Assembly: GCF_000265405.1 (NCBI RefSeq)
Contig: NC_018010.1
Location: 3,431,501 to 3,495,500, forward strand
Length of the DNA: 64,000 nt
Direction of reading: 5' to 3'
Source of the DNA: Belliella baltica DSM 15883
GTDB lineage: Bacteria > Bacteroidota > Bacteroidia > Cytophagales > Cyclobacteriaceae
The first letter of the stretch is position 1; each line of letters opens with the position of its first letter. Shown piece after piece: positions 1 to 64,000 of the stretch. The position numbers and the translations under genes were made by a program. The notes under the pieces were generated by a model. It ran no database searches and was not told the origin of the DNA. It was given only the letters and a program-made list of their open reading frames with translations.

Positions 1-2
1 AC

Positions 3-1916
3 ATCGGTAACATCTATTATTTTCTTGGGCAATATGAAGAGTCTATCGAGAACTATAAAGCCGCTATGGATATCAGAATCCTGTTGGATGATAAGCGAGG
101 TATTGCAACAAGTCTAAATAACATTGCCAACATTTACAATCGAATTAGAGAATACACCACAGCCCTAGACTATTATAACCGCTCAATTTCATTTAAAGAA
201 GATGTCAATGACACAAAGGGTATTGCTTCTTCTCTAAAAAACATAGCAACAATTCAATATTTTCAATCTGACTATGTCCTTGCATTAGAATCCAATCTGA
301 AAGCGCTGAAATTATCTGAAGCGCTAAATGACTCTATGGGGATTTCATTTGTGTACAACAATATGGGATTGATCTATAATAAGCTTGAAAAATATAAAGA
401 TGCATTGAATTTTTTCGAGAAGTCTATGCAACTTAAAGAGTTGCTTAATGACGAAAGAGGAATATCTATTACCCTTCATAATATCGCTAATATCAATGAA
501 ATTAATGGGGACTTTGATTTGGCAATTGCTAACCTCAATAAGTCATTATCAATTTCTGAAAAAAATTCTGATAAGGAAGGAATTTCTTCTACCTTAAACA
601 GTTTGGGACAAGTTTACAGGAGGCAAGGGGATTTAGATAAAGCATTGAAAAATTTTTATGCTTCTATAGAAATTGACCTCGAAATAGATGACAAGAGGGG
701 ATTTCTTCTCAATAAATCAAATCTTGCAGAAATATTTTTTGATATCAAAGATTTCAAGCAGGCCAAGATTACCGCTCTGGAAAGTATTCTTCTCGCCAAA
801 GAACTTGGGGCAAAAGAAGAGATTAGAAATGGACATCTTTTGCTTAGCAAAATTTTAGAAAAAGAAAATAAATTTCAGGAAGCCTTACAAAACTATCAAA
901 TCTATACAGCTTATGCGGATAGTTTGAATAATCAAGAATTAGAAAGTAAAACTGCCCGACTCGAAGCAGAATATGAGTATGATAAACAAATCGCGCTTTT
1001 GAAAGCTGAGCAAAAAACACTTGATTTGGAAAAAGAGAAAGAACTTCAAGCGCAAAAATTCCAAAGAAATATTTTAATTATCTACACCCTTTTCATTCTT
1101 TTCGTTGCTTTTATTCTTTATAGAAGCTATCAAAAACAAAGAAGAGATAAAGAAAAGTCAGAAAGAAGATCGTTGGAATTAGAAGAAGCAAATCAAGTCA
1201 AAGCAAAAATATTCAGTATCATCGGTCATGATCTTCGAGGGCCGATCAACAGTCTTCATCAGTTACTTGAACTTTATCAAAATGACTATATGGATGAAAA
1301 GGAGTTTAGAGAAGTTCTTCCTCAACTCTATAAAAACGTTGGTGGAATAATGCTTGTCTTAGACAATCTACTTAAATGGTCTCTTGTAGAAATGAAAATG
1401 ATTCAAAGCAATCCTAAAGAGTTTGAGCTTTCCAAAAGCATACGAACCCTACATGATTTTTTCTCTTCACTTATTGATATGAAGGAAATTGATTTTATTT
1501 CCAATATAGAAAAAGAGGTCTATGTTTTCGCTGATGCGGATCAAATTCAAGTAATTCTTAGAAATCTGATCGGCAACGCAATTAAGTATTCTAAGAAAGG
1601 TGGGAAAATTACTTTAACTTCTCAAGTTGATAAAACACATACTACCATCAACATCAAAGATGAAGGTGTGGGAATGCCAAAAGCCATCGTAAACACCCTT
1701 TTTAAGGACATCTTGGTTGAAAGTAAAACGGGTACAACTGGAGAAAAAGGAACTGGCTTAGGTTTGAGTTTGAGTAAATATTATGCAGAAATGAATGGAG
1801 GAGAAATTTGGGTTGAAAGCGAGGAAGGCAAAGGAAGTACTTTTTCTTTTTCTATCCCCAGTGGCTCCCTTTCTAAATCAATCTCTCAACAAAACAGTTC
1901 AACTTTGAAAGTCTAA
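3..1916 (+). CDS. TPR-containing sensor histidine kinase (5' end outside window)
   Basis: A sensor kinase whose start lies before the window: the frame is open from base 3 and already reads as TPR sequence before the first visible ATG at 66. Numbering from that ATG, residues 1-300 are tetratricopeptide repeats, followed by a short coiled coil and one membrane helix (about 337-355, NILIIYTLFILFVAFIL). Next come a HisKA domain with H-box GHDLRGPIN (phospho-acceptor His388) and a HATPase domain with N-box (RNLIGNAIKYS), DEGVGMP and GTGLGLSL. In Bacteroidota such kinases usually signal to LuxR- or LytTR-type regulators; none is in view. No extracellular sensor domain is visible in this part, so the TPRs are the probable input. 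Confidence 0.9.
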   Translation: MGNIYYFLGQYEESIENYKAAMDIRILLDDKRGIATSLNNIANIYNRIREYTTALDYYNRSISFKEDVNDTKGIASSLKNIATIQYFQSDYVLALESNLKALKLSEALNDSMGISFVYNNMGLIYNKLEKYKDALNFFEKSMQLKELLNDERGISITLHNIANINEINGDFDLAIANLNKSLSISEKNSDKEGISSTLNSLGQVYRRQGDLDKALKNFYASIEIDLEIDDKRGFLLNKSNLAEIFFDIKDFKQAKITALESILLAKELGAKEEIRNGHLLLSKILEKENKFQEALQNYQIYTAYADSLNNQELESKTARLEAEYEYDKQIALLKAEQKTLDLEKEKELQAQKFQRNILIIYTLFILFVAFILYRSYQKQRRDKEKSERRSLELEEANQVKAKIFSIIGHDLRGPINSLHQLLELYQNDYMDEKEFREVLPQLYKNVGGIMLVLDNLLKWSLVEMKMIQSNPKEFELSKSIRTLHDFFSSLIDMKEIDFISNIEKEVYVFADADQIQVILRNLIGNAIKYSKKGGKITLTSQVDKTHTTINIKDEGVGMPKAIVNTLFKDILVESKTGTTGEKGTGLGLSLSKYYAEMNGGEIWVESEEGKGSTFSFSIPSGSLSKSISQQNSSTLKV

Positions 1917-1969
1917 ATTTTCAAACGCAAAAGGTTTTCTCGCTAGTAGAGATGAAATCTATATTTAAA

Positions 1970-2194
1970 CTATTTTTTATCAGTCTTGCTATGAATACCC
2001 TTCTTTGTGCAACATTCGGAACATGTTATAGCATCAGGATTCATACTTTTCGCCTTTCTAAGTGCTTCTTCTCCATTGTTAAATGGACCTAAATAATCTC
2101 TTTCTAAAGGGTCTGGAATATTGGTACAATCTCTTTCGTGAACTTGATAAAAACCGTCAGCATTTAGCACTGAACTCAGATAAAAGAATTTCAT
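1970..2194 (-). CDS. small conserved hypothetical protein with CSECC tail
   Basis: A 74-residue soluble protein of unknown function. It begins MKFFYLSS, has a VHERDC motif near residue 20, a YLGPF stretch in the middle and a C-terminal CSECC, followed by a Lys-rich end. The Cys23 plus CxxCC pattern suggests metal binding or a disulfide, and the layout resembles small uncharacterised Bacteroidota proteins with a His/Cys-rich core. There is no signal peptide or membrane helix. A long palindromic hairpin lies about 50 bp upstream of the start, so the gene seems to be transcribed alone. The function is not recognised. Confidence 0.6.
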   Translation of the reverse strand: MKFFYLSSVLNADGFYQVHERDCTNIPDPLERDYLGPFNNGEEALRKAKSMNPDAITCSECCTKKGIHSKTDKK

Positions 2195-2243
2195 AAGGTG
2201 ATTTTATAAATTGATTTTAAAAATATGTTTATCGTAGGTTAAA

Positions 2244-2270
2244 AAAAATACCTACAAGTAGGTATTTTTT
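2244..2270. terminator. palindromic hairpin with A/T flanks between two minus-strand genes
   Basis: TACCTAC and GTAGGTA arms meet over a two-base centre, flanked by six A and six T. On the minus strand it ends in a T-run just after the 2321-2731 gene, so it can act as an intrinsic terminator. The same TACC-ACAAGT-GGTA core recurs near 18085, always upstream of a gene, so a regulatory role is also possible. Confidence 0.55.
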
Positions 2271-2320
2271 AGGTGTTTAATGGTAAGAGAATGTTTAATA
2301 TTACTATAATCATATAAAAG

Positions 2321-2731
2321 TTAATTATCTTTTATTTCGGAAGCCCTCATCGGCATAGAATCAATTGCCTTAAGTATCAATTTCCAGTCAAGTCCTAACT
2401 CCTTTTTAAGTTTCACTCCTCCATCAAGTCCTATCAATACAAGACAATCTGTTTTTGAGCCCATTTTATACCTTTTCAAAATTGATTCTTGATAACTATC
2501 AGAAAATCTTATGGGTAAATTAGACACAATATCCTTTCCTTGAAAAATAAAATACGCTACTTTTCTTTCTTGTATTTCAGCCTTCAAACTATCTGAAAAA
2601 TCAAACCTACTTTTCTTATTTTGTGGAAAATAAAGAACCAAGCGATTTTTCCATTTTAGATGGTCTAGTCTTTCCACTGTATCCTGTATAGACATAAAAT
2701 TCAACAACAAACTAATAAAAAGAATATTCAT
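2321..2731 (-). CDS. DUF4174 domain protein
   Basis: A 136-residue protein matching the DUF4174 pattern: an early WKNRLVLYFP strand, a central beta-rich region and the C-terminal LIGLDGGVKLKKELGLDW...IDSMPMRASEI block typical of the family. A hydrophobic N-terminus (MNILFISLLLNFMS) is probably a short signal peptide. The fold is usually described as thioredoxin-like without the CxxC pair, and no cysteine pair is present here. The biochemical role is unknown. It stands between the metallophosphoesterase gene and a terminator-like hairpin, both on the same strand. Confidence 0.75.
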   Translation of the reverse strand: MNILFISLLLNFMSIQDTVERLDHLKWKNRLVLYFPQNKKSRFDFSDSLKAEIQERKVAYFIFQGKDIVSNLPIRFSDSYQESILKRYKMGSKTDCLVLIGLDGGVKLKKELGLDWKLILKAIDSMPMRASEIKDN

Positions 2732-2767
2732 AGCGATCCATTAAAATCCTGAATTAAAGCAATATAA

Positions 2768-4018
2768 TTACTTTTTCCTTAATTCTATCACAGTAATCTC
2801 AGGCCAAATTCCAACCCTTCCAGAAAAAGCATGGTATCCAAATCCCTTATTCACATAAAGAAATCTACCTGCTTCCTCTACCAGTCCTGCCCAATTTGGG
2901 TAGCGATATTGGACAGGGCTCCATTTGAAAAGTGGTGTATCAATACCAAACTGCATTCCATGCGTATGCCCTGAAAGAGTGAGATGAATTTTGTTTGGAT
3001 TGTTTTTTACTTCCTTATCCCAATGTGAGGGATCATGGGAAAGTAATATTTTGAAATCATCTGAGGTCGTTCCTTTTAAGGCCTTGCTTAAATCTCCTTT
3101 AGACTGAAAACCCACGCCCCAGTTTTCTACACCTATTAGCGTAATTTCCTGACCATCTTTTTTTATTTTTACATGTTCATCGAGCAGCAATCGATAACCT
3201 AGTTTTCTGTGCTGATCCTTAAACTTTTTGAAGTTAGCTTCTTTTTCCGCTGCTGAATTCCAGCTTACATAATCCCCATAATCATGGTTCCCAATGATAG
3301 AAAATTGACCATAAGGAGCCTTTATTTTATTGAAAATATCAATCATTGGTTCTATTTCTTCTGCATGATGATTAACCAAATCCCCTGTGAAAACGAATAA
3401 ATCTGAATTTTGGGAAATGGCAAGATCAACGCCTTTTTGAACTGCTTCAAAATTGGTGAAACTTCCAGAGTGAATATCCGAAATCTGTGTAATTGTAAAC
3501 CCATCAAAGGACTCTGGCAAATCCTTAAAATAAATAATCTCCTTTTGAACCTTGAAATTATATTTTCCTTTGGTGACACCATAGACAAAGCTGGTAAAGG
3601 GAATAAGAGACACAGTTAAAGCCAAAATACTCAACCACTTTGCTCTAGAGGGAAATGAAGTCGATTCTTTACCATTGAAAATAAAAGAAAAACCTGCTTG
3701 TGCATTTCGAACCAAATCTTCCCCAAACAAAAACACAACACAAACTAATTGGGTTACCAAGACAGTAAGAAACACATTCAGTACTTGTTGATTTTCAGTG
3801 CTGATTTCTCGTTCTTGAAATATCCTATAAAACGTAAACACCACCCACAAGGTAATTCCTACAAACACCAACCAATAAGTCCCAAAAGCATAAGCTTTGA
3901 TTTTTTCAGATTCAACATCTGTCATTAAAGTCTTCAATGCTTGAAAAACATACCAATTCAGAAAAGTTGAAAATAAAAATATGACAAGTAAGAAAATTAT
4001 TCCTCCAATTTGATTCAT
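2768..4018 (-). CDS. membrane-anchored metallophosphoesterase
   Basis: A 416-residue calcineurin-like phosphoesterase. The first 150 residues hold about five membrane helices. The catalytic domain follows with the metal-binding blocks SDIHSG, FTGDLVNHH, IGNHDYGDY, LSHDPSHW and LSGHTHGMQFG in order, all with intact Asp/Asn/His ligands. This architecture matches YkuE/YaeI-like membrane phosphoesterases, some of which act on lipid-linked pyrophosphates such as UDP-diacylglucosamine; the substrate here cannot be read from sequence. It has its own spacer on both sides and is probably monocistronic. Confidence 0.88.
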   Translation of the reverse strand: MNQIGGIIFLLVIFLFSTFLNWYVFQALKTLMTDVESEKIKAYAFGTYWLVFVGITLWVVFTFYRIFQEREISTENQQVLNVFLTVLVTQLVCVVFLFGEDLVRNAQAGFSFIFNGKESTSFPSRAKWLSILALTVSLIPFTSFVYGVTKGKYNFKVQKEIIYFKDLPESFDGFTITQISDIHSGSFTNFEAVQKGVDLAISQNSDLFVFTGDLVNHHAEEIEPMIDIFNKIKAPYGQFSIIGNHDYGDYVSWNSAAEKEANFKKFKDQHRKLGYRLLLDEHVKIKKDGQEITLIGVENWGVGFQSKGDLSKALKGTTSDDFKILLSHDPSHWDKEVKNNPNKIHLTLSGHTHGMQFGIDTPLFKWSPVQYRYPNWAGLVEEAGRFLYVNKGFGYHAFSGRVGIWPEITVIELRKK

Positions 4019-4097
4019 ATAAGCATACCATTTACTTTTGATTATACATGATTCAATAAGGAATGGTTCGAATTCTTTTGACTTTTAATCAAATAAA

Positions 4098-4124
4098 AAA
4101 CTCCCAAAATTAAATTGGGAGTTT
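4098..4124. terminator. intrinsic terminator after the S41 peptidase gene
   Basis: Arms AAACTCCCAA and TTGGGAGTTT form a stem, and on the minus strand the stem is followed by a T-run. It sits 29 bp past the stop of the S41 peptidase gene. Confidence 0.75.
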
Positions 4125-4152
4125 CAACAATAGGATGATTCAAATCAATCAG

Positions 4153-5493
4153 TTAGTAAACTGGAAACTCTTGTTCCAAACCTTTGAAATCATCAATCAT
4201 ATTCCATTTAGGTTTAAAATAATCACTTAAAATTCTTCCACCCATATTGCCAGTTCTGATAAATTCTAAAGCAGCTTGAAACCTTACCTCCTCTAAACTT
4301 CCCCAATTTTGAGAAGGACTATCAGGAGCCAATATATCTGCTGGAAAACCATCGAAATAATCAGCATTGCCTTCTGCATTGTCAATTGCAAATGTAATAG
4401 GAACCACTTCTACATTATTATCTCTTAATGTTCTGCTATCAAATCCCAATGGAAATGAACCTACAGGCTTCCCAAAAGTATTGTCTCCAACCAAAACCAC
4501 TTCCATGTAAGGCGTAAGGCTATTGATCAATAATTCTGACGCAGAGGCAGAGCCTCTAGAAGTAATAAAAATAACTTTACTCAAGTTCAAATCACCAGTC
4601 TTCTTAAAGTTGACTGTTCTGTTATTATTGGATCTATCAGCATTGTGTCTATTTGTGTACATTACACTGCTTGCAGCATTGCTTGGAACTAGATAATTCA
4701 ATACTTGTTCGGTCACTTCAACGGATCCACCTCCATTATATCTAAGATCAATAATCATTTCATTTATTCCTTCTCCAATGAAATAATTGAAGGAATCTTC
4801 GACTTCTTGACTTCGCGTTGGATTTGAAAGACCTGGAGTTTGACGAAAACTTTGATAAACCCAATAGCCAATTTTCTTTCCTTCTTGCTCTATCACATCT
4901 TTATATAAGACTGAATTGGTTTGGAATGCAGCTTTTTGAATGGTCGTTGTTCTTTCTGTTCCATCTGGCAACTTCATCTTAAATGTATTGCTGACACCAA
5001 CTTCATTTGGACCCAATTGAAAATTAAATCCTCCTGAGCTAGTTTTATAATCAGCTATAGGCCTCCCATTGATTTCAATCACTTGCCATCCTCTTTGCCA
5101 ACCATCTTGACCAGCTGGAGAAAGATCATAAACAAAAGAAACAAACATATTTTCTTGAGCATCTAGTGAAAATCCAAACCCATGAACACCTGAAGCTTGA
5201 CCCGTAAAGGCTGCATTAAAAGCCTCCCTAGTAGTCAAATATGAAAAACGATCTAAAGGCTTGAAGATGATATCATCTAACAACTCTTCATTTGTATTGT
5301 ATGCAGTCACGTCAATATTTGAAGGTAACTCTGTATTCCAAAAATACCAGTTGCGCATTGAGGTAACAATGGCCTCCTTTACTGCATCTTCCACCTTGGT
5401 AGGATCAGGATTTTCTTCTTCTGGATTACAAGAAATTATTGCTATAAAAGCAAAAACAAGGACGAAGAAGCGACTTAATAAATTGATATTCAT
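4153..5493 (-). CDS. S41 family peptidase, lipoprotein
   Basis: A 446-residue C-terminal-processing-type protease. The N-terminus is a lipoprotein signal with lipobox IISC (Cys at about 22), so it is expected in the periplasm or outer membrane. A PDZ-like segment covers roughly residues 100-190 (GFGFSLDAQ..., VIEINGRPI). The S41 core follows, with the block DLRYNGGGSVEV and the nucleophile region SRGSASASELLINSL, in which the second serine is the expected catalytic residue. Small secreted S41 lipoproteins of this kind are common in Bacteroidota; their targets are mostly unknown. Confidence 0.88.
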   Translation of the reverse strand: MNINLLSRFFVLVFAFIAIISCNPEEENPDPTKVEDAVKEAIVTSMRNWYFWNTELPSNIDVTAYNTNEELLDDIIFKPLDRFSYLTTREAFNAAFTGQASGVHGFGFSLDAQENMFVSFVYDLSPAGQDGWQRGWQVIEINGRPIADYKTSSGGFNFQLGPNEVGVSNTFKMKLPDGTERTTTIQKAAFQTNSVLYKDVIEQEGKKIGYWVYQSFRQTPGLSNPTRSQEVEDSFNYFIGEGINEMIIDLRYNGGGSVEVTEQVLNYLVPSNAASSVMYTNRHNADRSNNNRTVNFKKTGDLNLSKVIFITSRGSASASELLINSLTPYMEVVLVGDNTFGKPVGSFPLGFDSRTLRDNNVEVVPITFAIDNAEGNADYFDGFPADILAPDSPSQNWGSLEEVRFQAALEFIRTGNMGGRILSDYFKPKWNMIDDFKGLEQEFPVY

Positions 5494-5550
5494 ATTAAAC
5501 TTATAAAGATAATTTTCTCTGTAATAAACGATGTAAATACTTGAATTGGT

Positions 5551-5940
5551 TCAGATTACAAAATCATACACTTTAACTTTATTCCATTTCATGGAATTCT
5601 TCTCAATAAATTCTAAATGTAAGGGATCTACCTGATACTTATTTTGGTCATTTAAGGAATCAAAAAACAAAGTGCATGCCACCTGATAACTAGCATCCAC
5701 AACTTCTCTTTCTTCAGTAGCCGCCGGTTCACCTATATAAAATTGATCCACTGTAGGGCAAAGTCCCAATTTGGAAGCTTCTTTTTTGAATGCTGATACA
5801 TCCACACCATCATTCAACCAAAAAAACACCTGATGAATCATCTTTCCACTTGAACTTTGACGAGCAAGTAACGACGTGGGCAAAGAGGACGTTACCCCTG
5901 CAATTGCAACTTTTTTGATAAAATTTCTTCTTGATTTCAT
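5551..5940 (-). CDS. Dabb (stress-responsive A/B barrel) protein with Tat signal
   Basis: A 129-residue protein. The N-terminus MKSRRNFIKKVAIAG is a twin-arginine signal peptide, so the folded protein should be exported. The rest (MIHQVFFWLNDG... to LHLEFIEKN...VKVYDFVI) is a dimeric ferredoxin-like alpha/beta barrel domain of the Dabb family, normally about 100 residues. Family members bind small ligands or act in polyketide-type chemistry; the function in Bacteroidota is unassigned. It stands alone between the S41 gene and a divergent glycosyltransferase. Confidence 0.8.
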   Translation of the reverse strand: MKSRRNFIKKVAIAGVTSSLPTSLLARQSSSGKMIHQVFFWLNDGVDVSAFKKEASKLGLCPTVDQFYIGEPAATEEREVVDASYQVACTLFFDSLNDQNKYQVDPLHLEFIEKNSMKWNKVKVYDFVI

Positions 5941-6110
5941 AAGTGATTATTTGAAGGATCTAAATATAAAAATTTAAATTGCTCGCTGAAATAATCATTA
6001 GATTAAAATAAAAGGATAATAGAAAGGAGTAAACGAGAAAAAATAAAACAGAAACTTTAAAGTTTTAATTGCCAAACATTAAAAAGGTTATTGAAAATAT
6101 TTTTGATGAA

Positions 6111-7424
6111 ATGATAGAAGCATCCGAGAAAATAAAAAGAAAAGTATTAATCATTACCTATTACTGGCCTCCCTCAGCAGGTTCAGGGGTACAGCGCTGG
6201 CTAAAGTTTGCTAAGTACCTTCCTGAATTTGGTTGGGAACCTCTAATTTTCACTCCCGAAAATCCTGACTTTGATTTGAAAGACGAGAGTTTGCTAAAAG
6301 AGATTAACCACAATATGGAAGTTCTCAAATTCCCAATTTGGGAACCGTATGCGCTTTTTCGTTCTTTGAAAAAAGAAAAAATAAAAGACACCTCAAAAGT
6401 TTTAGAAAAAAAGAAGAAGTCTCTGATTGACAAGATAGGGATTTGGGCAAGGGCTAATTTGCTTATTCCTGACCCAAGAGTATTTTGGGTAAAACCATCA
6501 GTGGGTTTTTTAGAGAAAATCATTGTGAATAATCAAGTTGAAGCTATCATCACGACAGGACCACCACATAGTTTGCACATGATAGGTAGGGCGCTCAAGC
6601 GTAAGACCAATATTTTTTGGTTAGCAGACTTTAGAGACCCTTGGTCTCAGTGGGAATTTCTCGATACGCTTCCTATGACAACCTTGGTCAGAAAAAAGCA
6701 TGAGCAACTAGAACAAACTGTTCTCCAAGAAGCAGATGTCATCACTACCATCAGCCCTACATTTCAGGAAGATTTATCAAAAATTGCGGGGAAAGACATT
6801 TCACTTTTAACCAATGGTTTTGATCCAGATGACCTACCTAATAACTGGAGTTCTCAAAACGATGGAAATGGTACAATCGAAATCGTATATACAGGCGTGA
6901 TTGATGCCATTAGAAACCCTATACCTTTTATTGAGGCTTTCAAATCAGTTTTCGAAGAAAAAGAAAAAAAAGCCAACTTACGTTTCGTAGGCAAAGTTTC
7001 TTCCTCAGTTGAAAACCTTGTAAGCAAAGATCAATGGCTAAAGAAACATGTACATTTTGAAGGATATGTGAGTCATCAAGAAGTTTTTGAATATTATAAG
7101 CGAGCAAATTTATTGCTCTTGATCCTAACAGACACCAAAAATGCTAAAGGAAATATCCCTGGCAAAATATTTGAATATATAGCAACAAGCAGGCCTGTTT
7201 TGGCTTTAGGTGATCCAAATGGGGACTCTGCTCAAATTTTGAAATCTTCTACTAGAAATGCGGTGTTCAAACATAATGACCAAGAAGGCATTGAATCATT
7301 TTTATCTAACTTCAAGCCTGGGCTAAGTTCAAATGATACAGCAGATTCGGAAATTTATTCCAGAAAAAATTTAACCAAAAAATTAGCCAAACTTCTAGAT
7401 GCCAGCAAAGATTCCCTTTCTTGA
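6111..7424 (+). CDS. GT-B fold glycosyltransferase (family 4-like)
   Basis: About 437 residues from ATG 6111; the frame is open further upstream to a TTG at 6069, but the family domain starts only at KRKVLIITYYWPPSAGSG. This N-terminal block with the GSGVQRW loop, a central TGPPHSLH segment and the C-terminal nucleotide-sugar site (GKIFEYIATSRPVLALGDP) indicate a retaining GT4-type enzyme working at the cytoplasmic membrane on a surface polysaccharide or glycolipid. Its 3' end overlaps the next gene by 26 bp, implying translation coupling with the DegT aminotransferase. Acceptor and sugar are not predictable. Confidence 0.85.
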   Translation: MIEASEKIKRKVLIITYYWPPSAGSGVQRWLKFAKYLPEFGWEPLIFTPENPDFDLKDESLLKEINHNMEVLKFPIWEPYALFRSLKKEKIKDTSKVLEKKKKSLIDKIGIWARANLLIPDPRVFWVKPSVGFLEKIIVNNQVEAIITTGPPHSLHMIGRALKRKTNIFWLADFRDPWSQWEFLDTLPMTTLVRKKHEQLEQTVLQEADVITTISPTFQEDLSKIAGKDISLLTNGFDPDDLPNNWSSQNDGNGTIEIVYTGVIDAIRNPIPFIEAFKSVFEEKEKKANLRFVGKVSSSVENLVSKDQWLKKHVHFEGYVSHQEVFEYYKRANLLLLILTDTKNAKGNIPGKIFEYIATSRPVLALGDPNGDSAQILKSSTRNAVFKHNDQEGIESFLSNFKPGLSSNDTADSEIYSRKNLTKKLAKLLDASKDSLS

Positions 7425-8496
7425 TCTCAGTCGATTTCCAAAAAAGCTTCAAACGGAATTAAAGAATAAATTTTCTGAATTATTGGAAAAGGGTATCTTC
7501 TCTGGCTCAGAGGAGGTGGAAATTTTAGAAGCTGAGCTCAAAAAGTACCTTGGTGCTCCATTTCTCTCTGTTTGTTCCAATGGAACAGATGCACTGGAAA
7601 TTGCATTGCGTGCTTTGAATATTGGTCAAGGGGATGATGTCATAGTGCCTGCGCTCTCCTGGGTTTCTACTGCTGAGGTAGTCTTACTCTGTGGAGCAAG
7701 ACCAGTTTTTATCGATACCAATTCCGAAGGTTTAATAGATTTATCACTTTTAGATCAGGTTTACACATCGAAAACCAAAGCGATTATCCCTGTTCATTTA
7801 TATGGTAATCTAGTTGACATGCCAACTTTAATTGATTGGGCAAAAATTAAGCAGGTAAAAGTTATAGAAGATGCTGCACAGGCTTTTGGGGCTTTTCAAG
7901 GCAATTGTAGTGCAGGCTTATTTGGTGACATTGGCTGTTTTAGTTTTTACCCCACCAAAAATTTTGGAGCATTAGGAGAAGCTGGGGCATTAACCTGTAA
8001 GGATGAGGAATTAGCTAGAAAACTTAAAGCCTTGATAAATCATGGTCAAATCAAAAGAGATCATCATATACTTGTTGGAAGAAATGCTCGAATAGATACA
8101 CTTCAAGCAGGCTTTTTAAATACAATCCTCCCCTATTTTGAGCCTTGGCAAAAACAAAGGAAATTTCTGGCTCATGTTTATCTAGAAGAATTGAAACATT
8201 TAGAATGGTTAAAATTGCCAAGAGACATAGAAAAGTCAACTCACAACGCCCACCTTTTTACCGTACAATGTAGAGAGAGAGACCAATTAAAAAGCTATTT
8301 GGAAGAAAAAGGAGTCGGAACAAGCATTCATTATCCAAGAATAATTCCAAAGATGAAACCTTATCTATTTGATCAAAATTTTACTGCAAGTGAGCAACTT
8401 GTCTCCCATGTACTTTCTTTACCTCTAAATCCTTTTTTGAGCCAACAGGAAGTTCTTCACATTTGTAAGTTGATCAAAAACTTTAAGTTAAAGTGA
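7399..8496 (+). CDS. DegT/DnrJ/EryC1/StrS family aminotransferase
   Basis: A 365-residue PLP-dependent sugar aminotransferase. Recognisable blocks are CSNGTDALEIAL (PLP phosphate site), VIEDAAQAFGA (ring-stacking Asp) and the internal aldimine motif FSFYPTKNFGALGEAG with Lys187. These enzymes transaminate nucleotide-linked keto-sugars to make amino sugars for surface glycans. The start at 7399 lies inside the preceding glycosyltransferase gene, so the pair forms a small glycan-synthesis operon. It ends one base before the convergent cas6 gene, leaving no room for a terminator. Confidence 0.9.
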   Translation: MPAKIPFLDLSRFPKKLQTELKNKFSELLEKGIFSGSEEVEILEAELKKYLGAPFLSVCSNGTDALEIALRALNIGQGDDVIVPALSWVSTAEVVLLCGARPVFIDTNSEGLIDLSLLDQVYTSKTKAIIPVHLYGNLVDMPTLIDWAKIKQVKVIEDAAQAFGAFQGNCSAGLFGDIGCFSFYPTKNFGALGEAGALTCKDEELARKLKALINHGQIKRDHHILVGRNARIDTLQAGFLNTILPYFEPWQKQRKFLAHVYLEELKHLEWLKLPRDIEKSTHNAHLFTVQCRERDQLKSYLEEKGVGTSIHYPRIIPKMKPYLFDQNFTASEQLVSHVLSLPLNPFLSQQEVLHICKLIKNFKLK

Positions 8497-8497
8497 A

Positions 8498-9277
8498 TTA
8501 CTTTACATTGACACATCCAAACCCTAAAGAATTTTGAGCTCCGAAACCAGCATAATAACCAAACTCTTGAAGCAATGGAGAAGCTTTTAATTTGAAATCA
8601 TATTTAAATCCTTTCAAATGAACCAGTTCATATTGATACATATTTAATACAATCTCCTCTTCTTCAGCTTGAGAAATCGGCTGAAATTCTATTTCAGGAC
8701 AATATTTCTCCAATTCAGTGATAGATTTTAATTCGGGAATAACTGATACAAAACGTTTTAATAAATCATTTTTAAAAAGCTCGGAATACCGATCATGTGA
8801 AGGAGAGATAAATTCAAACCCTCCAGACTGGGATTGATCATATAAAAAGACAGGTGTTACAGCACTATACACCATCTCACTTTTAAAAACAGGTGGTGGA
8901 ATTACCTCTAGATCAACTATTTTATAATCTACAAAACTTTCTCCTGAATTAAACCTGATACTTTTTCCGTAAATCAACTGATATAAATAATCTATAGCAT
9001 CATCTTCTAGCAAGATTCTGATATCAAGTGTACCTTCTTCTCCTAGATGCACCAAAGAACCCTTTTCTTCAATAATTTTTATTTGATCAAGGTCCAAATG
9101 TGAAAAAGTAAAAGGGATGTACCTAACAAACTCCTCCTTATCATTCAAAAACAGATGAAGTTTTGAAAAATCTGCCTTTTCCAAAATCCCTTCTAGTGCA
9201 GCAGAGAGTTGATATTGATAGTTCAGCGCAAATTGACACGCTTCACTTTCTCTTTTGAGTTTGATTAAAAATTGCAT
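8498..9277 (-). CDS. cas6: Cas6-family CRISPR endoribonuclease, orphan
   Basis: 259 residues with the hallmarks of Cas6: the N-terminal NYQYQLSAALEGIL helix (residues 19-32), a following LHLF with His41 at the usual general-base position, the FTFSHLD strand (56-62), PPPVF in the middle, and a glycine-rich C-terminal loop GYYAGFGAQNSLGFGCVNVK (240-259). Cas6 cuts pre-crRNA in type I and III systems; type II systems normally use RNase III. Here the gene is divergent from a Cas9-type array 150 bp away, and no type I/III effector gene is in the window. A TATATTAG -7 box (minus strand, 9282-9289) precedes the ATG. It looks intact. Whether it processes this array or serves a distant one is open. 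Confidence 0.85.
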   Translation of the reverse strand: MQFLIKLKRESEACQFALNYQYQLSAALEGILEKADFSKLHLFLNDKEEFVRYIPFTFSHLDLDQIKIIEEKGSLVHLGEEGTLDIRILLEDDAIDYLYQLIYGKSIRFNSGESFVDYKIVDLEVIPPPVFKSEMVYSAVTPVFLYDQSQSGGFEFISPSHDRYSELFKNDLLKRFVSVIPELKSITELEKYCPEIEFQPISQAEEEEIVLNMYQYELVHLKGFKYDFKLKASPLLQEFGYYAGFGAQNSLGFGCVNVK

Positions 9278-9325
9278 AGTTCTAATATAAAATATTATGC
9301 AATTTAGCCACTCAAGTCAGGAGAT

Positions 9326-9349
9326 AAAATACCCTGTTCTGGGTATTTT
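9326..9349. terminator. hairpin with T-run between cas6 and the array
   Basis: Arms AAAATACCC and GGGTATTTT with a six-base loop, followed on the plus strand by more T. No plus-strand gene ends here, so it may insulate the array from read-through out of the aminotransferase operon, or act as a regulatory palindrome upstream of cas6. It resembles the hairpins at 2244 and 18078. Confidence 0.45.
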
Positions 9350-9375
9350 TTATTTATTTATCATAATTAGAGACA

Positions 9376-9408
9376 AGACCTGTCAGGTTTCAAAAACCTG
9401 ACAGGTCT
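9376..9408. repeat. REP-like palindrome, family A
   Basis: Perfect 15 bp arms (AGACCTGTCAGGTTT and its complement) around a CAA loop. A second copy at 13033-13065 differs at one stem position in each arm, and the change is compensated (TCA/TGA to GCA/TGC), so the hairpin is preserved. Palindromes of this kind are typical partners of REP-associated tyrosine transposases, one of which lies at 13071-13649. Confidence 0.8.
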
Positions 9409-9427
9409 AAATAAAATCAATAATTAT

Positions 9428-11634
9428 GTTCGAATTAACCAAATTGATATCTTCCCAAGGGAATCACAGCCATTACCATAAGTAACGCCAAGCACGTCAG
9501 TTGTGAATTGCTTTCAAATCGACCATAGGGAGATTCATGAACTCCTTTGAAAATAATCAAAACGTGAATAAATTGATATCTTCCCAAGGGAATCACAGCT
9601 AGTTTTTAGGCCTTTGTTTAAACATTGTTGTTGTGAATTGCTTTCAAATCGACCATAGGGAGATTCATGAACTCCTTTGAAAATAATCAAAACGTGAATA
9701 AATTGATATCTTCCCAAGGGAATCACAGCAATATATATATTATAAAACCTACTACTTTAGTTGTGAATTGCTTTCAAATTGATATCTTCCCAAGGGAATC
9801 ACAGCAAGTAAAGAGTGTGGAGATGCAAAAGGTACGTTGTGAATTGCTTTCAAATCGACCATAGGGAGATTCATGAACTCCTTTGAAAATAATCAAAACG
9901 TGAATAAATTGATATCTTCCCAAGGGAATCACAGCGGATGAATATGAATTCATTCTTTGATTAGTGTTGTGAATTGCTTTCAAATCGACCATAGGGAGAT
10001 TCATGAACTCCTTTGAAAATAATCAAAACGTGAATAAATTGATATCTTCCCAAGGGAATCACAGCCTTTGCCATTCATAAAATCCTTCAGGTGTGGTTGT
10101 GAATTGCTTTCAAATTGATATCTTCCCAAGGGAATCACAGCGGAGGATTATTTTTTAATTGGTAACATGTAGTTGTGAATTGCTTTCAAATCGACCATAG
10201 GGAGATTCATGAACTCCTTTGAAAATAATCAAAACGTGAATAAATTGATATCTTCCCAAGGGAATCACAGCGGGTTGGAACGGTCAACTAGACTTCGGAC
10301 CGTTGTGAATTGCTTTCAAATTGATATCTTCCCAAGGGAATCACAGCGGCAAAAATCAAGTATTCCGCTTTAGTTTCGTTGTGAATTGCTTTCAAATTGA
10401 TATCTTCCCAAGGGAATCACAGCTGCGACCATTCAAACTCAGATTGAAATACAGTTGTGAATTGCTTTCAAATTGATATCTTCCCAAGGGAATCACAGCT
10501 GCAGATATTCTGCCCTGGACAATGAAGCGTTGTGAATTGCTTTCAAATTGATATCTTCCCAAGGGAATCACAGCCAAGACGTCCATCATGATATCTAAAT
10601 CATGTTGTGAATTGCTTTCAAATTGATATCTTCCCAAGGGAATCACAGCAATGGTGCGATATATAATACCAGGTTAATAGTTGTGAATTGCTTTCAAATT
10701 GATATCTTCCCAAGGGAATCACAGCATAAAGAAATGATGAAAAATTGGAGACCTCGTTGTGAATTGCTTTCAAATTGATATCTTCCCAAGGGAATCACAG
10801 CCTTCAGAAGTTAAAAACAAAGTATTTGTGGTTGTGAATTGCTTTCAAATTGATATCTTCCCAAGGGAATCACAGCCGCAGCTTGGAAATTAGCACTGAC
10901 AACACCGTTGTGAATTGCTTTCAAATTGATATCTTCCCAAGGGAATCACAGCAAGTTGCTCCTGAGAGTCAGGACAAAGCTGGTTGTGAATTGCTTTCAA
11001 ATTGATATCTTCCCAAGGGAATCACAGCTGCCTCGTCTAAGATGCCTTCAAATTCTTGTTGTGAATTGCTTTCAAATTGATATCTTCCCAAGGGAATCAC
11101 AGCTCTTTGCACTTGCTTTTAGTATATCTTGTTGTTGTGAATTGCTTTCAAATTGATATCTTCCCAAGGGAATCACAGCCATTTCTTTGAATACGATTGC
11201 GAAGAAGTGGTTGTGAATTGCTTTCAAATTGATATCTTCCCAAGGGAATCACAGCATATTTGGGGTATGGCTGGAGGAAGACCTAGTTGTGAATTGCTTT
11301 CAAATTGATATCTTCCCAAGGGAATCACAGCGATTTCAGGAGTTATCAAGGCTTGGTAAAGGTTGTGAATTGCTTTCAAATTGATATCTTCCCAAGGGAA
11401 TCACAGCTTTCGGAGTATCTTCAAAGATTTTAGCAAGTTGTGAATTGCTTTCAAATTGATATCTTCCCAAGGGAATCACAGCTTAATTGATGCTGACAAG
11501 CGAGTCTACAGGGTTGTGAATTGCTTTCAAATTGATATCTTCCCAAGGGAATCACAGCTTCTTATTTGAGCTAATTTTATCAGCTTCTGTTGTGAATTGC
11601 TTTCAAATTGATATCTTCCCAAGGGAATCACAGC
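9428..11634 (+). CRISPR. type II-C CRISPR array: 26 repeats, 25 spacers
   Basis: The consensus repeat is 46 bp, beginning GTTGTGAATTGCTTTCAAAT and ending AAGGGAATCACAGC; spacers are 29 or 30 bp. The first unit (9428-9470) is degenerate in its 5' half, which marks this as the ancestral end; the last unit (11589-11634) is perfect. Of the 25 intact units, 20 are 46 bp and five are 100 bp composites (9500, 9630, 9836, 9966, 10172). The crRNA sense is +, because the tracrRNA anti-repeat is complementary to repeat positions 2-24; this is opposite to the cas genes. Repeat positions 24-31 (TATCTTCC) resemble a Bacteroidota -7 box and lie 19 bp after a TTG, so each repeat may carry its own promoter, as reported for other type II-C arrays. 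Short open frames inside the array are repeat artefacts. Confidence 0.98.
9500..10271 (+). repeat. cluster of five 100 bp composite CRISPR repeats
   Basis: Units at 9500-9599, 9630-9729, 9836-9935, 9966-10065 and 10172-10271 are identical. Each is the normal repeat with 54 bp inserted after position 20 (in the first unit, 9520-9573). AAAT flanks the insert on both sides. The insert holds a near-palindrome, GGAG-a-TTCATGAA-CTCC (9529-9545). It also contains material that looks like the 3' half of a repeat (CCATAGGGAGATTCA against CCAAGGGAATCACA), while the junction GTGAATAAATTGATATC matches a repeat lacking the seven bases TGCTTTC. The composite may thus be two diverged repeats around a frozen spacer. 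Normal 46 bp units at 9760, 10096 and 10302 alternate with them. Confidence 0.95.
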
Positions 11635-11669
11635 ATACCCCACGTTAAGTGGCTGGTATGCTGTTTTTT
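11631..11669 (+). terminator. intrinsic terminator closing the CRISPR array
   Basis: CAGCATACC at 11631-11639 pairs with GGTATGCTG at 11655-11663. An inner CCAC/GTGG stem extends the pairing, and six T follow (11664-11669). The first four bases of the stem are the last four of the final repeat, so terminator and array are physically fused. Orientation agrees with plus-strand transcription of the array towards cas2. Confidence 0.85.
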
Positions 11670-11736
11670 ATACATTATTTTTGAATTTAAAAAACTATTG
11701 GATCCTGAAGCCTTAGATTGAGAACTGACCAATTTT

Positions 11737-11769
11737 AACTTTTCCAAAGTTTCGAACTTTGGAAAAGTT
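11737..11769. repeat. REP-like palindrome, family B, copy 1
   Basis: Perfect 15 bp arms (AACTTTTCCAAAGTT and complement) with a TCG loop, lying just past the cas2 stop. An identical 33 bp copy lies inside the transposase gene at 13417-13449, and a related one is at 13685-13714. Confidence 0.85.
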
Positions 11770-11781
11770 TTACGAACCTTA

Positions 11782-13018
<1,237 letters not shown>

Positions 13019-13032
13019 AAATTGTTATTTAA

Positions 13033-13065
13033 AGACCTGGCAGGTTTTTGAAACCTGCCAGGTCT
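13033..13065. repeat. REP-like palindrome, family A, copy 2
   Basis: Perfect 15 bp arms (AGACCTGGCAGGTTT and complement) around TTG. It lies 5 bp beyond the transposase stop and 14 bp upstream of the cas1 start codon, so it could influence cas1 expression. It pairs in type with the palindrome at 9376-9408 on the far side of the array. Confidence 0.8.
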
Positions 13066-13070
13066 GAATC

Positions 13071-13649
13071 TTACTCCAAATTTTTATTCATCAACCAATC
13101 CTTTTTCATTTCCATCAAATTTCTCACATGCTCCCAACCATCAAAGAAATTGGTAAAGTATTCTCTGTCCAGATTTGAAGGCTTTTTGAGATTCTGGTAG
13201 GCATGCCAACTTGACCACTTCCAATCTTGGTGATCTTTGACAAACCCATGCTTCACGGGGTTGAGGTGGATATATAGGAAAGTTTCTTGCCATTGACTTT
13301 CGTCGAGGATTGGGGTTCTTTTGAAATTTTTTATAAATAAACTTCCTTTCCTATCATACACTTTATTAAAAGACTGAGTGTAAGAACTGAAGAAATTAGC
13401 GAATTGCTTGGAGATTAACTTTTCCAAAGTTTCGAACTTTGGAAAAGTTGACTTTAACTGCTCCTCTTCCTTAACCCCCACCAGCAAATGGAAATGATTT
13501 GGCATCAGGCAATAGGCATAAGTATCTACTACTCCAGCCAAATACTTTGCACATTGCTGCAAAAAGAACCTATAATTCTCTTCTTCACGAAATATATTCT
13601 CCATTCCATTGGCGTGATTGTAGATATGGTAGGATTGGCCTAGCTCCAT
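13071..13649 (-). CDS. REP-associated tyrosine transposase (RAYT, IS200-like Y1)
   Basis: 192 residues of the Y1 transposase superfamily. The HUH motif is HFH at 52-54 (MPNHFHLLVGV), and the catalytic tyrosine is Tyr126 in YIHLNPVKHGFV, the signature of RAYT proteins, which mobilise palindromic REP sequences rather than whole insertion sequences. It lies between cas9 and cas1 in the same orientation and is surrounded by five palindromes of two families. A perfect 33 bp family-B palindrome lies inside the gene (13417-13449) and encodes residues 67-78 in frame. The frame appears intact. A broken copy of its 5' end lies immediately upstream. Confidence 0.93.
   Translation of the reverse strand: MELGQSYHIYNHANGMENIFREEENYRFFLQQCAKYLAGVVDTYAYCLMPNHFHLLVGVKEEEQLKSTFPKFETLEKLISKQFANFFSSYTQSFNKVYDRKGSLFIKNFKRTPILDESQWQETFLYIHLNPVKHGFVKDHQDWKWSSWHAYQNLKKPSNLDREYFTNFFDGWEHVRNLMEMKKDWLMNKNLE
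13417..13449. repeat. REP-like palindrome, family B, inside the RAYT gene
   Basis: Identical over 33 bp to the palindrome at 11737-11769 (arms AACTTTTCCAAAGTT, loop TCG). It is read in frame as roughly STFPKFETLEKL, between the HUH motif and the catalytic tyrosine. Confidence 0.9.
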
Positions 13650-13807
13650 AAGTTAAATTTTTGAACGACTAGCATATAGGATAACTCTTCCAAAGTTTTA
13701 GAACTTTGGAAGAGGTGAAAAAAGAACCCGTAATTCTCTTCTTCACGAAAGATATTCTCAATTACATTGGCGTGATTGTAGATATGGTAGGATTTTTCTA
13801 TTTCCAT
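13645..13807 (-). pseudogene. truncated 5' copy of the RAYT gene
   Basis: From an ATG at 13807, three bases after the cas9 stop, about 85 bp closely match the 5' end of the intact transposase (MEIEKSYHIYNHANVIENIF against MELGQSYHIYNHANGMENIF). The homology breaks off at a family-B palindrome (13685-13714). The frame then runs on without similarity and stops inside the start of the intact gene. This is a remnant of an earlier insertion or of a tandem duplication. Confidence 0.8.
13685..13714. repeat. REP-like palindrome, family B variant
   Basis: Perfect 13 bp arms (CTCTTCCAAAGTT and complement) around TTAG. The core CCAAAGTT is shared with the two identical copies at 11737 and 13417. It lies exactly where the truncated RAYT copy loses homology. 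Confidence 0.85.
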
Positions 13808-13810
13808 TTT

Positions 13811-16800
13811 CTAATACTCTCCTATCTGAATAATTTTCCCAAGGTGATTAATTCTAATTTTAATTATGCCCCTTAAATGTTCTGGTGTTTGATAAAAATG
13901 ATAGGTAATCTTAGATAGCTCTTTCTTGGACTTTAACAGATCATTATCCACTGCTTTAGTTTCCAAATGATTGTTAAAAACATAATTCTTTCTAGCAATT
14001 TTCTGCACTCTAAATAAATTTGGACTAATCAAATGGTAATTTTGCTCATCCATCAAGTCTACGTCAGCAGGGACAAAATCATCTGAAGGAAAAACGAAGT
14101 ACTCATTCTGTTTCAGCGTAAATAAGAACTTCCATCCTAAAGTGTGGTTTTTTTTGATAATTGGTAAACCTTGATTCTGCCTAACAACGGCCTCAAAAAA
14201 GGAAACTACCTCTTCTTGAAGATTTCCATTTTCATCCTCGTAAATCGCAACATGATGATTATTACCTGTACTGACAAAATCAACTGGTATTTCATTTCCT
14301 TCCTGATCAAGAATTGGTTCTCCGAAATGATCTTTCTTCACATGAAGTGATTCTACATTGCTAACACCTGAAATCTTGACTCTTTTAATTGAAATACCTT
14401 TCTCCTTGTTTAGCCAGATAGGATTTTCTTCAAGATTTGAAAATGCAAGCTTAGCATTACCTCCAAACTCTTCCAATCGGCTTTCTAATATTCTTTTTAT
14501 ACCAACATCAATAACTTTATCCACCTTCAAATCCGGATCAATATTTTTTCTGATGGTGTAATTTTGCTCGAGCACAACAGTTTTAACTTTTTCAGATAGC
14601 TTGATATTTTTCCCCAGATCCAAATATATTGGCATTTTATTCAAGGTATTTTTTCCAGTAAATGCTTTTTTGGGGTCATTCCCATTCTCAGCTAGCCTTT
14701 TCAAAAGGGCTTCTCTTTCTTCTTTCTTGGCAACAGTATTAATTTTCTGAACATTGAAAGAAGCACCGATTTTCTCAAACTTTGTACTGTAGTGAAAGGA
14801 CTTCCCGTAAACTGTCTCCTTATGAAGCTGACCTCTTGGCGTTAATGCAATTTGTTCATTTAAACCTGCTTTACTCTTCGTTTTATTCTTGTTAATTGTA
14901 ACAACTTTATTTTTTGCCTTGTAAGAAACCAAGATCCTTGAAAGGTGCTTTTTAGCCTCAGATCTAATATTTTCTATGGGAGGAATAAAACAAAGTTTCC
15001 CATTTTCTCTTTTAAGATACTTTTGTTCTATGGCGAAAACCTCTGTTCCTTTTTTATTATTTAATCCTTTAGCATTCAAATTATTGAGATATTGAATATA
15101 TGCTGGTTTTGTTAAAGCAACAGTAAGTGCATCCATCGCATGATGGCGGTGATCATTCCTTTTACTCCAATCTTTGATTTTATTTAACCTTTCACCATGT
15201 TTCCCTTCAATTGTATAGGTCAAACCTAACTTATCGTACTTTTCCCAATTCAGCTCTTTCATAATCTCTACCAATCCCCAATCTTCCCTTAGTTTATCGG
15301 TAATAGTTCCTGTAGTAACTGAAACTCTCCTTGAAATCTCAAAGAGAATTTCCTTCGCCTTTTTGCTGATGTATCGAGTTTCTTGAAGCTGTCTAGCAAT
15401 AAAATCCTCTGGGATTTTATCATTGGCCATCAAAAGCTTTTGTATTTTGGCCTTACTCAATTTCCCGTAAAGCGATTTCACTCGAGATTGATATTGCTCA
15501 AACTCATCAGCAGATAGTTTATTTTGAAGAAAACTAAACGCAGTAACATTCGCTTTATCAATATTCAACTGTCTTTCACAAATAGTTTTGTTCGAAAAAG
15601 AATCATCAAATAACCTTGCTTTGGGAATAATATGCTCAATGTCATATTCCTTGGAAAAAAGTTTACTGGCCTCAATTGGCTTACCAGTGTAAAGAGAAAT
15701 CCCATCTGTTTCAAGCCAAAGCTTGTAGCGTAACAAATCGTTTTTAGTAACTCTTTTTAGTCCAAATTCACTTTTGAGTATTTCTCTATATTTATCATGG
15801 TCTCGAGTTGCTGACGCAATATTGGAAGTCATATTTTTTCTTTGTTCAGCATTTGCTTTTAGCTCTCGAGCCATTTCAACTCTTATTTCATCAGGTCTTC
15901 CTAGCTCTGGATCCTTTAAAATCGCATTTACTACATTTATCATCTGATTAAGAATCTTCTCTACGACAGGATTTCTTAAAGAATTCTTTTTTAATAATTC
16001 CAACTCTGCTCTCAACTCCCTCTTTTCATTTTCATCTTTTGTAAATGAAGAAGAATGATTATATCCTGCATAGGTACAAGCCTTGTCGTAAATAAGCCCA
16101 GATTGAAGATGTGGTAATATTTTTTTTATTGCCCTACTACTTAAGGAAGCGTGATCATCTTGAAGACTAATACTTGCCAAAATTTTTGCATGTTCAGGTT
16201 TGAAACCAAACTTTCTGATCAAATTTAGCTTTAATTTCTGATCATCCTCAGAGCTATATAATAAATGCCAAAATTGAATGTAGGACTGTTTTTCATATTC
16301 TGCCCCCTCGATATCACTATTTACTTGAAGTAATTCTGTATCTATGCCAATTCTCAAAAAAGCTTCAGAAAACTGATCCAAAATATCATCAGCTTTCAAA
16401 TCACCCAAATCTATTGGCTCACCATCTTCTAATTCAATGATTTTTGCAAATGCATCAAAAAAAGCTTGGTTGGTACGGTTGCCTTCTATTTTTGTAAAAT
16501 TGAATTCCCATTCATTAGGCTTTAAGCCTAAAATTTTCAAGGCATCTTTTACATTTAACTCCCTCTTAAAAGCCAATTCATTAGCCAAAGCAATTTTACT
16601 CTCCAGTTCGAGATCAAATTTCTCATTAAGATTGTCTTTCTTAATTAGAAGGAGATTGTTCAGGTTTTGCCATATTCTGAATTCTTGAAAGACAGGATGT
16701 GATTTAGGTACAACTTTATGATGATCTTCAAACTCACAATTACTAATAAGGTGTTTTTGAGATTTAAGCCGACGCTGAAAGAAAATAGTAATATCCCTAA

Positions 16801-17869
16801 CCTCCCTTTTTAATGCATCATTTAATTGAGGATAAAAACTTGACTGTACACTCCAAATCCTTTCGAATTCATCCAAATAATCCTGTCTATAAAAAACCTG
16901 TCCTTTCAATCTTGTATGGGGATTCTTTTTGATTTGCTGATACAGATATTGCCCAACAGTTAAATTTTTGAAGTATAACTCCTTACTTCTATCACTAATA
17001 GCACCTAAATAGCCACTGGAATTGGATATTTGAGAATTAATTTGGGAAAGAATTAATGCGATTTCCGAAAGATCTATTTTAAAGTTTACTGCTTCAGCTC
17101 TCCATTTATATTCTTGTAATCTTCTTTCTTCCCGTTTTCCTTTATTTTCGGCTAATTGAACTCCTTTTTTATTGAAATATTGCTTTGTAGGAGTACTAGC
17201 TTTTCCCATCCAATCTTCAACAAAAGATGCATTAAAAATATCTGGAAAGAATTCAGATTGGTAATTCACAATTTTCTTAAATTCTTCCTGAAGATCAGAT
17301 CTGTAAAAATCAGGAACATTCTTTCTTCCTTTTTGCAAAGCTTCATAGACCCACTGTCCAGGAGTTAGGTCATTTTCATATAACTCCTTAGCTATACCCA
17401 TACTATCAATGGCAGAACCATCATCTTCTTCTGACTTTGCTTTTCTACTACTTTTATAGCCTCTTTTTTTATTGATTTGTAATAGGACTTTCACTAAATC
17501 CTGGAGCTCAATTTTTTCTTTGGCTGCTTTAGCTCTTAGATTCAATGTTGAAAAAGTAGAAGATGGACCATCCTCAGCATATTTGAAGTTTGTAGAAATT
17601 AATTTCTTTTCTTTAAAGATTTCAAGAAGTGCATTTCTCCTTTGCTTGAATCGTTGTAAGTTTCTTCTGGCTCCTCTTTTAAGAGTCCTATCTGCATTAA
17701 TTGATATAGTATTCCCCTTAGCAAAGTCATTTTCTTCATCAGAACTGAGAGGTACTATCCTTACTCCCATATCAACAATTTCACTTCCAACCACATCTTT
17801 TTCAGGTTCTTTGATAAAAGCCCAACCAATTGAAGTAGTCCCCAAATCCAATCCCAAAATCTTTTTCAT
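13811..17869 (-). CDS. cas9: CRISPR-associated nuclease Cas9 (type II-C)
   Basis: 1352 residues, within the range of large Bacteroidota II-C Cas9 proteins. All catalytic blocks are present. RuvC-I is KKILGLDLGTTSIGWAF (Asp8), followed by an arginine-rich bridge helix (RTLKRGARRNLQRFKQRR). RuvC-II is EIRVEMARELK (Glu665), HNH is YDIEHIIPKARLFDDSFSNK (His746, Asn769) and RuvC-III is HRHHAMDALTV (Asp913). The long C-terminal part should hold the wedge and PAM-interacting domains. The protein is therefore predicted to be an active RNA-guided double-strand nuclease. It is divergent from the tracrRNA 42 bp upstream and is followed within 3 bp by transposase remnants. The absence of csn2 and cas4 supports II-C. 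Confidence 0.97.
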   Translation of the reverse strand: MKKILGLDLGTTSIGWAFIKEPEKDVVGSEIVDMGVRIVPLSSDEENDFAKGNTISINADRTLKRGARRNLQRFKQRRNALLEIFKEKKLISTNFKYAEDGPSSTFSTLNLRAKAAKEKIELQDLVKVLLQINKKRGYKSSRKAKSEEDDGSAIDSMGIAKELYENDLTPGQWVYEALQKGRKNVPDFYRSDLQEEFKKIVNYQSEFFPDIFNASFVEDWMGKASTPTKQYFNKKGVQLAENKGKREERRLQEYKWRAEAVNFKIDLSEIALILSQINSQISNSSGYLGAISDRSKELYFKNLTVGQYLYQQIKKNPHTRLKGQVFYRQDYLDEFERIWSVQSSFYPQLNDALKREVRDITIFFQRRLKSQKHLISNCEFEDHHKVVPKSHPVFQEFRIWQNLNNLLLIKKDNLNEKFDLELESKIALANELAFKRELNVKDALKILGLKPNEWEFNFTKIEGNRTNQAFFDAFAKIIELEDGEPIDLGDLKADDILDQFSEAFLRIGIDTELLQVNSDIEGAEYEKQSYIQFWHLLYSSEDDQKLKLNLIRKFGFKPEHAKILASISLQDDHASLSSRAIKKILPHLQSGLIYDKACTYAGYNHSSSFTKDENEKRELRAELELLKKNSLRNPVVEKILNQMINVVNAILKDPELGRPDEIRVEMARELKANAEQRKNMTSNIASATRDHDKYREILKSEFGLKRVTKNDLLRYKLWLETDGISLYTGKPIEASKLFSKEYDIEHIIPKARLFDDSFSNKTICERQLNIDKANVTAFSFLQNKLSADEFEQYQSRVKSLYGKLSKAKIQKLLMANDKIPEDFIARQLQETRYISKKAKEILFEISRRVSVTTGTITDKLREDWGLVEIMKELNWEKYDKLGLTYTIEGKHGERLNKIKDWSKRNDHRHHAMDALTVALTKPAYIQYLNNLNAKGLNNKKGTEVFAIEQKYLKRENGKLCFIPPIENIRSEAKKHLSRILVSYKAKNKVVTINKNKTKSKAGLNEQIALTPRGQLHKETVYGKSFHYSTKFEKIGASFNVQKINTVAKKEEREALLKRLAENGNDPKKAFTGKNTLNKMPIYLDLGKNIKLSEKVKTVVLEQNYTIRKNIDPDLKVDKVIDVGIKRILESRLEEFGGNAKLAFSNLEENPIWLNKEKGISIKRVKISGVSNVESLHVKKDHFGEPILDQEGNEIPVDFVSTGNNHHVAIYEDENGNLQEEVVSFFEAVVRQNQGLPIIKKNHTLGWKFLFTLKQNEYFVFPSDDFVPADVDLMDEQNYHLISPNLFRVQKIARKNYVFNNHLETKAVDNDLLKSKKELSKITYHFYQTPEHLRGIIKIRINHLGKIIQIGEY

Positions 17870-17898
17870 ATTTTTATAAAAGTTTAAAGTTTAAAATC

Positions 17899-17906
17899 TA
17901 TATTAG
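17899..17906 (+). promoter_or_regulatory. -7 box of the tracrRNA promoter
   Basis: TATATTAG, one base from the Bacteroidota TAnnTTTG consensus, ends 5 bp before the anti-repeat. Transcription would therefore start almost exactly at the anti-repeat. The same octamer precedes cas6 (9282-9289, minus) and the cyclophilin gene (18211-18218). Confidence 0.55.
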
Positions 17907-17910
17907 CGTC

Positions 17911-18003
17911 ATCAATTTGAAGCAATTCACAATAAGGATTATTCCGTTGTGGAAACATTTAAGAGGGCCCCGAAGGATTTGATCTTTCGGGGTCGTCTTT
18001 TTT
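17911..18003 (+). ncRNA. tracrRNA
   Basis: The anti-repeat at 17911-17932 is complementary to repeat positions 2-24 with a single one-base gap. It is followed by AATAAGGATTATTCCGTTGT, closely parallel to the nexus region of known tracrRNAs. A strong terminator hairpin (CCCCGAAGGAT at 17968-17978 with ATCTTTCGGGG at 17982-17992) and a T-run to about 18003 complete it. Predicted length is about 93 nt. It lies upstream of and divergent from cas9, a common II-C layout. The duplex orientation proves that mature crRNA derives from the plus strand of the array. Composite repeats keep the first 20 paired bases, so their crRNAs should still bind it. Confidence 0.93.
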
Positions 18004-18077
18004 GTTTTCTAAAATCTCCTAACTGATCAATCTCTCACTTTTTTTGATTTTCTAAAATAACCTAAACTTTTCTATAA

Positions 18078-18103
18078 AAAAATACCAACAAGTGGGTATT
18101 TTC
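18078..18103. repeat. A/T-flanked palindrome upstream of the cyclophilin gene
   Basis: AAAATACC and GGTATTTT arms around AACAAGTG. The core matches the hairpin at 2244-2270 (TACC, ACAAGT, GGTA) and loosely that at 9326. It could be a terminator for a short transcript or a regulator site; no gene end is close on either strand apart from the tracrRNA terminator 75 bp before it. Confidence 0.45.
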
Positions 18104-18222
18104 ACCCCAGTTATAAAATGTACGACAATTTATGTCAAACTTAATATTTTAAAATTTCTCAACATTAAAAATTCAACTGACTTAGAAGAAGCTATTCAAA
18201 TCTAGATTCATATATTAGCTCA

Positions 18223-18798
18223 ATGAAAATAAAAGCAGCACTCACCCTAATCTGTTTGATGTTTCTTAATTGCTCCTTTGGTCAAAAAACCAATCCGATT
18301 GGATTGATTGAAACGAGTTATGGCAATATTTACATCAAACTATTTGAGGAAACACCGAAGCATAAGGCAAGTTTTATTTCTTTAGCACAAAGTGGTTATT
18401 GGGATTCATTGACCTTCAACCGAGTAATTCCAAATTTTGTCGCTCAAGCAGGTTGCCCAGATACTGAAGAAGGGTTCAATGACCCAGAATATCTCTTAGA
18501 ACCAGAGTTTGTCAAAGGAATTACCCATGTCTATGGCGCCGTTGGTGCAGGAAGAGATGATAACCCTGGAAAACTATCTGCAAGATGTCAATTTTATATC
18601 GTTCAAAACAAAAATGGATTAAATAGATTAGATAATGATTACACTGTTTTTGGTCAAGTAATCAAAGGAATGAATATCGTAGATAAAATCGTAATTCAAA
18701 AAACGGATGCTGATGATGAGCCTCTTACTGACATTTCAATGAAAATTAGTATAGTTCAAATGACAAATATTGAAATTGAAAAACTTCAAGAAAACTAA
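18223..18798 (+). CDS. cyclophilin-type peptidyl-prolyl isomerase, exported
   Basis: 191 residues. An N-terminal signal (MKIKAALTLICLMFLNCSFG) directs export, possibly as a lipoprotein (LNCS). The cyclophilin core follows with YGNIYIKLFEETPKH, the catalytic segment FNRVIPNFVAQAGCP and a C-terminal DYTVFGQVIKGMNIVDKI. It would assist folding of periplasmic or outer-membrane proteins. A TATATTAG box lies 5 bp before the ATG, suggesting a leaderless or very short-leader transcript. Monocistronic. Confidence 0.9.
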   Translation: MKIKAALTLICLMFLNCSFGQKTNPIGLIETSYGNIYIKLFEETPKHKASFISLAQSGYWDSLTFNRVIPNFVAQAGCPDTEEGFNDPEYLLEPEFVKGITHVYGAVGAGRDDNPGKLSARCQFYIVQNKNGLNRLDNDYTVFGQVIKGMNIVDKIVIQKTDADDEPLTDISMKISIVQMTNIEIEKLQEN

Positions 18799-18897
18799 CT
18801 TGAGCTATCCTATCAATTCACAGTAACAAAACATTCTTTTTCAAACAAAATCAAATACTACTATCCGATTTTCGTTTATATTTCATAATTTCAAGGC

Positions 18898-19863
18898 ATG
18901 ATTTGGGCATATCCGGACGGAAGTTTATTAACATGGTTGGCAGTGATTTTTATATTGCTTTACACCATTTATTTATATCGATTTTATCTCATCAACAGAA
19001 AACTACAGGTGAAAAAGCATCGCATTTTCATAAAAGTGATGTTGCGTACTTCTTACTTTGTACTTTTTTTGATCGCGCTCTCAGGACCTTCTGTTGGTAC
19101 CTCGATGAAAGAAATCAAAGAAGAAGGAAAAGACATTTTTATAGCGATCGATTTATCTCAGTCAATGAATGCTACAGATATCGGCCCATCTAGATTGCAG
19201 AGAGTGAAATTCGAATTGAAAAATCTAACAAAGAGTTTTGCCGGAGATAGGATCGGATTGATTATTTTCAGTTCTGAAGCATTTGTACAATGTCCCCTTA
19301 CCTTTGATCAAAATGTATTGCAGCTCCATATCGATGGGCTGAATACAGGACTTGTACCTAGTCAGGGAACAGATATCAATGCGCCTTTACAGATGGCTTT
19401 GAGTAAATTTCAAACCGACGAAAGGCCAGAAACCAATAGCAGGTCTGTTATATTGGTTTCTGATGGAGAAGATTTTGGTGATAATTTCCGTCCAATCATC
19501 GATGAACTTACCAATTCAGGAATCAAAGTTTTTAGTTTAGGAGTAGGTACTTCACAAGGTTCCACAATTCCTAGAGGAAATAACCTAATCATCGATCCAA
19601 AAACTAATCAACCCGCTATCACGAAATTAGAGACAACAAATTTGAAATTCTTGGCAGCACAAACCGAAGGGGCTTACTTTGAACTGAGTGATGAAAATCA
19701 AGAAATTCCTGATTTAATTGCTGCTATTGAAAGAGAAGAAGGTGCTGTCACAGGAAGTAGAATGGTTGAAGCCTCAGCAAACAAATACTTCTATTTCCTT
19801 ATTATTGGTTTATGTCTGGCATTTATTGACATGATTTTCCCATTACGAACTATCAACTTGTAA
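18898..19863 (+). CDS. batB: VWA-domain membrane protein, BatB-like
   Basis: 321 residues. Two N-terminal membrane helices, a von Willebrand A domain with an intact MIDAS (DLSQSMNATD and later SDGEDFGD), and a C-terminal helix (FYFLIIGLCLAFIDMIFPL). This is the Bat (Bacteroides aerotolerance) architecture; BatA and BatB differ little, so the letter is tentative. Bat proteins form a periplasm-facing membrane complex linked to oxidative stress. The next gene (20 bp downstream) is a BatC-type TPR protein, supporting the assignment. Confidence 0.85.
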   Translation: MIWAYPDGSLLTWLAVIFILLYTIYLYRFYLINRKLQVKKHRIFIKVMLRTSYFVLFLIALSGPSVGTSMKEIKEEGKDIFIAIDLSQSMNATDIGPSRLQRVKFELKNLTKSFAGDRIGLIIFSSEAFVQCPLTFDQNVLQLHIDGLNTGLVPSQGTDINAPLQMALSKFQTDERPETNSRSVILVSDGEDFGDNFRPIIDELTNSGIKVFSLGVGTSQGSTIPRGNNLIIDPKTNQPAITKLETTNLKFLAAQTEGAYFELSDENQEIPDLIAAIEREEGAVTGSRMVEASANKYFYFLIIGLCLAFIDMIFPLRTINL

Positions 19864-19883
19864 ATTATTGTTATCCAATCATT

Positions 19884-20738
19884 ATGATTTTAACTAGCAG
19901 GCTTATTTTATTCATTCTTCTACTTATTCCTTCCTCATGGTTAGAAATATCTAAGAAAAATGCAGCTATAAAAGCCGCGGCTAAAAGTTATGCTGAAACC
20001 AATTATGAGAAATCAGTTGATGATCATCTTTTTTTAACTTCAGAATTTGGCATCAACGGCCCTGAAGCAACTTACAATTTGGGATTAAGTTATCAGTTTG
20101 CTGAAGAATCCGAAGAGGCACAACGCACATTTATGTCTTTACTCAGCAGTCCCAATCCCATGATAGCTTCTTTTGCTTCTAATCATAATGGGTTGATTTT
20201 GGCCAAAGGAGAGAAATACGAAGAGGCCTTAGAAGCTTTCAAATATGCTTTGATCAAAGATTCTAAAAACGAAGCTGCAAGATATAACTATGAGCTCTTG
20301 GCTAGATGGCTGGAGGAAAATCAAGATCAAAAAGATCAAGAAGACGAAGGTGAAAATGATGAAAATCAGGATGACCAAGAGCAAGAGGAGCAAGAAAATC
20401 AAGAGCAAGAAGAGAAGAAAGACGAAAATAAGAAAAACGGAGAAGGCGAAGAGGAAACCGAAAACGATGAAAATGCTGAATCTGAGAAAAAAGAAGATAA
20501 AGAAGGAGAAAAATCTCAAAATGAAAAAGATTCCCAGGAACCAAGTGAAATGGATAGTGACCTAAGTGAAAGGGAAAAGGCAATGGAGCAATTAAAGGAA
20601 AAACTCAAAGAAATGAATCTTACTCCTGAGCAGGCAGCACAGATTCTAGATGCGATGAATGCTGCTGAGTTACGTTATATCCAACAAAATCGAAAAAAAG
20701 CAACCAAAAGACCTGAAAGAGGATTGCCAGATTGGTAG
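19884..20738 (+). CDS. batC: TPR protein, BatC-like, with acidic C-terminal half
   Basis: 284 residues. An N-terminal hydrophobic segment (ILFILLLIPSSWL) is followed by about three tetratricopeptide repeats (roughly residues 30-150). A very Glu/Gln/Asp/Lys-rich low-complexity stretch runs over about 150-235, and a helical tail (LTPEQAAQILDAMNAAELRYIQ) is the usual BatC end. It pairs with the VWA protein just upstream. Open frames on the other strands across the acidic stretch are by-products of its biased composition. Confidence 0.85.
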   Translation: MILTSRLILFILLLIPSSWLEISKKNAAIKAAAKSYAETNYEKSVDDHLFLTSEFGINGPEATYNLGLSYQFAEESEEAQRTFMSLLSSPNPMIASFASNHNGLILAKGEKYEEALEAFKYALIKDSKNEAARYNYELLARWLEENQDQKDQEDEGENDENQDDQEQEEQENQEQEEKKDENKKNGEGEEETENDENAESEKKEDKEGEKSQNEKDSQEPSEMDSDLSEREKAMEQLKEKLKEMNLTPEQAAQILDAMNAAELRYIQQNRKKATKRPERGLPDW

Positions 20739-20928
20739 ACTTGGGAAGATGAAAGAGTTAAGAAACAAGAGCCAAGAAAAAAGTGGCCTTCTTCATTCTT
20801 AAAAATCATCTTACTTTGCTTCTTAAAATATGGAAATAAGCCTCCCAAAAGTAGAAGGTAAATTCTATATGATGATCTTCACAACATCCCAACTCTCTAA
20901 TCATCAACCTAATTAAATAATATTACAA

Positions 20929-20942
20929 TCCGCCAAGGCGGA
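20929..20942. repeat. short TCCGCC/GGCGGA palindrome upstream of the thiolase gene
   Basis: Six-base arms around AA, 38 bp before the thiolase start. It is GC-rich against an AT-rich background. A role in mRNA structure or as a dispersed repeat cannot be separated from one copy. Confidence 0.4.
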
Positions 20943-20979
20943 CAATTTCTTTAATTTAAATCATAAAATATAAACCCAA

Positions 20980-22158
20980 ATGAAAGAAGTATATATCGTA
21001 TCAGCAGTAAGGACACCGCTAGGAAGTTTTGGAGGGAAATTATCAGGACTATCAGCAACGGAACTAGGAAGTATTGCAATTAAAGGTGCCTTGACAAAAG
21101 CTGGTCTTGACCCGAAAGAAGTGGAAGAGGTAATTATGGGGAATGTCATCTCCGCCAATCTTGGGCAAGCCCCTGCCCGTCAAGCAGCAATCGGTGCAGG
21201 CATTGGGTATAACGTACCTTGTACAACTGTGAATAAAGTTTGCTCCTCGGGGATGAAAGCAGTAATGTTCGCTGCACAATCTATCATGACAGGACAAAAT
21301 GACGTTGTGGTAGCTGGCGGGATGGAAAGCATGTCTAACGTGCCATTTTATGTTCCTAAAGCTCGATTTGGATACAAGTATGGTAATGCGGAATTTGTAG
21401 ATGGATTGGTAAAAGATGGTCTTTTTGAAGTTTATTATAAATTTCCGATGGGAAATTGTGCTGATAACACAGCCAAAGAAATGAAGATATCACGAGAGGA
21501 GCAAGATGCCTATGCCATACAATCTTACACTCGATCTGCTGAAGCGTGGAAAAATGGCTCATTCAAAGAAGAAGTTGTTCCTGTGGAATTGACAGGACGA
21601 AAAGGTGAGAAAATCGTAATCGACGAGGATGAAGAATTCAAAAATGTAATGTTTGATAAGATTCCTTCTTTAAGACCTGTTTTTGATAAAGAGGGAACTG
21701 TAACTGCTGCTAATGCTTCAACCATGAATGATGGAGCTTCTGCCATTCTTTTGATGAGCAAAGAGAAAGTTCAGGAGCTAGACTTGACTCCAATTGCAAA
21801 AATTAGAGGCTTTGCAGATGCTGCTCAAGATCCACTTTGGTTTACCACAGCCCCGGCCCTAGCCATACCAAAGGCAATCAAAAATGCTGGATTAACCGAA
21901 AATGATGTTGATTTTTACGAAATCAACGAAGCCTTCTCAGCTGTAGCGATTGCAAACCAAAAGCAATTAAATCTCGATAATGATAAATTGAATGTTTTTG
22001 GCGGTGCTGTTTCACTAGGGCATCCACTTGGAGCATCAGGAGCTAGAATCATTGCTACCTTGAACAGTGTTTTGACCCAGAAAAAAGGAAAAATCGGCGT
22101 TGCTGGCATTTGTAACGGAGGTGGTGGTGCTTCTGCAATCGTAATAGAGAAATTATAA
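20980..22158 (+). CDS. acetyl-CoA C-acetyltransferase (thiolase)
   Basis: 392 residues, standard length for a thiolase II. The acyl-accepting Cys88 lies in NKVCSSGMKAVMFAAQ, with NEAFSAVA and GHPLGASGARI (active-site His) in the second half and the second catalytic Cys in GICNGGGGASAIVIE at the C-terminus. It condenses two acetyl-CoA or cleaves acetoacetyl-CoA in the cytoplasm, serving ketone or fatty-acid metabolism. It stands alone and is followed by a strong terminator, so no pathway partner refines the direction. Confidence 0.95.
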   Translation: MKEVYIVSAVRTPLGSFGGKLSGLSATELGSIAIKGALTKAGLDPKEVEEVIMGNVISANLGQAPARQAAIGAGIGYNVPCTTVNKVCSSGMKAVMFAAQSIMTGQNDVVVAGGMESMSNVPFYVPKARFGYKYGNAEFVDGLVKDGLFEVYYKFPMGNCADNTAKEMKISREEQDAYAIQSYTRSAEAWKNGSFKEEVVPVELTGRKGEKIVIDEDEEFKNVMFDKIPSLRPVFDKEGTVTAANASTMNDGASAILLMSKEKVQELDLTPIAKIRGFADAAQDPLWFTTAPALAIPKAIKNAGLTENDVDFYEINEAFSAVAIANQKQLNLDNDKLNVFGGAVSLGHPLGASGARIIATLNSVLTQKKGKIGVAGICNGGGGASAIVIEKL

Positions 22159-22211
22159 GTCAAGATTGCAAGATTCATAAATCTTTATTCATTAAATTTT
22201 CAATTCATTTC

Positions 22212-22254
22212 AAAAAGACAAAGCGTTCAAAATAATGAACTCTTTGTCTTTTTT
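22212..22254 (+). terminator. intrinsic terminator after the thiolase gene
   Basis: AAAAAGACAAAG and CTTTGTCTTTTT arms, with a second inner GTTCA/TGAAC stem, followed by further T. Confidence 0.85.
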
Positions 22255-22295
22255 GCTTATTATTACATTCTAAATATTTTCAAAAATCACTAGCA

Positions 22296-23423
22296 ATGCG
22301 CATCTATATCGGTCTGTATTTCATAGCAATCATTTTTATATCAACCAACTTATTTGCTCAAGATCAAATATCTAAGACCTATTACGACGCTCAGCAGCTC
22401 AAGGTGAAAGAAATCATCTCACAGATCAATGGTATTAAAAATGGTCTGTATCAATTGTATTATGAAAGCGGTAGTTTGGCCTTAGAAGGAACCTTTTCGA
22501 ATGGAAAACGAGAAGGGATTTTTGTAGATTATTTCCCTGATACAAAAGACACATTGCGTACCACTAATTATAAAAATGACAGAAAAGAAGGTCCTTCAAT
22601 CTCCTATTTTGAAGATGGAAACATTTCCCAAATGGTCAACTATTCCAATAATCAGATTAATGGAGAATTGATTTCCTATTTTCCTTCCGGTAAAGTGAGG
22701 CAGAAAGCTACATTTATCAACAATAAACCTGATGGATTGACTTTAGTCTATGACGAATTTGAAAATCTCATAGAAAAGAAAACTTATGAAAATGGAGTTT
22801 TAGAAGGGTATCAAGAACATTTTTATTCAAATGAACAGTTAGAGTCCAAAACCTATTATAAAAAAGGTCAATTTCATGGTGAGCAAATAGCATATCATGA
22901 AAATGGGCAGATCAAGTCACAAATTAATTTTAAAAAAGGTTATCAGCACGGAGACTTTAAGTATTTTCATCCTGATGGTCAAATTGCTAAGACTGGAAAA
23001 TATAGAAATGGCGACCCTGAAGGAGAATTCAAAAGCTTCTACCCCAATGGGCAAACCCAAGAAATTGCCCAATATAAAAAAGGATTAGCTGAAGGAATAT
23101 TTGTCATTTATTATGAATCAGGACAGATTCAAGAGAAAACTTTTCACGATAGATACAACGAAGTAATAAAAACAATAAGCTATTTCGAAACAGGTGAAGT
23201 TTTTAAAGAAGTGAATTTCGAGCAAGGAAGAGAACATGGAATGACTTTGATATTTTATCAAAATGGAAAACTCAGAGAAGAACTTCCTTATCGAAGAGGA
23301 AAAATCCATGGCATTCAAAAGATTTACACAGAAAATGGGGAGATCGTGCTAGAAAGGTTTTTCAATGAAGGCAAAGTAACAGGAGTAACTGACCGCAGAA
23401 AAAAAGAAAATGACAATAATTAG
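22296..23423 (+). CDS. MORN-repeat-variant (YwqK-type) exported protein
   Basis: 375 residues. A signal peptide (IGLYFIAIIFISTNLFAQ) is followed by about twelve repeats of a 22-24 residue unit with the pattern Y-x-x-G-x-x-x-x-x-x-x-Y-x-N-G-x-x-x-G, for example YFEDGNISQMVNYSNNQING. These are the MORN variants annotated as YwqK-family antitoxins, although nothing here suggests a toxin. The solvent-exposed beta-hairpin ladder is probably periplasmic or at the surface. Function unknown. Confidence 0.85.
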   Translation: MRIYIGLYFIAIIFISTNLFAQDQISKTYYDAQQLKVKEIISQINGIKNGLYQLYYESGSLALEGTFSNGKREGIFVDYFPDTKDTLRTTNYKNDRKEGPSISYFEDGNISQMVNYSNNQINGELISYFPSGKVRQKATFINNKPDGLTLVYDEFENLIEKKTYENGVLEGYQEHFYSNEQLESKTYYKKGQFHGEQIAYHENGQIKSQINFKKGYQHGDFKYFHPDGQIAKTGKYRNGDPEGEFKSFYPNGQTQEIAQYKKGLAEGIFVIYYESGQIQEKTFHDRYNEVIKTISYFETGEVFKEVNFEQGREHGMTLIFYQNGKLREELPYRRGKIHGIQKIYTENGEIVLERFFNEGKVTGVTDRRKKENDNN

Positions 23424-23480
23424 TTCTTTTCTGACTCCAATCACAAATGCTTTTTCTATTTTTGTCCAAAGATTTTCATT

Positions 23481-24437
23481 ATGAATAGCGCTATCAAAGA
23501 AACAAACTTTCAATTCCCCAATCAGCAGGGATTTTATAAGGGTAAAGTACGCGATGTCTATATTTTTGATAAAACCATTGCAGTAGTTGCTACAGACAGA
23601 ATCTCAGCATTTGATGTAGTTTTACCTAAACCAATTCCTTACAAAGGGCAAGTTTTGAATCAAATTGCTGCGAAGTTTCTTAAAGCTACAAGTGACATAG
23701 TACCGAATTGGGTTACCTCAACACCTGATCCAAATGTAACTATTGGAAAACGATGCGAACCATTCAAGGTTGAAATGGTCATAAGAGGATATCTTGCAGG
23801 ACATGCTGCTAGAGAATATGCCGCTGGCAAACGTTCTATTTGTGGAGTTGCTCTACCTGACGGGCTCAAAGAAAATGATAAACTCCCCCACCCAATCATT
23901 ACTCCAACGACCAAAGCTGATGAAGGTCATGATGAAGATATTTCCAAAGAAGAAATACTTAATAAAGGAATAGTAAGTCTAAAAGACTATGAAGTCTTGG
24001 AGAAATATACGCATGACTTGTTTCAAAAAGGTACTGAAATGGCAGCTGAAATGGGTTTGATTTTGGTTGATACTAAATATGAATTTGGAAAATATGATGG
24101 TGAAATCTTTCTGATAGATGAAATTCATACTCCAGATTCTTCCAGGTACTTTTATGCCGAAGGATATGAAGCAAATCAAAGAGTAGGTAATCCACAAAAA
24201 CAATTATCAAAAGAATTTGTAAGACAATGGTTGATCAGTCAAGGATTTCAAGGAAAAGACGGTCAGCAAGTACCCGATATGCCAAATTCCTTTGTAGAAG
24301 AAATATCAGACAGGTATATTGAGCTGTTTGAAAAAATCACAGGTGAAAAATTTATAAAAGCTGATACAGCTAATTTAGAAAAAAGGATTGAGGAAGCGGT
24401 ACTTGGAAGGATGAAGGAGGAAGGGTTTAAGAATTGA
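23481..24437 (+). CDS. purC: phosphoribosylaminoimidazole-succinocarboxamide synthase
   Basis: 318 residues, the longer SAICAR synthase form. Typical blocks are [12 protein letters not shown] (nucleotide loop), [34 protein letters not shown] and [19 protein letters not shown]. It catalyses the ATP-dependent joining of CAIR and aspartate in purine synthesis in the cytoplasm. No other pur gene is adjacent. Confidence 0.96.
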
Positions 24438-24655
24438 ATGTTAATTAACAGTATGCTTAGAGATTGGGTTTTGATTGTGATATTATCATGGCATTCAAAA
24501 TATTCTTCAGTACTTGATACTTAACTCGTAAAATTTAAATTTCAAATAAATAAATAATTGAAGACAAAAGAGAAAGATTATTTGACTAGAGAGTTTCATA
24601 TTTAAAATGATCAAAGTCTCATACCTCTTGTCTCAAGTCTCAAATCTCAAAAAAC

Positions 24656-25039
24656 ATGAAATATACAGTAGATAAAAAAGAACAGTACGTGGTATTTACA
24701 CCACTTGAAGAAAAATTAGATTCAGCACTCTCTCCGAAGTTAAAATCAGAACTATTAACAGTTCATGCAGAAGGTTATCAAAATCTTGTCATTGACATGA
24801 GTCAAGTAAAATATGTAGATTCGAGTGGATTAAGTGCATTATTAGTTGGAAATAGAGAATTTAGTAGAGAAGGAGGCATATTTGTTATCTCTGGAGCTCA
24901 AGAGCATGTTATTAAATTGATAAAAATATCCATGCTCGATAAGGTTTTTAACTTAGTAGAAACTCTTGAAGAAGCTGCTGAAGCAATTTTCATGCATGAA
25001 ATTGAAAATGGTAATTCCGAAGAAGAGGAAGAAAGTTAA
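24656..25039 (+). CDS. STAS-domain anti-sigma factor antagonist
   Basis: 127 residues forming a single STAS domain. The phosphorylatable serine motif is VKYVDSSGLSALLVGNRE near residue 58. An acidic tail (ENGNSEEEEES) follows. Family members bind a serine kinase/anti-sigma factor; no partner kinase is nearby. The RNase Z gene starts two bases after its stop, so the two are probably co-transcribed, an arrangement often seen in Bacteroidota. Confidence 0.88.
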   Translation: MKYTVDKKEQYVVFTPLEEKLDSALSPKLKSELLTVHAEGYQNLVIDMSQVKYVDSSGLSALLVGNREFSREGGIFVISGAQEHVIKLIKISMLDKVFNLVETLEEAAEAIFMHEIENGNSEEEEES

Positions 25040-25041
25040 TT

Positions 25042-25962
25042 TTGGAATTCGATGTTACCATTCTAGGATCCAATTCAGCGATTCCGGCTCATGGCCGCAA
25101 TCAAACTGCGCAATTGGTAAATGTTGGTCTTACCTACATGTTGATAGACTGTGGGGAAGGCACGCAAATACAATTGCGCAGATTTAAACTCAAATACAGT
25201 CGAATAGATTATATTTTTATCTCCCACCTCCATGGCGATCATTATTTTGGACTGATGGGCATGATTTCTACTTTTCATCTACACAAGAGGTCTAAGCTTT
25301 TGACTATTTACGGACCTCAAGGCTTGGATGAAATCATCACAACCCAACTCAAATACAGCAACACAAGATTAAACTTTCCACTGAGATTTATACAAACCAA
25401 CCCATCCGAAAAAGAATTGATCTTAGAAGAAAAGAACTTTAAAGTTTTTTCAATTCCTCTCAAACATCGACTGCCTTGCACTGGTTTTTTGATTCAAGAA
25501 AAACCCGGTCTTTTAAGGATGAATAAAGAAGTGCTTTTAGAAAATAGAATAAGCGTTGAGGCAATCAATACGCTTCGTAAAGGAATTGATTTCGTAAATG
25601 AAGATGAGGGCATCACCTATTTGGCAAAAGATTTTACACTTCCTCCTAAACCGCTTCGCTCCTATGCCTTTTGTTCGGATACAATTTATGATCCAATTGA
25701 TTTGATTGAAAATTTACAAGGAGTTACTACCCTATACCACGAATCTACCTTTGCAGATGATGAAATGTTGAGAGCGAAAGAGACCTTCCATAGCACAGCA
25801 ACACAAGCAGGTGACATTGCGTCAAAGCTAAAAGTAAAAAAACTACTTTTAGGGCATTTTTCCACCCGCTATATTGATCTTGACCTACTTCTTCAACAAG
25901 CCAAGTCCAAATTTAAAAACAGCTTTTTGAGTGAAGAAGGAATTACTTACCCTATTGATTAA
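25042..25962 (+). CDS. rnz: ribonuclease Z
   Basis: 306 residues of the metallo-beta-lactamase RNase Z family. The zinc motif is SHLHGDHYFGL, with an AHGRNQTAQ loop, the GFLIQEKPG exosite region and the final LLGHFSTRY. It trims tRNA 3' ends. The start used is TTG at 25042, because the N-terminal strand EFDVTILGSNSAIP must be included and no ATG precedes it in frame after the STAS stop. It is coupled to the STAS gene. Confidence 0.93.
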   Translation: MEFDVTILGSNSAIPAHGRNQTAQLVNVGLTYMLIDCGEGTQIQLRRFKLKYSRIDYIFISHLHGDHYFGLMGMISTFHLHKRSKLLTIYGPQGLDEIITTQLKYSNTRLNFPLRFIQTNPSEKELILEEKNFKVFSIPLKHRLPCTGFLIQEKPGLLRMNKEVLLENRISVEAINTLRKGIDFVNEDEGITYLAKDFTLPPKPLRSYAFCSDTIYDPIDLIENLQGVTTLYHESTFADDEMLRAKETFHSTATQAGDIASKLKVKKLLLGHFSTRYIDLDLLLQQAKSKFKNSFLSEEGITYPID

Positions 25963-25988
25963 CACATTTATCAACCTAGGACTCTGAT

Positions 25989-26795
25989 ATGCATATCGAA
26001 ATCAAAGAAAAAGATTTTCAAACTAAGAAAACAAATCTTTTCATCATTCTTTGTGGGATCTTTTTGACCAATGCTATTCTTGCAGAAATCATTGGTGTGA
26101 AGATATTTTCAGGAGAATTGACTCTGGGGTTTGAACCTGTTGGTTGGAGTTTTTTTGGTGACTATATTCTTGATTTTAATTTGACAGCAGGAGCCGTAAT
26201 CTGGCCAATAGTATTTATCACCACAGATATCATCAATGAATATTTTGGTAAAAAGGGTGTAAGAAAAATTAGCTTTTTGACCGCCTTTTTCATAGCTTAC
26301 ATTTTCATTATCATTACTATAGTCACAAAACTTCATCCGGCACCGTTTTGGTTGGAGGTAAATACTCCCGATTCTAGTGGCAACTACTTCAATATAGATT
26401 ATGCTTTTAATACCATTTTTAGACAAGGTTTAGGAATCATAATTGGTTCTTTGATCGCATTTCTACTGGGACAATTGATTGATGTCTTTGTATTTCAAAA
26501 GCTAAGAAAAATTACAGGTTCTAAAATGATATGGCTCAGAGCGACAGGCTCTACTTTAGTTTCTCAATTTATTGACTCTTTTGTGGTTTTGGGCATAGCA
26601 TTTTACATCTTTGGAAATTGGAGCTGGGCTCAAGTTGTCTCGGTAGGTATCATCAATTACATCTACAAGTTTGGAGTAGCTGTTCTATTGACTCCATTAT
26701 TATATGTGGGACATCATTGGATTGATCTCTATTTAGGAAAAGATATTGCTAAAAAAATGACGGAAGAAGCAATGGAAGACACTTTATTTTTATGA
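25989..26795 (+). CDS. queuosine precursor transporter (VUT/YhhQ family)
   Basis: 268 residues with about six membrane helices. Recognisable family segments are FLTNAILAEIIGVKIF, the acidic FITTDIINEYFGKKGVRK loop, and RATGSTLVSQFIDSFVV in the fifth helix. Members import preQ0/preQ1 for queuosine in tRNA. It lies 26 bp after rnz, another tRNA-related gene, and may share its transcript. Confidence 0.9.
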   Translation: MHIEIKEKDFQTKKTNLFIILCGIFLTNAILAEIIGVKIFSGELTLGFEPVGWSFFGDYILDFNLTAGAVIWPIVFITTDIINEYFGKKGVRKISFLTAFFIAYIFIIITIVTKLHPAPFWLEVNTPDSSGNYFNIDYAFNTIFRQGLGIIIGSLIAFLLGQLIDVFVFQKLRKITGSKMIWLRATGSTLVSQFIDSFVVLGIAFYIFGNWSWAQVVSVGIINYIYKFGVAVLLTPLLYVGHHWIDLYLGKDIAKKMTEEAMEDTLFL

Positions 26796-27011
26796 TGCTT
26801 TTCAAGTAAAATAAATTCTGAATATTCAGGTTTTAGACAACTAACACATATTTTTTGTGAATAGGCCTTTTGCCAGGAATTATTTTCAGCACTGCTCCAA
26901 TCATTATGAACATCGTGCCAATTCCTTGTCCCAAATTACAATTCCCATGATTTGACCTATCAAAGATCGTGTTTTAAGGTTGAAAAAATTGAAAGCATCA
27001 AACTGATAAGC

Positions 27012-27060
27012 TATAAATCAATAAAGCCTGACCAAACAGATCAGGCTTTATTGATTTATA
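27012..27060. terminator. long bidirectional terminator
   Basis: Twenty-base perfect arms (left arm 27012-27031, right arm 27041-27060) containing AAAGCCTGA/TCAGGCTTT, around a nine-base loop. It ends next to the stop of the minus-strand SDR gene and can also stop transcripts from the plus side. Confidence 0.85.
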
Positions 27061-27061
27061 C

Positions 27062-27781
27062 TTATGCTCCAGGAGGCATTGTGGGCCTCACTTCGATTTT
27101 GCTTGGAAGTGTTCTAGAATTCATTTGCATCAAGTCTACGACCATTTGACCCAAATCCTCAATCTGGATCTTCCAACCATCTTTATCATTCGGTTGATGG
27201 TCATTAAAATAAGTAGCAACAGATCCTGGCATGATAGTCGTAACACGAATTCCATGTTTTCTCACATCTAACATTGCCGCCTGAGAAAAGCCTGTTACAC
27301 CAAATTTACTTGCATTGTATGCAGATCCATTTGCAAAGAAGTTTGTTCCTGCCAAGCTTGATATAGAAATAAAATAACCTTTGGATTTTTTCAAACCTTC
27401 TAACCCAGCCTTGATACTATAAAATACTCCTGTAAGGTTGGTGTCAATGGTTTCATGCCATTGCTCTAGTGTAATTTCCTCTACAGAGGCAAAATGCCCT
27501 ATTCCGGCATTGGCTACCAAAAGATCTAACTGTCCCCATTTTTGGATGACTACATTTACGGCATTTTGCTGAGAATCAAAATTTCTTACGTCTGCCTCAA
27601 TGCCGATGACTTCACCTTTTCCTATTTTTGCCAATTCAGATGCCGCTTTTTCGGCTGCTTCTTGGCTTCGGCTCGTAATTGCTACCTTCATTCCTTCCGC
27701 AAGCAATGATGCAGCTATTCCATAACCTATCCCCTTACTTCCTCCTGTGATTAATGCGATTTTGTTGGTTAAGTTTTGCAT
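27062..27781 (-). CDS. short-chain dehydrogenase/reductase (SDR)
   Basis: 239 residues of classical SDR type. The Rossmann cofactor motif is ALITGGSKGIGYGIA, with the NAGIG block in the middle and the catalytic SISSLAG...YNASKFG (Ser, Tyr, Lys) intact. The Arg/Ser-rich cofactor loop (AITSRSQEAAE) suggests NADP(H) preference. Substrate unknown; FabG-like annotation would be over-specific. The gene is downstream of the DeoR-type regulator, 41 bp away and on the same strand, so the regulator may control it. Confidence 0.9.
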   Translation of the reverse strand: MQNLTNKIALITGGSKGIGYGIAASLLAEGMKVAITSRSQEAAEKAASELAKIGKGEVIGIEADVRNFDSQQNAVNVVIQKWGQLDLLVANAGIGHFASVEEITLEQWHETIDTNLTGVFYSIKAGLEGLKKSKGYFISISSLAGTNFFANGSAYNASKFGVTGFSQAAMLDVRKHGIRVTTIMPGSVATYFNDHQPNDKDGWKIQIEDLGQMVVDLMQMNSRTLPSKIEVRPTMPPGA

Positions 27782-27822
27782 GTTTTGTTTTTATTTTTGA
27801 AAAACGTGTGTAAAAAACAAGC

Positions 27823-28584
27823 TTAATTTGCAATGATTACCTCGACATTGTTGCGCTCAAGCATTTTCACAAATTCAGGCTCAATATCTTTATCCGTGAT
27901 TACTTTGTGGATTTTGTTGAATCCAGCAATAAAAGCAAAACCGATTTTTTTGAACTTTGAGGAATCTGCTACTACAATCACTTCTTCAGCAATGTCAATC
28001 ATCAATTGATTCAAATAAGCTTCTTCCATATGGTAGGTATATACTCCTACATCAGATTTAAAACCATCCACTCCCAAAAAAAGTTTGTTGCAATGCAATT
28101 GCTTAAAATTTCTTTCTGCCATAGGACCTACAAGAGACATTGAAAATTCCTTCAAAAAGCCACCTGGAACCATTACGTCAAGATTATCGAAGTTTGCCAG
28201 ATTGTTTATAATATCTAAGGCATTACTGATAACAGAAAGTCTTTCGAATTTCCCAAGATTATTGGAGATTTCGAAGGTTGTAGTTCCAGAATCTAAAATG
28301 ATAGAATCATTCTCTTGAATGATTTTTGCTGCTGCTTTGCCAATTGCTTTTTTAGCATCTAGATTGATCTTTTTCTTTTCAGTTACTGGAATTGCTAAGG
28401 TATTTGTTTTGAATGCTCCACCATGAGCTCTAACCAAAAGTTTATTTCTTTCGAGATTTGCCAAGTCATTTCTAATCGTAACTTCACTAACATTAAACTC
28501 TTTACTTAATTCACTCACATTGACTTGTCCAAAATTATCAAGTGCTTCCAGTATTCTAGAACGTCTTAAGGCTGTTTTTTTCAT
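27823..28584 (-). CDS. DeoR/GlpR-family transcription regulator
   Basis: 253 residues from the ATG at 28584; ten more residues are possible upstream, but MKKTALRRSRILEALDNFGQ is the natural family start. The winged helix covers residues 5-55 (VNVSELSKEFNVSEVTIRNDLANLE). The sugar-phosphate-sensing domain has DSGTTTFEISNNL, the GxDG block (LGVDGF) and VVADSSKFKKIGFAFI. Such proteins repress carbohydrate genes until a phosphorylated sugar binds. The neighbouring SDR gene is the likely partner. Confidence 0.92.
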   Translation of the reverse strand: MKKTALRRSRILEALDNFGQVNVSELSKEFNVSEVTIRNDLANLERNKLLVRAHGGAFKTNTLAIPVTEKKKINLDAKKAIGKAAAKIIQENDSIILDSGTTTFEISNNLGKFERLSVISNALDIINNLANFDNLDVMVPGGFLKEFSMSLVGPMAERNFKQLHCNKLFLGVDGFKSDVGVYTYHMEEAYLNQLMIDIAEEVIVVADSSKFKKIGFAFIAGFNKIHKVITDKDIEPEFVKMLERNNVEVIIAN

Positions 28585-28873
28585 TTTATATTCCGTTAAT
28601 ACTTTTAAGTGCATCTAGTTTATACACTCATTAAATTCAAATATTTCAACTACTTATTGTTTTTCAAAAGACACAACTATCAATTAGGTATCATATACTT
28701 TCCTATTAAACCTAATAAATAAGAATTGTGATTGAAATATATGTAAAAAAACTTTCATTATTTAAAAAATCGAAAGATTTAATAAATAATTTAACCTTTC
28801 GATTTAAACAAATTAAAATTGAATAATCATTTAATAAAACTATAAATTCTAATTTATTCCCAAATGTTCAAAA

Positions 28874-29698
28874 TCATCCAACTTTAACCGATGTCATGGT
28901 CAACGAACCTGCCACAGCTTGGTCATTGAAAAGAGATAACTCCTCCCCTTTCTCCTGCAAGCCTAAGGTGTAAAGTAAAGGCAGATAATGTTCCGGTGTG
29001 GGAATGGCTAAATCAAAAGCTTTTCCCTGTGAACGAAAGTTAATCAGGGAGCGGTGATCACCACTGTGGATGAAGTTTTTCATAGTCTCATTGGCTTCTA
29101 TAGCCCAATCAAACCCATAATTTTCATTCATCTTGCCCCATGCCAACATCCTGAGGTTGTGTACCATATTTCCACTCCCAATGATCAGTACTCCTTTTTC
29201 CCGAAGGGACTTCAACTCCGCCGCAAGTTCATAGTGGTATTGCGGAGTTTGGTAATGATCCAAGCTCATCTGTACCACTGGAATATCCGCATTTGGATAT
29301 AAATGCTTGATCACAGACCAAGCTCCATGATCAAGTCCCCATTTATCATCCATTTCAACATTGGTTTTTGTAATCAATCCCTGAGTTTCCCTCGCAAGAT
29401 CTGGGCTACCAGGTGCTGGGTACTGTACATCAAAAAGTGCCTGAGGAAATCCGCCAAAATCATGGATGGTAGGCGGATGCTGCATAGCTGTAACCAAGGT
29501 GCCTTTCGTTTCCCAATGGGCGGAAATACACAAAATGGCATTTGGCTTCGGGATTTCTTTAGCAATATTCCTGAATCCTGCCACAAATTCATTTTCTTCA
29601 ATACCATTCATGGGACTTCCATGCCCAAGGAATAATACAGGCATTTTTTGGGTCTTACCCAAAGAATCTGTCATCTTGTTGAGTTCTTTCAGTTTCAT
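28874..29698 (-). CDS. ygiD: 4,5-DOPA-extradiol-dioxygenase-like protein
   Basis: 274 residues from the ATG at 29698; the frame is open 14 codons further, but those codons cover a hairpin (29715-29738). LFLGHGSPMNGIEE, CISAHWETKG and the HDFGGFP segment carry the zinc/iron histidines of the LigB-like dioxygenase superfamily, and the length is standard for YgiD. It opens catechol rings such as DOPA in vitro; the physiological substrate in bacteria is unclear. Confidence 0.9.
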   Translation of the reverse strand: MKLKELNKMTDSLGKTQKMPVLFLGHGSPMNGIEENEFVAGFRNIAKEIPKPNAILCISAHWETKGTLVTAMQHPPTIHDFGGFPQALFDVQYPAPGSPDLARETQGLITKTNVEMDDKWGLDHGAWSVIKHLYPNADIPVVQMSLDHYQTPQYHYELAAELKSLREKGVLIIGSGNMVHNLRMLAWGKMNENYGFDWAIEANETMKNFIHSGDHRSLINFRSQGKAFDLAIPTPEHYLPLLYTLGLQEKGEELSLFNDQAVAGSLTMTSVKVG

Positions 29699-29714
29699 AG
29701 TTGATATGGCTAAA

Positions 29715-29738
29715 GGTCCCGCTATTGCTAGCGGGACC
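29715..29738. terminator. hairpin between the DsbA-like and dioxygenase genes
   Basis: Perfect ten-base arms GGTCCCGCTA and TAGCGGGACC. On the minus strand the T-run after it is short, so it is a weak terminator or attenuating hairpin in front of the dioxygenase gene. Confidence 0.5.
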
Positions 29739-29771
29739 AAGGTCTTAAGAAATTTTTCCTATCCATTACAT

Positions 29772-30698
29772 TTATTCCACTACCTTATTTATTTTCCAAA
29801 GAGATCCGTTTTTAGTAGTTTCCTTAACCAACTTTTCTTGAGTTGTTAGAGCATCTAATACTTCCTCTGCTTCTACCCTGCCATAACTTGAAAGCTCCGA
29901 GAATTCTCTTGCGGTAAGAGATGGATATTTGGCAAATAATGCCTCCCAATTTTTCTTGTAATCAGATTTCTTTGCTTCTGGAGCCAATTTGAGCACGGCA
30001 ATTTCATAGAAAGCATAGGCTTTGGTGCCATACACGAATTCAGTGTTTCCCTGATCATCAGAGAAATAAAGTGAGGGAAAACCCCTTACGCCCAACTTCC
30101 TACCAAGCATCAAATCCTCTTCAAACAACCTTTTCGCCGTTCCTTCAAAGTCACTCCTGAACTGTAGTAGATCCAAGCCGACTTTTTCAGCCGCAGCTTT
30201 AAGGTTTTCCCATTTTGAAATATTCTTTTTTTGTAGAAAAACCATTTCTCTAATTTCTCTAAGAAAAGCAATTGCAAGGTCCTCATTCTGCATTTCGGCA
30301 GCTTTGAAGGCAATGGATGGCGGGTAAGAGGAATCCAATGGATCTTCCAACCATACATCCCCATCAATGGGCATGTCATAATGCAAACTTACCTCGTCCC
30401 AATGGTGCGCCACATCCGAAGCCTTACTAATTCCTCCACTACTGTAGCTCCAATCAGGCAACAATCCACCCATTCTGTATTCGATAGCAAGGTGGCTTCC
30501 GTATTCCAGTTTCAGTTTCCTGAGTTGAGGCTCAATCCCCCAGCAGGAAGAACAGATTGGGTCTGTATAGTAGATTACCTTAATAGGCTTGTCAGGTGAA
30601 TGCACCTCCTCATTTTTTATTACTTTTGTTGAGGAATCAGGAATCTCGCACAAACCTGTTTCCAGGTCGCATAATAAGGGGTTATTCTGTTCTATCAT
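29772..30698 (-). CDS. DsbA-family / SpxH-like thioredoxin-fold protein
   Basis: 308 residues. The thioredoxin-like domain begins at IKVIYYTDPICSSCWGIEPQL, with a CxxC pair (CSSC) in the usual place. A helical insertion and the cis-Pro segment VRGFPSLYFSD follow, matching the DsbA/FrnE/SpxH group. SpxH proteins deliver substrates to ClpXP; FrnE types are oxidoreductases. No signal peptide is visible, so it should be cytoplasmic. A Crp-type regulator lies 100 bp upstream on the same strand. Confidence 0.85.
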   Translation of the reverse strand: MIEQNNPLLCDLETGLCEIPDSSTKVIKNEEVHSPDKPIKVIYYTDPICSSCWGIEPQLRKLKLEYGSHLAIEYRMGGLLPDWSYSSGGISKASDVAHHWDEVSLHYDMPIDGDVWLEDPLDSSYPPSIAFKAAEMQNEDLAIAFLREIREMVFLQKKNISKWENLKAAAEKVGLDLLQFRSDFEGTAKRLFEEDLMLGRKLGVRGFPSLYFSDDQGNTEFVYGTKAYAFYEIAVLKLAPEAKKSDYKKNWEALFAKYPSLTAREFSELSSYGRVEAEEVLDALTTQEKLVKETTKNGSLWKINKVVE

Positions 30699-30798
30699 CT
30701 TGATTAATTTTGATTGAGTATTTGCTAAACTTTAGCTACAAAATTACCCCATACCAAAGCCCTTTCCATTGATTTAAATCAAGAAAAAAATCTATAGA

Positions 30799-31383
30799 TT
30801 ATTTACGCTTGGCCAACTTCTTCCTCACCCGACTGAGGGTTTCGGGAGTAAGGCCCAAGTAGGAAGCAATCATGTGTTGGGGCACCCTTTGTACGATTTC
30901 CGGATATTTTTTTACAAAGTCTGTGTACCGCTGCTCAACAGGCAGACTTAAGGTAAAAGAATGGCGTCGTTGAAGAGCGATATAGGCCCCTGTGATAAGA
31001 AGACGGAAATAGGTTTCATATTTAGGTTGTGTCCTGAGCAACTCATCATGGGCAGCCTTACTCATAAGTACCAATTCACTGTCTTCAAGGGTGTCAATAT
31101 GGTAAGTGGCAGGTTCCTCGCTAAGAAAACTCAACAGATCTCCGACTGTCCAACCTTCAATGGCAAACTGTATGATGTGCTCATTCCCATTTTCAATAGA
31201 ATACTTTCTCAAGGAGCCCTTATTCACAAAAGCATAACTTTTGCAAACCTCTCCTTCCTGGAGAAAGGATTGTTTTTTCCTGATTTTCCTGAGTGTAAGA
31301 TAGGATTGAATCTGCTCTTGTTCCTCTTTTGTGAGTGGAACCTTCTCATTGAATTGTTGAAAATAGAAATCGTATAGAGCCAT
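30799..31383 (-). CDS. Crp/Fnr-family transcription regulator
   Basis: 194 residues from the ATG at 31383. A cyclic-nucleotide-binding-like beta roll covers roughly 20-130, and the helix-turn-helix is at the end (VPQHMIASYLGLTPETLSRVRKKL). It lacks the Cys residues of Fnr, so it is a Bacteroidota-type Crp with unknown effector. It probably regulates the DsbA-like and dioxygenase genes downstream. Confidence 0.88.
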   Translation of the reverse strand: MALYDFYFQQFNEKVPLTKEEQEQIQSYLTLRKIRKKQSFLQEGEVCKSYAFVNKGSLRKYSIENGNEHIIQFAIEGWTVGDLLSFLSEEPATYHIDTLEDSELVLMSKAAHDELLRTQPKYETYFRLLITGAYIALQRRHSFTLSLPVEQRYTDFVKKYPEIVQRVPQHMIASYLGLTPETLSRVRKKLAKRK

Positions 31384-31538
31384 AGAACGTAAAATTAACA
31401 AAGCGATAGTCTCTGATGATGGTCTTTACTAAGTCCGTTCATGCTTTAGTGACATTTTATAGGTTTGTTATTGAACTTTTTGGAAAATCTGAAATGGTTC
31501 AAATGATGACCTAAGGCAATTTGGCTATTTTTGCAGCC

Positions 31539-32174
31539 ATGAAAAAGAAAAAGTTGAAGAAGTCACTACAAAAAGCCCGATACATTGTATATAGGGAGAC
31601 TAGGCACAACCCAAAGGATAATGCATGGTCTTTTTTTGGAGGCTTTTTGGGTTTAAGTACAATAGGCATACTTCAAGGGCTCTTCCACACTGATGACAAT
31701 TCAGATATTCTATTTTTAATTGGAGCATTTGGAGCAACCACAGTTATTTTATTTGGTAATCCTCACGGTCCTTTTGCTCAGCCTAGAAATTTATTTTTAG
31801 GGAGCTTAATCTCAGCAGCTATTGGTGTTACAGTTTATAGGTTTTTTTACATTGAATCTATGATCTGGTTTTCACCTGCATTGTCTGTTTCATTGGCCAT
31901 TCTTGCCATGCAATACACCAAAACCTTACATCCTCCAGGAGGTGCTATTGCCTTAATTGCCAACATCGGTTCAGATGAAATTAAATCCATGGGCTACTTT
32001 TATATCATCAACCCAGTTCTGACGGGCATTATCATTCTTTTTGTAATGGCCATTTTATTCAATAATTTTTCAAAAAACAGGATTTATCCATACAAAGAAG
32101 TTGAAATCAGGCCTTTAAAATATGGGGAGAAAGTCTATTTTTGGAAAAAGAAATCCAACCTGACTGAACTTTAA
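31539..32174 (+). CDS. HPP-family membrane protein
   Basis: 211 residues from ATG 31539; an upstream TTG in frame adds six codons but lies in the promoter. The HPP domain has about five membrane helices and the conserved blocks FGATTVILFGNPHGPFAQPRN and TLHPPGGAIALIA, the second carrying the HPP motif that names the family. Some members have been linked to nitrite transport in plastids. A TATTTTTG -7 box at 31526-31533 ends 5 bp before the ATG, implying a leaderless mRNA. The adjacent nitric-oxide-type island makes a nitrogen-oxide link attractive but unproven. Confidence 0.88.
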   Translation: MKKKKLKKSLQKARYIVYRETRHNPKDNAWSFFGGFLGLSTIGILQGLFHTDDNSDILFLIGAFGATTVILFGNPHGPFAQPRNLFLGSLISAAIGVTVYRFFYIESMIWFSPALSVSLAILAMQYTKTLHPPGGAIALIANIGSDEIKSMGYFYIINPVLTGIIILFVMAILFNNFSKNRIYPYKEVEIRPLKYGEKVYFWKKKSNLTEL

Positions 32175-32178
32175 GCAA

Positions 32179-32493
32179 ATGACTGGTTCCTCAGAACTTC
32201 AAAAAGTACTTCAAAAAATTCAGGCTGGGAAATTTCAGGAGATGATCAATTCTATACAACAAAAACTAGACCTAGTTTACCTGCCTGACAACAAGCCCAC
32301 TGGCAATCTTTGTCTTCGAGAATCCGAAGAAGTTCGGGATGAATACAGAACCCATTTCTCAAGCCTTGATCTCGCATACTATCTTGTAGGAATTGATTTT
32401 GAAGAAAGGTTCAAGAATAATTCTAATGCCGCTAATCCAAAGTCAACTGAAATGTTTTGGCTAGGTGTCAGCATTGGTTTTGGGAAAGTCTGA
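32179..32493 (+). CDS. hypothetical protein
   Basis: 104 residues, starting four bases after the HPP stop, so probably co-transcribed. It is a soluble helical protein with one Cys and no recognisable domain; the C-terminus is EMFWLGVSIGFGKV. I do not recognise the family. It may act with the HPP membrane protein. Confidence 0.5.
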   Translation: MTGSSELQKVLQKIQAGKFQEMINSIQQKLDLVYLPDNKPTGNLCLRESEEVRDEYRTHFSSLDLAYYLVGIDFEERFKNNSNAANPKSTEMFWLGVSIGFGKV

Positions 32494-33168
32494 ACCAACA
32501 TCCTAGCTCCTCGAAAATTGTAAATCCGGGGTACTGAACAAAGGAATTTTTAATCCCGCATACGAACGATTAAACCTGATATGAAATAAGTTGGATTGCA
32601 ATTCCTGTTTATCTTTAGTTCGGTATTGCAAATCCCGGAAAGCCCATTTAATCGGTTTTGGCTTTTCCATATTGCGTTGATAATTAAGTTATGGGACTTC
32701 TCCCACTCTCCCGAAAATAATTGATCTTTATAAGAAACATCTCTGCCATTCTCCCACCCTGCCATTTGGCTCTTTCAGCTTTTTCTCCCTCAAAAAGTTC
32801 ATCCACAGTCGATCATCAAGTCTATCTTCCTTAGTTTCATACTTTTCTATATAAAAATCCGATAGAAATCTCTTCTTTTAGTTTAAATGATCGTATCTTT
32901 CGCGAAATGAATCCCAAAGCAAAAATATCGACCACTTCGATTGCTCTTATGCAAGGGAATTCTATGCAATTTTTGAAATCAGCACACAGCAAGGCCTTTG
33001 TAACTAAGCCCCTGCTATCTCTTTAAAAACGTGCTTTAGCAGGGGAACCATTCCCTTTCACTTCTAGGGTAAATTCTATCAATTTCCGACTAATATAGCC
33101 AAGCTCCTTTTAGGTCTGCTGTATTTGTTCGGCTATCTATATTTCACAAAAATCAAACGTAATCAATC
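32494..33168. other. 675 bp without a normal gene: duplicated fragments
   Basis: Bases 32654-32809 copy 34195-34350 (3' part of the truncated-haemoglobin gene plus the first bases of the hemerythrin gene) with few changes. From 32810 the sequence copies 40459 onward (end of the MarR gene and the upstream region of the GreA/GreB-like gene). A 39-codon frame at 32907-33026 and a CCCCTGCTA/TAGCAGGGG hairpin (33009-33045) occur in the upstream part of the Gre-like gene. The 72-codon frame at 32550-32765 (minus) covers the fused fragment and is not a gene. Confidence 0.85.
32654..32809 (-). pseudogene. 3' fragment of the truncated haemoglobin gene (partial copy)
   Basis: 156 bp nearly identical to 34195-34350. 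It contains the last third of the globin gene in the same orientation, and ends abruptly where the second duplicated block begins. The copied part lacks the haem-binding core and has no start codon, so it cannot make a globin. Confidence 0.85.
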
Positions 33169-33561
33169 ATGGTACCTATCATCAAAAAATCAGACGAAAA
33201 AGCGCTTTCCGAACTTATGGGAAGTATCCCTTCAAGCGGAAGAACCAAAGAATTGGGAGTTTTACAATCGGAACTCAGAAGAGCCAAAATAGTGGCTGAC
33301 AATAAAATTTCCGAGAAAGTCATACAGCTTGGTTCCAGCTTTGAAATTATCGACATCGCAAGTGGGAGAAGACTACAGTTTACGCTTACCTTTCCCAAAA
33401 ATGCCAATTTAGCAGAGCAGAAGCTTTCTATCCTTTCACCATTGGGTGTAGCCTTGATCGGGTTTCAGGAGGGAAAAGTAATAGAATGGAACCTGCCTGC
33501 AGGAACACGTAAATTCAAAATTGAAAAAGTATCTCAATCAGAAAGTATCCTATCGCTCTAA
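33169..33561 (+). CDS. GreA/GreB-family C-terminal domain protein (Rnk-like), copy 1
   Basis: 130 residues. The C-terminal half (GSSFEIIDIASGRRLQFTLTFP...LSILSPLGVALIGFQEGKVIEWNLP) is the FKBP-like GreA/GreB C-terminal domain. The coiled-coil N-terminus is too short to reach the polymerase active site, as in Rnk-type regulators. It probably binds RNA polymerase and modulates transcription. The second copy at 40818-41210 differs at one residue (Gly18 here, Glu18 there). A strong terminator follows. Confidence 0.85.
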   Translation: MVPIIKKSDEKALSELMGSIPSSGRTKELGVLQSELRRAKIVADNKISEKVIQLGSSFEIIDIASGRRLQFTLTFPKNANLAEQKLSILSPLGVALIGFQEGKVIEWNLPAGTRKFKIEKVSQSESILSL

Positions 33562-33597
33562 AAAATCCTTCCCCTACACCGAGGGGAAGGATTTTTT
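33560..33597 (+). terminator. intrinsic terminator of Gre-like copy 1
   Basis: Fifteen-base arms AAAAAATCCTTCCCC and complement around eight bases, ending in six T. It overlaps the stop codon region of the gene. Confidence 0.92.
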
Positions 33598-33737
33598 GTT
33601 GGAGGAATACCTATATCTAAATAGGGGTAACTCCTCGGAATTTGAAATTCCAAGACTCAGATATCTGGAATTTTCAAAACCAGCTCAAAGGTGACTTGGG
33701 TAAATGGATTGCAAATCCTGAATTGTATAAAATGATA

Positions 33738-34211
33738 TTAAGATTCCCTTTCCCAGAATTTATCATTCCAATCTTCAGTATAATTTTCATGCTCAAGACT
33801 ATTTTCCAAAGTTGAAAACACTGAACTATCAGCTACGATTTGAATCATATTGAACAATCCTCTTTCTTCAAATCGGATATGTTTTTCAAGCTCCTCTTCC
33901 AACAAGCTAAGAGTCTTATATATGTTATCTTCATCCAAAAACAACCGCTTAATTCTCCTGTGCTCAGCCAGAGCCTTTTTCACCATTTCATGTTCATTTC
34001 CCAAAATTGGAAACAAAAAATCTTCCTCTACCCTGAAATGCTCCTCAAGGTGGCTGTTCCAAAACCAATCCGTATAAGATTTGATCCTGTAAAGTTCTAT
34101 CCCTTTCTTCAATCCCTGTCTTATTTTCCAACAAACCAAGAGACCATAGTGATGATCTCTACTTAATGGCTGTAAGGATTTATGTCGTTTGATAGGTTTT
34201 GGCTTTTCCAT
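33738..34211 (-). CDS. hemerythrin-domain protein
   Basis: 157 residues of four-helix hemerythrin type with His/Glu ligands in LSRDHHYGLLVCWK, HLEEHFRVEEDFLFP, EHRRIKRLFL and LEKHIRFEERGLF. A non-haem di-iron site is expected; relatives bind oxygen or nitric oxide or repair damaged iron centres (RIC/YtfE-like function). It is the last gene of the oxidase operon, 13 bp after the truncated haemoglobin, which supports a nitric-oxide stress role. Confidence 0.85.
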   Translation of the reverse strand: MEKPKPIKRHKSLQPLSRDHHYGLLVCWKIRQGLKKGIELYRIKSYTDWFWNSHLEEHFRVEEDFLFPILGNEHEMVKKALAEHRRIKRLFLDEDNIYKTLSLLEEELEKHIRFEERGLFNMIQIVADSSVFSTLENSLEHENYTEDWNDKFWERES

Positions 34212-34224
34212 TTTGCGTTGATAA

Positions 34225-34614
34225 TTAAGTTATGGGACTACTCCCACTCTCCCGAAAATAATTGATCTTTATAAGAAACATCTCTGCCATTCTCCCACCC
34301 TGCCATTTGGCTCTTTCAGCTTTTTCTCCCTCAAAAAGTTCATCCACAGTTTCATTGAATAATGATACCCACCTTTTAAAATGTCTTTCTTCCACAGGCA
34401 TATGGGCATGAGGTGTAAATGGACTTCCGAAATAGGTGTGGTCTTCTAACAGCACGGTTTCCCAAAATCTGTACATCTTATCCAGATGCTCTGGCCATTT
34501 GTTCTGAATAATTTGTTCAAATATCTCTCCTAACAATTCGTCCTTGCGAACTTTGCTGTAGAAGCTGTCCACCAATTGTTCGATTTCTTTTCTGCTTTCT
34601 ATCTTAACTCGCAT
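34225..34614 (-). CDS. group III truncated haemoglobin
   Basis: 129 residues with the 2-on-2 globin pattern of group III: IEQLVDSFYSKVRKDELLGEIF, WPEHLDKMYRFWETVLL, and FTPHAHMPVEERHFKRWVSLF with the proximal His in the HFKRW segment. It probably binds oxygen or nitric oxide in the cytoplasm. It sits between the hemerythrin and the membrane accessory gene, with gaps of 2-13 bp, so belongs to the oxidase operon. A fragment of this gene is duplicated at 32654-32809. Confidence 0.9.
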   Translation of the reverse strand: MRVKIESRKEIEQLVDSFYSKVRKDELLGEIFEQIIQNKWPEHLDKMYRFWETVLLEDHTYFGSPFTPHAHMPVEERHFKRWVSLFNETVDELFEGEKAERAKWQGGRMAEMFLIKINYFRESGSSPIT

Positions 34615-34616
34615 CT

Positions 34617-35039
34617 TTAAAAGAATGATTTATAAAACTGGGGATCCCAATACATGATCAAATAAAACATCGCAAACCCCACAAATCCGATCACCAATGC
34701 CCAAACCCACGCCGGAATACCTTTAGGTGTCTCTGATCCACGTATCAAAAAGAAATCATTCTTTTCGCTTCCATAGGAATTGATGGTAATGGGAACTTTT
34801 TCATTCACCACTTCGCCATCTTTTAGTCCTACCACAGCAATGGAAGGTCCATTCCTGACTTCAAAAGGGAGTGTCCTGATCCCTTCTTTTCCAGAAGATG
34901 ATCGCGCAACAATTTTCAATTCATGCTTGCCATCGGGAATCTTGCTTGTATCCAAGACAAACTTGGTAGGCGGAGCAAACTCCACAAATGGCTGAGGATC
35001 ATCATCTAGGTAAACCTTAATTATTCTATTGTCTTCCAT
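34617..35039 (-). CDS. Ig-like domain protein with C-terminal membrane anchor
   Basis: 140 residues. The N-terminal 100 residues form a beta-sandwich-like region (FVLDTSKIPDGKHELKIVARSS is the recognisable Ig-like pattern). One C-terminal membrane helix (IPAWVWALVIGFVGFAMFYLIMYW) anchors it. No haem motif is present. Its place in the oxidase operon suggests an assembly or accessory role. Not recognised as a named family. Confidence 0.7.
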   Translation of the reverse strand: MEDNRIIKVYLDDDPQPFVEFAPPTKFVLDTSKIPDGKHELKIVARSSSGKEGIRTLPFEVRNGPSIAVVGLKDGEVVNEKVPITINSYGSEKNDFFLIRGSETPKGIPAWVWALVIGFVGFAMFYLIMYWDPQFYKSFF

Positions 35040-35040
35040 A

Positions 35041-35316
35041 TTAAAAATCTTTTACTAGGTTTTTGATATGGGAAGAATGCTGCTCTCCGGGTTTCCACAA
35101 AAGCTTGGCACTGTAAAAGAGCACAATCACTACCAAAATGGTAGCTCCCCCTACTACCATATTGTCCCAAAACTGAAGCGGCCCCACACCGTGAGAAATA
35201 TCCTGTAAAATTTCAGGCTGATTTCTTCTACATACTTCACAGGCCAATACACTCCCCTGTAGGAAAAAGAGAGTCAAAGGCAAGTAGATTATAATTTTAA
35301 AAGCAAATCTCTTCAT
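35041..35316 (-). CDS. small membrane protein with CxxC, oxidase-operon
   Basis: 91 residues. It has a signal or anchor helix, then LACEVCRRNQPEIL with a CxxC pair, then a second membrane helix (MVVGGATILVVIVLFYSAKLLW). The cysteine pair faces the periplasm if the first helix is a signal peptide, and could handle copper or haem for the oxidase. The family is not recognised. Confidence 0.65.
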   Translation of the reverse strand: MKRFAFKIIIYLPLTLFFLQGSVLACEVCRRNQPEILQDISHGVGPLQFWDNMVVGGATILVVIVLFYSAKLLWKPGEQHSSHIKNLVKDF

Positions 35317-35320
35317 ATTC

Positions 35321-35554
35321 TTACCTCCAATAATTGTTGGCCATGGCGATGGTTTGAAATTCTACAGCTACCACCTGAGCAGATGCAATCAACTGGGCAG
35401 TATCCTCTGCATAGGACTTCCTCAGAGACTTCCGGATTTCTGGATCAGTTTGTATTTCAGCAATAGATTTCCGTGCCAATTTGACCGCCAAATCTCTCCC
35501 CTCTTGTGGAGTACTGGTGATTAAGCTTGTCAATTCATTTCCTGCATTTGTCAT
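35321..35554 (-). CDS. small hypothetical protein, oxidase-operon
   Basis: 77 residues, helical and soluble, without cysteines or membrane helices. It starts three bases after the stop of the fused cytochrome gene and ends four bases before the CxxC membrane protein gene. Tight packing argues that it is a real gene, but the function is unknown. Confidence 0.6.
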   Translation of the reverse strand: MTNAGNELTSLITSTPQEGRDLAVKLARKSIAEIQTDPEIRKSLRKSYAEDTAQLIASAQVVAVEFQTIAMANNYWR

Positions 35555-35557
35555 GTC

Positions 35558-36556
35558 TTATTGATTTAATTGTTTTACATATTCTCTGATATTCCGAACT
35601 TCTTCAATACTGACAGGTTTTGCATTATTTCCCCAGCTTTTCCGCTCGTGATTGGCAATGGCGGCGATTTCTTCGTCAGAAAGAATATCCCCGAATCCCT
35701 GCATTACCCCATATTCGGTCCGTGCATCAAACCCTTCCAAGATGATCTGGATTAAAAGGGATGGATCATCATTTTTCACTATTGCGCTACCTGCCAAAGG
35801 CGGGAAGGCCCCTGTCAACCCACTTCCATCTGATTGATGACATGCTGCACAATTTTGCATGTAGAGCGTCTGCCCATCCAAGCCCAAGTCCCCACTGTCT
35901 TCTGAAGTTTTGGTTTTCCTTGAGGAAGGAATAAACTCCCGGTCTGCAGGTCCTGGCAACTCAGCTTGCTTCAAAGATTGCAGATAGGCCACCAAGGCCA
36001 AGGCCTTTTCTGAGGCCACTACTGTGTGTCCCGGATTGGGCAGGTATTTCTCGGGCACCGCTACCTTGGTATCCGAGCTAAGTACAGCTTCTGTTTTTTT
36101 AATTTCAAATAGCCAGGGATAAGAAGGCATGATGGACTCCTTGACTACGGTACGGGGATTAAAGAGGTGGAGCAGGTGCCATTCCTTACCAGGCTGCCTG
36201 AGACCTGCGTTGGTAAGATCTGGCCCGGTCCGTTCACTACCAAGTAATGAAGGAGATTGCCGCCAAACATCCATCCTCACTTTGCTGAAATAATAATCGG
36301 AAGCCAGGGAAGGACGACTGCCCCAAGCTTTGTCCATCTCAATATTGCGCACTTGCTGGGTATGGCAAGCCATACAGTTTTCCTCCACATAAATACGCAG
36401 ACCTTCTCTTTCCAATGCCGAAAGTGGCTGCATGGCGGGTAAAGGTTCTACCTGTTGCAATTGAATGGCAGGCAGCACAGCTATCAGGATACTTAAAAAA
36501 AGAAATCCCAAAAATGAAGTGCCTACCAGAAGCTTATGGTCTTTATGAAAGTTCAT
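35558..36556 (-). CDS. ccoO: fused cbb3-oxidase cytochrome c subunit (CcoO-CcoP-like)
   Basis: 332 residues. One N-terminal membrane helix (LLVGTSFLGFLFLSILIAVLP) is followed by a CcoO-type mono-haem domain with CMACH at 61-65 and the SYPWLF block. A second cytochrome c domain then has CAACH at 236-240 (NCAACHQSDGSGLTGAFPPLAG), as in CcoP. Usual cbb3 oxidases have separate CcoO and di-haem CcoP; here the two are joined and only two haem c sites remain. It donates electrons to the catalytic subunit encoded just upstream (11 bp gap). Confidence 0.88.
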   Translation of the reverse strand: MNFHKDHKLLVGTSFLGFLFLSILIAVLPAIQLQQVEPLPAMQPLSALEREGLRIYVEENCMACHTQQVRNIEMDKAWGSRPSLASDYYFSKVRMDVWRQSPSLLGSERTGPDLTNAGLRQPGKEWHLLHLFNPRTVVKESIMPSYPWLFEIKKTEAVLSSDTKVAVPEKYLPNPGHTVVASEKALALVAYLQSLKQAELPGPADREFIPSSRKTKTSEDSGDLGLDGQTLYMQNCAACHQSDGSGLTGAFPPLAGSAIVKNDDPSLLIQIILEGFDARTEYGVMQGFGDILSDEEIAAIANHERKSWGNNAKPVSIEEVRNIREYVKQLNQ

Positions 36557-36567
36557 CGTCTATAAAA

Positions 36568-38394
36568 TTAGGACTGTACAATTTCCAGAGATTGGGTATG
36601 CTTGGCTTTCGTGTTCGGATAAGATTTTACCATAACCCAAAAATTATAAGCAAACATCAGATGGGACACGAACATCAGAGAACCCCCGATAGCCCGCCAA
36701 ACCCAGTAAGGACGCATTAAAATCACCGAATCGATAAATGGATTATTATCCATCCAGCTGAGCCCCCTGAGTGTTCCTCCTGCCATCAGTGAAATCATAT
36801 AGGCAAAGAGCCCAACAAATGCGAGCCAGAAATGAATTCCAACATTAAGCTGGGGAGGTTCGTGCCCGGTCAACTTGGGAAGAATAGCATAGAAGCATGC
36901 CCAAAGGATAAAAGTGATGATGCCATACATCGTCATGTGAGAGTGGGCCACATTGAAGTCTGTAAAGTGCCAGATAAAATTGGTGAACCGGAAGGCCTGG
37001 AAACTCCCTTGGGTTGACCCCACAAAATAAAAGACCACACCCACCAGAAAAAAAGGAAGCACATAGCTCTTGTTGATATCACTCCAGCTACCACGCATAG
37101 TCAAAAGAAAGTTTGTGGTACCGGCTACTACGGGGATAAACATTCCTGCACTGAATACTATTGCCACAGTCTGTAGCCACCACGGTAATGGACTGAATAC
37201 AAAGTGATGGGTGCCAATAAGCGTATAGAACAACATCTGCGTCCAAAATGCCAATACGCCCAAAGAATAAGAGTAAATGGGTTTATTGAGAGATGCCGGA
37301 AGGTAATAATAAATCAAACCAAGGGTAAAAGTCATGAACCACATCCCTACACCTTGGTGCATGTAATATCCCTGAATTACCGTCTCGCCAAGGCCATCTT
37401 GAAATTGAGGCAAATATCCTATTACGACCAGGACTATCGTCCAAACCAATCCGCCCAAAAGATACCAATTGGAGATATAGATTTCCGAAATCTTACGGGT
37501 AGCTACTGTTCGGTAAAAATTATAGAAAGTCAAAATCAGACCTCCTGCAAAAAGCGCTGCAACCGGCCAAATAAATTCACGGTATTCTCCTCCTCCATTG
37601 TTGATCCCGGACATGAGGCAAACCGTTCCGCATAATACTGCCATGTTCATCAGTACCCAGGCAATCTTCGCCAAATTGGGACGAAAGATTTTATTGTTAG
37701 ATGTCCTGACTACGACGAAATAGCCCAAGCCAATCATTGCCATCGAAGCCCATCCCCAAAAAACCACATTAGTATGTACAGGCCTCAACCTCCCAAAGGA
37801 TAAAAACCTTGCTGAATCCATTTCAGGCCAGATAAACTTCATCCCGAGATATTGCCCTATAAGAGTTCCGAAAACCAGCCAGAATACCCCGGCAGCCAAA
37901 TACCAAACAACGATTTGTTTCAGCGCAGGGTCCACCTCCATTTTCAAGGGTGATTTTTTCTTTTCATCCACAATGGGATTTTCAGGGTCCTCAGTGAGGT
38001 AGTCCACCAATCCTTTCTCGTCTCTGATTTCACCTCCACTCCCCAATTCATCCCCTTTCAATTGGTACCGGCGAGCTGCTTTCCTACTTACCAGAATATC
38101 ATCAACATCTGCATCCTCCAGATTGATGATTTGCTGCTTGAGTTCACGTTGGGTACTCCTTTCTGACCTTTTCTGTAGTCTGTCAAAAAATGAAGAAAGC
38201 CGAAAAACCACAATGACAACTGCAATAAACAGCACTATGGCAATCAAAAACAACGTACCAATTACTCCCGGACTACTCCAAAGCTGATCTCTGGAAGAAT
38301 TCAAAATGATAAACTGAAGCATGAATGCTTTTACCTGCCCTAAGACGCATAGATGTTGTAATATCAATTCCATACCTATTCTGTAGTATAACAT
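36568..38394 (-). CDS. ccoN: cbb3-type cytochrome c oxidase subunit I
   Basis: About 608 residues from the ATG at 38394; starts at 38430 (inside an operator palindrome) or 38322 are alternatives. A first membrane helix and a charged cytoplasmic stretch precede the twelve-helix oxidase core. Haem and copper ligands are visible: RPVHTNVVFWGW, YMHQGVGMWFMT (copper His), IGTHHFVF and HFTDFNVAHSHMTMYG. The tyrosine in MLFYTLIGTHH aligns with the one cross-linked to the copper histidine in cbb3 oxidases. This favours oxygen reduction over nitric-oxide reduction. It is the first structural gene of an operon preceded by an Rrf2 operator. Confidence 0.92.
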   Translation of the reverse strand: MLYYRIGMELILQHLCVLGQVKAFMLQFIILNSSRDQLWSSPGVIGTLFLIAIVLFIAVVIVVFRLSSFFDRLQKRSERSTQRELKQQIINLEDADVDDILVSRKAARRYQLKGDELGSGGEIRDEKGLVDYLTEDPENPIVDEKKKSPLKMEVDPALKQIVVWYLAAGVFWLVFGTLIGQYLGMKFIWPEMDSARFLSFGRLRPVHTNVVFWGWASMAMIGLGYFVVVRTSNNKIFRPNLAKIAWVLMNMAVLCGTVCLMSGINNGGGEYREFIWPVAALFAGGLILTFYNFYRTVATRKISEIYISNWYLLGGLVWTIVLVVIGYLPQFQDGLGETVIQGYYMHQGVGMWFMTFTLGLIYYYLPASLNKPIYSYSLGVLAFWTQMLFYTLIGTHHFVFSPLPWWLQTVAIVFSAGMFIPVVAGTTNFLLTMRGSWSDINKSYVLPFFLVGVVFYFVGSTQGSFQAFRFTNFIWHFTDFNVAHSHMTMYGIITFILWACFYAILPKLTGHEPPQLNVGIHFWLAFVGLFAYMISLMAGGTLRGLSWMDNNPFIDSVILMRPYWVWRAIGGSLMFVSHLMFAYNFWVMVKSYPNTKAKHTQSLEIVQS

Positions 38395-38398
38395 TTTT

Positions 38399-38422
38399 AT
38401 TTCCGATAATTTTATCGGAAAT
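38399..38422. promoter_or_regulatory. Rrf2-type operator palindrome in front of ccoN
   Basis: Perfect eleven-base arms ATTTCCGATAA and TTATCGGAAAT around TT. It lies between the rrf2 stop and the ccoN start. A near-copy is found upstream of rrf2 and the protoglobin gene. Confidence 0.8.
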
Positions 38423-38437
38423 AAATTCAAATTTTTT

Positions 38438-38872
38438 TTATCTCAATAAAATAGCCTTGCCTGACACAAGACCCTCAGCCAAATCTTTGATACTGGTAGT
38501 CTCCAACATGGACTTTAACTGCGATCGGATCAGAACAAACTTATCATGCATGGGACAAGGTTCTGAGGCATTGCATGCCGAAAGTCCAAGACCACAACCC
38601 TTGTAAATACTATCTCCATCAATGGCATTGACAATTTCGCTGATCTTAACTTTAGCCTGTTTGGAAGGCTCCAGGTAAAATCCACCGTAAGGTCCTTTGA
38701 GAGATTCTACCACTTCATGCTTTACCAGCTCCCCAAGTATTTTGGCAGTAAAAGCTTCAGGTGTGCCGATTTTCTCAGCGATCTCACCCGTTTTTACACG
38801 TTTCCCCTGCTGTGATTGTATTGCCACATAAAGCATTGCCTTGATTCCGTATTCACATGCTTTTGAAAACAT
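38438..38872 (-). CDS. Rrf2-family regulator with iron-sulfur-type cysteines
   Basis: 144 residues. A winged helix (FSKACEYGIKAMLYVA, then EIAEKIGTPEAFTAKILGEL) is followed by a dimer helix and three cysteines, Cys93, Cys100 and Cys106 (CGLGLSACNASEPC), placed as in NsrR and IscR. An iron-sulfur cluster sensing nitric oxide or redox state is likely. It lies between two identical-type palindromes, so autoregulation and control of the oxidase operon and the divergent protoglobin operon are expected. NsrR-like function is an inference. Confidence 0.9.
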   Translation of the reverse strand: MFSKACEYGIKAMLYVAIQSQQGKRVKTGEIAEKIGTPEAFTAKILGELVKHEVVESLKGPYGGFYLEPSKQAKVKISEIVNAIDGDSIYKGCGLGLSACNASEPCPMHDKFVLIRSQLKSMLETTSIKDLAEGLVSGKAILLR

Positions 38873-38931
38873 CCGCTGATTTTACTAACTTTGGTCACAT
38901 GATTATATGACAAATGTAAGAAATATTTATT

Positions 38932-38951
38932 TTCCGACAATTTTATCGGAA
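38932..38951. promoter_or_regulatory. Rrf2-type operator between rrf2 and protoglobin
   Basis: TTCCGACAA and TTATCGGAA around TT, one base away from perfect symmetry. It lies 60 bp upstream of rrf2 and 72 bp upstream of the protoglobin gene, so it can serve both divergent promoters. Confidence 0.78.
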
Positions 38952-39022
38952 TTAAAAATCTAATTTATTTTTTTTGATTAGGAATCCTACCTATATTTAG
39001 AAATCACTAAAACAAAACAATC

Positions 39023-39604
39023 ATGGAACACATCAAAGGATACGACTACGGAAAGTCAGGATTGGAGTCTTCTCCCATCAGTATGGAAGACTTGAGTTTA
39101 TTAAAGCAGACCGTACTTTGGTCGGAGGAAGATCAGGCCAATCTCCAAAAGGCCGGAGAAATACTCAAAGATCAGGTCAATGACATCTTGGATTTACGGT
39201 ATGGATTTGTAGGAGGACATGCACACCTGGTCCGTTATTTTGGAAAAAATGACAATCCAAACATGGAGTACTTGTCTGCTGTCAGAGCAAGGTTTGGGCA
39301 GTGGATTTTGGATATTTGCCAAAAACCTTATGACCAATCCTGGCTGGATTACCAACATGAAATTGCCAAACGTCACCACAAATCCAAAAAGAACCAAACA
39401 GATGGTGTGGATGCTGTACCAAATATTCACTATCGTTATATGGTAGCCTTTATAGTTCCCATCACGATGACGATCAAGTCATTTCTGGCAAAAAAAGGAA
39501 ATAGTCAAGAAGAGGTGGAGAACATGTACAACGCCTGGTTCAAGGCGGTGACACTGACCGTCATCACCTGGACATATCCCTATATCAATGAAGGCGAATT
39601 TTAA
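39023..39604 (+). CDS. protoglobin-domain protein
   Basis: 193 residues matching free-standing protoglobins: YDYGKSGLESSPISMEDL at the start, a central WLDYQHEIAKRHHKSKKNQTD with the proximal histidine region, and HYRYMVAFIVPITMTIK near the end. It binds haem and probably oxygen, carbon monoxide or nitric oxide. Placed right behind an Rrf2 operator and divergent from the regulator gene, it is a likely member of the same stress regulon. Confidence 0.9.
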   Translation: MEHIKGYDYGKSGLESSPISMEDLSLLKQTVLWSEEDQANLQKAGEILKDQVNDILDLRYGFVGGHAHLVRYFGKNDNPNMEYLSAVRARFGQWILDICQKPYDQSWLDYQHEIAKRHHKSKKNQTDGVDAVPNIHYRYMVAFIVPITMTIKSFLAKKGNSQEEVENMYNAWFKAVTLTVITWTYPYINEGEF

Positions 39605-39614
39605 ATCTTAAACT

Positions 39615-39878
39615 ATGAAAGTAGCAGTTTGGGACACCTATGTTAAGCGAAAAGACGGTAAATTGATGCACTTTGACATCATCGTTCCCCAGGAAACCGA
39701 TAATCAGGAAACTATTTATGGTTTTGGAAAAGAGTATCTACAAGGCAAGAACTTGAAGCATTTGGAAATCACTTCCAAAGAATGTCGGTTTTGTCATATT
39801 GAAACCATCAAACCGGATTGGGAAACCGCCATCATGGAAAAAGGTTATTATATTTATGAAATGGAAAACTGTAAATGA
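39615..39878 (+). CDS. DUF2024 family protein
   Basis: 87 residues, full length for DUF2024: KVAVWDTYVKRKDGKLMHFDIIVP at the start and CRFCHIETIKPDWETAIMEKGYYIYEM at the end. A CxxCH-like CRFCH motif could bind zinc. Its last codons overlap the MarR gene (ATGA), so it is the middle gene of a three-gene operon. Confidence 0.85.
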   Translation: MKVAVWDTYVKRKDGKLMHFDIIVPQETDNQETIYGFGKEYLQGKNLKHLEITSKECRFCHIETIKPDWETAIMEKGYYIYEMENCK

Positions 39879-40483
39879 TGTCCTCCCCTTTTGATCCTTT
39901 ACAACAGGAAAACAGTCTGGATGCAAGAATAACCTTTGCCCTGGAAAGAATATCACTTGTATTTAAATCACTGCTTCTCGAACAGGGCAAGCAGACCAAT
40001 CTTAGTCCTATCCAGCTTCAGATTTTGGTTTTCCTGCTGTATCATTCTCCTGAGATGCACCGAGTAAGTTATCTTGCACAGGAATTCAACCTCACCAAGG
40101 CAACCATCAGTGATTCAGTTAAAGCTTTGATCCAAAAAGGTTTAATCAAAAAGGTATCCGACCCCAATGATTCAAGAAGTTTTTCTCTAAATCTTACTTC
40201 TAAAGGCAAAGACCAAGCACAAGATGCTGCCCAAATGGCCAACCCTATGACAAAGGTAATCGGAAAATACACTAGGGATCAAAAGGAAATCTTTTATGGG
40301 ATTTTGTTCAACACCATCAAAGACCTACAAGCAAACGGTCTGGTTCCCATGCAAAGAATGTGTTTTAGTTGTGCCAATTATCAGAACAAAAGCGGTGAAC
40401 ATTACTGTAATCTACTTAAAAAATCAATGGAAGATTCTGAACTAAGATTAGACTGTAACGATCATCAAGTCTATCTTCCTTAG
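39875..40483 (+). CDS. MarR-family regulator with C-terminal cysteine cluster
   Basis: 202 residues. Winged helix at about 45-110 (VSYLAQEFNLTKATISDSVKALIQKGLIKK) and a C-terminal extension beyond the usual 145-150 residues, with Cys163, Cys166, Cys178 and Cys194 (MCFSCANY...HYCNLL...LDCNDH). The cysteines suggest zinc or iron-sulfur binding and hence redox or nitric-oxide sensing. Its 3' end is the left border of the 791 bp duplicated block. Confidence 0.88.
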   Translation: MMSSPFDPLQQENSLDARITFALERISLVFKSLLLEQGKQTNLSPIQLQILVFLLYHSPEMHRVSYLAQEFNLTKATISDSVKALIQKGLIKKVSDPNDSRSFSLNLTSKGKDQAQDAAQMANPMTKVIGKYTRDQKEIFYGILFNTIKDLQANGLVPMQRMCFSCANYQNKSGEHYCNLLKKSMEDSELRLDCNDHQVYLP

Positions 40484-40817
40484 TTTCATACTTTTCTATA
40501 TAAAAATCCGATAGAAATCTCTTCTTTTAGTTTAAATGATCGTATCTTTCGCGAAATGAATCCCAAAGCAAAAATATCGACCACTTCGATTGCTCTTATG
40601 CAAGGGAATTCTATGCAATTTTTGAAATCAGCACACAGCAAGGCCTTTGTAACTAAGCCCCTGCTATCTCTTTAAAAACGTGCTTTAGCAGGGGAACCAT
40701 TCCCTTTCACTTCTAGGGTAAATTCTATCAATTTCCGACTAATATAGCCAAGCACCTTTTAGGTCTGCTGTATTTGTTCGGCTATCTATATTTCACAAAA
40801 ATCAAACGTAATCAATC

Positions 40818-41210
40818 ATGGTACCTATCATCAAAAAATCAGACGAAAAAGCGCTTTCCGAACTTATGGAAAGTATCCCTTCAAGCGGAAGAACCAAAGA
40901 ACTGGGAGTTTTACAATCGGAACTCAGAAGAGCCAAAATAGTGGCTGACAATAAAATTTCCGAGAAAGTCATACAGCTTGGTTCCAGCTTTGAAATTATC
41001 GACATCGCAAGTGGGAGAAGACTACAGTTTACGCTTACCTTTCCCAAAAATGCCAATTTAGCAGAGCAGAAGCTTTCTATCCTTTCACCATTGGGTGTAG
41101 CCTTGATCGGGTTTCAGGAGGGAAAAGTAATAGAATGGAACCTGCCTGCAGGAACACGTAAATTCAAAATTGAAAAAGTATCTCAATCAGAAAGTATCCT
41201 ATCGCTCTAA
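40818..41210 (+). CDS. GreA/GreB-family C-terminal domain protein (Rnk-like), copy 2
   Basis: 130 residues, identical to the copy at 33169-33561 except Glu18 for Gly18. Same FKBP-like GreA/GreB domain and same terminator. Because the upstream MarR gene is complete here, this is likely to be the parental gene. Two near-identical expressed copies would raise dosage, or one may be redundant. Confidence 0.85.
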   Translation: MVPIIKKSDEKALSELMESIPSSGRTKELGVLQSELRRAKIVADNKISEKVIQLGSSFEIIDIASGRRLQFTLTFPKNANLAEQKLSILSPLGVALIGFQEGKVIEWNLPAGTRKFKIEKVSQSESILSL

Positions 41211-41246
41211 AAAATCCTTCCCCTACACCGAGGGGAAGGATTTTTT
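41209..41246 (+). terminator. intrinsic terminator of Gre-like copy 2
   Basis: Same fifteen-base-arm hairpin with T-run as at 33560-33597. Confidence 0.92.
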
Positions 41247-41432
41247 GTTAGCAGAATGCCCACGCAATTATTTAGATTCAATTTTTGTGTTATACTCGCT
41301 CCTCGGAATTTGAAATTCCACGGGTCAGATAGATAGAATTTCCAATTCCAACGCTAAACCTAGATTGGGTAAATAGATAGCAAATCCTTATAATCAGGGT
41401 TCGGGATTACAAATCCCAAACAGCTCAACTAT

Positions 41433-43460
41433 CTATTTGGATTCAATTTTTGAGTTATCCCACTTCAAACTTTCCGCCTCTTGACCGTCCTCATCTAGTA
41501 TCACAAAATTCCACATCCACTTGACCAAGCGTAATTCCTTGGTTTGAAATTGGCCTACTGGCAATTTAAGTAAAATCATGTTCCATCCTTTTTTCAAGGT
41601 CAACCTTTGTGCTGGTCTACTCTGCCAGTTTTCATTTTGAAGGGGGATTTCATTAGTTTTGTCTGTATGGCTATTTTCCCAAATTGGCGCCAGGATCGGT
41701 TCACCGTTGATCCAAGCTTTACTTCCTTTCCAATCCCATGCGCCCTGAGGGGGCGGAAGATCCTTTTCTGATCGGCTATAATCCTGAAAGACAATCACTG
41801 CTTTGACTTCCTTGTCTTCAGTAGCATAAACTTTTCCAATTACAAAAGCGGTATGATTGGGCTTGGGGTCTTTGATGGCAGCAGGGACCAGGTTACCCCA
41901 AACGTGCCTCAAGTATGTTCCTCCGCCTTTTACATGAATTGCTTCCGCAAGCATCTCAGTTGGTACCTGACCTTTTTTAAGATCAGCTTCAAAGTCAAAT
42001 TCCAAGTCCAAATTTCCTTGGTTGGCCAATGGGGGTAAGACCAGCCACTCCATGTCTCTTTGTTTATAGTATGGGAAATCAGAGTTTTCAAATTGATGAT
42101 CTCTTTGCCACAATAGCCTATCCTCAAAGTCTGCGAAACTCTCCCAAGCAGGTGTGCCCGGTTGAGGTAATAAAACACCTATTTCATCAAAATAGCCCTC
42201 TCCTCCGCCTTGCCAAAGTCTTTCGGCAAAAGTCAGCATGGCAGGATAAAAGTTATTTTCTCTGATGATCTGCTTCCAGTCATTCAATTTTCGATCATTC
42301 CAAACGGCCAAAATTGAACCTGCAACTGTTTCCGAACCAATTTCATAGCCCGCCACATTACTTCTGAATAAGCTTACCAAATCGGCAAAAGCATCAAAAT
42401 GATTGATATAATGAAATCTGCTGTCGACAAAAGGTATTCCTTCAGGGGCTTTTCCACGGTATGACCAGAGTTGAAGCAGATCTATTTCCCCAGCTTTGTA
42501 ATCCCAGCCAGGGTTCCAGGATACAACCTTAAAACCCATAGCTCTTACAAAAGCCACCATTTCAGGGACAAAGTCCGGGGCTGTAAATCTCACTTCATCA
42601 GTACCAATATGGAAATATGGGAGGCCTGCAAACAAATCCCCAGCCTCTGTCAGTAGTGCTTTCAGAATCTCCTTACCCTCTTTGGATTGCATATCATAGC
42701 CGATAGCCCTTTGGAAAGCCGCGCTGTGCCCAGGCATATCGATTTCCGGAATGACAGTGACATGGTGTCTTTTGGCAAAATCGATCAGTTTTCTGACATC
42801 CTCTTGGGTATAATATTCTCCCGGAAATCTTTCAAAATTTTCATCGGCAGTCAATTCAGGAAAAAGCCTGGATTCCAATCGCCAGGCAAGGTCTTCTGTA
42901 AAATGCCAATGAAAAACATTGATCTTATAGGAGGAAAGGATTTCAATCTGCTTCATCAATTCTTCCACAGGGATAAAACTCCTTCCCACGTCATGCATAA
43001 ATCCCCTTATACGGAAAGCAGGACGGTCAAGTATCCTGGACTCAGGGATTACCAGGTTACCTTCTTTTTCATCTGCCAATTGAAGCAGGGTCTGAAGGGC
43101 ATAAAAAGCCCCTTGTTCTTTTACTGCTTGAATGGCAATCTGTTCAGCAGTCACTTCTAAAAGATACGATTCATCTTTGTTGAAATCAATGCCGTTAAGT
43201 TTCTCCACCCATTGGACGCTGACCTGAACATCTTCAAAATTATAAGACCCATCTCGCGGCACCGAAATCCATTCAGTCAATTTACTTTTAAAATCCTCTT
43301 TGTCCCCTTTGATTATCAATTCAGTATTTCCGAATGATGCTTGATATGGTTGAGGAAGGAGTTTTTCTGATTGACCAAACGCCTTAAAGTGAGCAATTAA
43401 AAGTAAAATCAGAAATGCCCATATCGGAGATTTTATGCTATCCATTTTTTTATTTTTCAA
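41433..43460 (-). CDS. beta-N-acetylhexosaminidase (GH20)
   Basis: 675 residues. Signal peptide (IWAFLILLLIAHFKAFG), a GH20 N-terminal domain (LLPQPYQASFG), and the catalytic barrel with RGFMHDVGRSFIPVEEL, VIPEIDMPGHSAAF and the Asp-Glu pair in FHIGTDEVRF. A C-terminal beta domain of about 170 residues resembles a carbohydrate-binding or PA14-like region. It would remove terminal GlcNAc or GalNAc from glycans in the periplasm or at the surface. It is the last gene of the run that starts with SusC. Confidence 0.92.
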   Translation of the reverse strand: MKNKKMDSIKSPIWAFLILLLIAHFKAFGQSEKLLPQPYQASFGNTELIIKGDKEDFKSKLTEWISVPRDGSYNFEDVQVSVQWVEKLNGIDFNKDESYLLEVTAEQIAIQAVKEQGAFYALQTLLQLADEKEGNLVIPESRILDRPAFRIRGFMHDVGRSFIPVEELMKQIEILSSYKINVFHWHFTEDLAWRLESRLFPELTADENFERFPGEYYTQEDVRKLIDFAKRHHVTVIPEIDMPGHSAAFQRAIGYDMQSKEGKEILKALLTEAGDLFAGLPYFHIGTDEVRFTAPDFVPEMVAFVRAMGFKVVSWNPGWDYKAGEIDLLQLWSYRGKAPEGIPFVDSRFHYINHFDAFADLVSLFRSNVAGYEIGSETVAGSILAVWNDRKLNDWKQIIRENNFYPAMLTFAERLWQGGGEGYFDEIGVLLPQPGTPAWESFADFEDRLLWQRDHQFENSDFPYYKQRDMEWLVLPPLANQGNLDLEFDFEADLKKGQVPTEMLAEAIHVKGGGTYLRHVWGNLVPAAIKDPKPNHTAFVIGKVYATEDKEVKAVIVFQDYSRSEKDLPPPQGAWDWKGSKAWINGEPILAPIWENSHTDKTNEIPLQNENWQSRPAQRLTLKKGWNMILLKLPVGQFQTKELRLVKWMWNFVILDEDGQEAESLKWDNSKIESK

Positions 43461-43478
43461 TTTTAGAACCTATTCATT

Positions 43479-45032
43479 TTACTTTTTTCTTAGATGGAGA
43501 TCTCCATTCATAGGCTGTTCCACAATTGCATTTGCCTCCTCATCTCCATATTTTTCAATCACTCTCATCAATTTGGCATACATTTCTTTGTGAACCTCTG
43601 CATATTCTTCATTTCCAAATAGATTATTGTGCTCTTGTGGGTCATTTCCTAGATCATACAATTCCCATTCTTCAACCCGCTTATAAAAGCGGATAAGTTT
43701 ATAGCGATCAGTCCGGACACCAAAATGCGGGGACACGGCATGTTCGCCATTTTCATAATAGTGGTAATAGACTGCTTCCCTTCCTTCTGCTTTTGGGTCA
43801 GTCAGTACCGGCAAAAATGACTTCCCATCCATATCCTTTGGGATCTCCAGACCAGCAGCCTGCAACATGGTAGGACCAATATCCAGATTTATGACAAAAT
43901 CCTCAGAAACAGTCCCTGGGGCAATAACCCCGGGATAACGCATCATCATGGGTGTTCTAAAAGACTCCTCATACATAAAGCGCTTGTCAAACCATCCATG
44001 TTCGCCCAAGTAAAAGCCCTGGTCAGACAAGTAAATGACGATGGTGTTTTCACTCAAAGCGTGATTATCCAAATAATCCAATAAACGACCGATATTCCGG
44101 TCCATGGAAGCTGCTGTAGCCAAATAATCTCTCATGTAGCGCTGAAATTTCCATTCTGTCAAAGCATCACCTTCCAGTCCTGCTTCATTGAGTGCTTTAT
44201 AGATAGGATTATAATATGCATCAAATATTTTTCTTTGATCAGCTGTCATTCTGGTGACATTCCCATCTTTGGTATCTTCAGGATACATTTTGAGGTCATA
44301 GGCCATTTGCATGGTGTGTGCTATACTCATATCCTGGACTCGGGCAGCTTCCCGGTTTTTGTAATCATCATAAAAATTGTCAGGAATGGGAAACTCCACA
44401 TCGTCAAACATATCTAGATCATCCAAATCCGGCATCCATGTACGATGTGTAGCCTTATGGCCCAATATCAGGCAGAAAGGTTTGTTTTGGTCACGTGAAT
44501 CCAACCAACTTTCTGCTGCATCTTCTATCAGGTTACTGACATACCCTTCTTTCCTGATTATTGAACCATCCATCTGGATAAAGTCAGGATTATAATAGTG
44601 TCCCTGCCCGGGCAAAATCTCCCAATAATCAAATCCTTTTGGGTCTTCTCCCAAATGGTATTTCCCAATCCAAGCAGTCTGGTATCCGGCTTTTTGCAAA
44701 TGATTGACAAACTGTTCCTGCGAAGAATCATAGAAGGAATTCTCATTGTCACGGTAGCCATTTTTATGGCTGTATTTACCTGTCAGCAAAGCAGCCCTAC
44801 TCGGTCCACAAATGGAATTGTTGACATAGGCCTTGTTGAACAATACTCCTTCATTTGCAATCCTGTCAATATTCGGAGTTTGAGTCAGTTTACTTCCATA
44901 CGCCGAGATAGCCTGCTGGGTATGGTCATCAGAAATGATGATGATGATGTTGGGCTTCGCTATTTCCTGACTTTCATTTTGACAAGAAAAGAGCCCTAAA
45001 ACCAATAGCAGTAAAATCCATAAATGTTTCAT
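43479..45032 (-). CDS. sulfatase (type I), lipoprotein
   Basis: 517 residues from the ATG at 45032, which gives a clean lipoprotein signal (LVLGLFSCQNES). The formylglycine motif is SICGPSRAALLTGK, near residue 75. Metal ligands are IISDDHT at the start and YLSDQGFYLGEHGW later. The sequence type resembles N-acetylglucosamine-6-sulfatase-like enzymes of gut and marine Bacteroidota. It would remove sulfate from HexNAc of mucin-like glycans, and needs a maturing enzyme not in this window. It abuts the fucosidase gene with no gap. Confidence 0.92.
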   Translation of the reverse strand: MKHLWILLLLVLGLFSCQNESQEIAKPNIIIIISDDHTQQAISAYGSKLTQTPNIDRIANEGVLFNKAYVNNSICGPSRAALLTGKYSHKNGYRDNENSFYDSSQEQFVNHLQKAGYQTAWIGKYHLGEDPKGFDYWEILPGQGHYYNPDFIQMDGSIIRKEGYVSNLIEDAAESWLDSRDQNKPFCLILGHKATHRTWMPDLDDLDMFDDVEFPIPDNFYDDYKNREAARVQDMSIAHTMQMAYDLKMYPEDTKDGNVTRMTADQRKIFDAYYNPIYKALNEAGLEGDALTEWKFQRYMRDYLATAASMDRNIGRLLDYLDNHALSENTIVIYLSDQGFYLGEHGWFDKRFMYEESFRTPMMMRYPGVIAPGTVSEDFVINLDIGPTMLQAAGLEIPKDMDGKSFLPVLTDPKAEGREAVYYHYYENGEHAVSPHFGVRTDRYKLIRFYKRVEEWELYDLGNDPQEHNNLFGNEEYAEVHKEMYAKLMRVIEKYGDEEANAIVEQPMNGDLHLRKK

Positions 45033-45033
45033 A

Positions 45034-46566
45034 TCAATTTCCATCATAATAAAGTCCAATTTCTGAAAGCTGCGGATTGAGCCTTGATGATAAAATACGA
45101 AGCCTAACTTTTTTAGCTTCTATCTCAGGGAACTTTAAGAGCCGCTTGTAACCTATAGTTGTCCCATTGACAATTTCATTCCAATTACCTTCCTGCTCCA
45201 CTTCCAATACAAACTCTTCTACACGCTGCCCTCTTTGAATATATTCCTGTAAGTTCAGCACATTGAAAAGCTTTGGTTCTGTAAACTCCAAAACCAATTC
45301 AGCAATAGAACTTTTGTCTTTTGGCGTCCAAAATGTTTGCTGTGCTCCATCAATCAAATTAGAGGCATCAGTTCCATCACTGGAATGTATTTTTCCTGAC
45401 TTAGCGATATTTTCAGAAAAGATTTTGTCTATCTGAGATTTCCACTCAACAAGATTCAGAGAGTCTTTGGAATGGATTCTACCTGATTTGTCCGGGGGGA
45501 TGTTGAGGAGCAAAACACCATTTTTACCAACAGAGTGAAAATATATATCCAAAAGCTTTTCTACACTCTTGACCTGATTGTTTTGGCTTTCATGAAAAAA
45601 CCATCCTGGACGAATAGAAACATCTGTTTCTGCGGGATACCAGACTAAGCCTTTTGCATCTTGAAGGCTTTCTCTCCCTCCCAATACTTCATCGCTTTTA
45701 TCCCAAGTAGGTTTGATGTTCACATCTTTCTGAGAACTTTCTGCAATTTGATCCTGACTGAGGTTATTCACAGGAATTACACTCCACTCTGTTTCTTTAC
45801 CGTATCCTGTCTCTGTTCCTACCCATCTCACATCAGGACCCATAATGGCAATAACTGCTTCTGGCTGTAATTCTCTGATCAATGAATACCATCGGTCGAA
45901 ATCATACTCCTGCTTTTTACCATTTGGACCTTCACCGTTGGCTCCATCAAACCACACTTCGTCAACTTTTCCATATTGGGTAAGCAATTCAGTAAGCTGG
46001 GCAACAAAAAAATCATTGTACTCCTCTGTACCATACATTGGAGCGTTCATATCCCATGGAGAAAGATATACCCCAAATCCCATATCATGCTTTTCACAGG
46101 CCTCAGCTACTTCTTTCACCACATCTCCATTTCCTTCCTTCCATGGACTGCTTTCCACAGAATGTGTAGTAGTAGCCGTTGGCCAAAGGCAAAAACCATC
46201 ATGATGCTTGGCAGTGAGGATCACCTGTCTGATACCTCCCTTTTTGGCAGTGAGTACCCACTGCTCCACATCCAAATCCGTTGGATTAAATAATGCTGGA
46301 TCTTCCTTTCCATCACCCCATTCCTTTCCGGTATATGTATTGATCCCAAAATGAAAAAACCCAGTAAGTTCAAGTTCCTGCCACCTTAATTGTCTTGGAG
46401 TAGGTACTACATGCGCAGCCTTTTGTATAATAAGCTCTTCTGAATCATCAGGATCGATGGGGTAAAAGTTAGCATATGGGATTTCTTCAATGTTTTTCTT
46501 GTCACAGGAAGTGAAAAGGAAGATATAAAAAATTACATAAGCAATGATTTTTATAGCTTTCATCAT
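45034..46566 (-). CDS. alpha-L-fucosidase (GH29) with C-terminal F5/8-type domain
   Basis: 510 residues. Lipoprotein signal (IFLFTSCDKKN). GH29 blocks are RWQELELTGFFHFGINTYTG, VILTAKHHDGFCLWPT and the nucleophile region KVDEVWFDGANG. The last 130 residues (VLEFTEPKLFNVLNLQEYI...) are a discoidin-like binding domain. It releases terminal fucose from glycans. The next gene starts 3 bp upstream. Confidence 0.94.
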   Translation of the reverse strand: MMKAIKIIAYVIFYIFLFTSCDKKNIEEIPYANFYPIDPDDSEELIIQKAAHVVPTPRQLRWQELELTGFFHFGINTYTGKEWGDGKEDPALFNPTDLDVEQWVLTAKKGGIRQVILTAKHHDGFCLWPTATTTHSVESSPWKEGNGDVVKEVAEACEKHDMGFGVYLSPWDMNAPMYGTEEYNDFFVAQLTELLTQYGKVDEVWFDGANGEGPNGKKQEYDFDRWYSLIRELQPEAVIAIMGPDVRWVGTETGYGKETEWSVIPVNNLSQDQIAESSQKDVNIKPTWDKSDEVLGGRESLQDAKGLVWYPAETDVSIRPGWFFHESQNNQVKSVEKLLDIYFHSVGKNGVLLLNIPPDKSGRIHSKDSLNLVEWKSQIDKIFSENIAKSGKIHSSDGTDASNLIDGAQQTFWTPKDKSSIAELVLEFTEPKLFNVLNLQEYIQRGQRVEEFVLEVEQEGNWNEIVNGTTIGYKRLLKFPEIEAKKVRLRILSSRLNPQLSEIGLYYDGN

Positions 46567-46569
46567 ATT

Positions 46570-48651
46570 TCAATTTAAATTTAAAGGTAAACGGAAAGGC
46601 CCTATCGGATTACCAGCGGGACTTAATAAGTTGGTTTGTGGAAAGGTTTCAAATCCATACCATACAGCTTCCGGTATAAAGCTCTTAGGTACTTCTATCA
46701 ATACAGTATTCTTAGATATCTCAGCTCTCACTTTCTTTCGAAGTCCTTTTGGACCAATCAATTCAAAACCATGAACCAAAAGACCACTTTTCACTTTAAG
46801 TGCATCATTCACGTTAAAAACCAAATTCAAGATATCTTTCTCAAAATACACTTCTTTCACCTTGATCTTACTTGGGTCTTCAAAGGACATGTCATAGGAA
46901 TAGTTCAATGTCAACGCTGCCAACCTTTTGCCTAAACTTTCTTTATCTCTTGGGTGAACATCAAGACTGTCTCCCAAGTCAATAGTGGTAGCCAGATATA
47001 CGTCAGGAAGTTCTTGAGCCAGTTGAGCCTGAATCTCCCTGAAATAGGGCCATTCTTCCCTTGACATTCTGGGTAATTGCACAGTATAAATTGGTAAACT
47101 TTCTCCAAATACTCCCCGCATATCCTCTGCAAAAAGCTGGAATAAGTTACTATATAGTTCTGGATTATGGGTATTACTTTCACCCTGATACCAAATCAGA
47201 CCTTTGAATACAAGCCCTTCTAACTGCTTGATACCTGCTTCATGCAAATAGGCAGGCTCGAAAGGATGTCTTTGAAGTGTTTCATAGGAATTCCCTAAAT
47301 TTTCCTTAATCCGCTGCCTAACCCATGGCATCATAAAATCCGATTGCTTCCAGCCTGATAGTATATCGACTAATAGATTGTCTTCTTCAAGACTTTCTCT
47401 AGACACAAAGGATTCCATAGGTGCCCCACCCAAACTTAGTTGTACAATTCCTATGGGAATTTCCAAATGGGAACCCAACTGCTTTGCAAAATAATATACC
47501 AACCCGGAAGCATCCTTCAGCTTCTGCCCTGACAACCATTGTCCCTCAAAAAATCTTAAATCCTGAACTGCTTCTAAGGTCATTTTGTCCCAGGCCTGAT
47601 CGTTCATTGTACCAACAGGATCATATTTATAGATTCTAGGAAACAGGTTCTCCTGACTAATTTCCTCCAAGGACTTACCCCCGTTACTTAGTGAAAGCGG
47701 CCAGTCCATATTGGATTGCCCCATCGCTAGCCAAAGGTCTCCGACCCAGATGGAATCTAATTTTAGAGTTTCTTTTGCATGATTGGCTTCCAAATTAAAT
47801 GGCCCTCCTGTTGGTACCTGCCCCAACTCAATAAGCCAATTTCCATCTACATCAACCTGGTCTTTCCCAATTGAATTTCCCAGCCTGACTACAACCTCTT
47901 CTCCAGGAATTCCCCTGCCAAAAACACTAACCCTTTCCCCTCTTTGCAGGAGGGCCCCATTTTGGAAGATTTCACCTAGTTGAAAAACATAGGCTTCATT
48001 ACTTAACTTAGAATAAACCAAGCTGGCTAAAATCTCAGCTCCTTGAGCAGTTGGGTGCAAATTGTCTGGAAATAAATCGGGATGCTGATGTAGTGGCTTA
48101 AAAAAATCTATCAACTCCACTTCATTGTCTTTGGCGATCTTTCGGATTTTATTCCTGATTTCTCGATGCCAATCACGTGTACCACTTTTGAACCTTGGAT
48201 GTCCACTAAAAATCGGACTCAATTCTGCAATCAGAATCCGCACATCGGGATTTGCCTGCTTCAAATCAGCAATCAAAGATGCATAATCAACTTCAAACTC
48301 ACCCTTGTAATAGGGCCAGTTTCTTGGATCAGTGTCATTAAGTCCTAAATGAATGATCGCAATATCAGCCCTGAATGTCAATGCATTTTTATAAGCAGCT
48401 GTTTGGACATAGGGATTATGGCCTTTCTGAAGTAAAGTTGCCCCACTGTGCCCAAAATTGCCCACCTCATAAAAATCACCTAACATCCTTTGCAACTGAC
48501 TTGGATAACTAAGGCTGTCTCTTTCTGAAATACCATATCCAAAAGTGACTGAATCACCTATGCATGCAACTTTAGTTTTTTGAGCAAAAGCTTGATTTAT
48601 TTTAAATGAAATAACTGCCAGGATCAATATCAGTAAACATTGTACTTTCAT
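46570..48651 (-). CDS. double-domain SGNH esterase: GDSL domain plus sialate O-acetylesterase
   Basis: 693 residues. Signal peptide to about residue 24. Domain 1 is an SGNH hydrolase with IGDSVTFGYG (Ser34), HLGLND (Asn) and DNLHP (196-200). Domain 2 is a sialate O-acetylesterase with a beta-domain (NGALLQRGERVSVFGRG), the nucleophile motif LAMGQSNMDWP (Ser313) and GLIWYQGESN. Most SIAE proteins have only domain 2. It would take acetyl groups off 9-O-acetyl sialic acids to prepare them for the lyase. It overlaps the neighbouring esterase gene by 4 bp. Confidence 0.93.
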   Translation of the reverse strand: MKVQCLLILILAVISFKINQAFAQKTKVACIGDSVTFGYGISERDSLSYPSQLQRMLGDFYEVGNFGHSGATLLQKGHNPYVQTAAYKNALTFRADIAIIHLGLNDTDPRNWPYYKGEFEVDYASLIADLKQANPDVRILIAELSPIFSGHPRFKSGTRDWHREIRNKIRKIAKDNEVELIDFFKPLHQHPDLFPDNLHPTAQGAEILASLVYSKLSNEAYVFQLGEIFQNGALLQRGERVSVFGRGIPGEEVVVRLGNSIGKDQVDVDGNWLIELGQVPTGGPFNLEANHAKETLKLDSIWVGDLWLAMGQSNMDWPLSLSNGGKSLEEISQENLFPRIYKYDPVGTMNDQAWDKMTLEAVQDLRFFEGQWLSGQKLKDASGLVYYFAKQLGSHLEIPIGIVQLSLGGAPMESFVSRESLEEDNLLVDILSGWKQSDFMMPWVRQRIKENLGNSYETLQRHPFEPAYLHEAGIKQLEGLVFKGLIWYQGESNTHNPELYSNLFQLFAEDMRGVFGESLPIYTVQLPRMSREEWPYFREIQAQLAQELPDVYLATTIDLGDSLDVHPRDKESLGKRLAALTLNYSYDMSFEDPSKIKVKEVYFEKDILNLVFNVNDALKVKSGLLVHGFELIGPKGLRKKVRAEISKNTVLIEVPKSFIPEAVWYGFETFPQTNLLSPAGNPIGPFRLPLNLN

Positions 48652-49757
48652 TTTCTCTCCTCCTGATTTATTTCCAATATTTTATTCTGGTATGCTTTGG
48701 CATATTTTAACATACCCCCATCAGTAGGGTGAGTTCCATCGACAAAATCGAACTGATCCAGTCCTATAGCTTGCGAAGATAAATGATGGATTCCATGTAC
48801 TCCTTGTTCCCATAGTTTGTCCAATTCTTCGAGAAGAATAGTGTTCAGTTTGGTTACCAGGTCCCTCCGACTATGATCTACATACTGATCGGAATATCCG
48901 GCATGGGCCGTAAACAGCACCGGCACTTCGGGATTATCTGCTCGGAGTTTCCTTGCGGCGTATTGAATCCTTGCCCTGATTTCATCATCTGAAATTCCTT
49001 TACCAGGCACAAAATTGGGCAAGCAGTCTAAAATGATTAAAGAAGATTCCTTTTTACTGATCCAATCAATAAGTTCCTTTTCCAACAATCCATTGCCCGA
49101 AAATCCAAGATTAACCAAAGGCATACCCAAAGCTTGCTGAAAAATCGTCGTCCAGGCCATGGCTGGCCTTGAAGCACAGGCTCCCTGTGCGATAGATGTT
49201 CCATAGACCACAATGGGGGCTTCGCTGTTTTTTTCAATAAACTCAAACGTATGTCCTTTCCTCACACCTATGCTCAGGTGTTCTACTTCATTGTAAAGGG
49301 GCAAATAAAGTTTAAATTCTTTTTCAAAATTAGGATTTGGATCTATTTTGAAAATGTATTGAATTGTATCACCAAAATTGTACACACCACGGGACCAATT
49401 CCACTCTTCCTCTGATTTCCTGAAAAAAAGATCCACACCGCTAACTCCTGTAGCAGGCATGTGCGGCATTTGGTGATTGCCTTTGACTGTGTATTTTACC
49501 TGTATTTCAGTAGCATCCGTAAGAAATCCCAATGAAAGCCCAGCTGAATTTTTTGAAAGTTCCCAAACCTCCTTCCTCACCACAAGCTGCAATTCTGAGG
49601 GCAACCTAAAATAATCATTTTTATCCATGAACCTACCTTCAATAACAGGGAAATCAACTCTTAGGGGATCATACCAATCCGTTTGCCCAGAAGTCGGGTT
49701 ATTGAGCAGCAACATAGGGAAAAAGAAAAGCATTAGCCTTGTAATTGAAGTTATCAT
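48648..49757 (-). CDS. SGNH/GDSL-family esterase
   Basis: 369 residues from the ATG at 49757, which places the signal peptide (LMLFFFPMLLLNNPTSG) at the N-terminus. A beta-sandwich N-terminal domain (about 30-170) precedes the SGNH domain with VVYGTSIAQGACASRP (nucleophile Ser), GFSGNGLLE and GTHPTDGGMLKYA (catalytic Asp/His). Acts on acetylated carbohydrate, probably sialic acid or HexNAc. The ATGA overlap with the sialate acetylesterase gene shows co-translation. Confidence 0.88.
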   Translation of the reverse strand: MITSITRLMLFFFPMLLLNNPTSGQTDWYDPLRVDFPVIEGRFMDKNDYFRLPSELQLVVRKEVWELSKNSAGLSLGFLTDATEIQVKYTVKGNHQMPHMPATGVSGVDLFFRKSEEEWNWSRGVYNFGDTIQYIFKIDPNPNFEKEFKLYLPLYNEVEHLSIGVRKGHTFEFIEKNSEAPIVVYGTSIAQGACASRPAMAWTTIFQQALGMPLVNLGFSGNGLLEKELIDWISKKESSLIILDCLPNFVPGKGISDDEIRARIQYAARKLRADNPEVPVLFTAHAGYSDQYVDHSRRDLVTKLNTILLEELDKLWEQGVHGIHHLSSQAIGLDQFDFVDGTHPTDGGMLKYAKAYQNKILEINQEERK

Positions 49758-49914
49758 GATTGGAATTAATGGACGAAAGCACTTACTTGATTTTACAGCA
49801 ACAATTTGAATACTGGAACTAATATCCACGAATATCGAATATCAAATAAGTATCTGAATTTATAAACTTCATTTCTAATTGATACTAGTAGAGATGTGGA
49901 ATCCATAGTAAAGT

Positions 49915-51069
49915 TTATTCATTTTCTAATGTCTTCCACACCTGATACATCCCTCTTGGCACATGAAAACATCCTTTCCACTTCCCACCTTTGAGCGGAA
50001 GCAGGACCTCTCCCCTTCTATTCAGGTAGCCAAACCACTCCCCAAATTCAGGATCTGCAAAATGCTTCCAGCTGTATTCATGGACTTTGTCAAACCAATC
50101 CATACAGGCAGTATCCCCTGTCATCTGATACGCTTTGGCTAGGGCAACAAGGGTTTCTAAGTGTACCCACCAGAGTTTCTGATCCCATTCCAACTGTTGC
50201 GGCGGATGGCCTTTTCTGTCGAGGAAATAGAAAATCCCTCCAAACTCTTTGTCCCATCCGTAATCCAATAAATTCAGGGTAACATCCTTAGCCAAAGTAG
50301 CTAAAGCTTTGTCATCACGCCTCTTGGCAATATCCATCATAAACCACATGGCTTCTATCCCATGTCCGGGATTGATCAGCCTGCCTTCAAAACAGTCACT
50401 CAAACTGCCATCTTCCAGTAAGTTTTCATAGACCATCAGGCTTTTCCTGTCCAAAAACACATCCATTACTTCCCTGACACAGGCATTTATGGTTTCTTCT
50501 ACCAAGTTTTTATCCAGCAGGGGCTCGAGTTCCAGACAAAGATTGCTCAATATCATCGGAAGGCTAAAGCCTTTCAAAGGGCGGGTATCAGGGATAATCT
50601 TGGAATACTTCCCTTTGGGGTTGTGTTGTCTTTTGAGGATATTGTTGAATGTGCTTACTGCCAAATCCAAACTTTCCTGATCTCCGGAAGCTTGACCATA
50701 TTGGCTGAATGCCATAGCCGCAAAGCAATCCGAGAAAATATTATAAGGCTGTACCAGAGGGGATCCTTTTCTATCCAGAGAGAAATAGAAATTTCCCTCC
50801 GCATCCATCCCATGCTTTTTCAGAAAATCTATTCCCAATCGGGACGCTTCCAACCAGGCAGGATTCTTTTCCACTTTGTTGTACAACATGGCAAATGTCC
50901 AGGCCTGTCTGCCCTGCAGCCACACAAACTTATCCGTATCGAAGACTTTCCCTTCCCTATCCAAACAGGTAAAGTACCCTCCATATTCCCTGTCCAGCGA
51001 ATGCTTTTCCCAAAAAGGTACCACGTCATTCAAAAGGGCATCTCTGTATATTCTTACGTATTGGTTCAT
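49915..51069 (-). CDS. AGE-family epimerase (N-acylglucosamine 2-epimerase)
   Basis: 384 residues forming an (alpha/alpha)6 barrel of the renin-binding-protein family. Typical blocks are [15 protein letters not shown], the catalytic His in [14 protein letters not shown], and [15 protein letters not shown]. It interconverts ManNAc and GlcNAc, the step after sialic acid cleavage by the lyase encoded at 60688-61614, in the cytoplasm. This is the NanE-replacing enzyme typical of Bacteroidota sialic acid pathways. Confidence 0.92.
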
Positions 51070-51130
51070 AATTATATCAAATGAATTTTAATATTCTATT
51101 ACCATTAATTGAAACTAGAGAATCATTATC

Positions 51131-52564
51131 TTATGCACGCAAATGTCCTTCGGGAACGATCCTCCCAAAAAAATCCAGCATCCTTTCGCTTGCCCGACCG
51201 TCCAATAATCCATAGCGGGGCTTCAGGTTTTCCTGTCTTTGCTTCAAACCCTGAAAATATTTATTGTCGTAGGACATTTGGTACAATGTTTTTTGAAATT
51301 CATCAGGTGTATTGACGGTGACTACGCCTTCATCCAGGGTGAATATTTTAAAATTCAGCCTGTAGAAATCGTAATTAATTGTGGGTTTAGCACAGGCAAT
51401 TGCCCACCTGGTAGTGGATGATTCACAGTTGATATAAAAATTACACAAGGGAATTAGTTGCTCTATACTTTCCTCTGCTATTGTTATCCCTGTGACGTCC
51501 AGTTCTAGAAAATTCCCGGCATACATCCGTGGATGAATACTAATAACAACATTAAAATCCCTGTATAACGCTATTAAAGCATCCGCATAAAATTTTACAA
51601 ATTCCCCAAAGGAATCAAACTCGGAAACATTGTCCATAAAAGTCGGTAAATATTGGGGAAAGGAGGTTAAAATCATTGGCTTTCCCACATCTAATCTATA
51701 TTTCCGACATAATTCTTGATAATTAATTTTACTTTTATTCAATACTTCTGCCATCACATCATTATACAAAGCTCCTGTAGGTACAAGCTTTTCTTCTTTG
51801 ATTCCCTGCTGTAAGTAAAAATCCCGCATGTATTCGCTCTCAGTAAGAATATAACCGGCACGACCTCCGTTGCCCGCCCAGGGTATTTCAGGTCCTGCAT
51901 CCAACAATTCCATGGCGAATAAAAATTCCCCGGGCAATGCCAAAACATTGAGCTGCTCTTTTTGATATTTCCACTTTGGAAATACAAACCCCGCAAGTTT
52001 ATTGACCGGTCTATGTAGGTATAGTATATCTTCTTTTGCCGCTTTTGTAGCAAGCGAGTGTGGGCTGTGCATCCCAAATGGCAGTGAAACTACATTAACT
52101 CCCTCCAGATGGGCAGCTTTGATAATATAGGGGTTATTGAATGAATGCTTGTTGTTTGAAACGACAAGCAATAATATGCCATTGGCCCGGAAATATTGCC
52201 TAAAATCTAGAATCAACTTAGAATAATTTCGGACAAGTTTTCCGACTTTTTTAAAGGATTGTCCCAGACCTTGAAAAGACTTCCAAAAATTATTACAGTT
52301 GTCAGCTTGATATTTTTGCTGATAACTGGTCATTAATGACTTGTCATTGATTCCTTTTGTGTCGTGGGACTTATTGAGCTCAATTACCGTAAATCCTTCG
52401 GCTTTACACAACTGAACTTCTTTATATAGATTATGGGCGACCGAGTCAAAACAAAATATTGGGTAAAGTTTTGTCCTTTCCCTTAAAAGTTTTGCCAAAG
52501 CTGCTTGCACTGGATATTCGGAGTTTACTGATACAAGGAATAGGATTTTATTTTCGCTTTTCAT
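51131..52564 (-). CDS. GT-B-like protein, putative surface glycan glycosyltransferase
   Basis: 477 residues from the ATG at 52564. Two Rossmann-like halves: an N-terminal FLVSVNSEYPVQAALAKLL half and a C-terminal half with MILTSFPQYLPTF, VVISIHPRMYAG and NFYINCESSTTRWAIACAKP. The order resembles UDP-GlcNAc 2-epimerase/glycosyltransferase-B proteins, such as capsule or sialyl/polyol-phosphate transferases. The assignment is by fold pattern, not clear family membership. The CMP-sialate synthetase-like gene lies immediately upstream, so a sialyltransferase role is a natural hypothesis. No membrane helices or signal peptide. Confidence 0.6.
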   Translation of the reverse strand: MKSENKILFLVSVNSEYPVQAALAKLLRERTKLYPIFCFDSVAHNLYKEVQLCKAEGFTVIELNKSHDTKGINDKSLMTSYQQKYQADNCNNFWKSFQGLGQSFKKVGKLVRNYSKLILDFRQYFRANGILLLVVSNNKHSFNNPYIIKAAHLEGVNVVSLPFGMHSPHSLATKAAKEDILYLHRPVNKLAGFVFPKWKYQKEQLNVLALPGEFLFAMELLDAGPEIPWAGNGGRAGYILTESEYMRDFYLQQGIKEEKLVPTGALYNDVMAEVLNKSKINYQELCRKYRLDVGKPMILTSFPQYLPTFMDNVSEFDSFGEFVKFYADALIALYRDFNVVISIHPRMYAGNFLELDVTGITIAEESIEQLIPLCNFYINCESSTTRWAIACAKPTINYDFYRLNFKIFTLDEGVVTVNTPDEFQKTLYQMSYDNKYFQGLKQRQENLKPRYGLLDGRASERMLDFFGRIVPEGHLRA

Positions 52565-52622
52565 AGCATTAAAGGCGATCGAGACTGGCAATTATCCAAA
52601 TAAACATGGGGTTGTGCGGAAT

Positions 52623-53315
52623 TTAGGAGTTGAATTTTTTATATAAAAATTCCGTAACCTCAAAATCCAAAGGAGTGTCAATATCAGCGAGTGTGTACAT
52701 TTCACCTACTATTATGGGTACTGACTTTTCGCCAAAGATAGACCTATATTTAAGCAGGGAGCTGATCTTTGACAGGAAGATCAATCCGTTCATGCTGAGA
52801 TAATTATTCAAATCCTGTCTTTGCTGGTGAAATTCAAAGAATGTGGGTTTAAAAAAACCATTGACCAATTCCCCCAACTTAACCTTAAGTGGAGTAACTG
52901 TGAAAACACAATCAGCATCCCTCTCTATAATTAGCCGTAAAGCATCTTCAAAATGCGCAAGCGTTCTTAGAGGATTAGTCGGTTGAAGTACCAAAAGATA
53001 TTCAGCGTCTGTAGCTGTGTCACCGATATTTTCCAGAAAATGCAATGCAGCCTCACTTACCGTTGACTTTGCGGTAGCCAATTCATCAGGCCTTTTGATT
53101 ACTTTGACTCCGTATCCTGAAGCAATTTCTTCAATCTTCAAATCATCCGTAGAGACGTACGTGCTGTCTCCCAGTCCGCACTTTCTGGCAAATTCAATGC
53201 TGTAATAGATTAAGGGCTTACCGTTAAAGAGTTTGATGTTTTTGTCTTTGCACCCTTCCGAACCGCCCCGCGCCGGGATGAAAGCTATAATTTTGTCTTT
53301 GAGGTTTATATCCAT
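52623..53315 (-). CDS. neuA: acylneuraminate cytidylyltransferase family protein
   Basis: 230 residues. The NeuA-type nucleotidyltransferase fold starts AFIPARGGSEGCKDKNIKLF (CTP-binding loop), with STDDLKIEEIA, LLVLQPTNPLRT and the metal Asp in the C-terminal YTLADIDTPLDFEV. It should activate a nonulosonic acid (sialic, legionaminic or pseudaminic type) with CTP. No sialic acid synthase (NeuB) lies in the window, so it may use scavenged sialic acid. The glycosyltransferase-like gene follows on the same strand. Confidence 0.85.
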   Translation of the reverse strand: MDINLKDKIIAFIPARGGSEGCKDKNIKLFNGKPLIYYSIEFARKCGLGDSTYVSTDDLKIEEIASGYGVKVIKRPDELATAKSTVSEAALHFLENIGDTATDAEYLLVLQPTNPLRTLAHFEDALRLIIERDADCVFTVTPLKVKLGELVNGFFKPTFFEFHQQRQDLNNYLSMNGLIFLSKISSLLKYRSIFGEKSVPIIVGEMYTLADIDTPLDFEVTEFLYKKFNS

Positions 53316-53487
53316 CGCTTCTTCATATTCTTGGGCAAAATTTTATTATATCACTACAGAGGCATCCAAATATAAATTGAGAAAATATACCAAATATCGA
53401 ACTAAAGAATCCGGTTCGGTCGTGGATATTTTCATCGGAAGGATTGGTAAAAAACCTTCCTACTAAATAAATCTCAACATTTATCTC

Positions 53488-54633
53488 CTATTTATATTCC
53501 AGATGGAATATTATTTTTGATTCTTTATCGTCAGACATCTGAATCCGGTCCGAACCAGGGATTTTGCGGCTGTTGATGTTGTAGAATTTTTGGATATCGT
53601 TCTGATCCATCCAATACCATGCTTCTCTGGATGAGTTTCCCGAAAACTGAATCGCAGATGGGACTTTCCCAAGGTCATTCTTTATGTTTTCAATGAAGGT
53701 CATTTCCCTAGTTTTCAGGTTGACCAATAAATAACCATTTTTTTTCCGATATCGGATAGAAAACAATATTTCACTATCTGACAGTCTGGTGCCATTTGTT
53801 AGGTTATAGAATCCATCAAACTCATTTACGAATTTCAGGCCATCCAGGGGATGCTTTTTTGACAGTATGTTCACATCCAAAAATTCCCCTTTGAAGTTCA
53901 GTTCTATTTTCTCAATCCCACCATTTTTGCAGATCCAAAGATTTGGGTAGAAGGGATGGGAAAACACGAACACCGAATCATTGATCTCGGTAAATAAATT
54001 CGGGTCGGAGATTACCAATGTTGTATTTGCTTCTTCCATCGGCAAGACAGAATGGATCATTTTCATCTCATGGGAAAATTGTACAATTCTTCCACTATTT
54101 GCCTCTGATCCTTGCCTCAAAATAAAGATCCCTTCTTTGTTGATCACAAAATTGCTGCATGGAATTGGGACATAAAATTCATCCAAAGGCTCCAGTCCCA
54201 AAGTAAAGCGCATTATTTTTCTCCTGTGGGCATCAAGTACATAGACGGTATCCAGATATACACCAAAATCCGTTATCTCGCTCAATCCCAATGGCCCTTC
54301 ACCAATGTCGTCCCTGGAAGCCTGCAAGTCCCCTTTTTTATCAAATACCTTCAACGATTTCATGATATGAAAGTCTGAAATAAGAATGTTTGACTCGGTG
54401 AGCAGGACTTTATCAACCGTTCCTATCGGGTTTTCACTTATTAATGTTTGTATCGATATGTTTTTGAAATACCCCGACAAGTTCAATGTTTCCGGTGATG
54501 TCACCAAGCGAAACTCTCTATGCGCATTTTCCCGGGGTGAGGAACATGAGGTACCTAAAGCCAGTAGGCAATAAAATAAGGTTATGAAGAACCATTTCCC
54601 TCCCTTATTTATCCTTAAACCTAGAACTTGCAT
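53488..54633 (-). CDS. 6-bladed beta-propeller lipoprotein
   Basis: 381 residues from the ATG at 54633, which gives a lipobox (LALGTSCSSP). The remainder is beta-strand-rich, with repeated blade motifs such as ISDFHIMKSLKVFDKKGDLQ and VYVLDAHRRKIMRF. This type is widespread in Bacteroidota and usually paired with a short secreted Cys peptide gene directly upstream, as here (14 bp). Function unknown; a surface or periplasmic sensor or binding role is assumed. Confidence 0.78.
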   Translation of the reverse strand: MQVLGLRINKGGKWFFITLFYCLLALGTSCSSPRENAHREFRLVTSPETLNLSGYFKNISIQTLISENPIGTVDKVLLTESNILISDFHIMKSLKVFDKKGDLQASRDDIGEGPLGLSEITDFGVYLDTVYVLDAHRRKIMRFTLGLEPLDEFYVPIPCSNFVINKEGIFILRQGSEANSGRIVQFSHEMKMIHSVLPMEEANTTLVISDPNLFTEINDSVFVFSHPFYPNLWICKNGGIEKIELNFKGEFLDVNILSKKHPLDGLKFVNEFDGFYNLTNGTRLSDSEILFSIRYRKKNGYLLVNLKTREMTFIENIKNDLGKVPSAIQFSGNSSREAWYWMDQNDIQKFYNINSRKIPGSDRIQMSDDKESKIIFHLEYK

Positions 54634-54647
54634 GTCGAATTTGAACA

Positions 54648-54911
54648 TTAACATGTACAAGGTACTTGCCAATTTGCATAGCATGTTTCCCCACCTTCCA
54701 GTCTGCATTTTATCAAATATTCATTTTTTGGAACGCACCACTCCCAGACAACTTTCCAGGGATTACTTTCACCAGAAGTAGGTTGTACCGGAACTTGTTC
54801 GTCAATTTCAATCAACTGATTCTCCAAATTCCCCTTTGCACTGAATAAGAATCCCATGCAGAAAATTCCTGCTGTGATGACTTTTAAGGTTTTTTTGAAT
54901 TTCGTTTTCAT
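54648..54911 (-). CDS. small exported Cys-rich peptide (NVEALA-like)
   Basis: 87 residues from the ATG at 54911. A signal peptide (LKVITAGIFCMGFLFSAKG) is followed by a short acidic linker and the mature C-terminal part WCVPKNEYLIKC...CYANWQVPCTC with five cysteines. It has the size and layout of NVEALA-type peptides that accompany 6-bladed propeller proteins. The NVEALA sequence itself is absent, so the family label is tentative. Possibly a secreted signal or a substrate of a dedicated exporter. Confidence 0.65.
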   Translation of the reverse strand: MKTKFKKTLKVITAGIFCMGFLFSAKGNLENQLIEIDEQVPVQPTSGESNPWKVVWEWCVPKNEYLIKCRLEGGETCYANWQVPCTC

Positions 54912-55106
54912 AATTGTGTATTTTAAGTTGAACATTCTCAAATTTACCTTCCTTACTCCTATTAATTAGTACCAAATACACTCTAGTTTATACCATTTTT
55001 TTAATTGGTTTAACCTTATTCCAAATAAGAATAAAAAATCATTTGCATTCTGATATTTTAAACCCAATTATAAATCAGTCAGACCATTTAAAGACTGATT
55101 TCATTT

Positions 55107-56072
55107 TTAACTTTCCTTTTTTATTTGGCTAGGACTATAACCGAACCAGTTTCTGAATGCCCTGGAAAAATGATTTTGGGTGGAATAGTGTAATGCATGG
55201 CCCAACTCACTTACATTCATAGCTCCACTTTCAAGCTGCTCCTTCGCATAATCCATTCTAGTTTGCGTGAGCAGTTCTTTAGGCGTAATTCCTATATGGG
55301 ATTTCACTATACGGTTCATAGCAGTTGCTGAACACCCCAATTCCTCATAAACAGTGCTTATATTGGAATTAAAGAAAAAATTCTCTTCAATATAATCAAC
55401 AAATGTCTCCAGCAGCCTAATATCTCCATGTATTCCATTAGCAATTGTAAATGATTCGCGAATTTCTGAGTGTAGAAGAAAAAGTACTTCCTTGATCTTA
55501 AGTACCAGATAGGTTTCGTCAAAAAAGTATGGTGACATGATTTTTTTTAGATTACCAACCAAATCCCCTACTCGCGAACTATACCTAATTGGTTTCGCTA
55601 GCTTATTCAGTAAAGTTTTATGTAGGGAACCACAAAACCTACCTGTGTTTTCAAGTTCTTTTTGGTACCGGTCCAACCAGTCAGGACTTAAGGCCAAGAA
55701 AATGGATTCAAATTCCTTTTGCTCTAGTACTGTTTCAGAACAATATTTACCTTTTAATAATTGGAAATTCTCGGTTCTTTGGTTACTTTTAAGGGTATCT
55801 GATACTAATGTGGAATGCCCTTTTAAAGTAAATTTTGAATTAAGGAATTCTCTGTCATGCCCGTAACATATATGAACGGCTTCAGCATTTTTGCAATGAA
55901 CATACGCTATTTTGAAGCCATCCCCTGAATATCGGCATATCACTGTTTTTCCCTTTGGGGATACCTGCCATTTAGTTTTAAGTAATTGGTACTTTGGAAC
56001 CGGAAATGGGGATATGAATACACCATCTTCAATCTGCCCATCATATTTTTCTTTTGAAAGTAAATCTTTCAT
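55107..56072 (-). CDS. AraC-family transcription regulator
   Basis: 321 residues. The C-terminal DNA-binding domain has both helix-turn-helix units (STVYEELGCSATAMNRIVKSHIG, then MNVSELGHALHYSTQNHFSRAFRNWFGYSPSQI). The first 220 residues have no recognised sensor domain. It sits in the middle of the sialoglycan locus, same strand, and is probably its local activator or a regulator of the peptide/propeller pair downstream. Confidence 0.9.
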   Translation of the reverse strand: MKDLLSKEKYDGQIEDGVFISPFPVPKYQLLKTKWQVSPKGKTVICRYSGDGFKIAYVHCKNAEAVHICYGHDREFLNSKFTLKGHSTLVSDTLKSNQRTENFQLLKGKYCSETVLEQKEFESIFLALSPDWLDRYQKELENTGRFCGSLHKTLLNKLAKPIRYSSRVGDLVGNLKKIMSPYFFDETYLVLKIKEVLFLLHSEIRESFTIANGIHGDIRLLETFVDYIEENFFFNSNISTVYEELGCSATAMNRIVKSHIGITPKELLTQTRMDYAKEQLESGAMNVSELGHALHYSTQNHFSRAFRNWFGYSPSQIKKES

Positions 56073-56380
56073 ATTGAATTAATTAAAAAAAGAAACAATT
56101 AAGATTTTTTTACTTTTATGAATTTTAAGGTTACACTTTAGTTTCAGGAGTTTTTAATGAGATAAAGTAGTAAAATGCGATATTGGTAATGGCACCCTCA
56201 GATTTACACAAAATCATTTCTAGATAAAATTTCAGTTTTTTCATTTGCCATATACATCAATATTTCCCCAGCTCTGCTTCACTATTATAAATAAGGCCAA
56301 TTGTAAATAGCCCCTTGTAAAAACTCCATCGGTCTCCAAACGTCTAATACCCATAATTAAAGCCTTAGCCTTTTTATTTC
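56073..56380. other. 308 bp intergenic region without recognised feature
   Basis: AT-rich. No convincing open frame, hairpin or repeat is seen. It should hold the promoter of the AraC-type gene and the transcript end of the sialidase gene. Confidence 0.6.
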
Positions 56381-57919
56381 TTATTTCCTCAGAACATCCT
56401 CCAATGGAATAATCTGAAAAGTAATATTGGCCACACTGCTTTCGTAAAGTATCCCCACCTCTTTTTCATTGATCATGGTCAGGCAGGAATAGCCCCAGCC
56501 CTGCCCTTCATCCAGCAGCAGCTGCATGTCTTCCGGCCAGGTATTGCCGTCATCCTTACTTGCTTTGATGGTCATATTGACTCTTCTTTTTTCATGTGCA
56601 GGATTGGAAAATAGCAGCATTTGGTCTATGTATGGATTATCAATGATACTTGCCATACATACAGGCTCTATCAAATCTTTTCTGGAAGTCGAATGTTCTG
56701 TCCAAGTTTTTCCAAAATCTTTGGTCACTGCCACTGCCCTTGAACCTCCACGGTTGTCCCGCATATTAAGCATTAAAGTACCATCAGCAAGCTCTACGAC
56801 TTGAGCTTCGGTGGTATTGGATCTAGCTCCCGTACCTACAGACCAGTTCTTGCCTTTATCTTTGCTGTAAATAATGGTACTGTGAGGCATATTATTTTCG
56901 TCCTTGTATTGAGCCGAGAAAACCAAAGTACCATCCTGCATGGTAATACCTTTACCAGGACCGTTGAAGAAAAGGTGCCATTTGGGGTCTTTCATTTGTT
57001 GTGTGATATTGATGGGTTCAGACCATGTAAGACCATCATCCTCCGACTTCACCAACATAAACTGTCCGGTCTCTTCAGGCTTCATACCCTGTTCGGAAGA
57101 ATTCCAGGCCATTTTCCCGGGCTTGCCATGCTGCCATAGGGCAGCCACCCAGATATGGCCGGTTTCATGGTCTACCAAAATAGCCGGGTCTCCAATACCG
57201 TTCTGATCTTCAGGAAGGTCTCCCCATTCGCCAATATCCATGATCACTTTCATGGGTTCCCAGGTTCTTCCGCCATCCGTACTTCTACTCAGGCCTACAT
57301 CGATATCCCCCTGCAAGTCCACAGAGCTATTTCTCCTGATATCATATACTGCCAGTACTGTTCCCTTTGGGGTAGTAACCAGTCCAGGTATCCTGTAAGA
57401 ATGCACCCCTTCAAAACCATAACTTCTCAAGGCTGTAGCCAGCCTGTATGCAGAAACTTCTTTGGTGCTGTTTAAAGCAATCTTCTTTTTATCCAGCATT
57501 ATATTTCCTACCGAAATATTGACCTTGTCTTTCAAATCATGGGTATCATTGGCCATGACATGAACTTCCAAGGATTGTGCCCCAGAGGGTAAAGCGGCAA
57601 GCTTTAAAGTAGTCTTGCCTTTGACCTTAGCCGTTTTGGCCAGCACTTGGGTTTCTTTTTCTCCAATTCTCGCTACAAGCTTTACGCTGTCCATCTCCTG
57701 ATTCCCATTGATTATCAAAGTCAACTGGCCATTTTCAGCTTGGGTATTCCCATCCAAAAGAATACTTCCCACGTGACTAAAACCTCCCTGAAGAAGCGGT
57801 ACATAGCGGGGTTCGAAAGAGAGAGCCTTTCCACTTTCCAGTTTCTGAGACTGACAAGAGACGCTAGCCATCACCCCAATGATCATCGTCAATAATCCAA
57901 ATACCTTATACTTTTTCAT
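56381..57919 (-). CDS. exo-alpha-sialidase (GH33-like), lipoprotein
   Basis: 512 residues. Lipobox ASVSCQSQ. A beta-sandwich domain (about 35-165) precedes the six-bladed sialidase propeller. Catalytic-site Arg lies in SYRIPGLVTTPKG. Five Asp-boxes are visible (STDGGRTW, SEDDGLTW, SKDKGKNW, TKDFGKTW, SKDDGNTW). The C-terminal GWGYSCLTMINEKEVGILYE carries the nucleophile Tyr and Glu region. It releases terminal sialic acid at the cell surface. It is 45 bp downstream of the mutarotase-symporter gene. Confidence 0.95.
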   Translation of the reverse strand: MKKYKVFGLLTMIIGVMASVSCQSQKLESGKALSFEPRYVPLLQGGFSHVGSILLDGNTQAENGQLTLIINGNQEMDSVKLVARIGEKETQVLAKTAKVKGKTTLKLAALPSGAQSLEVHVMANDTHDLKDKVNISVGNIMLDKKKIALNSTKEVSAYRLATALRSYGFEGVHSYRIPGLVTTPKGTVLAVYDIRRNSSVDLQGDIDVGLSRSTDGGRTWEPMKVIMDIGEWGDLPEDQNGIGDPAILVDHETGHIWVAALWQHGKPGKMAWNSSEQGMKPEETGQFMLVKSEDDGLTWSEPINITQQMKDPKWHLFFNGPGKGITMQDGTLVFSAQYKDENNMPHSTIIYSKDKGKNWSVGTGARSNTTEAQVVELADGTLMLNMRDNRGGSRAVAVTKDFGKTWTEHSTSRKDLIEPVCMASIIDNPYIDQMLLFSNPAHEKRRVNMTIKASKDDGNTWPEDMQLLLDEGQGWGYSCLTMINEKEVGILYESSVANITFQIIPLEDVLRK

Positions 57920-57964
57920 ATTTCCTTTATTTCTATATATTTCTACTTATTTCAATTGTATTGA

Positions 57965-60676
57965 TCATTTACCTCTATAAGCCATTACCCCTTCATACTG
58001 CTTTTCTTCCTTTTCTTTCTTCAAAGAATGTATGGTTAAACCTTCTATACTTTTACTGCTAGGCTTTTGGAATAGAAGGCTAAAGAGATAAGTAAACAAT
58101 ATCGCACTTACCAATCCAGTAAAGGCATATAAGTGAATGCTGAGATCGGTTTGGTATTTGACTAAGATCTGCACTAGGGCACTCGCCGACAAACCAAAAA
58201 CTGCACCTTGCCCGTTGACTGAGCGGGAAAGTATCCCAATCAGGAATATTCCTCCCAATCCTCCCGCAAATAATCCGATCAGCATATTGAACTGATCCCA
58301 TAAGGAAGGAATACCCATGTTTGCCATCACCAAGGCAAGAAGGGTACCGCCGACACCTATGACTATAGTAACCCATCTAGCAAAAGTAAGCTGTTTGCCT
58401 TCATCTTTTTGTAATGGAAACCAACGATTATAAAAATCAGTGGTGATCACCGTGGCGACTGAATTCATGCTACTGTCCAAGCTCGACATGGCTGCCGCAA
58501 AAACAGCTGCAATCAAAAGGCCCGAAACTCCCTGTGGCAGTTGAGTAACAATGTACCAAGGGAAAATGCTGTCTGTATTTTGAATGACAGGTGAAAGGGC
58601 TTGTGGGTGCTGTAGATAGAAAAGGTACAAAGCAGTACCAATGGCAAAGAAAATCAAAGCAGATGGCAATGCCATCCAAGCACCTGTTAAGATACCTCTG
58701 GCAGCAGTCTTTTCATCTTTGGTAGTGAGGTATCTTTGGATAACGGTCTGATCACTCCCATACTGTACCAGATTGGAAGCTAACCCACCAATCAATACCA
58801 CCCAAATCGCAGTTCCGGTAAAGTCAAATGAAGTGTCAAAAATCTTCATTTTACCAGAATCCAATGCCAATTCTTTAATGGTCCCCCATTCCATATCCAT
58901 ATGGTATACCATCATGACAAGTGAAATCAATGCCCCTCCCAAGAGTACCAACACTTGAATCACATCAGTCCAGATTACTGCTTCTATTCCACCAAGTACA
59001 GTATATAATATGCTCAATACTCCCATGATTAAAATACACAACTCAACACTCATACCTGTAACCACGGAAAGTGCAAGTGAAGGCAAAAGCAGGACAATAC
59101 CCAACCTCCCAAACTGGAGCGTAACATATATAATACTGCCCAAATTGCGGACTGTTCTATTGAATCGAAGCTCAAGGTATTCGTAGGCTGTAGTCAGGTT
59201 AAGCCTTCTGAAGAAAGGCAAAAACAACGCAATGATCACTGGTGAGATCATAATGATTGTCATCAGCAAAAAAAACAGCGTCCAATCCGTAGAAAAAGTT
59301 TTGGCAGGTATGGCCATAAAGGTAATGGCGCTTAATTGGGTGCCAAAAACACTAATTCCAGCTGCCCACCAAGGTACTCTTCCCCCTGCTTTAAAGAAGT
59401 CTGCTAAATTGTGCTGTTTTTTGGAAATAAAAAAGCCCATAATTACTAAAATACCCAAATATCCTCCAAGTACAATGTAATTGAGCGTTCCAAATTGCTG
59501 GTTATTTTTAATGATTAATCCCTTTATTTCTGGTGTTCTTATACCTGGAGAGATTTCCCCTGATGGAACTAGAATATAGTTTCCACTTGTCACTGCAGTA
59601 GTATTCACAGGACTGGAAAAAGGCATATCGTCTATAACAGTCCAAGACTTAGTGACAGCATGAAATGAAAATATTTGATTGATGAATCCAGGATGTTCTG
59701 CTATTAGTTTTTTCCTTTCTTCCTCCAAATCTGCTTTTTCTTCATCATTATCAGAATTATTGATATTTAAAGCCAAAGCTTCAAGTTTTGAAAAATAAGA
59801 ACCGGTAACTCCCCCAAATAAAAGAATATGACCAGATCCATATGGTGCGGCTGACATCGCAGAAAGTGGAACAATAGCCCCATTTCCATCTTTAATTGGT
59901 TCCAAGATACTCCATTCATCCAACTTTGGATCATACTCAAAAACATCAGCATAAAGTTCACTGATGTCATTCGGCACTTTTTTCCTTCCACCAAACAAAT
60001 AAAGCTTTTCATAGTCTCCTGACAATTGACTAATCAATACCGCATTTGATCTAGGAGAACCTGGCCAAGATTTAAGACTTTCCCACTCAGGATTCTCAAC
60101 ACTAATATCTAAAACAAAAAAAGCATCTGAAGTTAAATCTTGCTCTTCTCCACCTGCTACATATATTTTCCCACCACTATAAGTCGCTGTTGTATAGGAG
60201 AGTGCCACAGGCAAAGATGGCAGTTGATTCTGATTCAACTGCCTAGTTTCTGGATTCCAACTTAAGATAGTAACGGACTTTTGTGGACCTGATTCATTCT
60301 CCCCTCCTATCAGGATTAATCCTTTGGGTGTGGAAACTGACGCTCCATAAGCAAGATTTTGATTGAGTGTATATTCCTTGTTTTTAATCCAAGAAAATCC
60401 TTCTTTACCCGATTCTAAAATATAAATCTGGTTCCACCAGTGCTTTTCACCCCCATACCAAGGCATTCCATTTGGAAAGTTTGCACCACCAGCCAAGATT
60501 ATTGCACCGCGATGCTCTCCTGCAAACATCCCAGCGAAGCCCAATTTCGCGATTTCTGAATCCAAATCGGCCAAGTCGGCAACTGTAGACCAACTGAATT
60601 GAGTCATTTCATCTTGTGAAGCAATAGAATCAACCCAAAACTGAAACAAAAATAGAAAGAGTAATATTTTTCTCAT
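57965..60676 (-). CDS. fused sialate mutarotase (NanM-like) and SSS-family symporter
   Basis: 903 residues. After a signal peptide, residues about 25-380 form a kelch-type propeller with LILIGGENESGPQKS, GGKIYVAGGEEQ and HILLFGGVTGSYF, the cyclically permuted mutarotase pattern. Residues about 395-890 are a sodium:solute symporter with some 13 helices (FFKAGGRVPWWAAGISVFGTQLSAITF is the conserved start). The periplasmic propeller would equilibrate sialic acid anomers and hand them to the sodium-driven transporter. It is encoded between the lyase (11 bp) and the sialidase, which supports sialic acid as substrate. Confidence 0.9.
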   Translation of the reverse strand: MRKILLFLFLFQFWVDSIASQDEMTQFSWSTVADLADLDSEIAKLGFAGMFAGEHRGAIILAGGANFPNGMPWYGGEKHWWNQIYILESGKEGFSWIKNKEYTLNQNLAYGASVSTPKGLILIGGENESGPQKSVTILSWNPETRQLNQNQLPSLPVALSYTTATYSGGKIYVAGGEEQDLTSDAFFVLDISVENPEWESLKSWPGSPRSNAVLISQLSGDYEKLYLFGGRKKVPNDISELYADVFEYDPKLDEWSILEPIKDGNGAIVPLSAMSAAPYGSGHILLFGGVTGSYFSKLEALALNINNSDNDEEKADLEEERKKLIAEHPGFINQIFSFHAVTKSWTVIDDMPFSSPVNTTAVTSGNYILVPSGEISPGIRTPEIKGLIIKNNQQFGTLNYIVLGGYLGILVIMGFFISKKQHNLADFFKAGGRVPWWAAGISVFGTQLSAITFMAIPAKTFSTDWTLFFLLMTIIMISPVIIALFLPFFRRLNLTTAYEYLELRFNRTVRNLGSIIYVTLQFGRLGIVLLLPSLALSVVTGMSVELCILIMGVLSILYTVLGGIEAVIWTDVIQVLVLLGGALISLVMMVYHMDMEWGTIKELALDSGKMKIFDTSFDFTGTAIWVVLIGGLASNLVQYGSDQTVIQRYLTTKDEKTAARGILTGAWMALPSALIFFAIGTALYLFYLQHPQALSPVIQNTDSIFPWYIVTQLPQGVSGLLIAAVFAAAMSSLDSSMNSVATVITTDFYNRWFPLQKDEGKQLTFARWVTIVIGVGGTLLALVMANMGIPSLWDQFNMLIGLFAGGLGGIFLIGILSRSVNGQGAVFGLSASALVQILVKYQTDLSIHLYAFTGLVSAILFTYLFSLLFQKPSSKSIEGLTIHSLKKEKEEKQYEGVMAYRGK

Positions 60677-60687
60677 ACCTTTATTTC

Positions 60688-61614
60688 TTAACCTTGAGGA
60701 ACCTTTGCTGTATATTCAAAAACCCCCAACTCCTCAAGCAAAATCTTCAGAGAATGAATTTCCGACACATCTAATCGCTTGATTGGAGCTCTAAAAGATC
60801 CACAGTCAAAGCCAATTATGTTCATAATGGCTTTTCCAGTAGCAGCACCCCCAAATTTTGCATAAAGACTTATAAAGTCTATTGATAATTCTTGTAACGC
60901 TCTCGCATTTTCAAAATCACCTCTTTCAAATTCTTCAAAAATTCTATTGTATAGCGGTGCAGCAAAATTGTATGTACTCCCAACAGCTCCTTTTGCTCCC
61001 ATAGCTAATCCTGCTAAACAAGTTTCATCCCAACCCCAAAGAACATCATACTTCCCATCTTTAAATCGTAGGCAACGATTGAACTCCATCAAATCATTAT
61101 GAGTGTATTTTATTCCAGCAAAATTCTCAATTTCATTACCTGCTATTTCTAAAAACTCAAGCATATCTAAGTTGACATTTGTCAATACAGGGATATGGTA
61201 AAAATATAAGGCCTGATTTGGAGCTGCAGCGGCGATAGGTTTTATAAAATCGACTAGCTGTCTTACCGTTGCTGTCTTAAAGTAATATGGGGCATTGACT
61301 GAAATACCATATATTCCTGCCTTATTAGCTTCTTTTGCTAAAAAAATCCCTTCTGACTGATTCGTTCCGGATACCATAGCAATAACTTTAAAATCATCTT
61401 CTTGTTGAAGTGCCCATTTTTGAATTAATTGAGTCTTTTCTTCCACACTCGTAGAAGAACTTTCACCAGTTGTTCCACATATAAATGCACCTTTCACCTG
61501 ATTGGAGACCAACATCTTTTTGTATTTTGGAATAAGATCAAGATTGAGTTTATCACCTTTATCAAAAGGGCTAAAAGTTGCTGCGATAAGCCCCGAAATT
61601 TTTTGAAATTGCAT
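60688..61614 (-). CDS. nanA: N-acetylneuraminate lyase
   Basis: 308 residues of the DHDPS/NAL aldolase family. GTTGES (48-53) binds the keto-acid carboxylate. Tyr139 in LYFYHIPVLTN and the Schiff-base Lys169 in FAGIKYTHND are in place. It splits sialic acid into ManNAc and pyruvate in the cytoplasm. Neighbours (SusD, symporter, sialidase, AGE epimerase) agree with sialic acid rather than dihydrodipicolinate. Confidence 0.93.
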   Translation of the reverse strand: MQFQKISGLIAATFSPFDKGDKLNLDLIPKYKKMLVSNQVKGAFICGTTGESSSTSVEEKTQLIQKWALQQEDDFKVIAMVSGTNQSEGIFLAKEANKAGIYGISVNAPYYFKTATVRQLVDFIKPIAAAAPNQALYFYHIPVLTNVNLDMLEFLEIAGNEIENFAGIKYTHNDLMEFNRCLRFKDGKYDVLWGWDETCLAGLAMGAKGAVGSTYNFAAPLYNRIFEEFERGDFENARALQELSIDFISLYAKFGGAATGKAIMNIIGFDCGSFRAPIKRLDVSEIHSLKILLEELGVFEYTAKVPQG

Positions 61615-61793
61615 ATCTTAATATTTTAATTATTTAGGTTTAATTTTATTGTGTTTTCAAATTAGAGCCTGAAACACCTTTTTAAGTTAATTGATTTCTC
61701 AAGCTGTCTTGAATAACCTGGACAAATACAAGTCAATTCTCAATATCATGAAAAGATCATCTGTATAGAAAAACTGAGTAAAAATTGATAGAA

Positions 61794-61819
61794 AGGGGGA
61801 CGGAAATCTCCGTCCCTTT
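61794..61819 (-). terminator. hairpin after susD
   Basis: GGGACGGA and TCCGTCCC arms plus G-T pairs. It lies 26 bp past the SusD stop. The T-run on the minus strand is short, so it may only reduce, not stop, transcription into nanA. Confidence 0.55.
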
Positions 61820-61844
61820 TCCCAAACTTAATAACCCTATGAGT

Positions 61845-63341
61845 TTAATTTCCGTAGCCAGGATTCTGAACTATTCTTGAATTAAGGCTTATTGTTCCTA
61901 AGGATATTGGCCAAAGTAATAAATGTCTTTGTGTAGCTCTTGCCTGAAGAGAAGGCACTTTATCAAATGCTTTATCAAACCTTACTAAGTCCCACCATCT
62001 TTTTCCTTCAAATGCAAATTCAAATAACCTTTCTTGAAGGATTGCTTCATCATTAGCTTCACGTGATCCATTGACAAACCTAAAATCATCAAAATTAGCC
62101 CCATATGCTCTTTGCCTGATTTCATTCATTTCAGGACTTGGGTCCTGACCCAGTGCATTTTTAGCTTCTGCTTTCAAAAGAAGAAGATCAGCATACCGGT
62201 AAATGATGATATCGTCAATAAATCTTCTACCAGAAGGATCCACATAGCCTCTGTATTTCCTTACAGCAGATCCATAGTAGTTTTGCCCACCTTCATTATT
62301 TGGAACAAAAATCTCTACAAAAGATGCATCTCTTCTACTGTCTCTTTCATCAAATTGAGCTCTTATAGTCTGCGATGGAGCCCATCTATTCAGGCCACCA
62401 CCTTGACCAAGTTTGGCTTTAACCTCATCTGATGCAGATGGTGGAATTTCATCATCTCTGATATACATATTGGCATTATAGTTAGCCCCGGCTTCAAGGT
62501 CTAAGTATCTCACACCAAATAAAACTTCAGAATTCCCTTTATTACTATATCTAAAGATATTATCATAGTTAGGCAATAAGCCAAGTCCACCTGCGCCTTG
62601 AGCATCATTTAATGCACTCAATGCAGTTGTAAAATCCGCTTGTCCCCCATTCAAGACCTTCCCTGTCCACAAGAAAACCTCTGCTTTCAAGACATTGGCG
62701 GATGGTTTTGACCAATATGCCCTTCCTGTCCCTACGTTATTATTTGGATATAATTCCAATGCCCTATCTAAATCAGCTTTGATTTGTGTAAAAATCTCCT
62801 CAACTGATGCTCTTGGTCTAAAAGTCATTTCTGCATCATAACCTTCTGTAGGGTCTACAACTAATGGAACACCTCCCCAGGTTCTAACCATTGTAAAATA
62901 CAAGAATGCTCTCATGGTATAAGCTTCAGCAAGCATTCTATTTTTATTTGCCACATTATTAAAAGTAATACCAGGGACATACTTGATGATCAAATTAGCA
63001 TCATGAACTACAGTGTACATCCTCAGCCAATTTGGGCCAGAAAAATTTGGATCTACATCGTTTAGGAAATAACGCTCAAGTCCCTCTGATGCTTGAAGCC
63101 CATAACTCAAAGTTTCACTTCTTCCTTCTCCCCAAACAAATAGATTACTAGAGGCTTGATCTCTAAATCTTACATACATACCACTTAATGCTCCGTTTGC
63201 ATTGTCTTCATTGACCCAGAACCCCGCAGCTGTAATGGTACTGATAGGCTCTACCTCCAGCATATCTGTGCAGGAATTACCTGCCAGTAATCCCAATGCC
63301 AGAATAAAATTGAAGTATATTCTGAATTTTATATTTTTCAT
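61845..63341 (-). CDS. RagB/SusD-family glycan-binding lipoprotein
   Basis: 498 residues. Lipobox LLAGNSCTDM. Typical SusD features are an N-terminal TPR-like region (EAYTMRAFLYFTMVRTWGGVPLV), DINNA-like repeats in the middle and a C-terminal ERLFEFAFEGKRWWDLVRF block. It is the outer-membrane lid that captures the glycan for the SusC channel encoded just upstream (21 bp). Specificity is inferred from the sialidase locus. Confidence 0.95.
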   Translation of the reverse strand: MKNIKFRIYFNFILALGLLAGNSCTDMLEVEPISTITAAGFWVNEDNANGALSGMYVRFRDQASSNLFVWGEGRSETLSYGLQASEGLERYFLNDVDPNFSGPNWLRMYTVVHDANLIIKYVPGITFNNVANKNRMLAEAYTMRAFLYFTMVRTWGGVPLVVDPTEGYDAEMTFRPRASVEEIFTQIKADLDRALELYPNNNVGTGRAYWSKPSANVLKAEVFLWTGKVLNGGQADFTTALSALNDAQGAGGLGLLPNYDNIFRYSNKGNSEVLFGVRYLDLEAGANYNANMYIRDDEIPPSASDEVKAKLGQGGGLNRWAPSQTIRAQFDERDSRRDASFVEIFVPNNEGGQNYYGSAVRKYRGYVDPSGRRFIDDIIIYRYADLLLLKAEAKNALGQDPSPEMNEIRQRAYGANFDDFRFVNGSREANDEAILQERLFEFAFEGKRWWDLVRFDKAFDKVPSLQARATQRHLLLWPISLGTISLNSRIVQNPGYGN

Positions 63342-63362
63342 GATTTTCGCGCTTTAATTGAA

Positions 63363-64000
63363 TTAAAATGACACATTGATACCCAACAAATAGCTTCTTG
63401 GAATTGGATATCTGCCTGAATCGGTACCTCCCAATTCAGGGTTTAAACCAGTATATTTGGTGAAATAATGTAGGTTGGAGCCGGTAAAATGTGCCCTTAC
63501 CGCTGGCAGCCTCAGCGGCCTTAATATACTTTGAGGGAAATTATAGCTAAGCGTGACTTCCCTGATAGCCAGGTAATCCCCTCTTTCATAGAAGAATGAA
63601 CTGCCACGGGAAGAGTTGTTCTGGGCCAGCTGATCCGCCCACATAAACCTTGGGAAGTCTGTTATATCTCCCTGTTCCTGCCAGGACTTTGTAGTTTCTT
63701 TCAGGATCCCGATATCCCCTTGGTACTGGCCATTGAATCTTGCCCTGGTCTCATGGTATATGGTATGTCCTAAAGCAAAGTCAGTTCTTACTGTCAGACT
63801 CAGTCTTTTGTAATTAAAGGTATTGGTAAATCCTCCGGTCCATTTAGGGAACATATTGCCGACCCTAACCCTATCGCGGCTATCAATCGTATCATTTTTG
63901 TCCAGATCAGCCCAATTGACATCTCCTCCAAATTTTGATTTGTTACTTCCCGGAACCAGTAAATCCAGTGGAGCATTGGCCGCAGCTTCATCTGTTGGGT
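63363..64000 (-). CDS. SusC/RagA TonB-linked outer membrane protein (C-terminal part)
   Basis: Only the last 212 residues or so lie in the window; the gene continues past 64000. The frame is open from the window edge (PTDEAAANAPLDLL...) through VNWADLDKNDTIDSRDR and the SusC-typical KWTGGFTNTFNYKRLSLTV to the C-terminal beta strand YLLGINVSF. It forms the TonB-dependent channel importing oligosaccharides bound by SusD. A frame at 63800-63991 is a shadow of it. Confidence 0.93.
   Translation of the reverse strand, partial: PTDEAAANAPLDLLVPGSNKSKFGGDVNWADLDKNDTIDSRDRVRVGNMFPKWTGGFTNTFNYKRLSLTVRTDFALGHTIYHETRARFNGQYQGDIGILKETTKSWQEQGDITDFPRFMWADQLAQNNSSRGSSFFYERGDYLAIREVTLSYNFPQSILRPLRLPAVRAHFTGSNLHYFTKYTGLNPELGGTDSGRYPIPRSYLLGINVSF

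Follow-up and report, generated by a model that had tools for sequence, protein, structure and literature searches.

The type II-C CRISPR array of Belliella baltica DSM 15883 contains repeats of two lengths, namely 20 intact repeats of 46 bp and five composite repeats of 100 bp that carry a 54-bp insert (here called X), in addition to one degenerate terminal repeat. We consider it fairly probable that X was inserted long ago into the oldest repeat, that the resulting 100-bp unit was copied together with new spacers by Cas1-Cas2, and that X was occasionally lost again exactly. The insertion of an element at the old end, taken alone, can be put forward with considerable confidence, while the route of copying, by Cas1-Cas2 or by recombination, is unproven. 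A small element appears to live inside CRISPR repeats across genera.

An array with two repeat lengths

The array lies in a window of 64,000 nucleotides (positions 3,431,501 to 3,495,500 of contig NC_018010.1, assembly GCF_000265405.1), to which the window coordinates given here refer. Its features are:

9441..11634, + strand: whole type II-C array, 26 repeats and 25 spacers; left, oldest end; right, leader end
about 9441..9470, + strand: degenerate 'extra' repeat, the oldest; lacks its 5' half and matches over ~30 nt in the 3' part
9500..9599, + strand: composite repeat 1 (insert 9520-9573)
9630..9729, + strand: composite repeat 2 (insert 9650-9703)
9836..9935, + strand: composite repeat 3 (insert 9856-9909)
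9966..10065, + strand: composite repeat 4 (insert 9986-10039)
10172..10271, + strand: composite repeat 5 (insert 10192-10245)
11635..11669, + strand: leader-side flank, hairpin then T6, terminator-like

From left to right, the order of repeats is degenerate, C, C, N, C, C, N, C and then 18 N (C, composite; N, 46-bp repeat), with the 46-bp repeats starting at 9760, at 10096 and, for the other 18, from 10302 to 11589. No letter differs among the five composites. X is exactly 54 bp long and follows repeat position 20, with AAAT on either side (its boundary can equivalently be stated as TCGACC...AATAAA after AAA), and removal of these 54 bp between the AAAT flanks restores the exact normal repeat. 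All 25 spacers measure 29-30 nt and each is unique; the longest substring common to any two of them is 8 nt, and X has at most 7 nt in a row in common with a spacer.

An earlier note on this DNA had described five identical 100-bp units, the 54-bp insert that follows repeat position 20 and is flanked on either side by AAAT, 20 further intact units of exactly 46 bp and intact 30-bp spacers between the composites, all of which was borne out by coordinates and letters, the spacers being 29-30 nt long. The count of five composites comes from one single-contig assembly alone (4,196,595 bases). An assembly artefact, which the note had considered as an objection to the unit, is spoken against by composites in other genomes.

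cas genes, tracrRNA and repeat function

The following features accompany the array:

8498-9277: cas6, left of the array, beside its old end
11782..12231, - strand: cas2 (PF09827, 1.6e-17; TIGR01573, 2.2e-19)
12122..13018, - strand: cas1, type II (TIGR03639, 2.3e-88)
13071..13649, - strand: Y1 transposase gene resembling REP-associated transposases (RAYT); NF047646, 72.8 bits, under the cut-off of 80; without Pfam match
13811..17869, - strand: cas9 (TIGR01865, 2.9e-155)
about 17911..18005, + strand: putative tracrRNA with anti-repeat, nexus and terminator hairpin, beyond cas9; ends set by eye

By profile matches to cas9, type II cas1 and cas2, and by a putative tracrRNA with anti-repeat, the locus is assigned to type II-C. 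As regards csn2 and cas4, genes that type II-C loci lack, the minus-strand open reading frames of at least 100 aa in the interval from array to cas9 are cas2, cas1 and the RAYT-like gene. The anti-repeat (G000:C1:3449411-3449432) matches the reverse complement of repeat nt 2-24 (E=0.0135); Rfam gave no match within window positions 8000-19000. Predicted pairing with the anti-repeat amounts to -29.0 kcal/mol for the normal repeat, -23.5 kcal/mol for the composite and -11.1 kcal/mol for the degenerate first repeat. The composites would thus retain most of the predicted tracrRNA pairing and, thereby, most of what guide maturation needs, and the low value modelled for the degenerate first repeat is in line with the way in which the extra repeat is known to be weakened. 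Since it is the first 20 nt of a composite that pair with the tracrRNA in this prediction, crRNA is probably still made from spacers upstream of composites.

In 31 of 31 distinct repeats, hand-copied as a subset of all repeats parsed from 72 sources, TTG is followed by TA 18-20 nt on (in 29 of them at 19), compared with a mean of 13.1 and a maximum of 21 in shuffled controls; these repeats are homologous and so do not count independently. TTG is a putative -33 element according to a section of PMC8092290, and the putative promoter carried by normal repeats (TTG-N19-TA) is split by X in the composites.

Several further observations concern the neighbourhood of the array. The Cas9 proteins of the window (1352 aa) and of B. 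buryatensis (1523 aa) are only 26 percent identical, as against 97 percent for Cas1, so that the cas9 gene seems to have been swapped. A partial copy of the 5' part of the transposase gene lies beside cas9 at about 13728-13810 (by eye). Of the 20 loci L075-L094, 15 (all but L085, L087, L088, L093 and L094) have a RAYT-like Y1 transposase gene immediately upstream of cas1, as do L113 and L127; in four Belliella the gene stands between cas1 and cas9, and none was found in the Aquimarina and Croceitalea loci. Palindromes (GACCTG..CAGGTC; CCAAAGTT..AACTTTGG) lie at about 9374-9409, 13034-13066 and 11740-11770 of the window, in the vicinity of array and transposase gene, and are met again in related genomes. 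A cas6 gene lies beside the old end of the II-C array in four Belliella genomes, with no match in B. alkalica (L080), and type III RAMP genes were found in two of eight genomes of the genus, the window genome having no match.

Composites at the old end of related arrays

Degenerate repeats mark the left end of the window array and of other Belliella arrays. The right-end repeat of the window array is perfect and is followed by the hairpin-T6 flank, which has the same letters in three Belliella genomes and two changes in a fourth. In type II-C systems, new spacers enter at the downstream end, the oldest repeat being the first one (PMC12080349), and transcription proceeds from repeat promoters toward the leader (PMC8092290, in part). 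The degenerate left end, the uniform right end by a conserved flank and this direction of acquisition together place the composites of the window array among its oldest repeats, at the leader-distal end.

Composites were also found in relatives. B. buryatensis has two close ones (94 and 92 percent identity) at its old end, and another Belliella species (G006) has four diverged ones at its old end, of which only the innermost adjoins a spacer; no composite was seen in B. calami and B. alkalica. With the composite as query, 4 of 18 other genomes gave matches at E<=1e-4, namely Indibacter alkaliphilus (two composites), Algoriphagus sp. AGSA1, A. algorifonticola (one, from two contig ends) and A. 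hitonicola (two, one of them cut by Ns). Further composites occur in G046 (two), G137, G387 and G395. In all of these arrays, from B. buryatensis and G006 to G395, a composite lies at the oldest end, with a common site and orientation. Stretches of 30-31 nt that resemble spacers stand on both sides of composites in B. buryatensis, G046 and Aquimarina, and in A. hitonicola up to an assembly gap.

A search for the junction pattern matched 21 of 390 family genomes, six with true composites (four read; two, G303 and G319, assigned by position to A. hitonicola and A. algorifonticola) and the rest chance-like by eye; since the pattern misses the known composites of G003, G006 and Indibacter, 6/390 is a lower bound. 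Ten other old ends were inspected, with a composite in A. algorifonticola only and none in the remaining nine. An automatic survey of 87 sources, which misses eroded units and arrays cut by contig ends, parsed repeats in 72, nearly all of 46-47 bp, and detected composite-like spacing in the window, B. buryatensis and Aquimarina only.

The G046 array opens with a degenerate repeat that by eye resembles a composite after erosion; two composites come next, and the newer repeats, of which two were seen in full, are normal. Its composites differ from each other at four places, every one of them within X and outside the repeat halves, and both composites carry CAAAT while both normal repeats seen carry CAGAT. 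In the species read, the repeat 3' halves of composites equal those of the local normal repeat. As a separate observation, a leader and a composite-like repeat stand in tandem at the leader end of Croceitalea L131 (12300-13200), with a period of 252 bp and no spacers between them.

X as a member of a small family

Judged by its letters, X is one member of a small family that consists of a variable hairpin followed by the core TTCATGAACnCCnTTGAAAA...GTGAATAAA and is mostly flanked by AAA. The more widely shared form of the hairpin is AATCGACC-nnn-GGGAGATT, and its stems vary among X copies (AATC/GATT, ACC/GGT and TGC/GCA, by eye). The near-palindrome GGAG-a-TTCATGAA-CTCC, to which the earlier note had drawn attention, is indeed present, but its CTCC arm is not general among relatives: it occurs in three Belliella, whereas Indibacter, AGSA1 and A. 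algorifonticola have CACC (alignment A3). Formal covariation is slight, with one of five consensus pairs changed on both sides in the family model R1, and the insert folded alone does no better than shuffles (z -0.38).

R1 was built on alignment A3 from 10 inserts of six genomes, all of them CRISPR copies and one typed from two contig ends. A search of the insert against its own genome, as the note had proposed, returned the five array copies, the next R1 match having E=0.32; a search of related genomes revealed composites in other Belliella, Indibacter and Algoriphagus arrays, and X also outside CRISPR. In a survey of 118 sampled family genomes, run with stricter filters, R1 matched 25 at E<=0.01, where about one would be expected if the rough E-values hold. 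The best match lies in a CRISPR array (G000, G064, G046, G137) or in the scar of a CRISPR locus (G097, G109, G121) in seven of these 25 genomes; in the other 18, the best-match locus is without the exact GTTGTGAATTGCTTTCA motif, which a diverged repeat would escape. G044 contains 41 R1 matches within one genome, and its X motif sits inside a longer dispersed element. Copies outside CRISPR have lower R1 scores and vary in their hairpin. AAA stands at both ends of 34 of the 47 distinct long rows of R1 matches, a count that is descriptive only, because R1 itself contains these letters. Four of 23 further genomes, mostly Flavobacteriaceae, had matches at E<=0.01, and the Aquimarina and Croceitalea inserts were not reached by R1 at this threshold. 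By these matches, X occurs outside CRISPR loci as well as in the repeats of Belliella, Indibacter and Algoriphagus.

In L179, L183, L186 and L190, X lies within sequence resembling a group II intron reverse transcriptase, before an RLRYCIW-like motif, and brings in stop codons (by eye); a scripted search for reverse transcriptase motifs was positive in L181, L183, L185 and L190. In L171 (G109), L170 (G097) and L175 (G121), what is left of a composite stands near a tracrRNA-like terminator and the vicinity has no repeat motif; these are probably scars of deleted II-C loci.

We considered other identities for X and rejected them. There are weak matches next to the tracrRNA of L131 (E 0.06 and 0.86) and of L145 (E 0.031; 0.0034 in another search), and X lies near a tracrRNA-like terminator in G097, G109 and G121, where by eye it seems to belong to deleted-locus scars; no derivation of X from tracrRNA is claimed. 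The neighbouring cas6 prompted the idea of a type III/Cas6 repeat, yet RAMP genes were not found in the window genome, and of the RAMP-bearing relatives, L073 has an array with a 37-nt repeat that by eye is unlike X and L072 is without a parsed array. A Bacteroidota promoter is suggested by TTG-N19-TAAAT (by eye), which is also present in X copies outside arrays and is therefore no evidence for a promoter role.

Aquimarina intermedia (L142) carries four copies of a 53-55 bp insert in its repeats, in reverse orientation and at a different AAA of the repeat (TTT at nt 13-15). Reverse-complemented, one of them aligns to the window insert with a score of 22, which none of 2000 mononucleotide shuffles reaches (maximum 15); in pairwise alignment the likeness lies mainly in the first 32 nt. 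As R1 misses the Aquimarina insert, its membership in the X family is likely, not proven. In this array, composites interleave with normal repeats, and trailer-flank sequence is embedded between spacers, next to composites. Such flank sequence between spacers cannot come from acquisition, so recombination does move such units in Aquimarina.

Discussion

CRISPR repeats are generally taken to owe their length to the integrase. The two repeat lengths of this natural array, for which other species offer parallels, provide a test of how the Cas1-Cas2 of type II-C finds its second integration site, and it suggests that array finders that assume one repeat length would mis-cut such arrays. Among the matches listed in the open-access literature, we found no report of elements inside CRISPR repeats that are copied with spacers, and those listed for the insert motif as text were all unrelated; Belliella and CRISPR are co-mentioned there a single time, in work on Porphyromonas that names Belliella once.

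In the history that we favour, X would have entered the leader-distal repeat of an ancestral array. The composite would at times have been the leader-adjacent repeat, for example after the array had shrunk to its oldest repeat, and Cas1-Cas2 would then have used the outer ends for integration, duplicating all 100 bp along with every new 30-bp spacer; this could occur because the composite termini (GTTGTG... and ...CACAGC) are intact. Single copies would have lost X exactly between the AAAT flanks, giving a normal 46-bp repeat, and once the leader-proximal copy had lost X, every later repeat would be 46 bp long. Copying by acquisition with occasional exact loss would account for the window order, C C N C C N C with nothing but N thereafter and no spacer present twice, and for the succession of old composites and new normal repeats in G046. 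Several points weigh against this history: a leader-adjacent composite that gains spacers was found in none of the arrays examined, the composite-like repeats by the leader copies of Croceitalea are not separated by spacers, nine of the ten other old ends inspected are without a composite, and R1 derives from CRISPR copies, scores lower outside arrays and misses the Aquimarina and Croceitalea inserts. Alignments of the degenerate first repeat as a former composite were no better than shuffles. Tentatively, and with less assurance than for this history, we suggest that the Cas1-Cas2 of type II-C may recognise the outer repeat ends and not a fixed 46-bp length, tolerating a 54-bp passenger (perhaps with its hairpin extruded), so that the element would multiply within the immune memory and loss of the passenger in fill-in would give mixed 46/100-bp arrays.

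The main rival to copying by acquisition is homologous recombination between the repeat halves, by unequal crossover or gene conversion, which would have spread composites among normal repeats after X had entered one of them, Cas1-Cas2 having no part in it. Although recombination clearly acts in Aquimarina, where trailer flank lies between spacers next to composites, we consider it rather unlikely as the origin of the composites. It would explain that composites and normal repeats are interleaved in the window array, that composite and flank form tandem copies in G006, Indibacter, AGSA1, G387 and G395, and that, in the species read, the halves of composites agree with the local normal repeat; this agreement, and the confinement of the G046 differences to X, may reflect homogenisation by recombination. 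Unequal exchange within one array should, however, leave duplicated spacers, of which the window array has none; the common halves measure only 20 and 26 bp, and CAGAT in the normal repeats of G046 against CAAAT in its composites indicates that the halves are not fully homogenised.

Two further explanations appear less plausible still. Independent, site-specific transposition of X into several repeats, at one AAA each time, would account for the presence of AAA beside the insert, both in the CRISPR repeats of two families of bacteria and at numerous sites elsewhere, and the RAYT-like gene that precedes cas1 in most of the loci L075-L094 (15 of 20) could point to a transposase; we nevertheless judge it improbable. 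The window genome has no source copy elsewhere, the five copies are identical in sequence and orientation, and the transposase gene is flanked by other palindromes, was not found in the Aquimarina and Croceitalea loci, and encodes motifs (NHFH and YIHLNP, by eye) that fit a subclass tabulated with 'no' secondary structures in a part of PMC6006769. As the mover of X, this gene is thus unsupported by flanks, motifs and distribution. The earlier note had also proposed that the unit represents two repeats plus a frozen spacer, with an eroded middle, and the insert tail GTGAATAAAT and the head are by eye loosely like repeat halves. This idea is very hard to credit: X keeps its sequence between genera that differ in the 3' halves of their repeats, the Aquimarina insert that resembles it has the opposite orientation, and the X copies in loci without II-C repeats contradict a spacer frozen between two repeats. 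The alternative offered by the note, a small mobile element inserted into a repeat and subsequently copied, fared better. Its landing is supported by family members outside CRISPR, by the exact empty site in the 46-bp repeats and by the resembling inverted insert of Aquimarina; its copying is likely.

Comparison with known systems

Insertions of MITEs or IS elements are a known case of mobile sequence within CRISPR arrays. X resembles them in this respect, but it sits inside a repeat, leaves both repeat ends intact and occurs in several units with unique spacers. Compared with the terminal inverted repeats and target-site duplication of MITEs, X shows AAA at both ends in the 34 of 47 rows mentioned above and an inverted repeat that is internal only. 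Non-autonomous elements derived from IS200/IS605, which depend on a Y1 transposase for mobility, have subterminal hairpins and a fixed short flank and make no duplication; what X shows in this regard is one hairpin and flanking AAA.

Like REP or REPIN elements with their RAYTs, X is a short hairpin element that is dispersed in some genomes, and a RAYT-like gene is present in the cas locus. Unlike them, X is not dispersed in the window genome, its five copies all being in the array, and the RAYT-like gene is flanked by palindromes other than X, with no R1 match there. The foot of the X hairpin is AAAT (by eye), neither GTAG nor CGTC, the tags typical of REP/RAYT elements in the text cited from PMC3733652.

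The 'extra' repeat system of type II-C, as portrayed in part of PMC12080349, has, 5'-most in the transcribed array, an oldest repeat that is mutated and pairs poorly with tracrRNA, and adds spacers at the other end, all as in Belliella. It differs in that the cited part deals with repeat mutations, terminators and hairpins, and there with no element within repeats and no long repeats inside the array.

The earlier note had argued that Cas1-Cas2 fixes the repeat length and that a 100-bp unit is therefore unexpected. That argument is weaker than stated, since in the type II-A system of Streptococcus thermophilus, according to sections of PMC6895254, acquisition is not blocked when 1 nt is inserted between the leader junction and a far-end ruler; what changes is the position of the second integration site. 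The insertions there measure 1-3 nt, in another subtype, and the 54 bp of X are far beyond this tested range; the two systems are alike in that an insertion before the far-end ruler shifts the second site in S. thermophilus, and that both repeat ends are intact in the Belliella composites.
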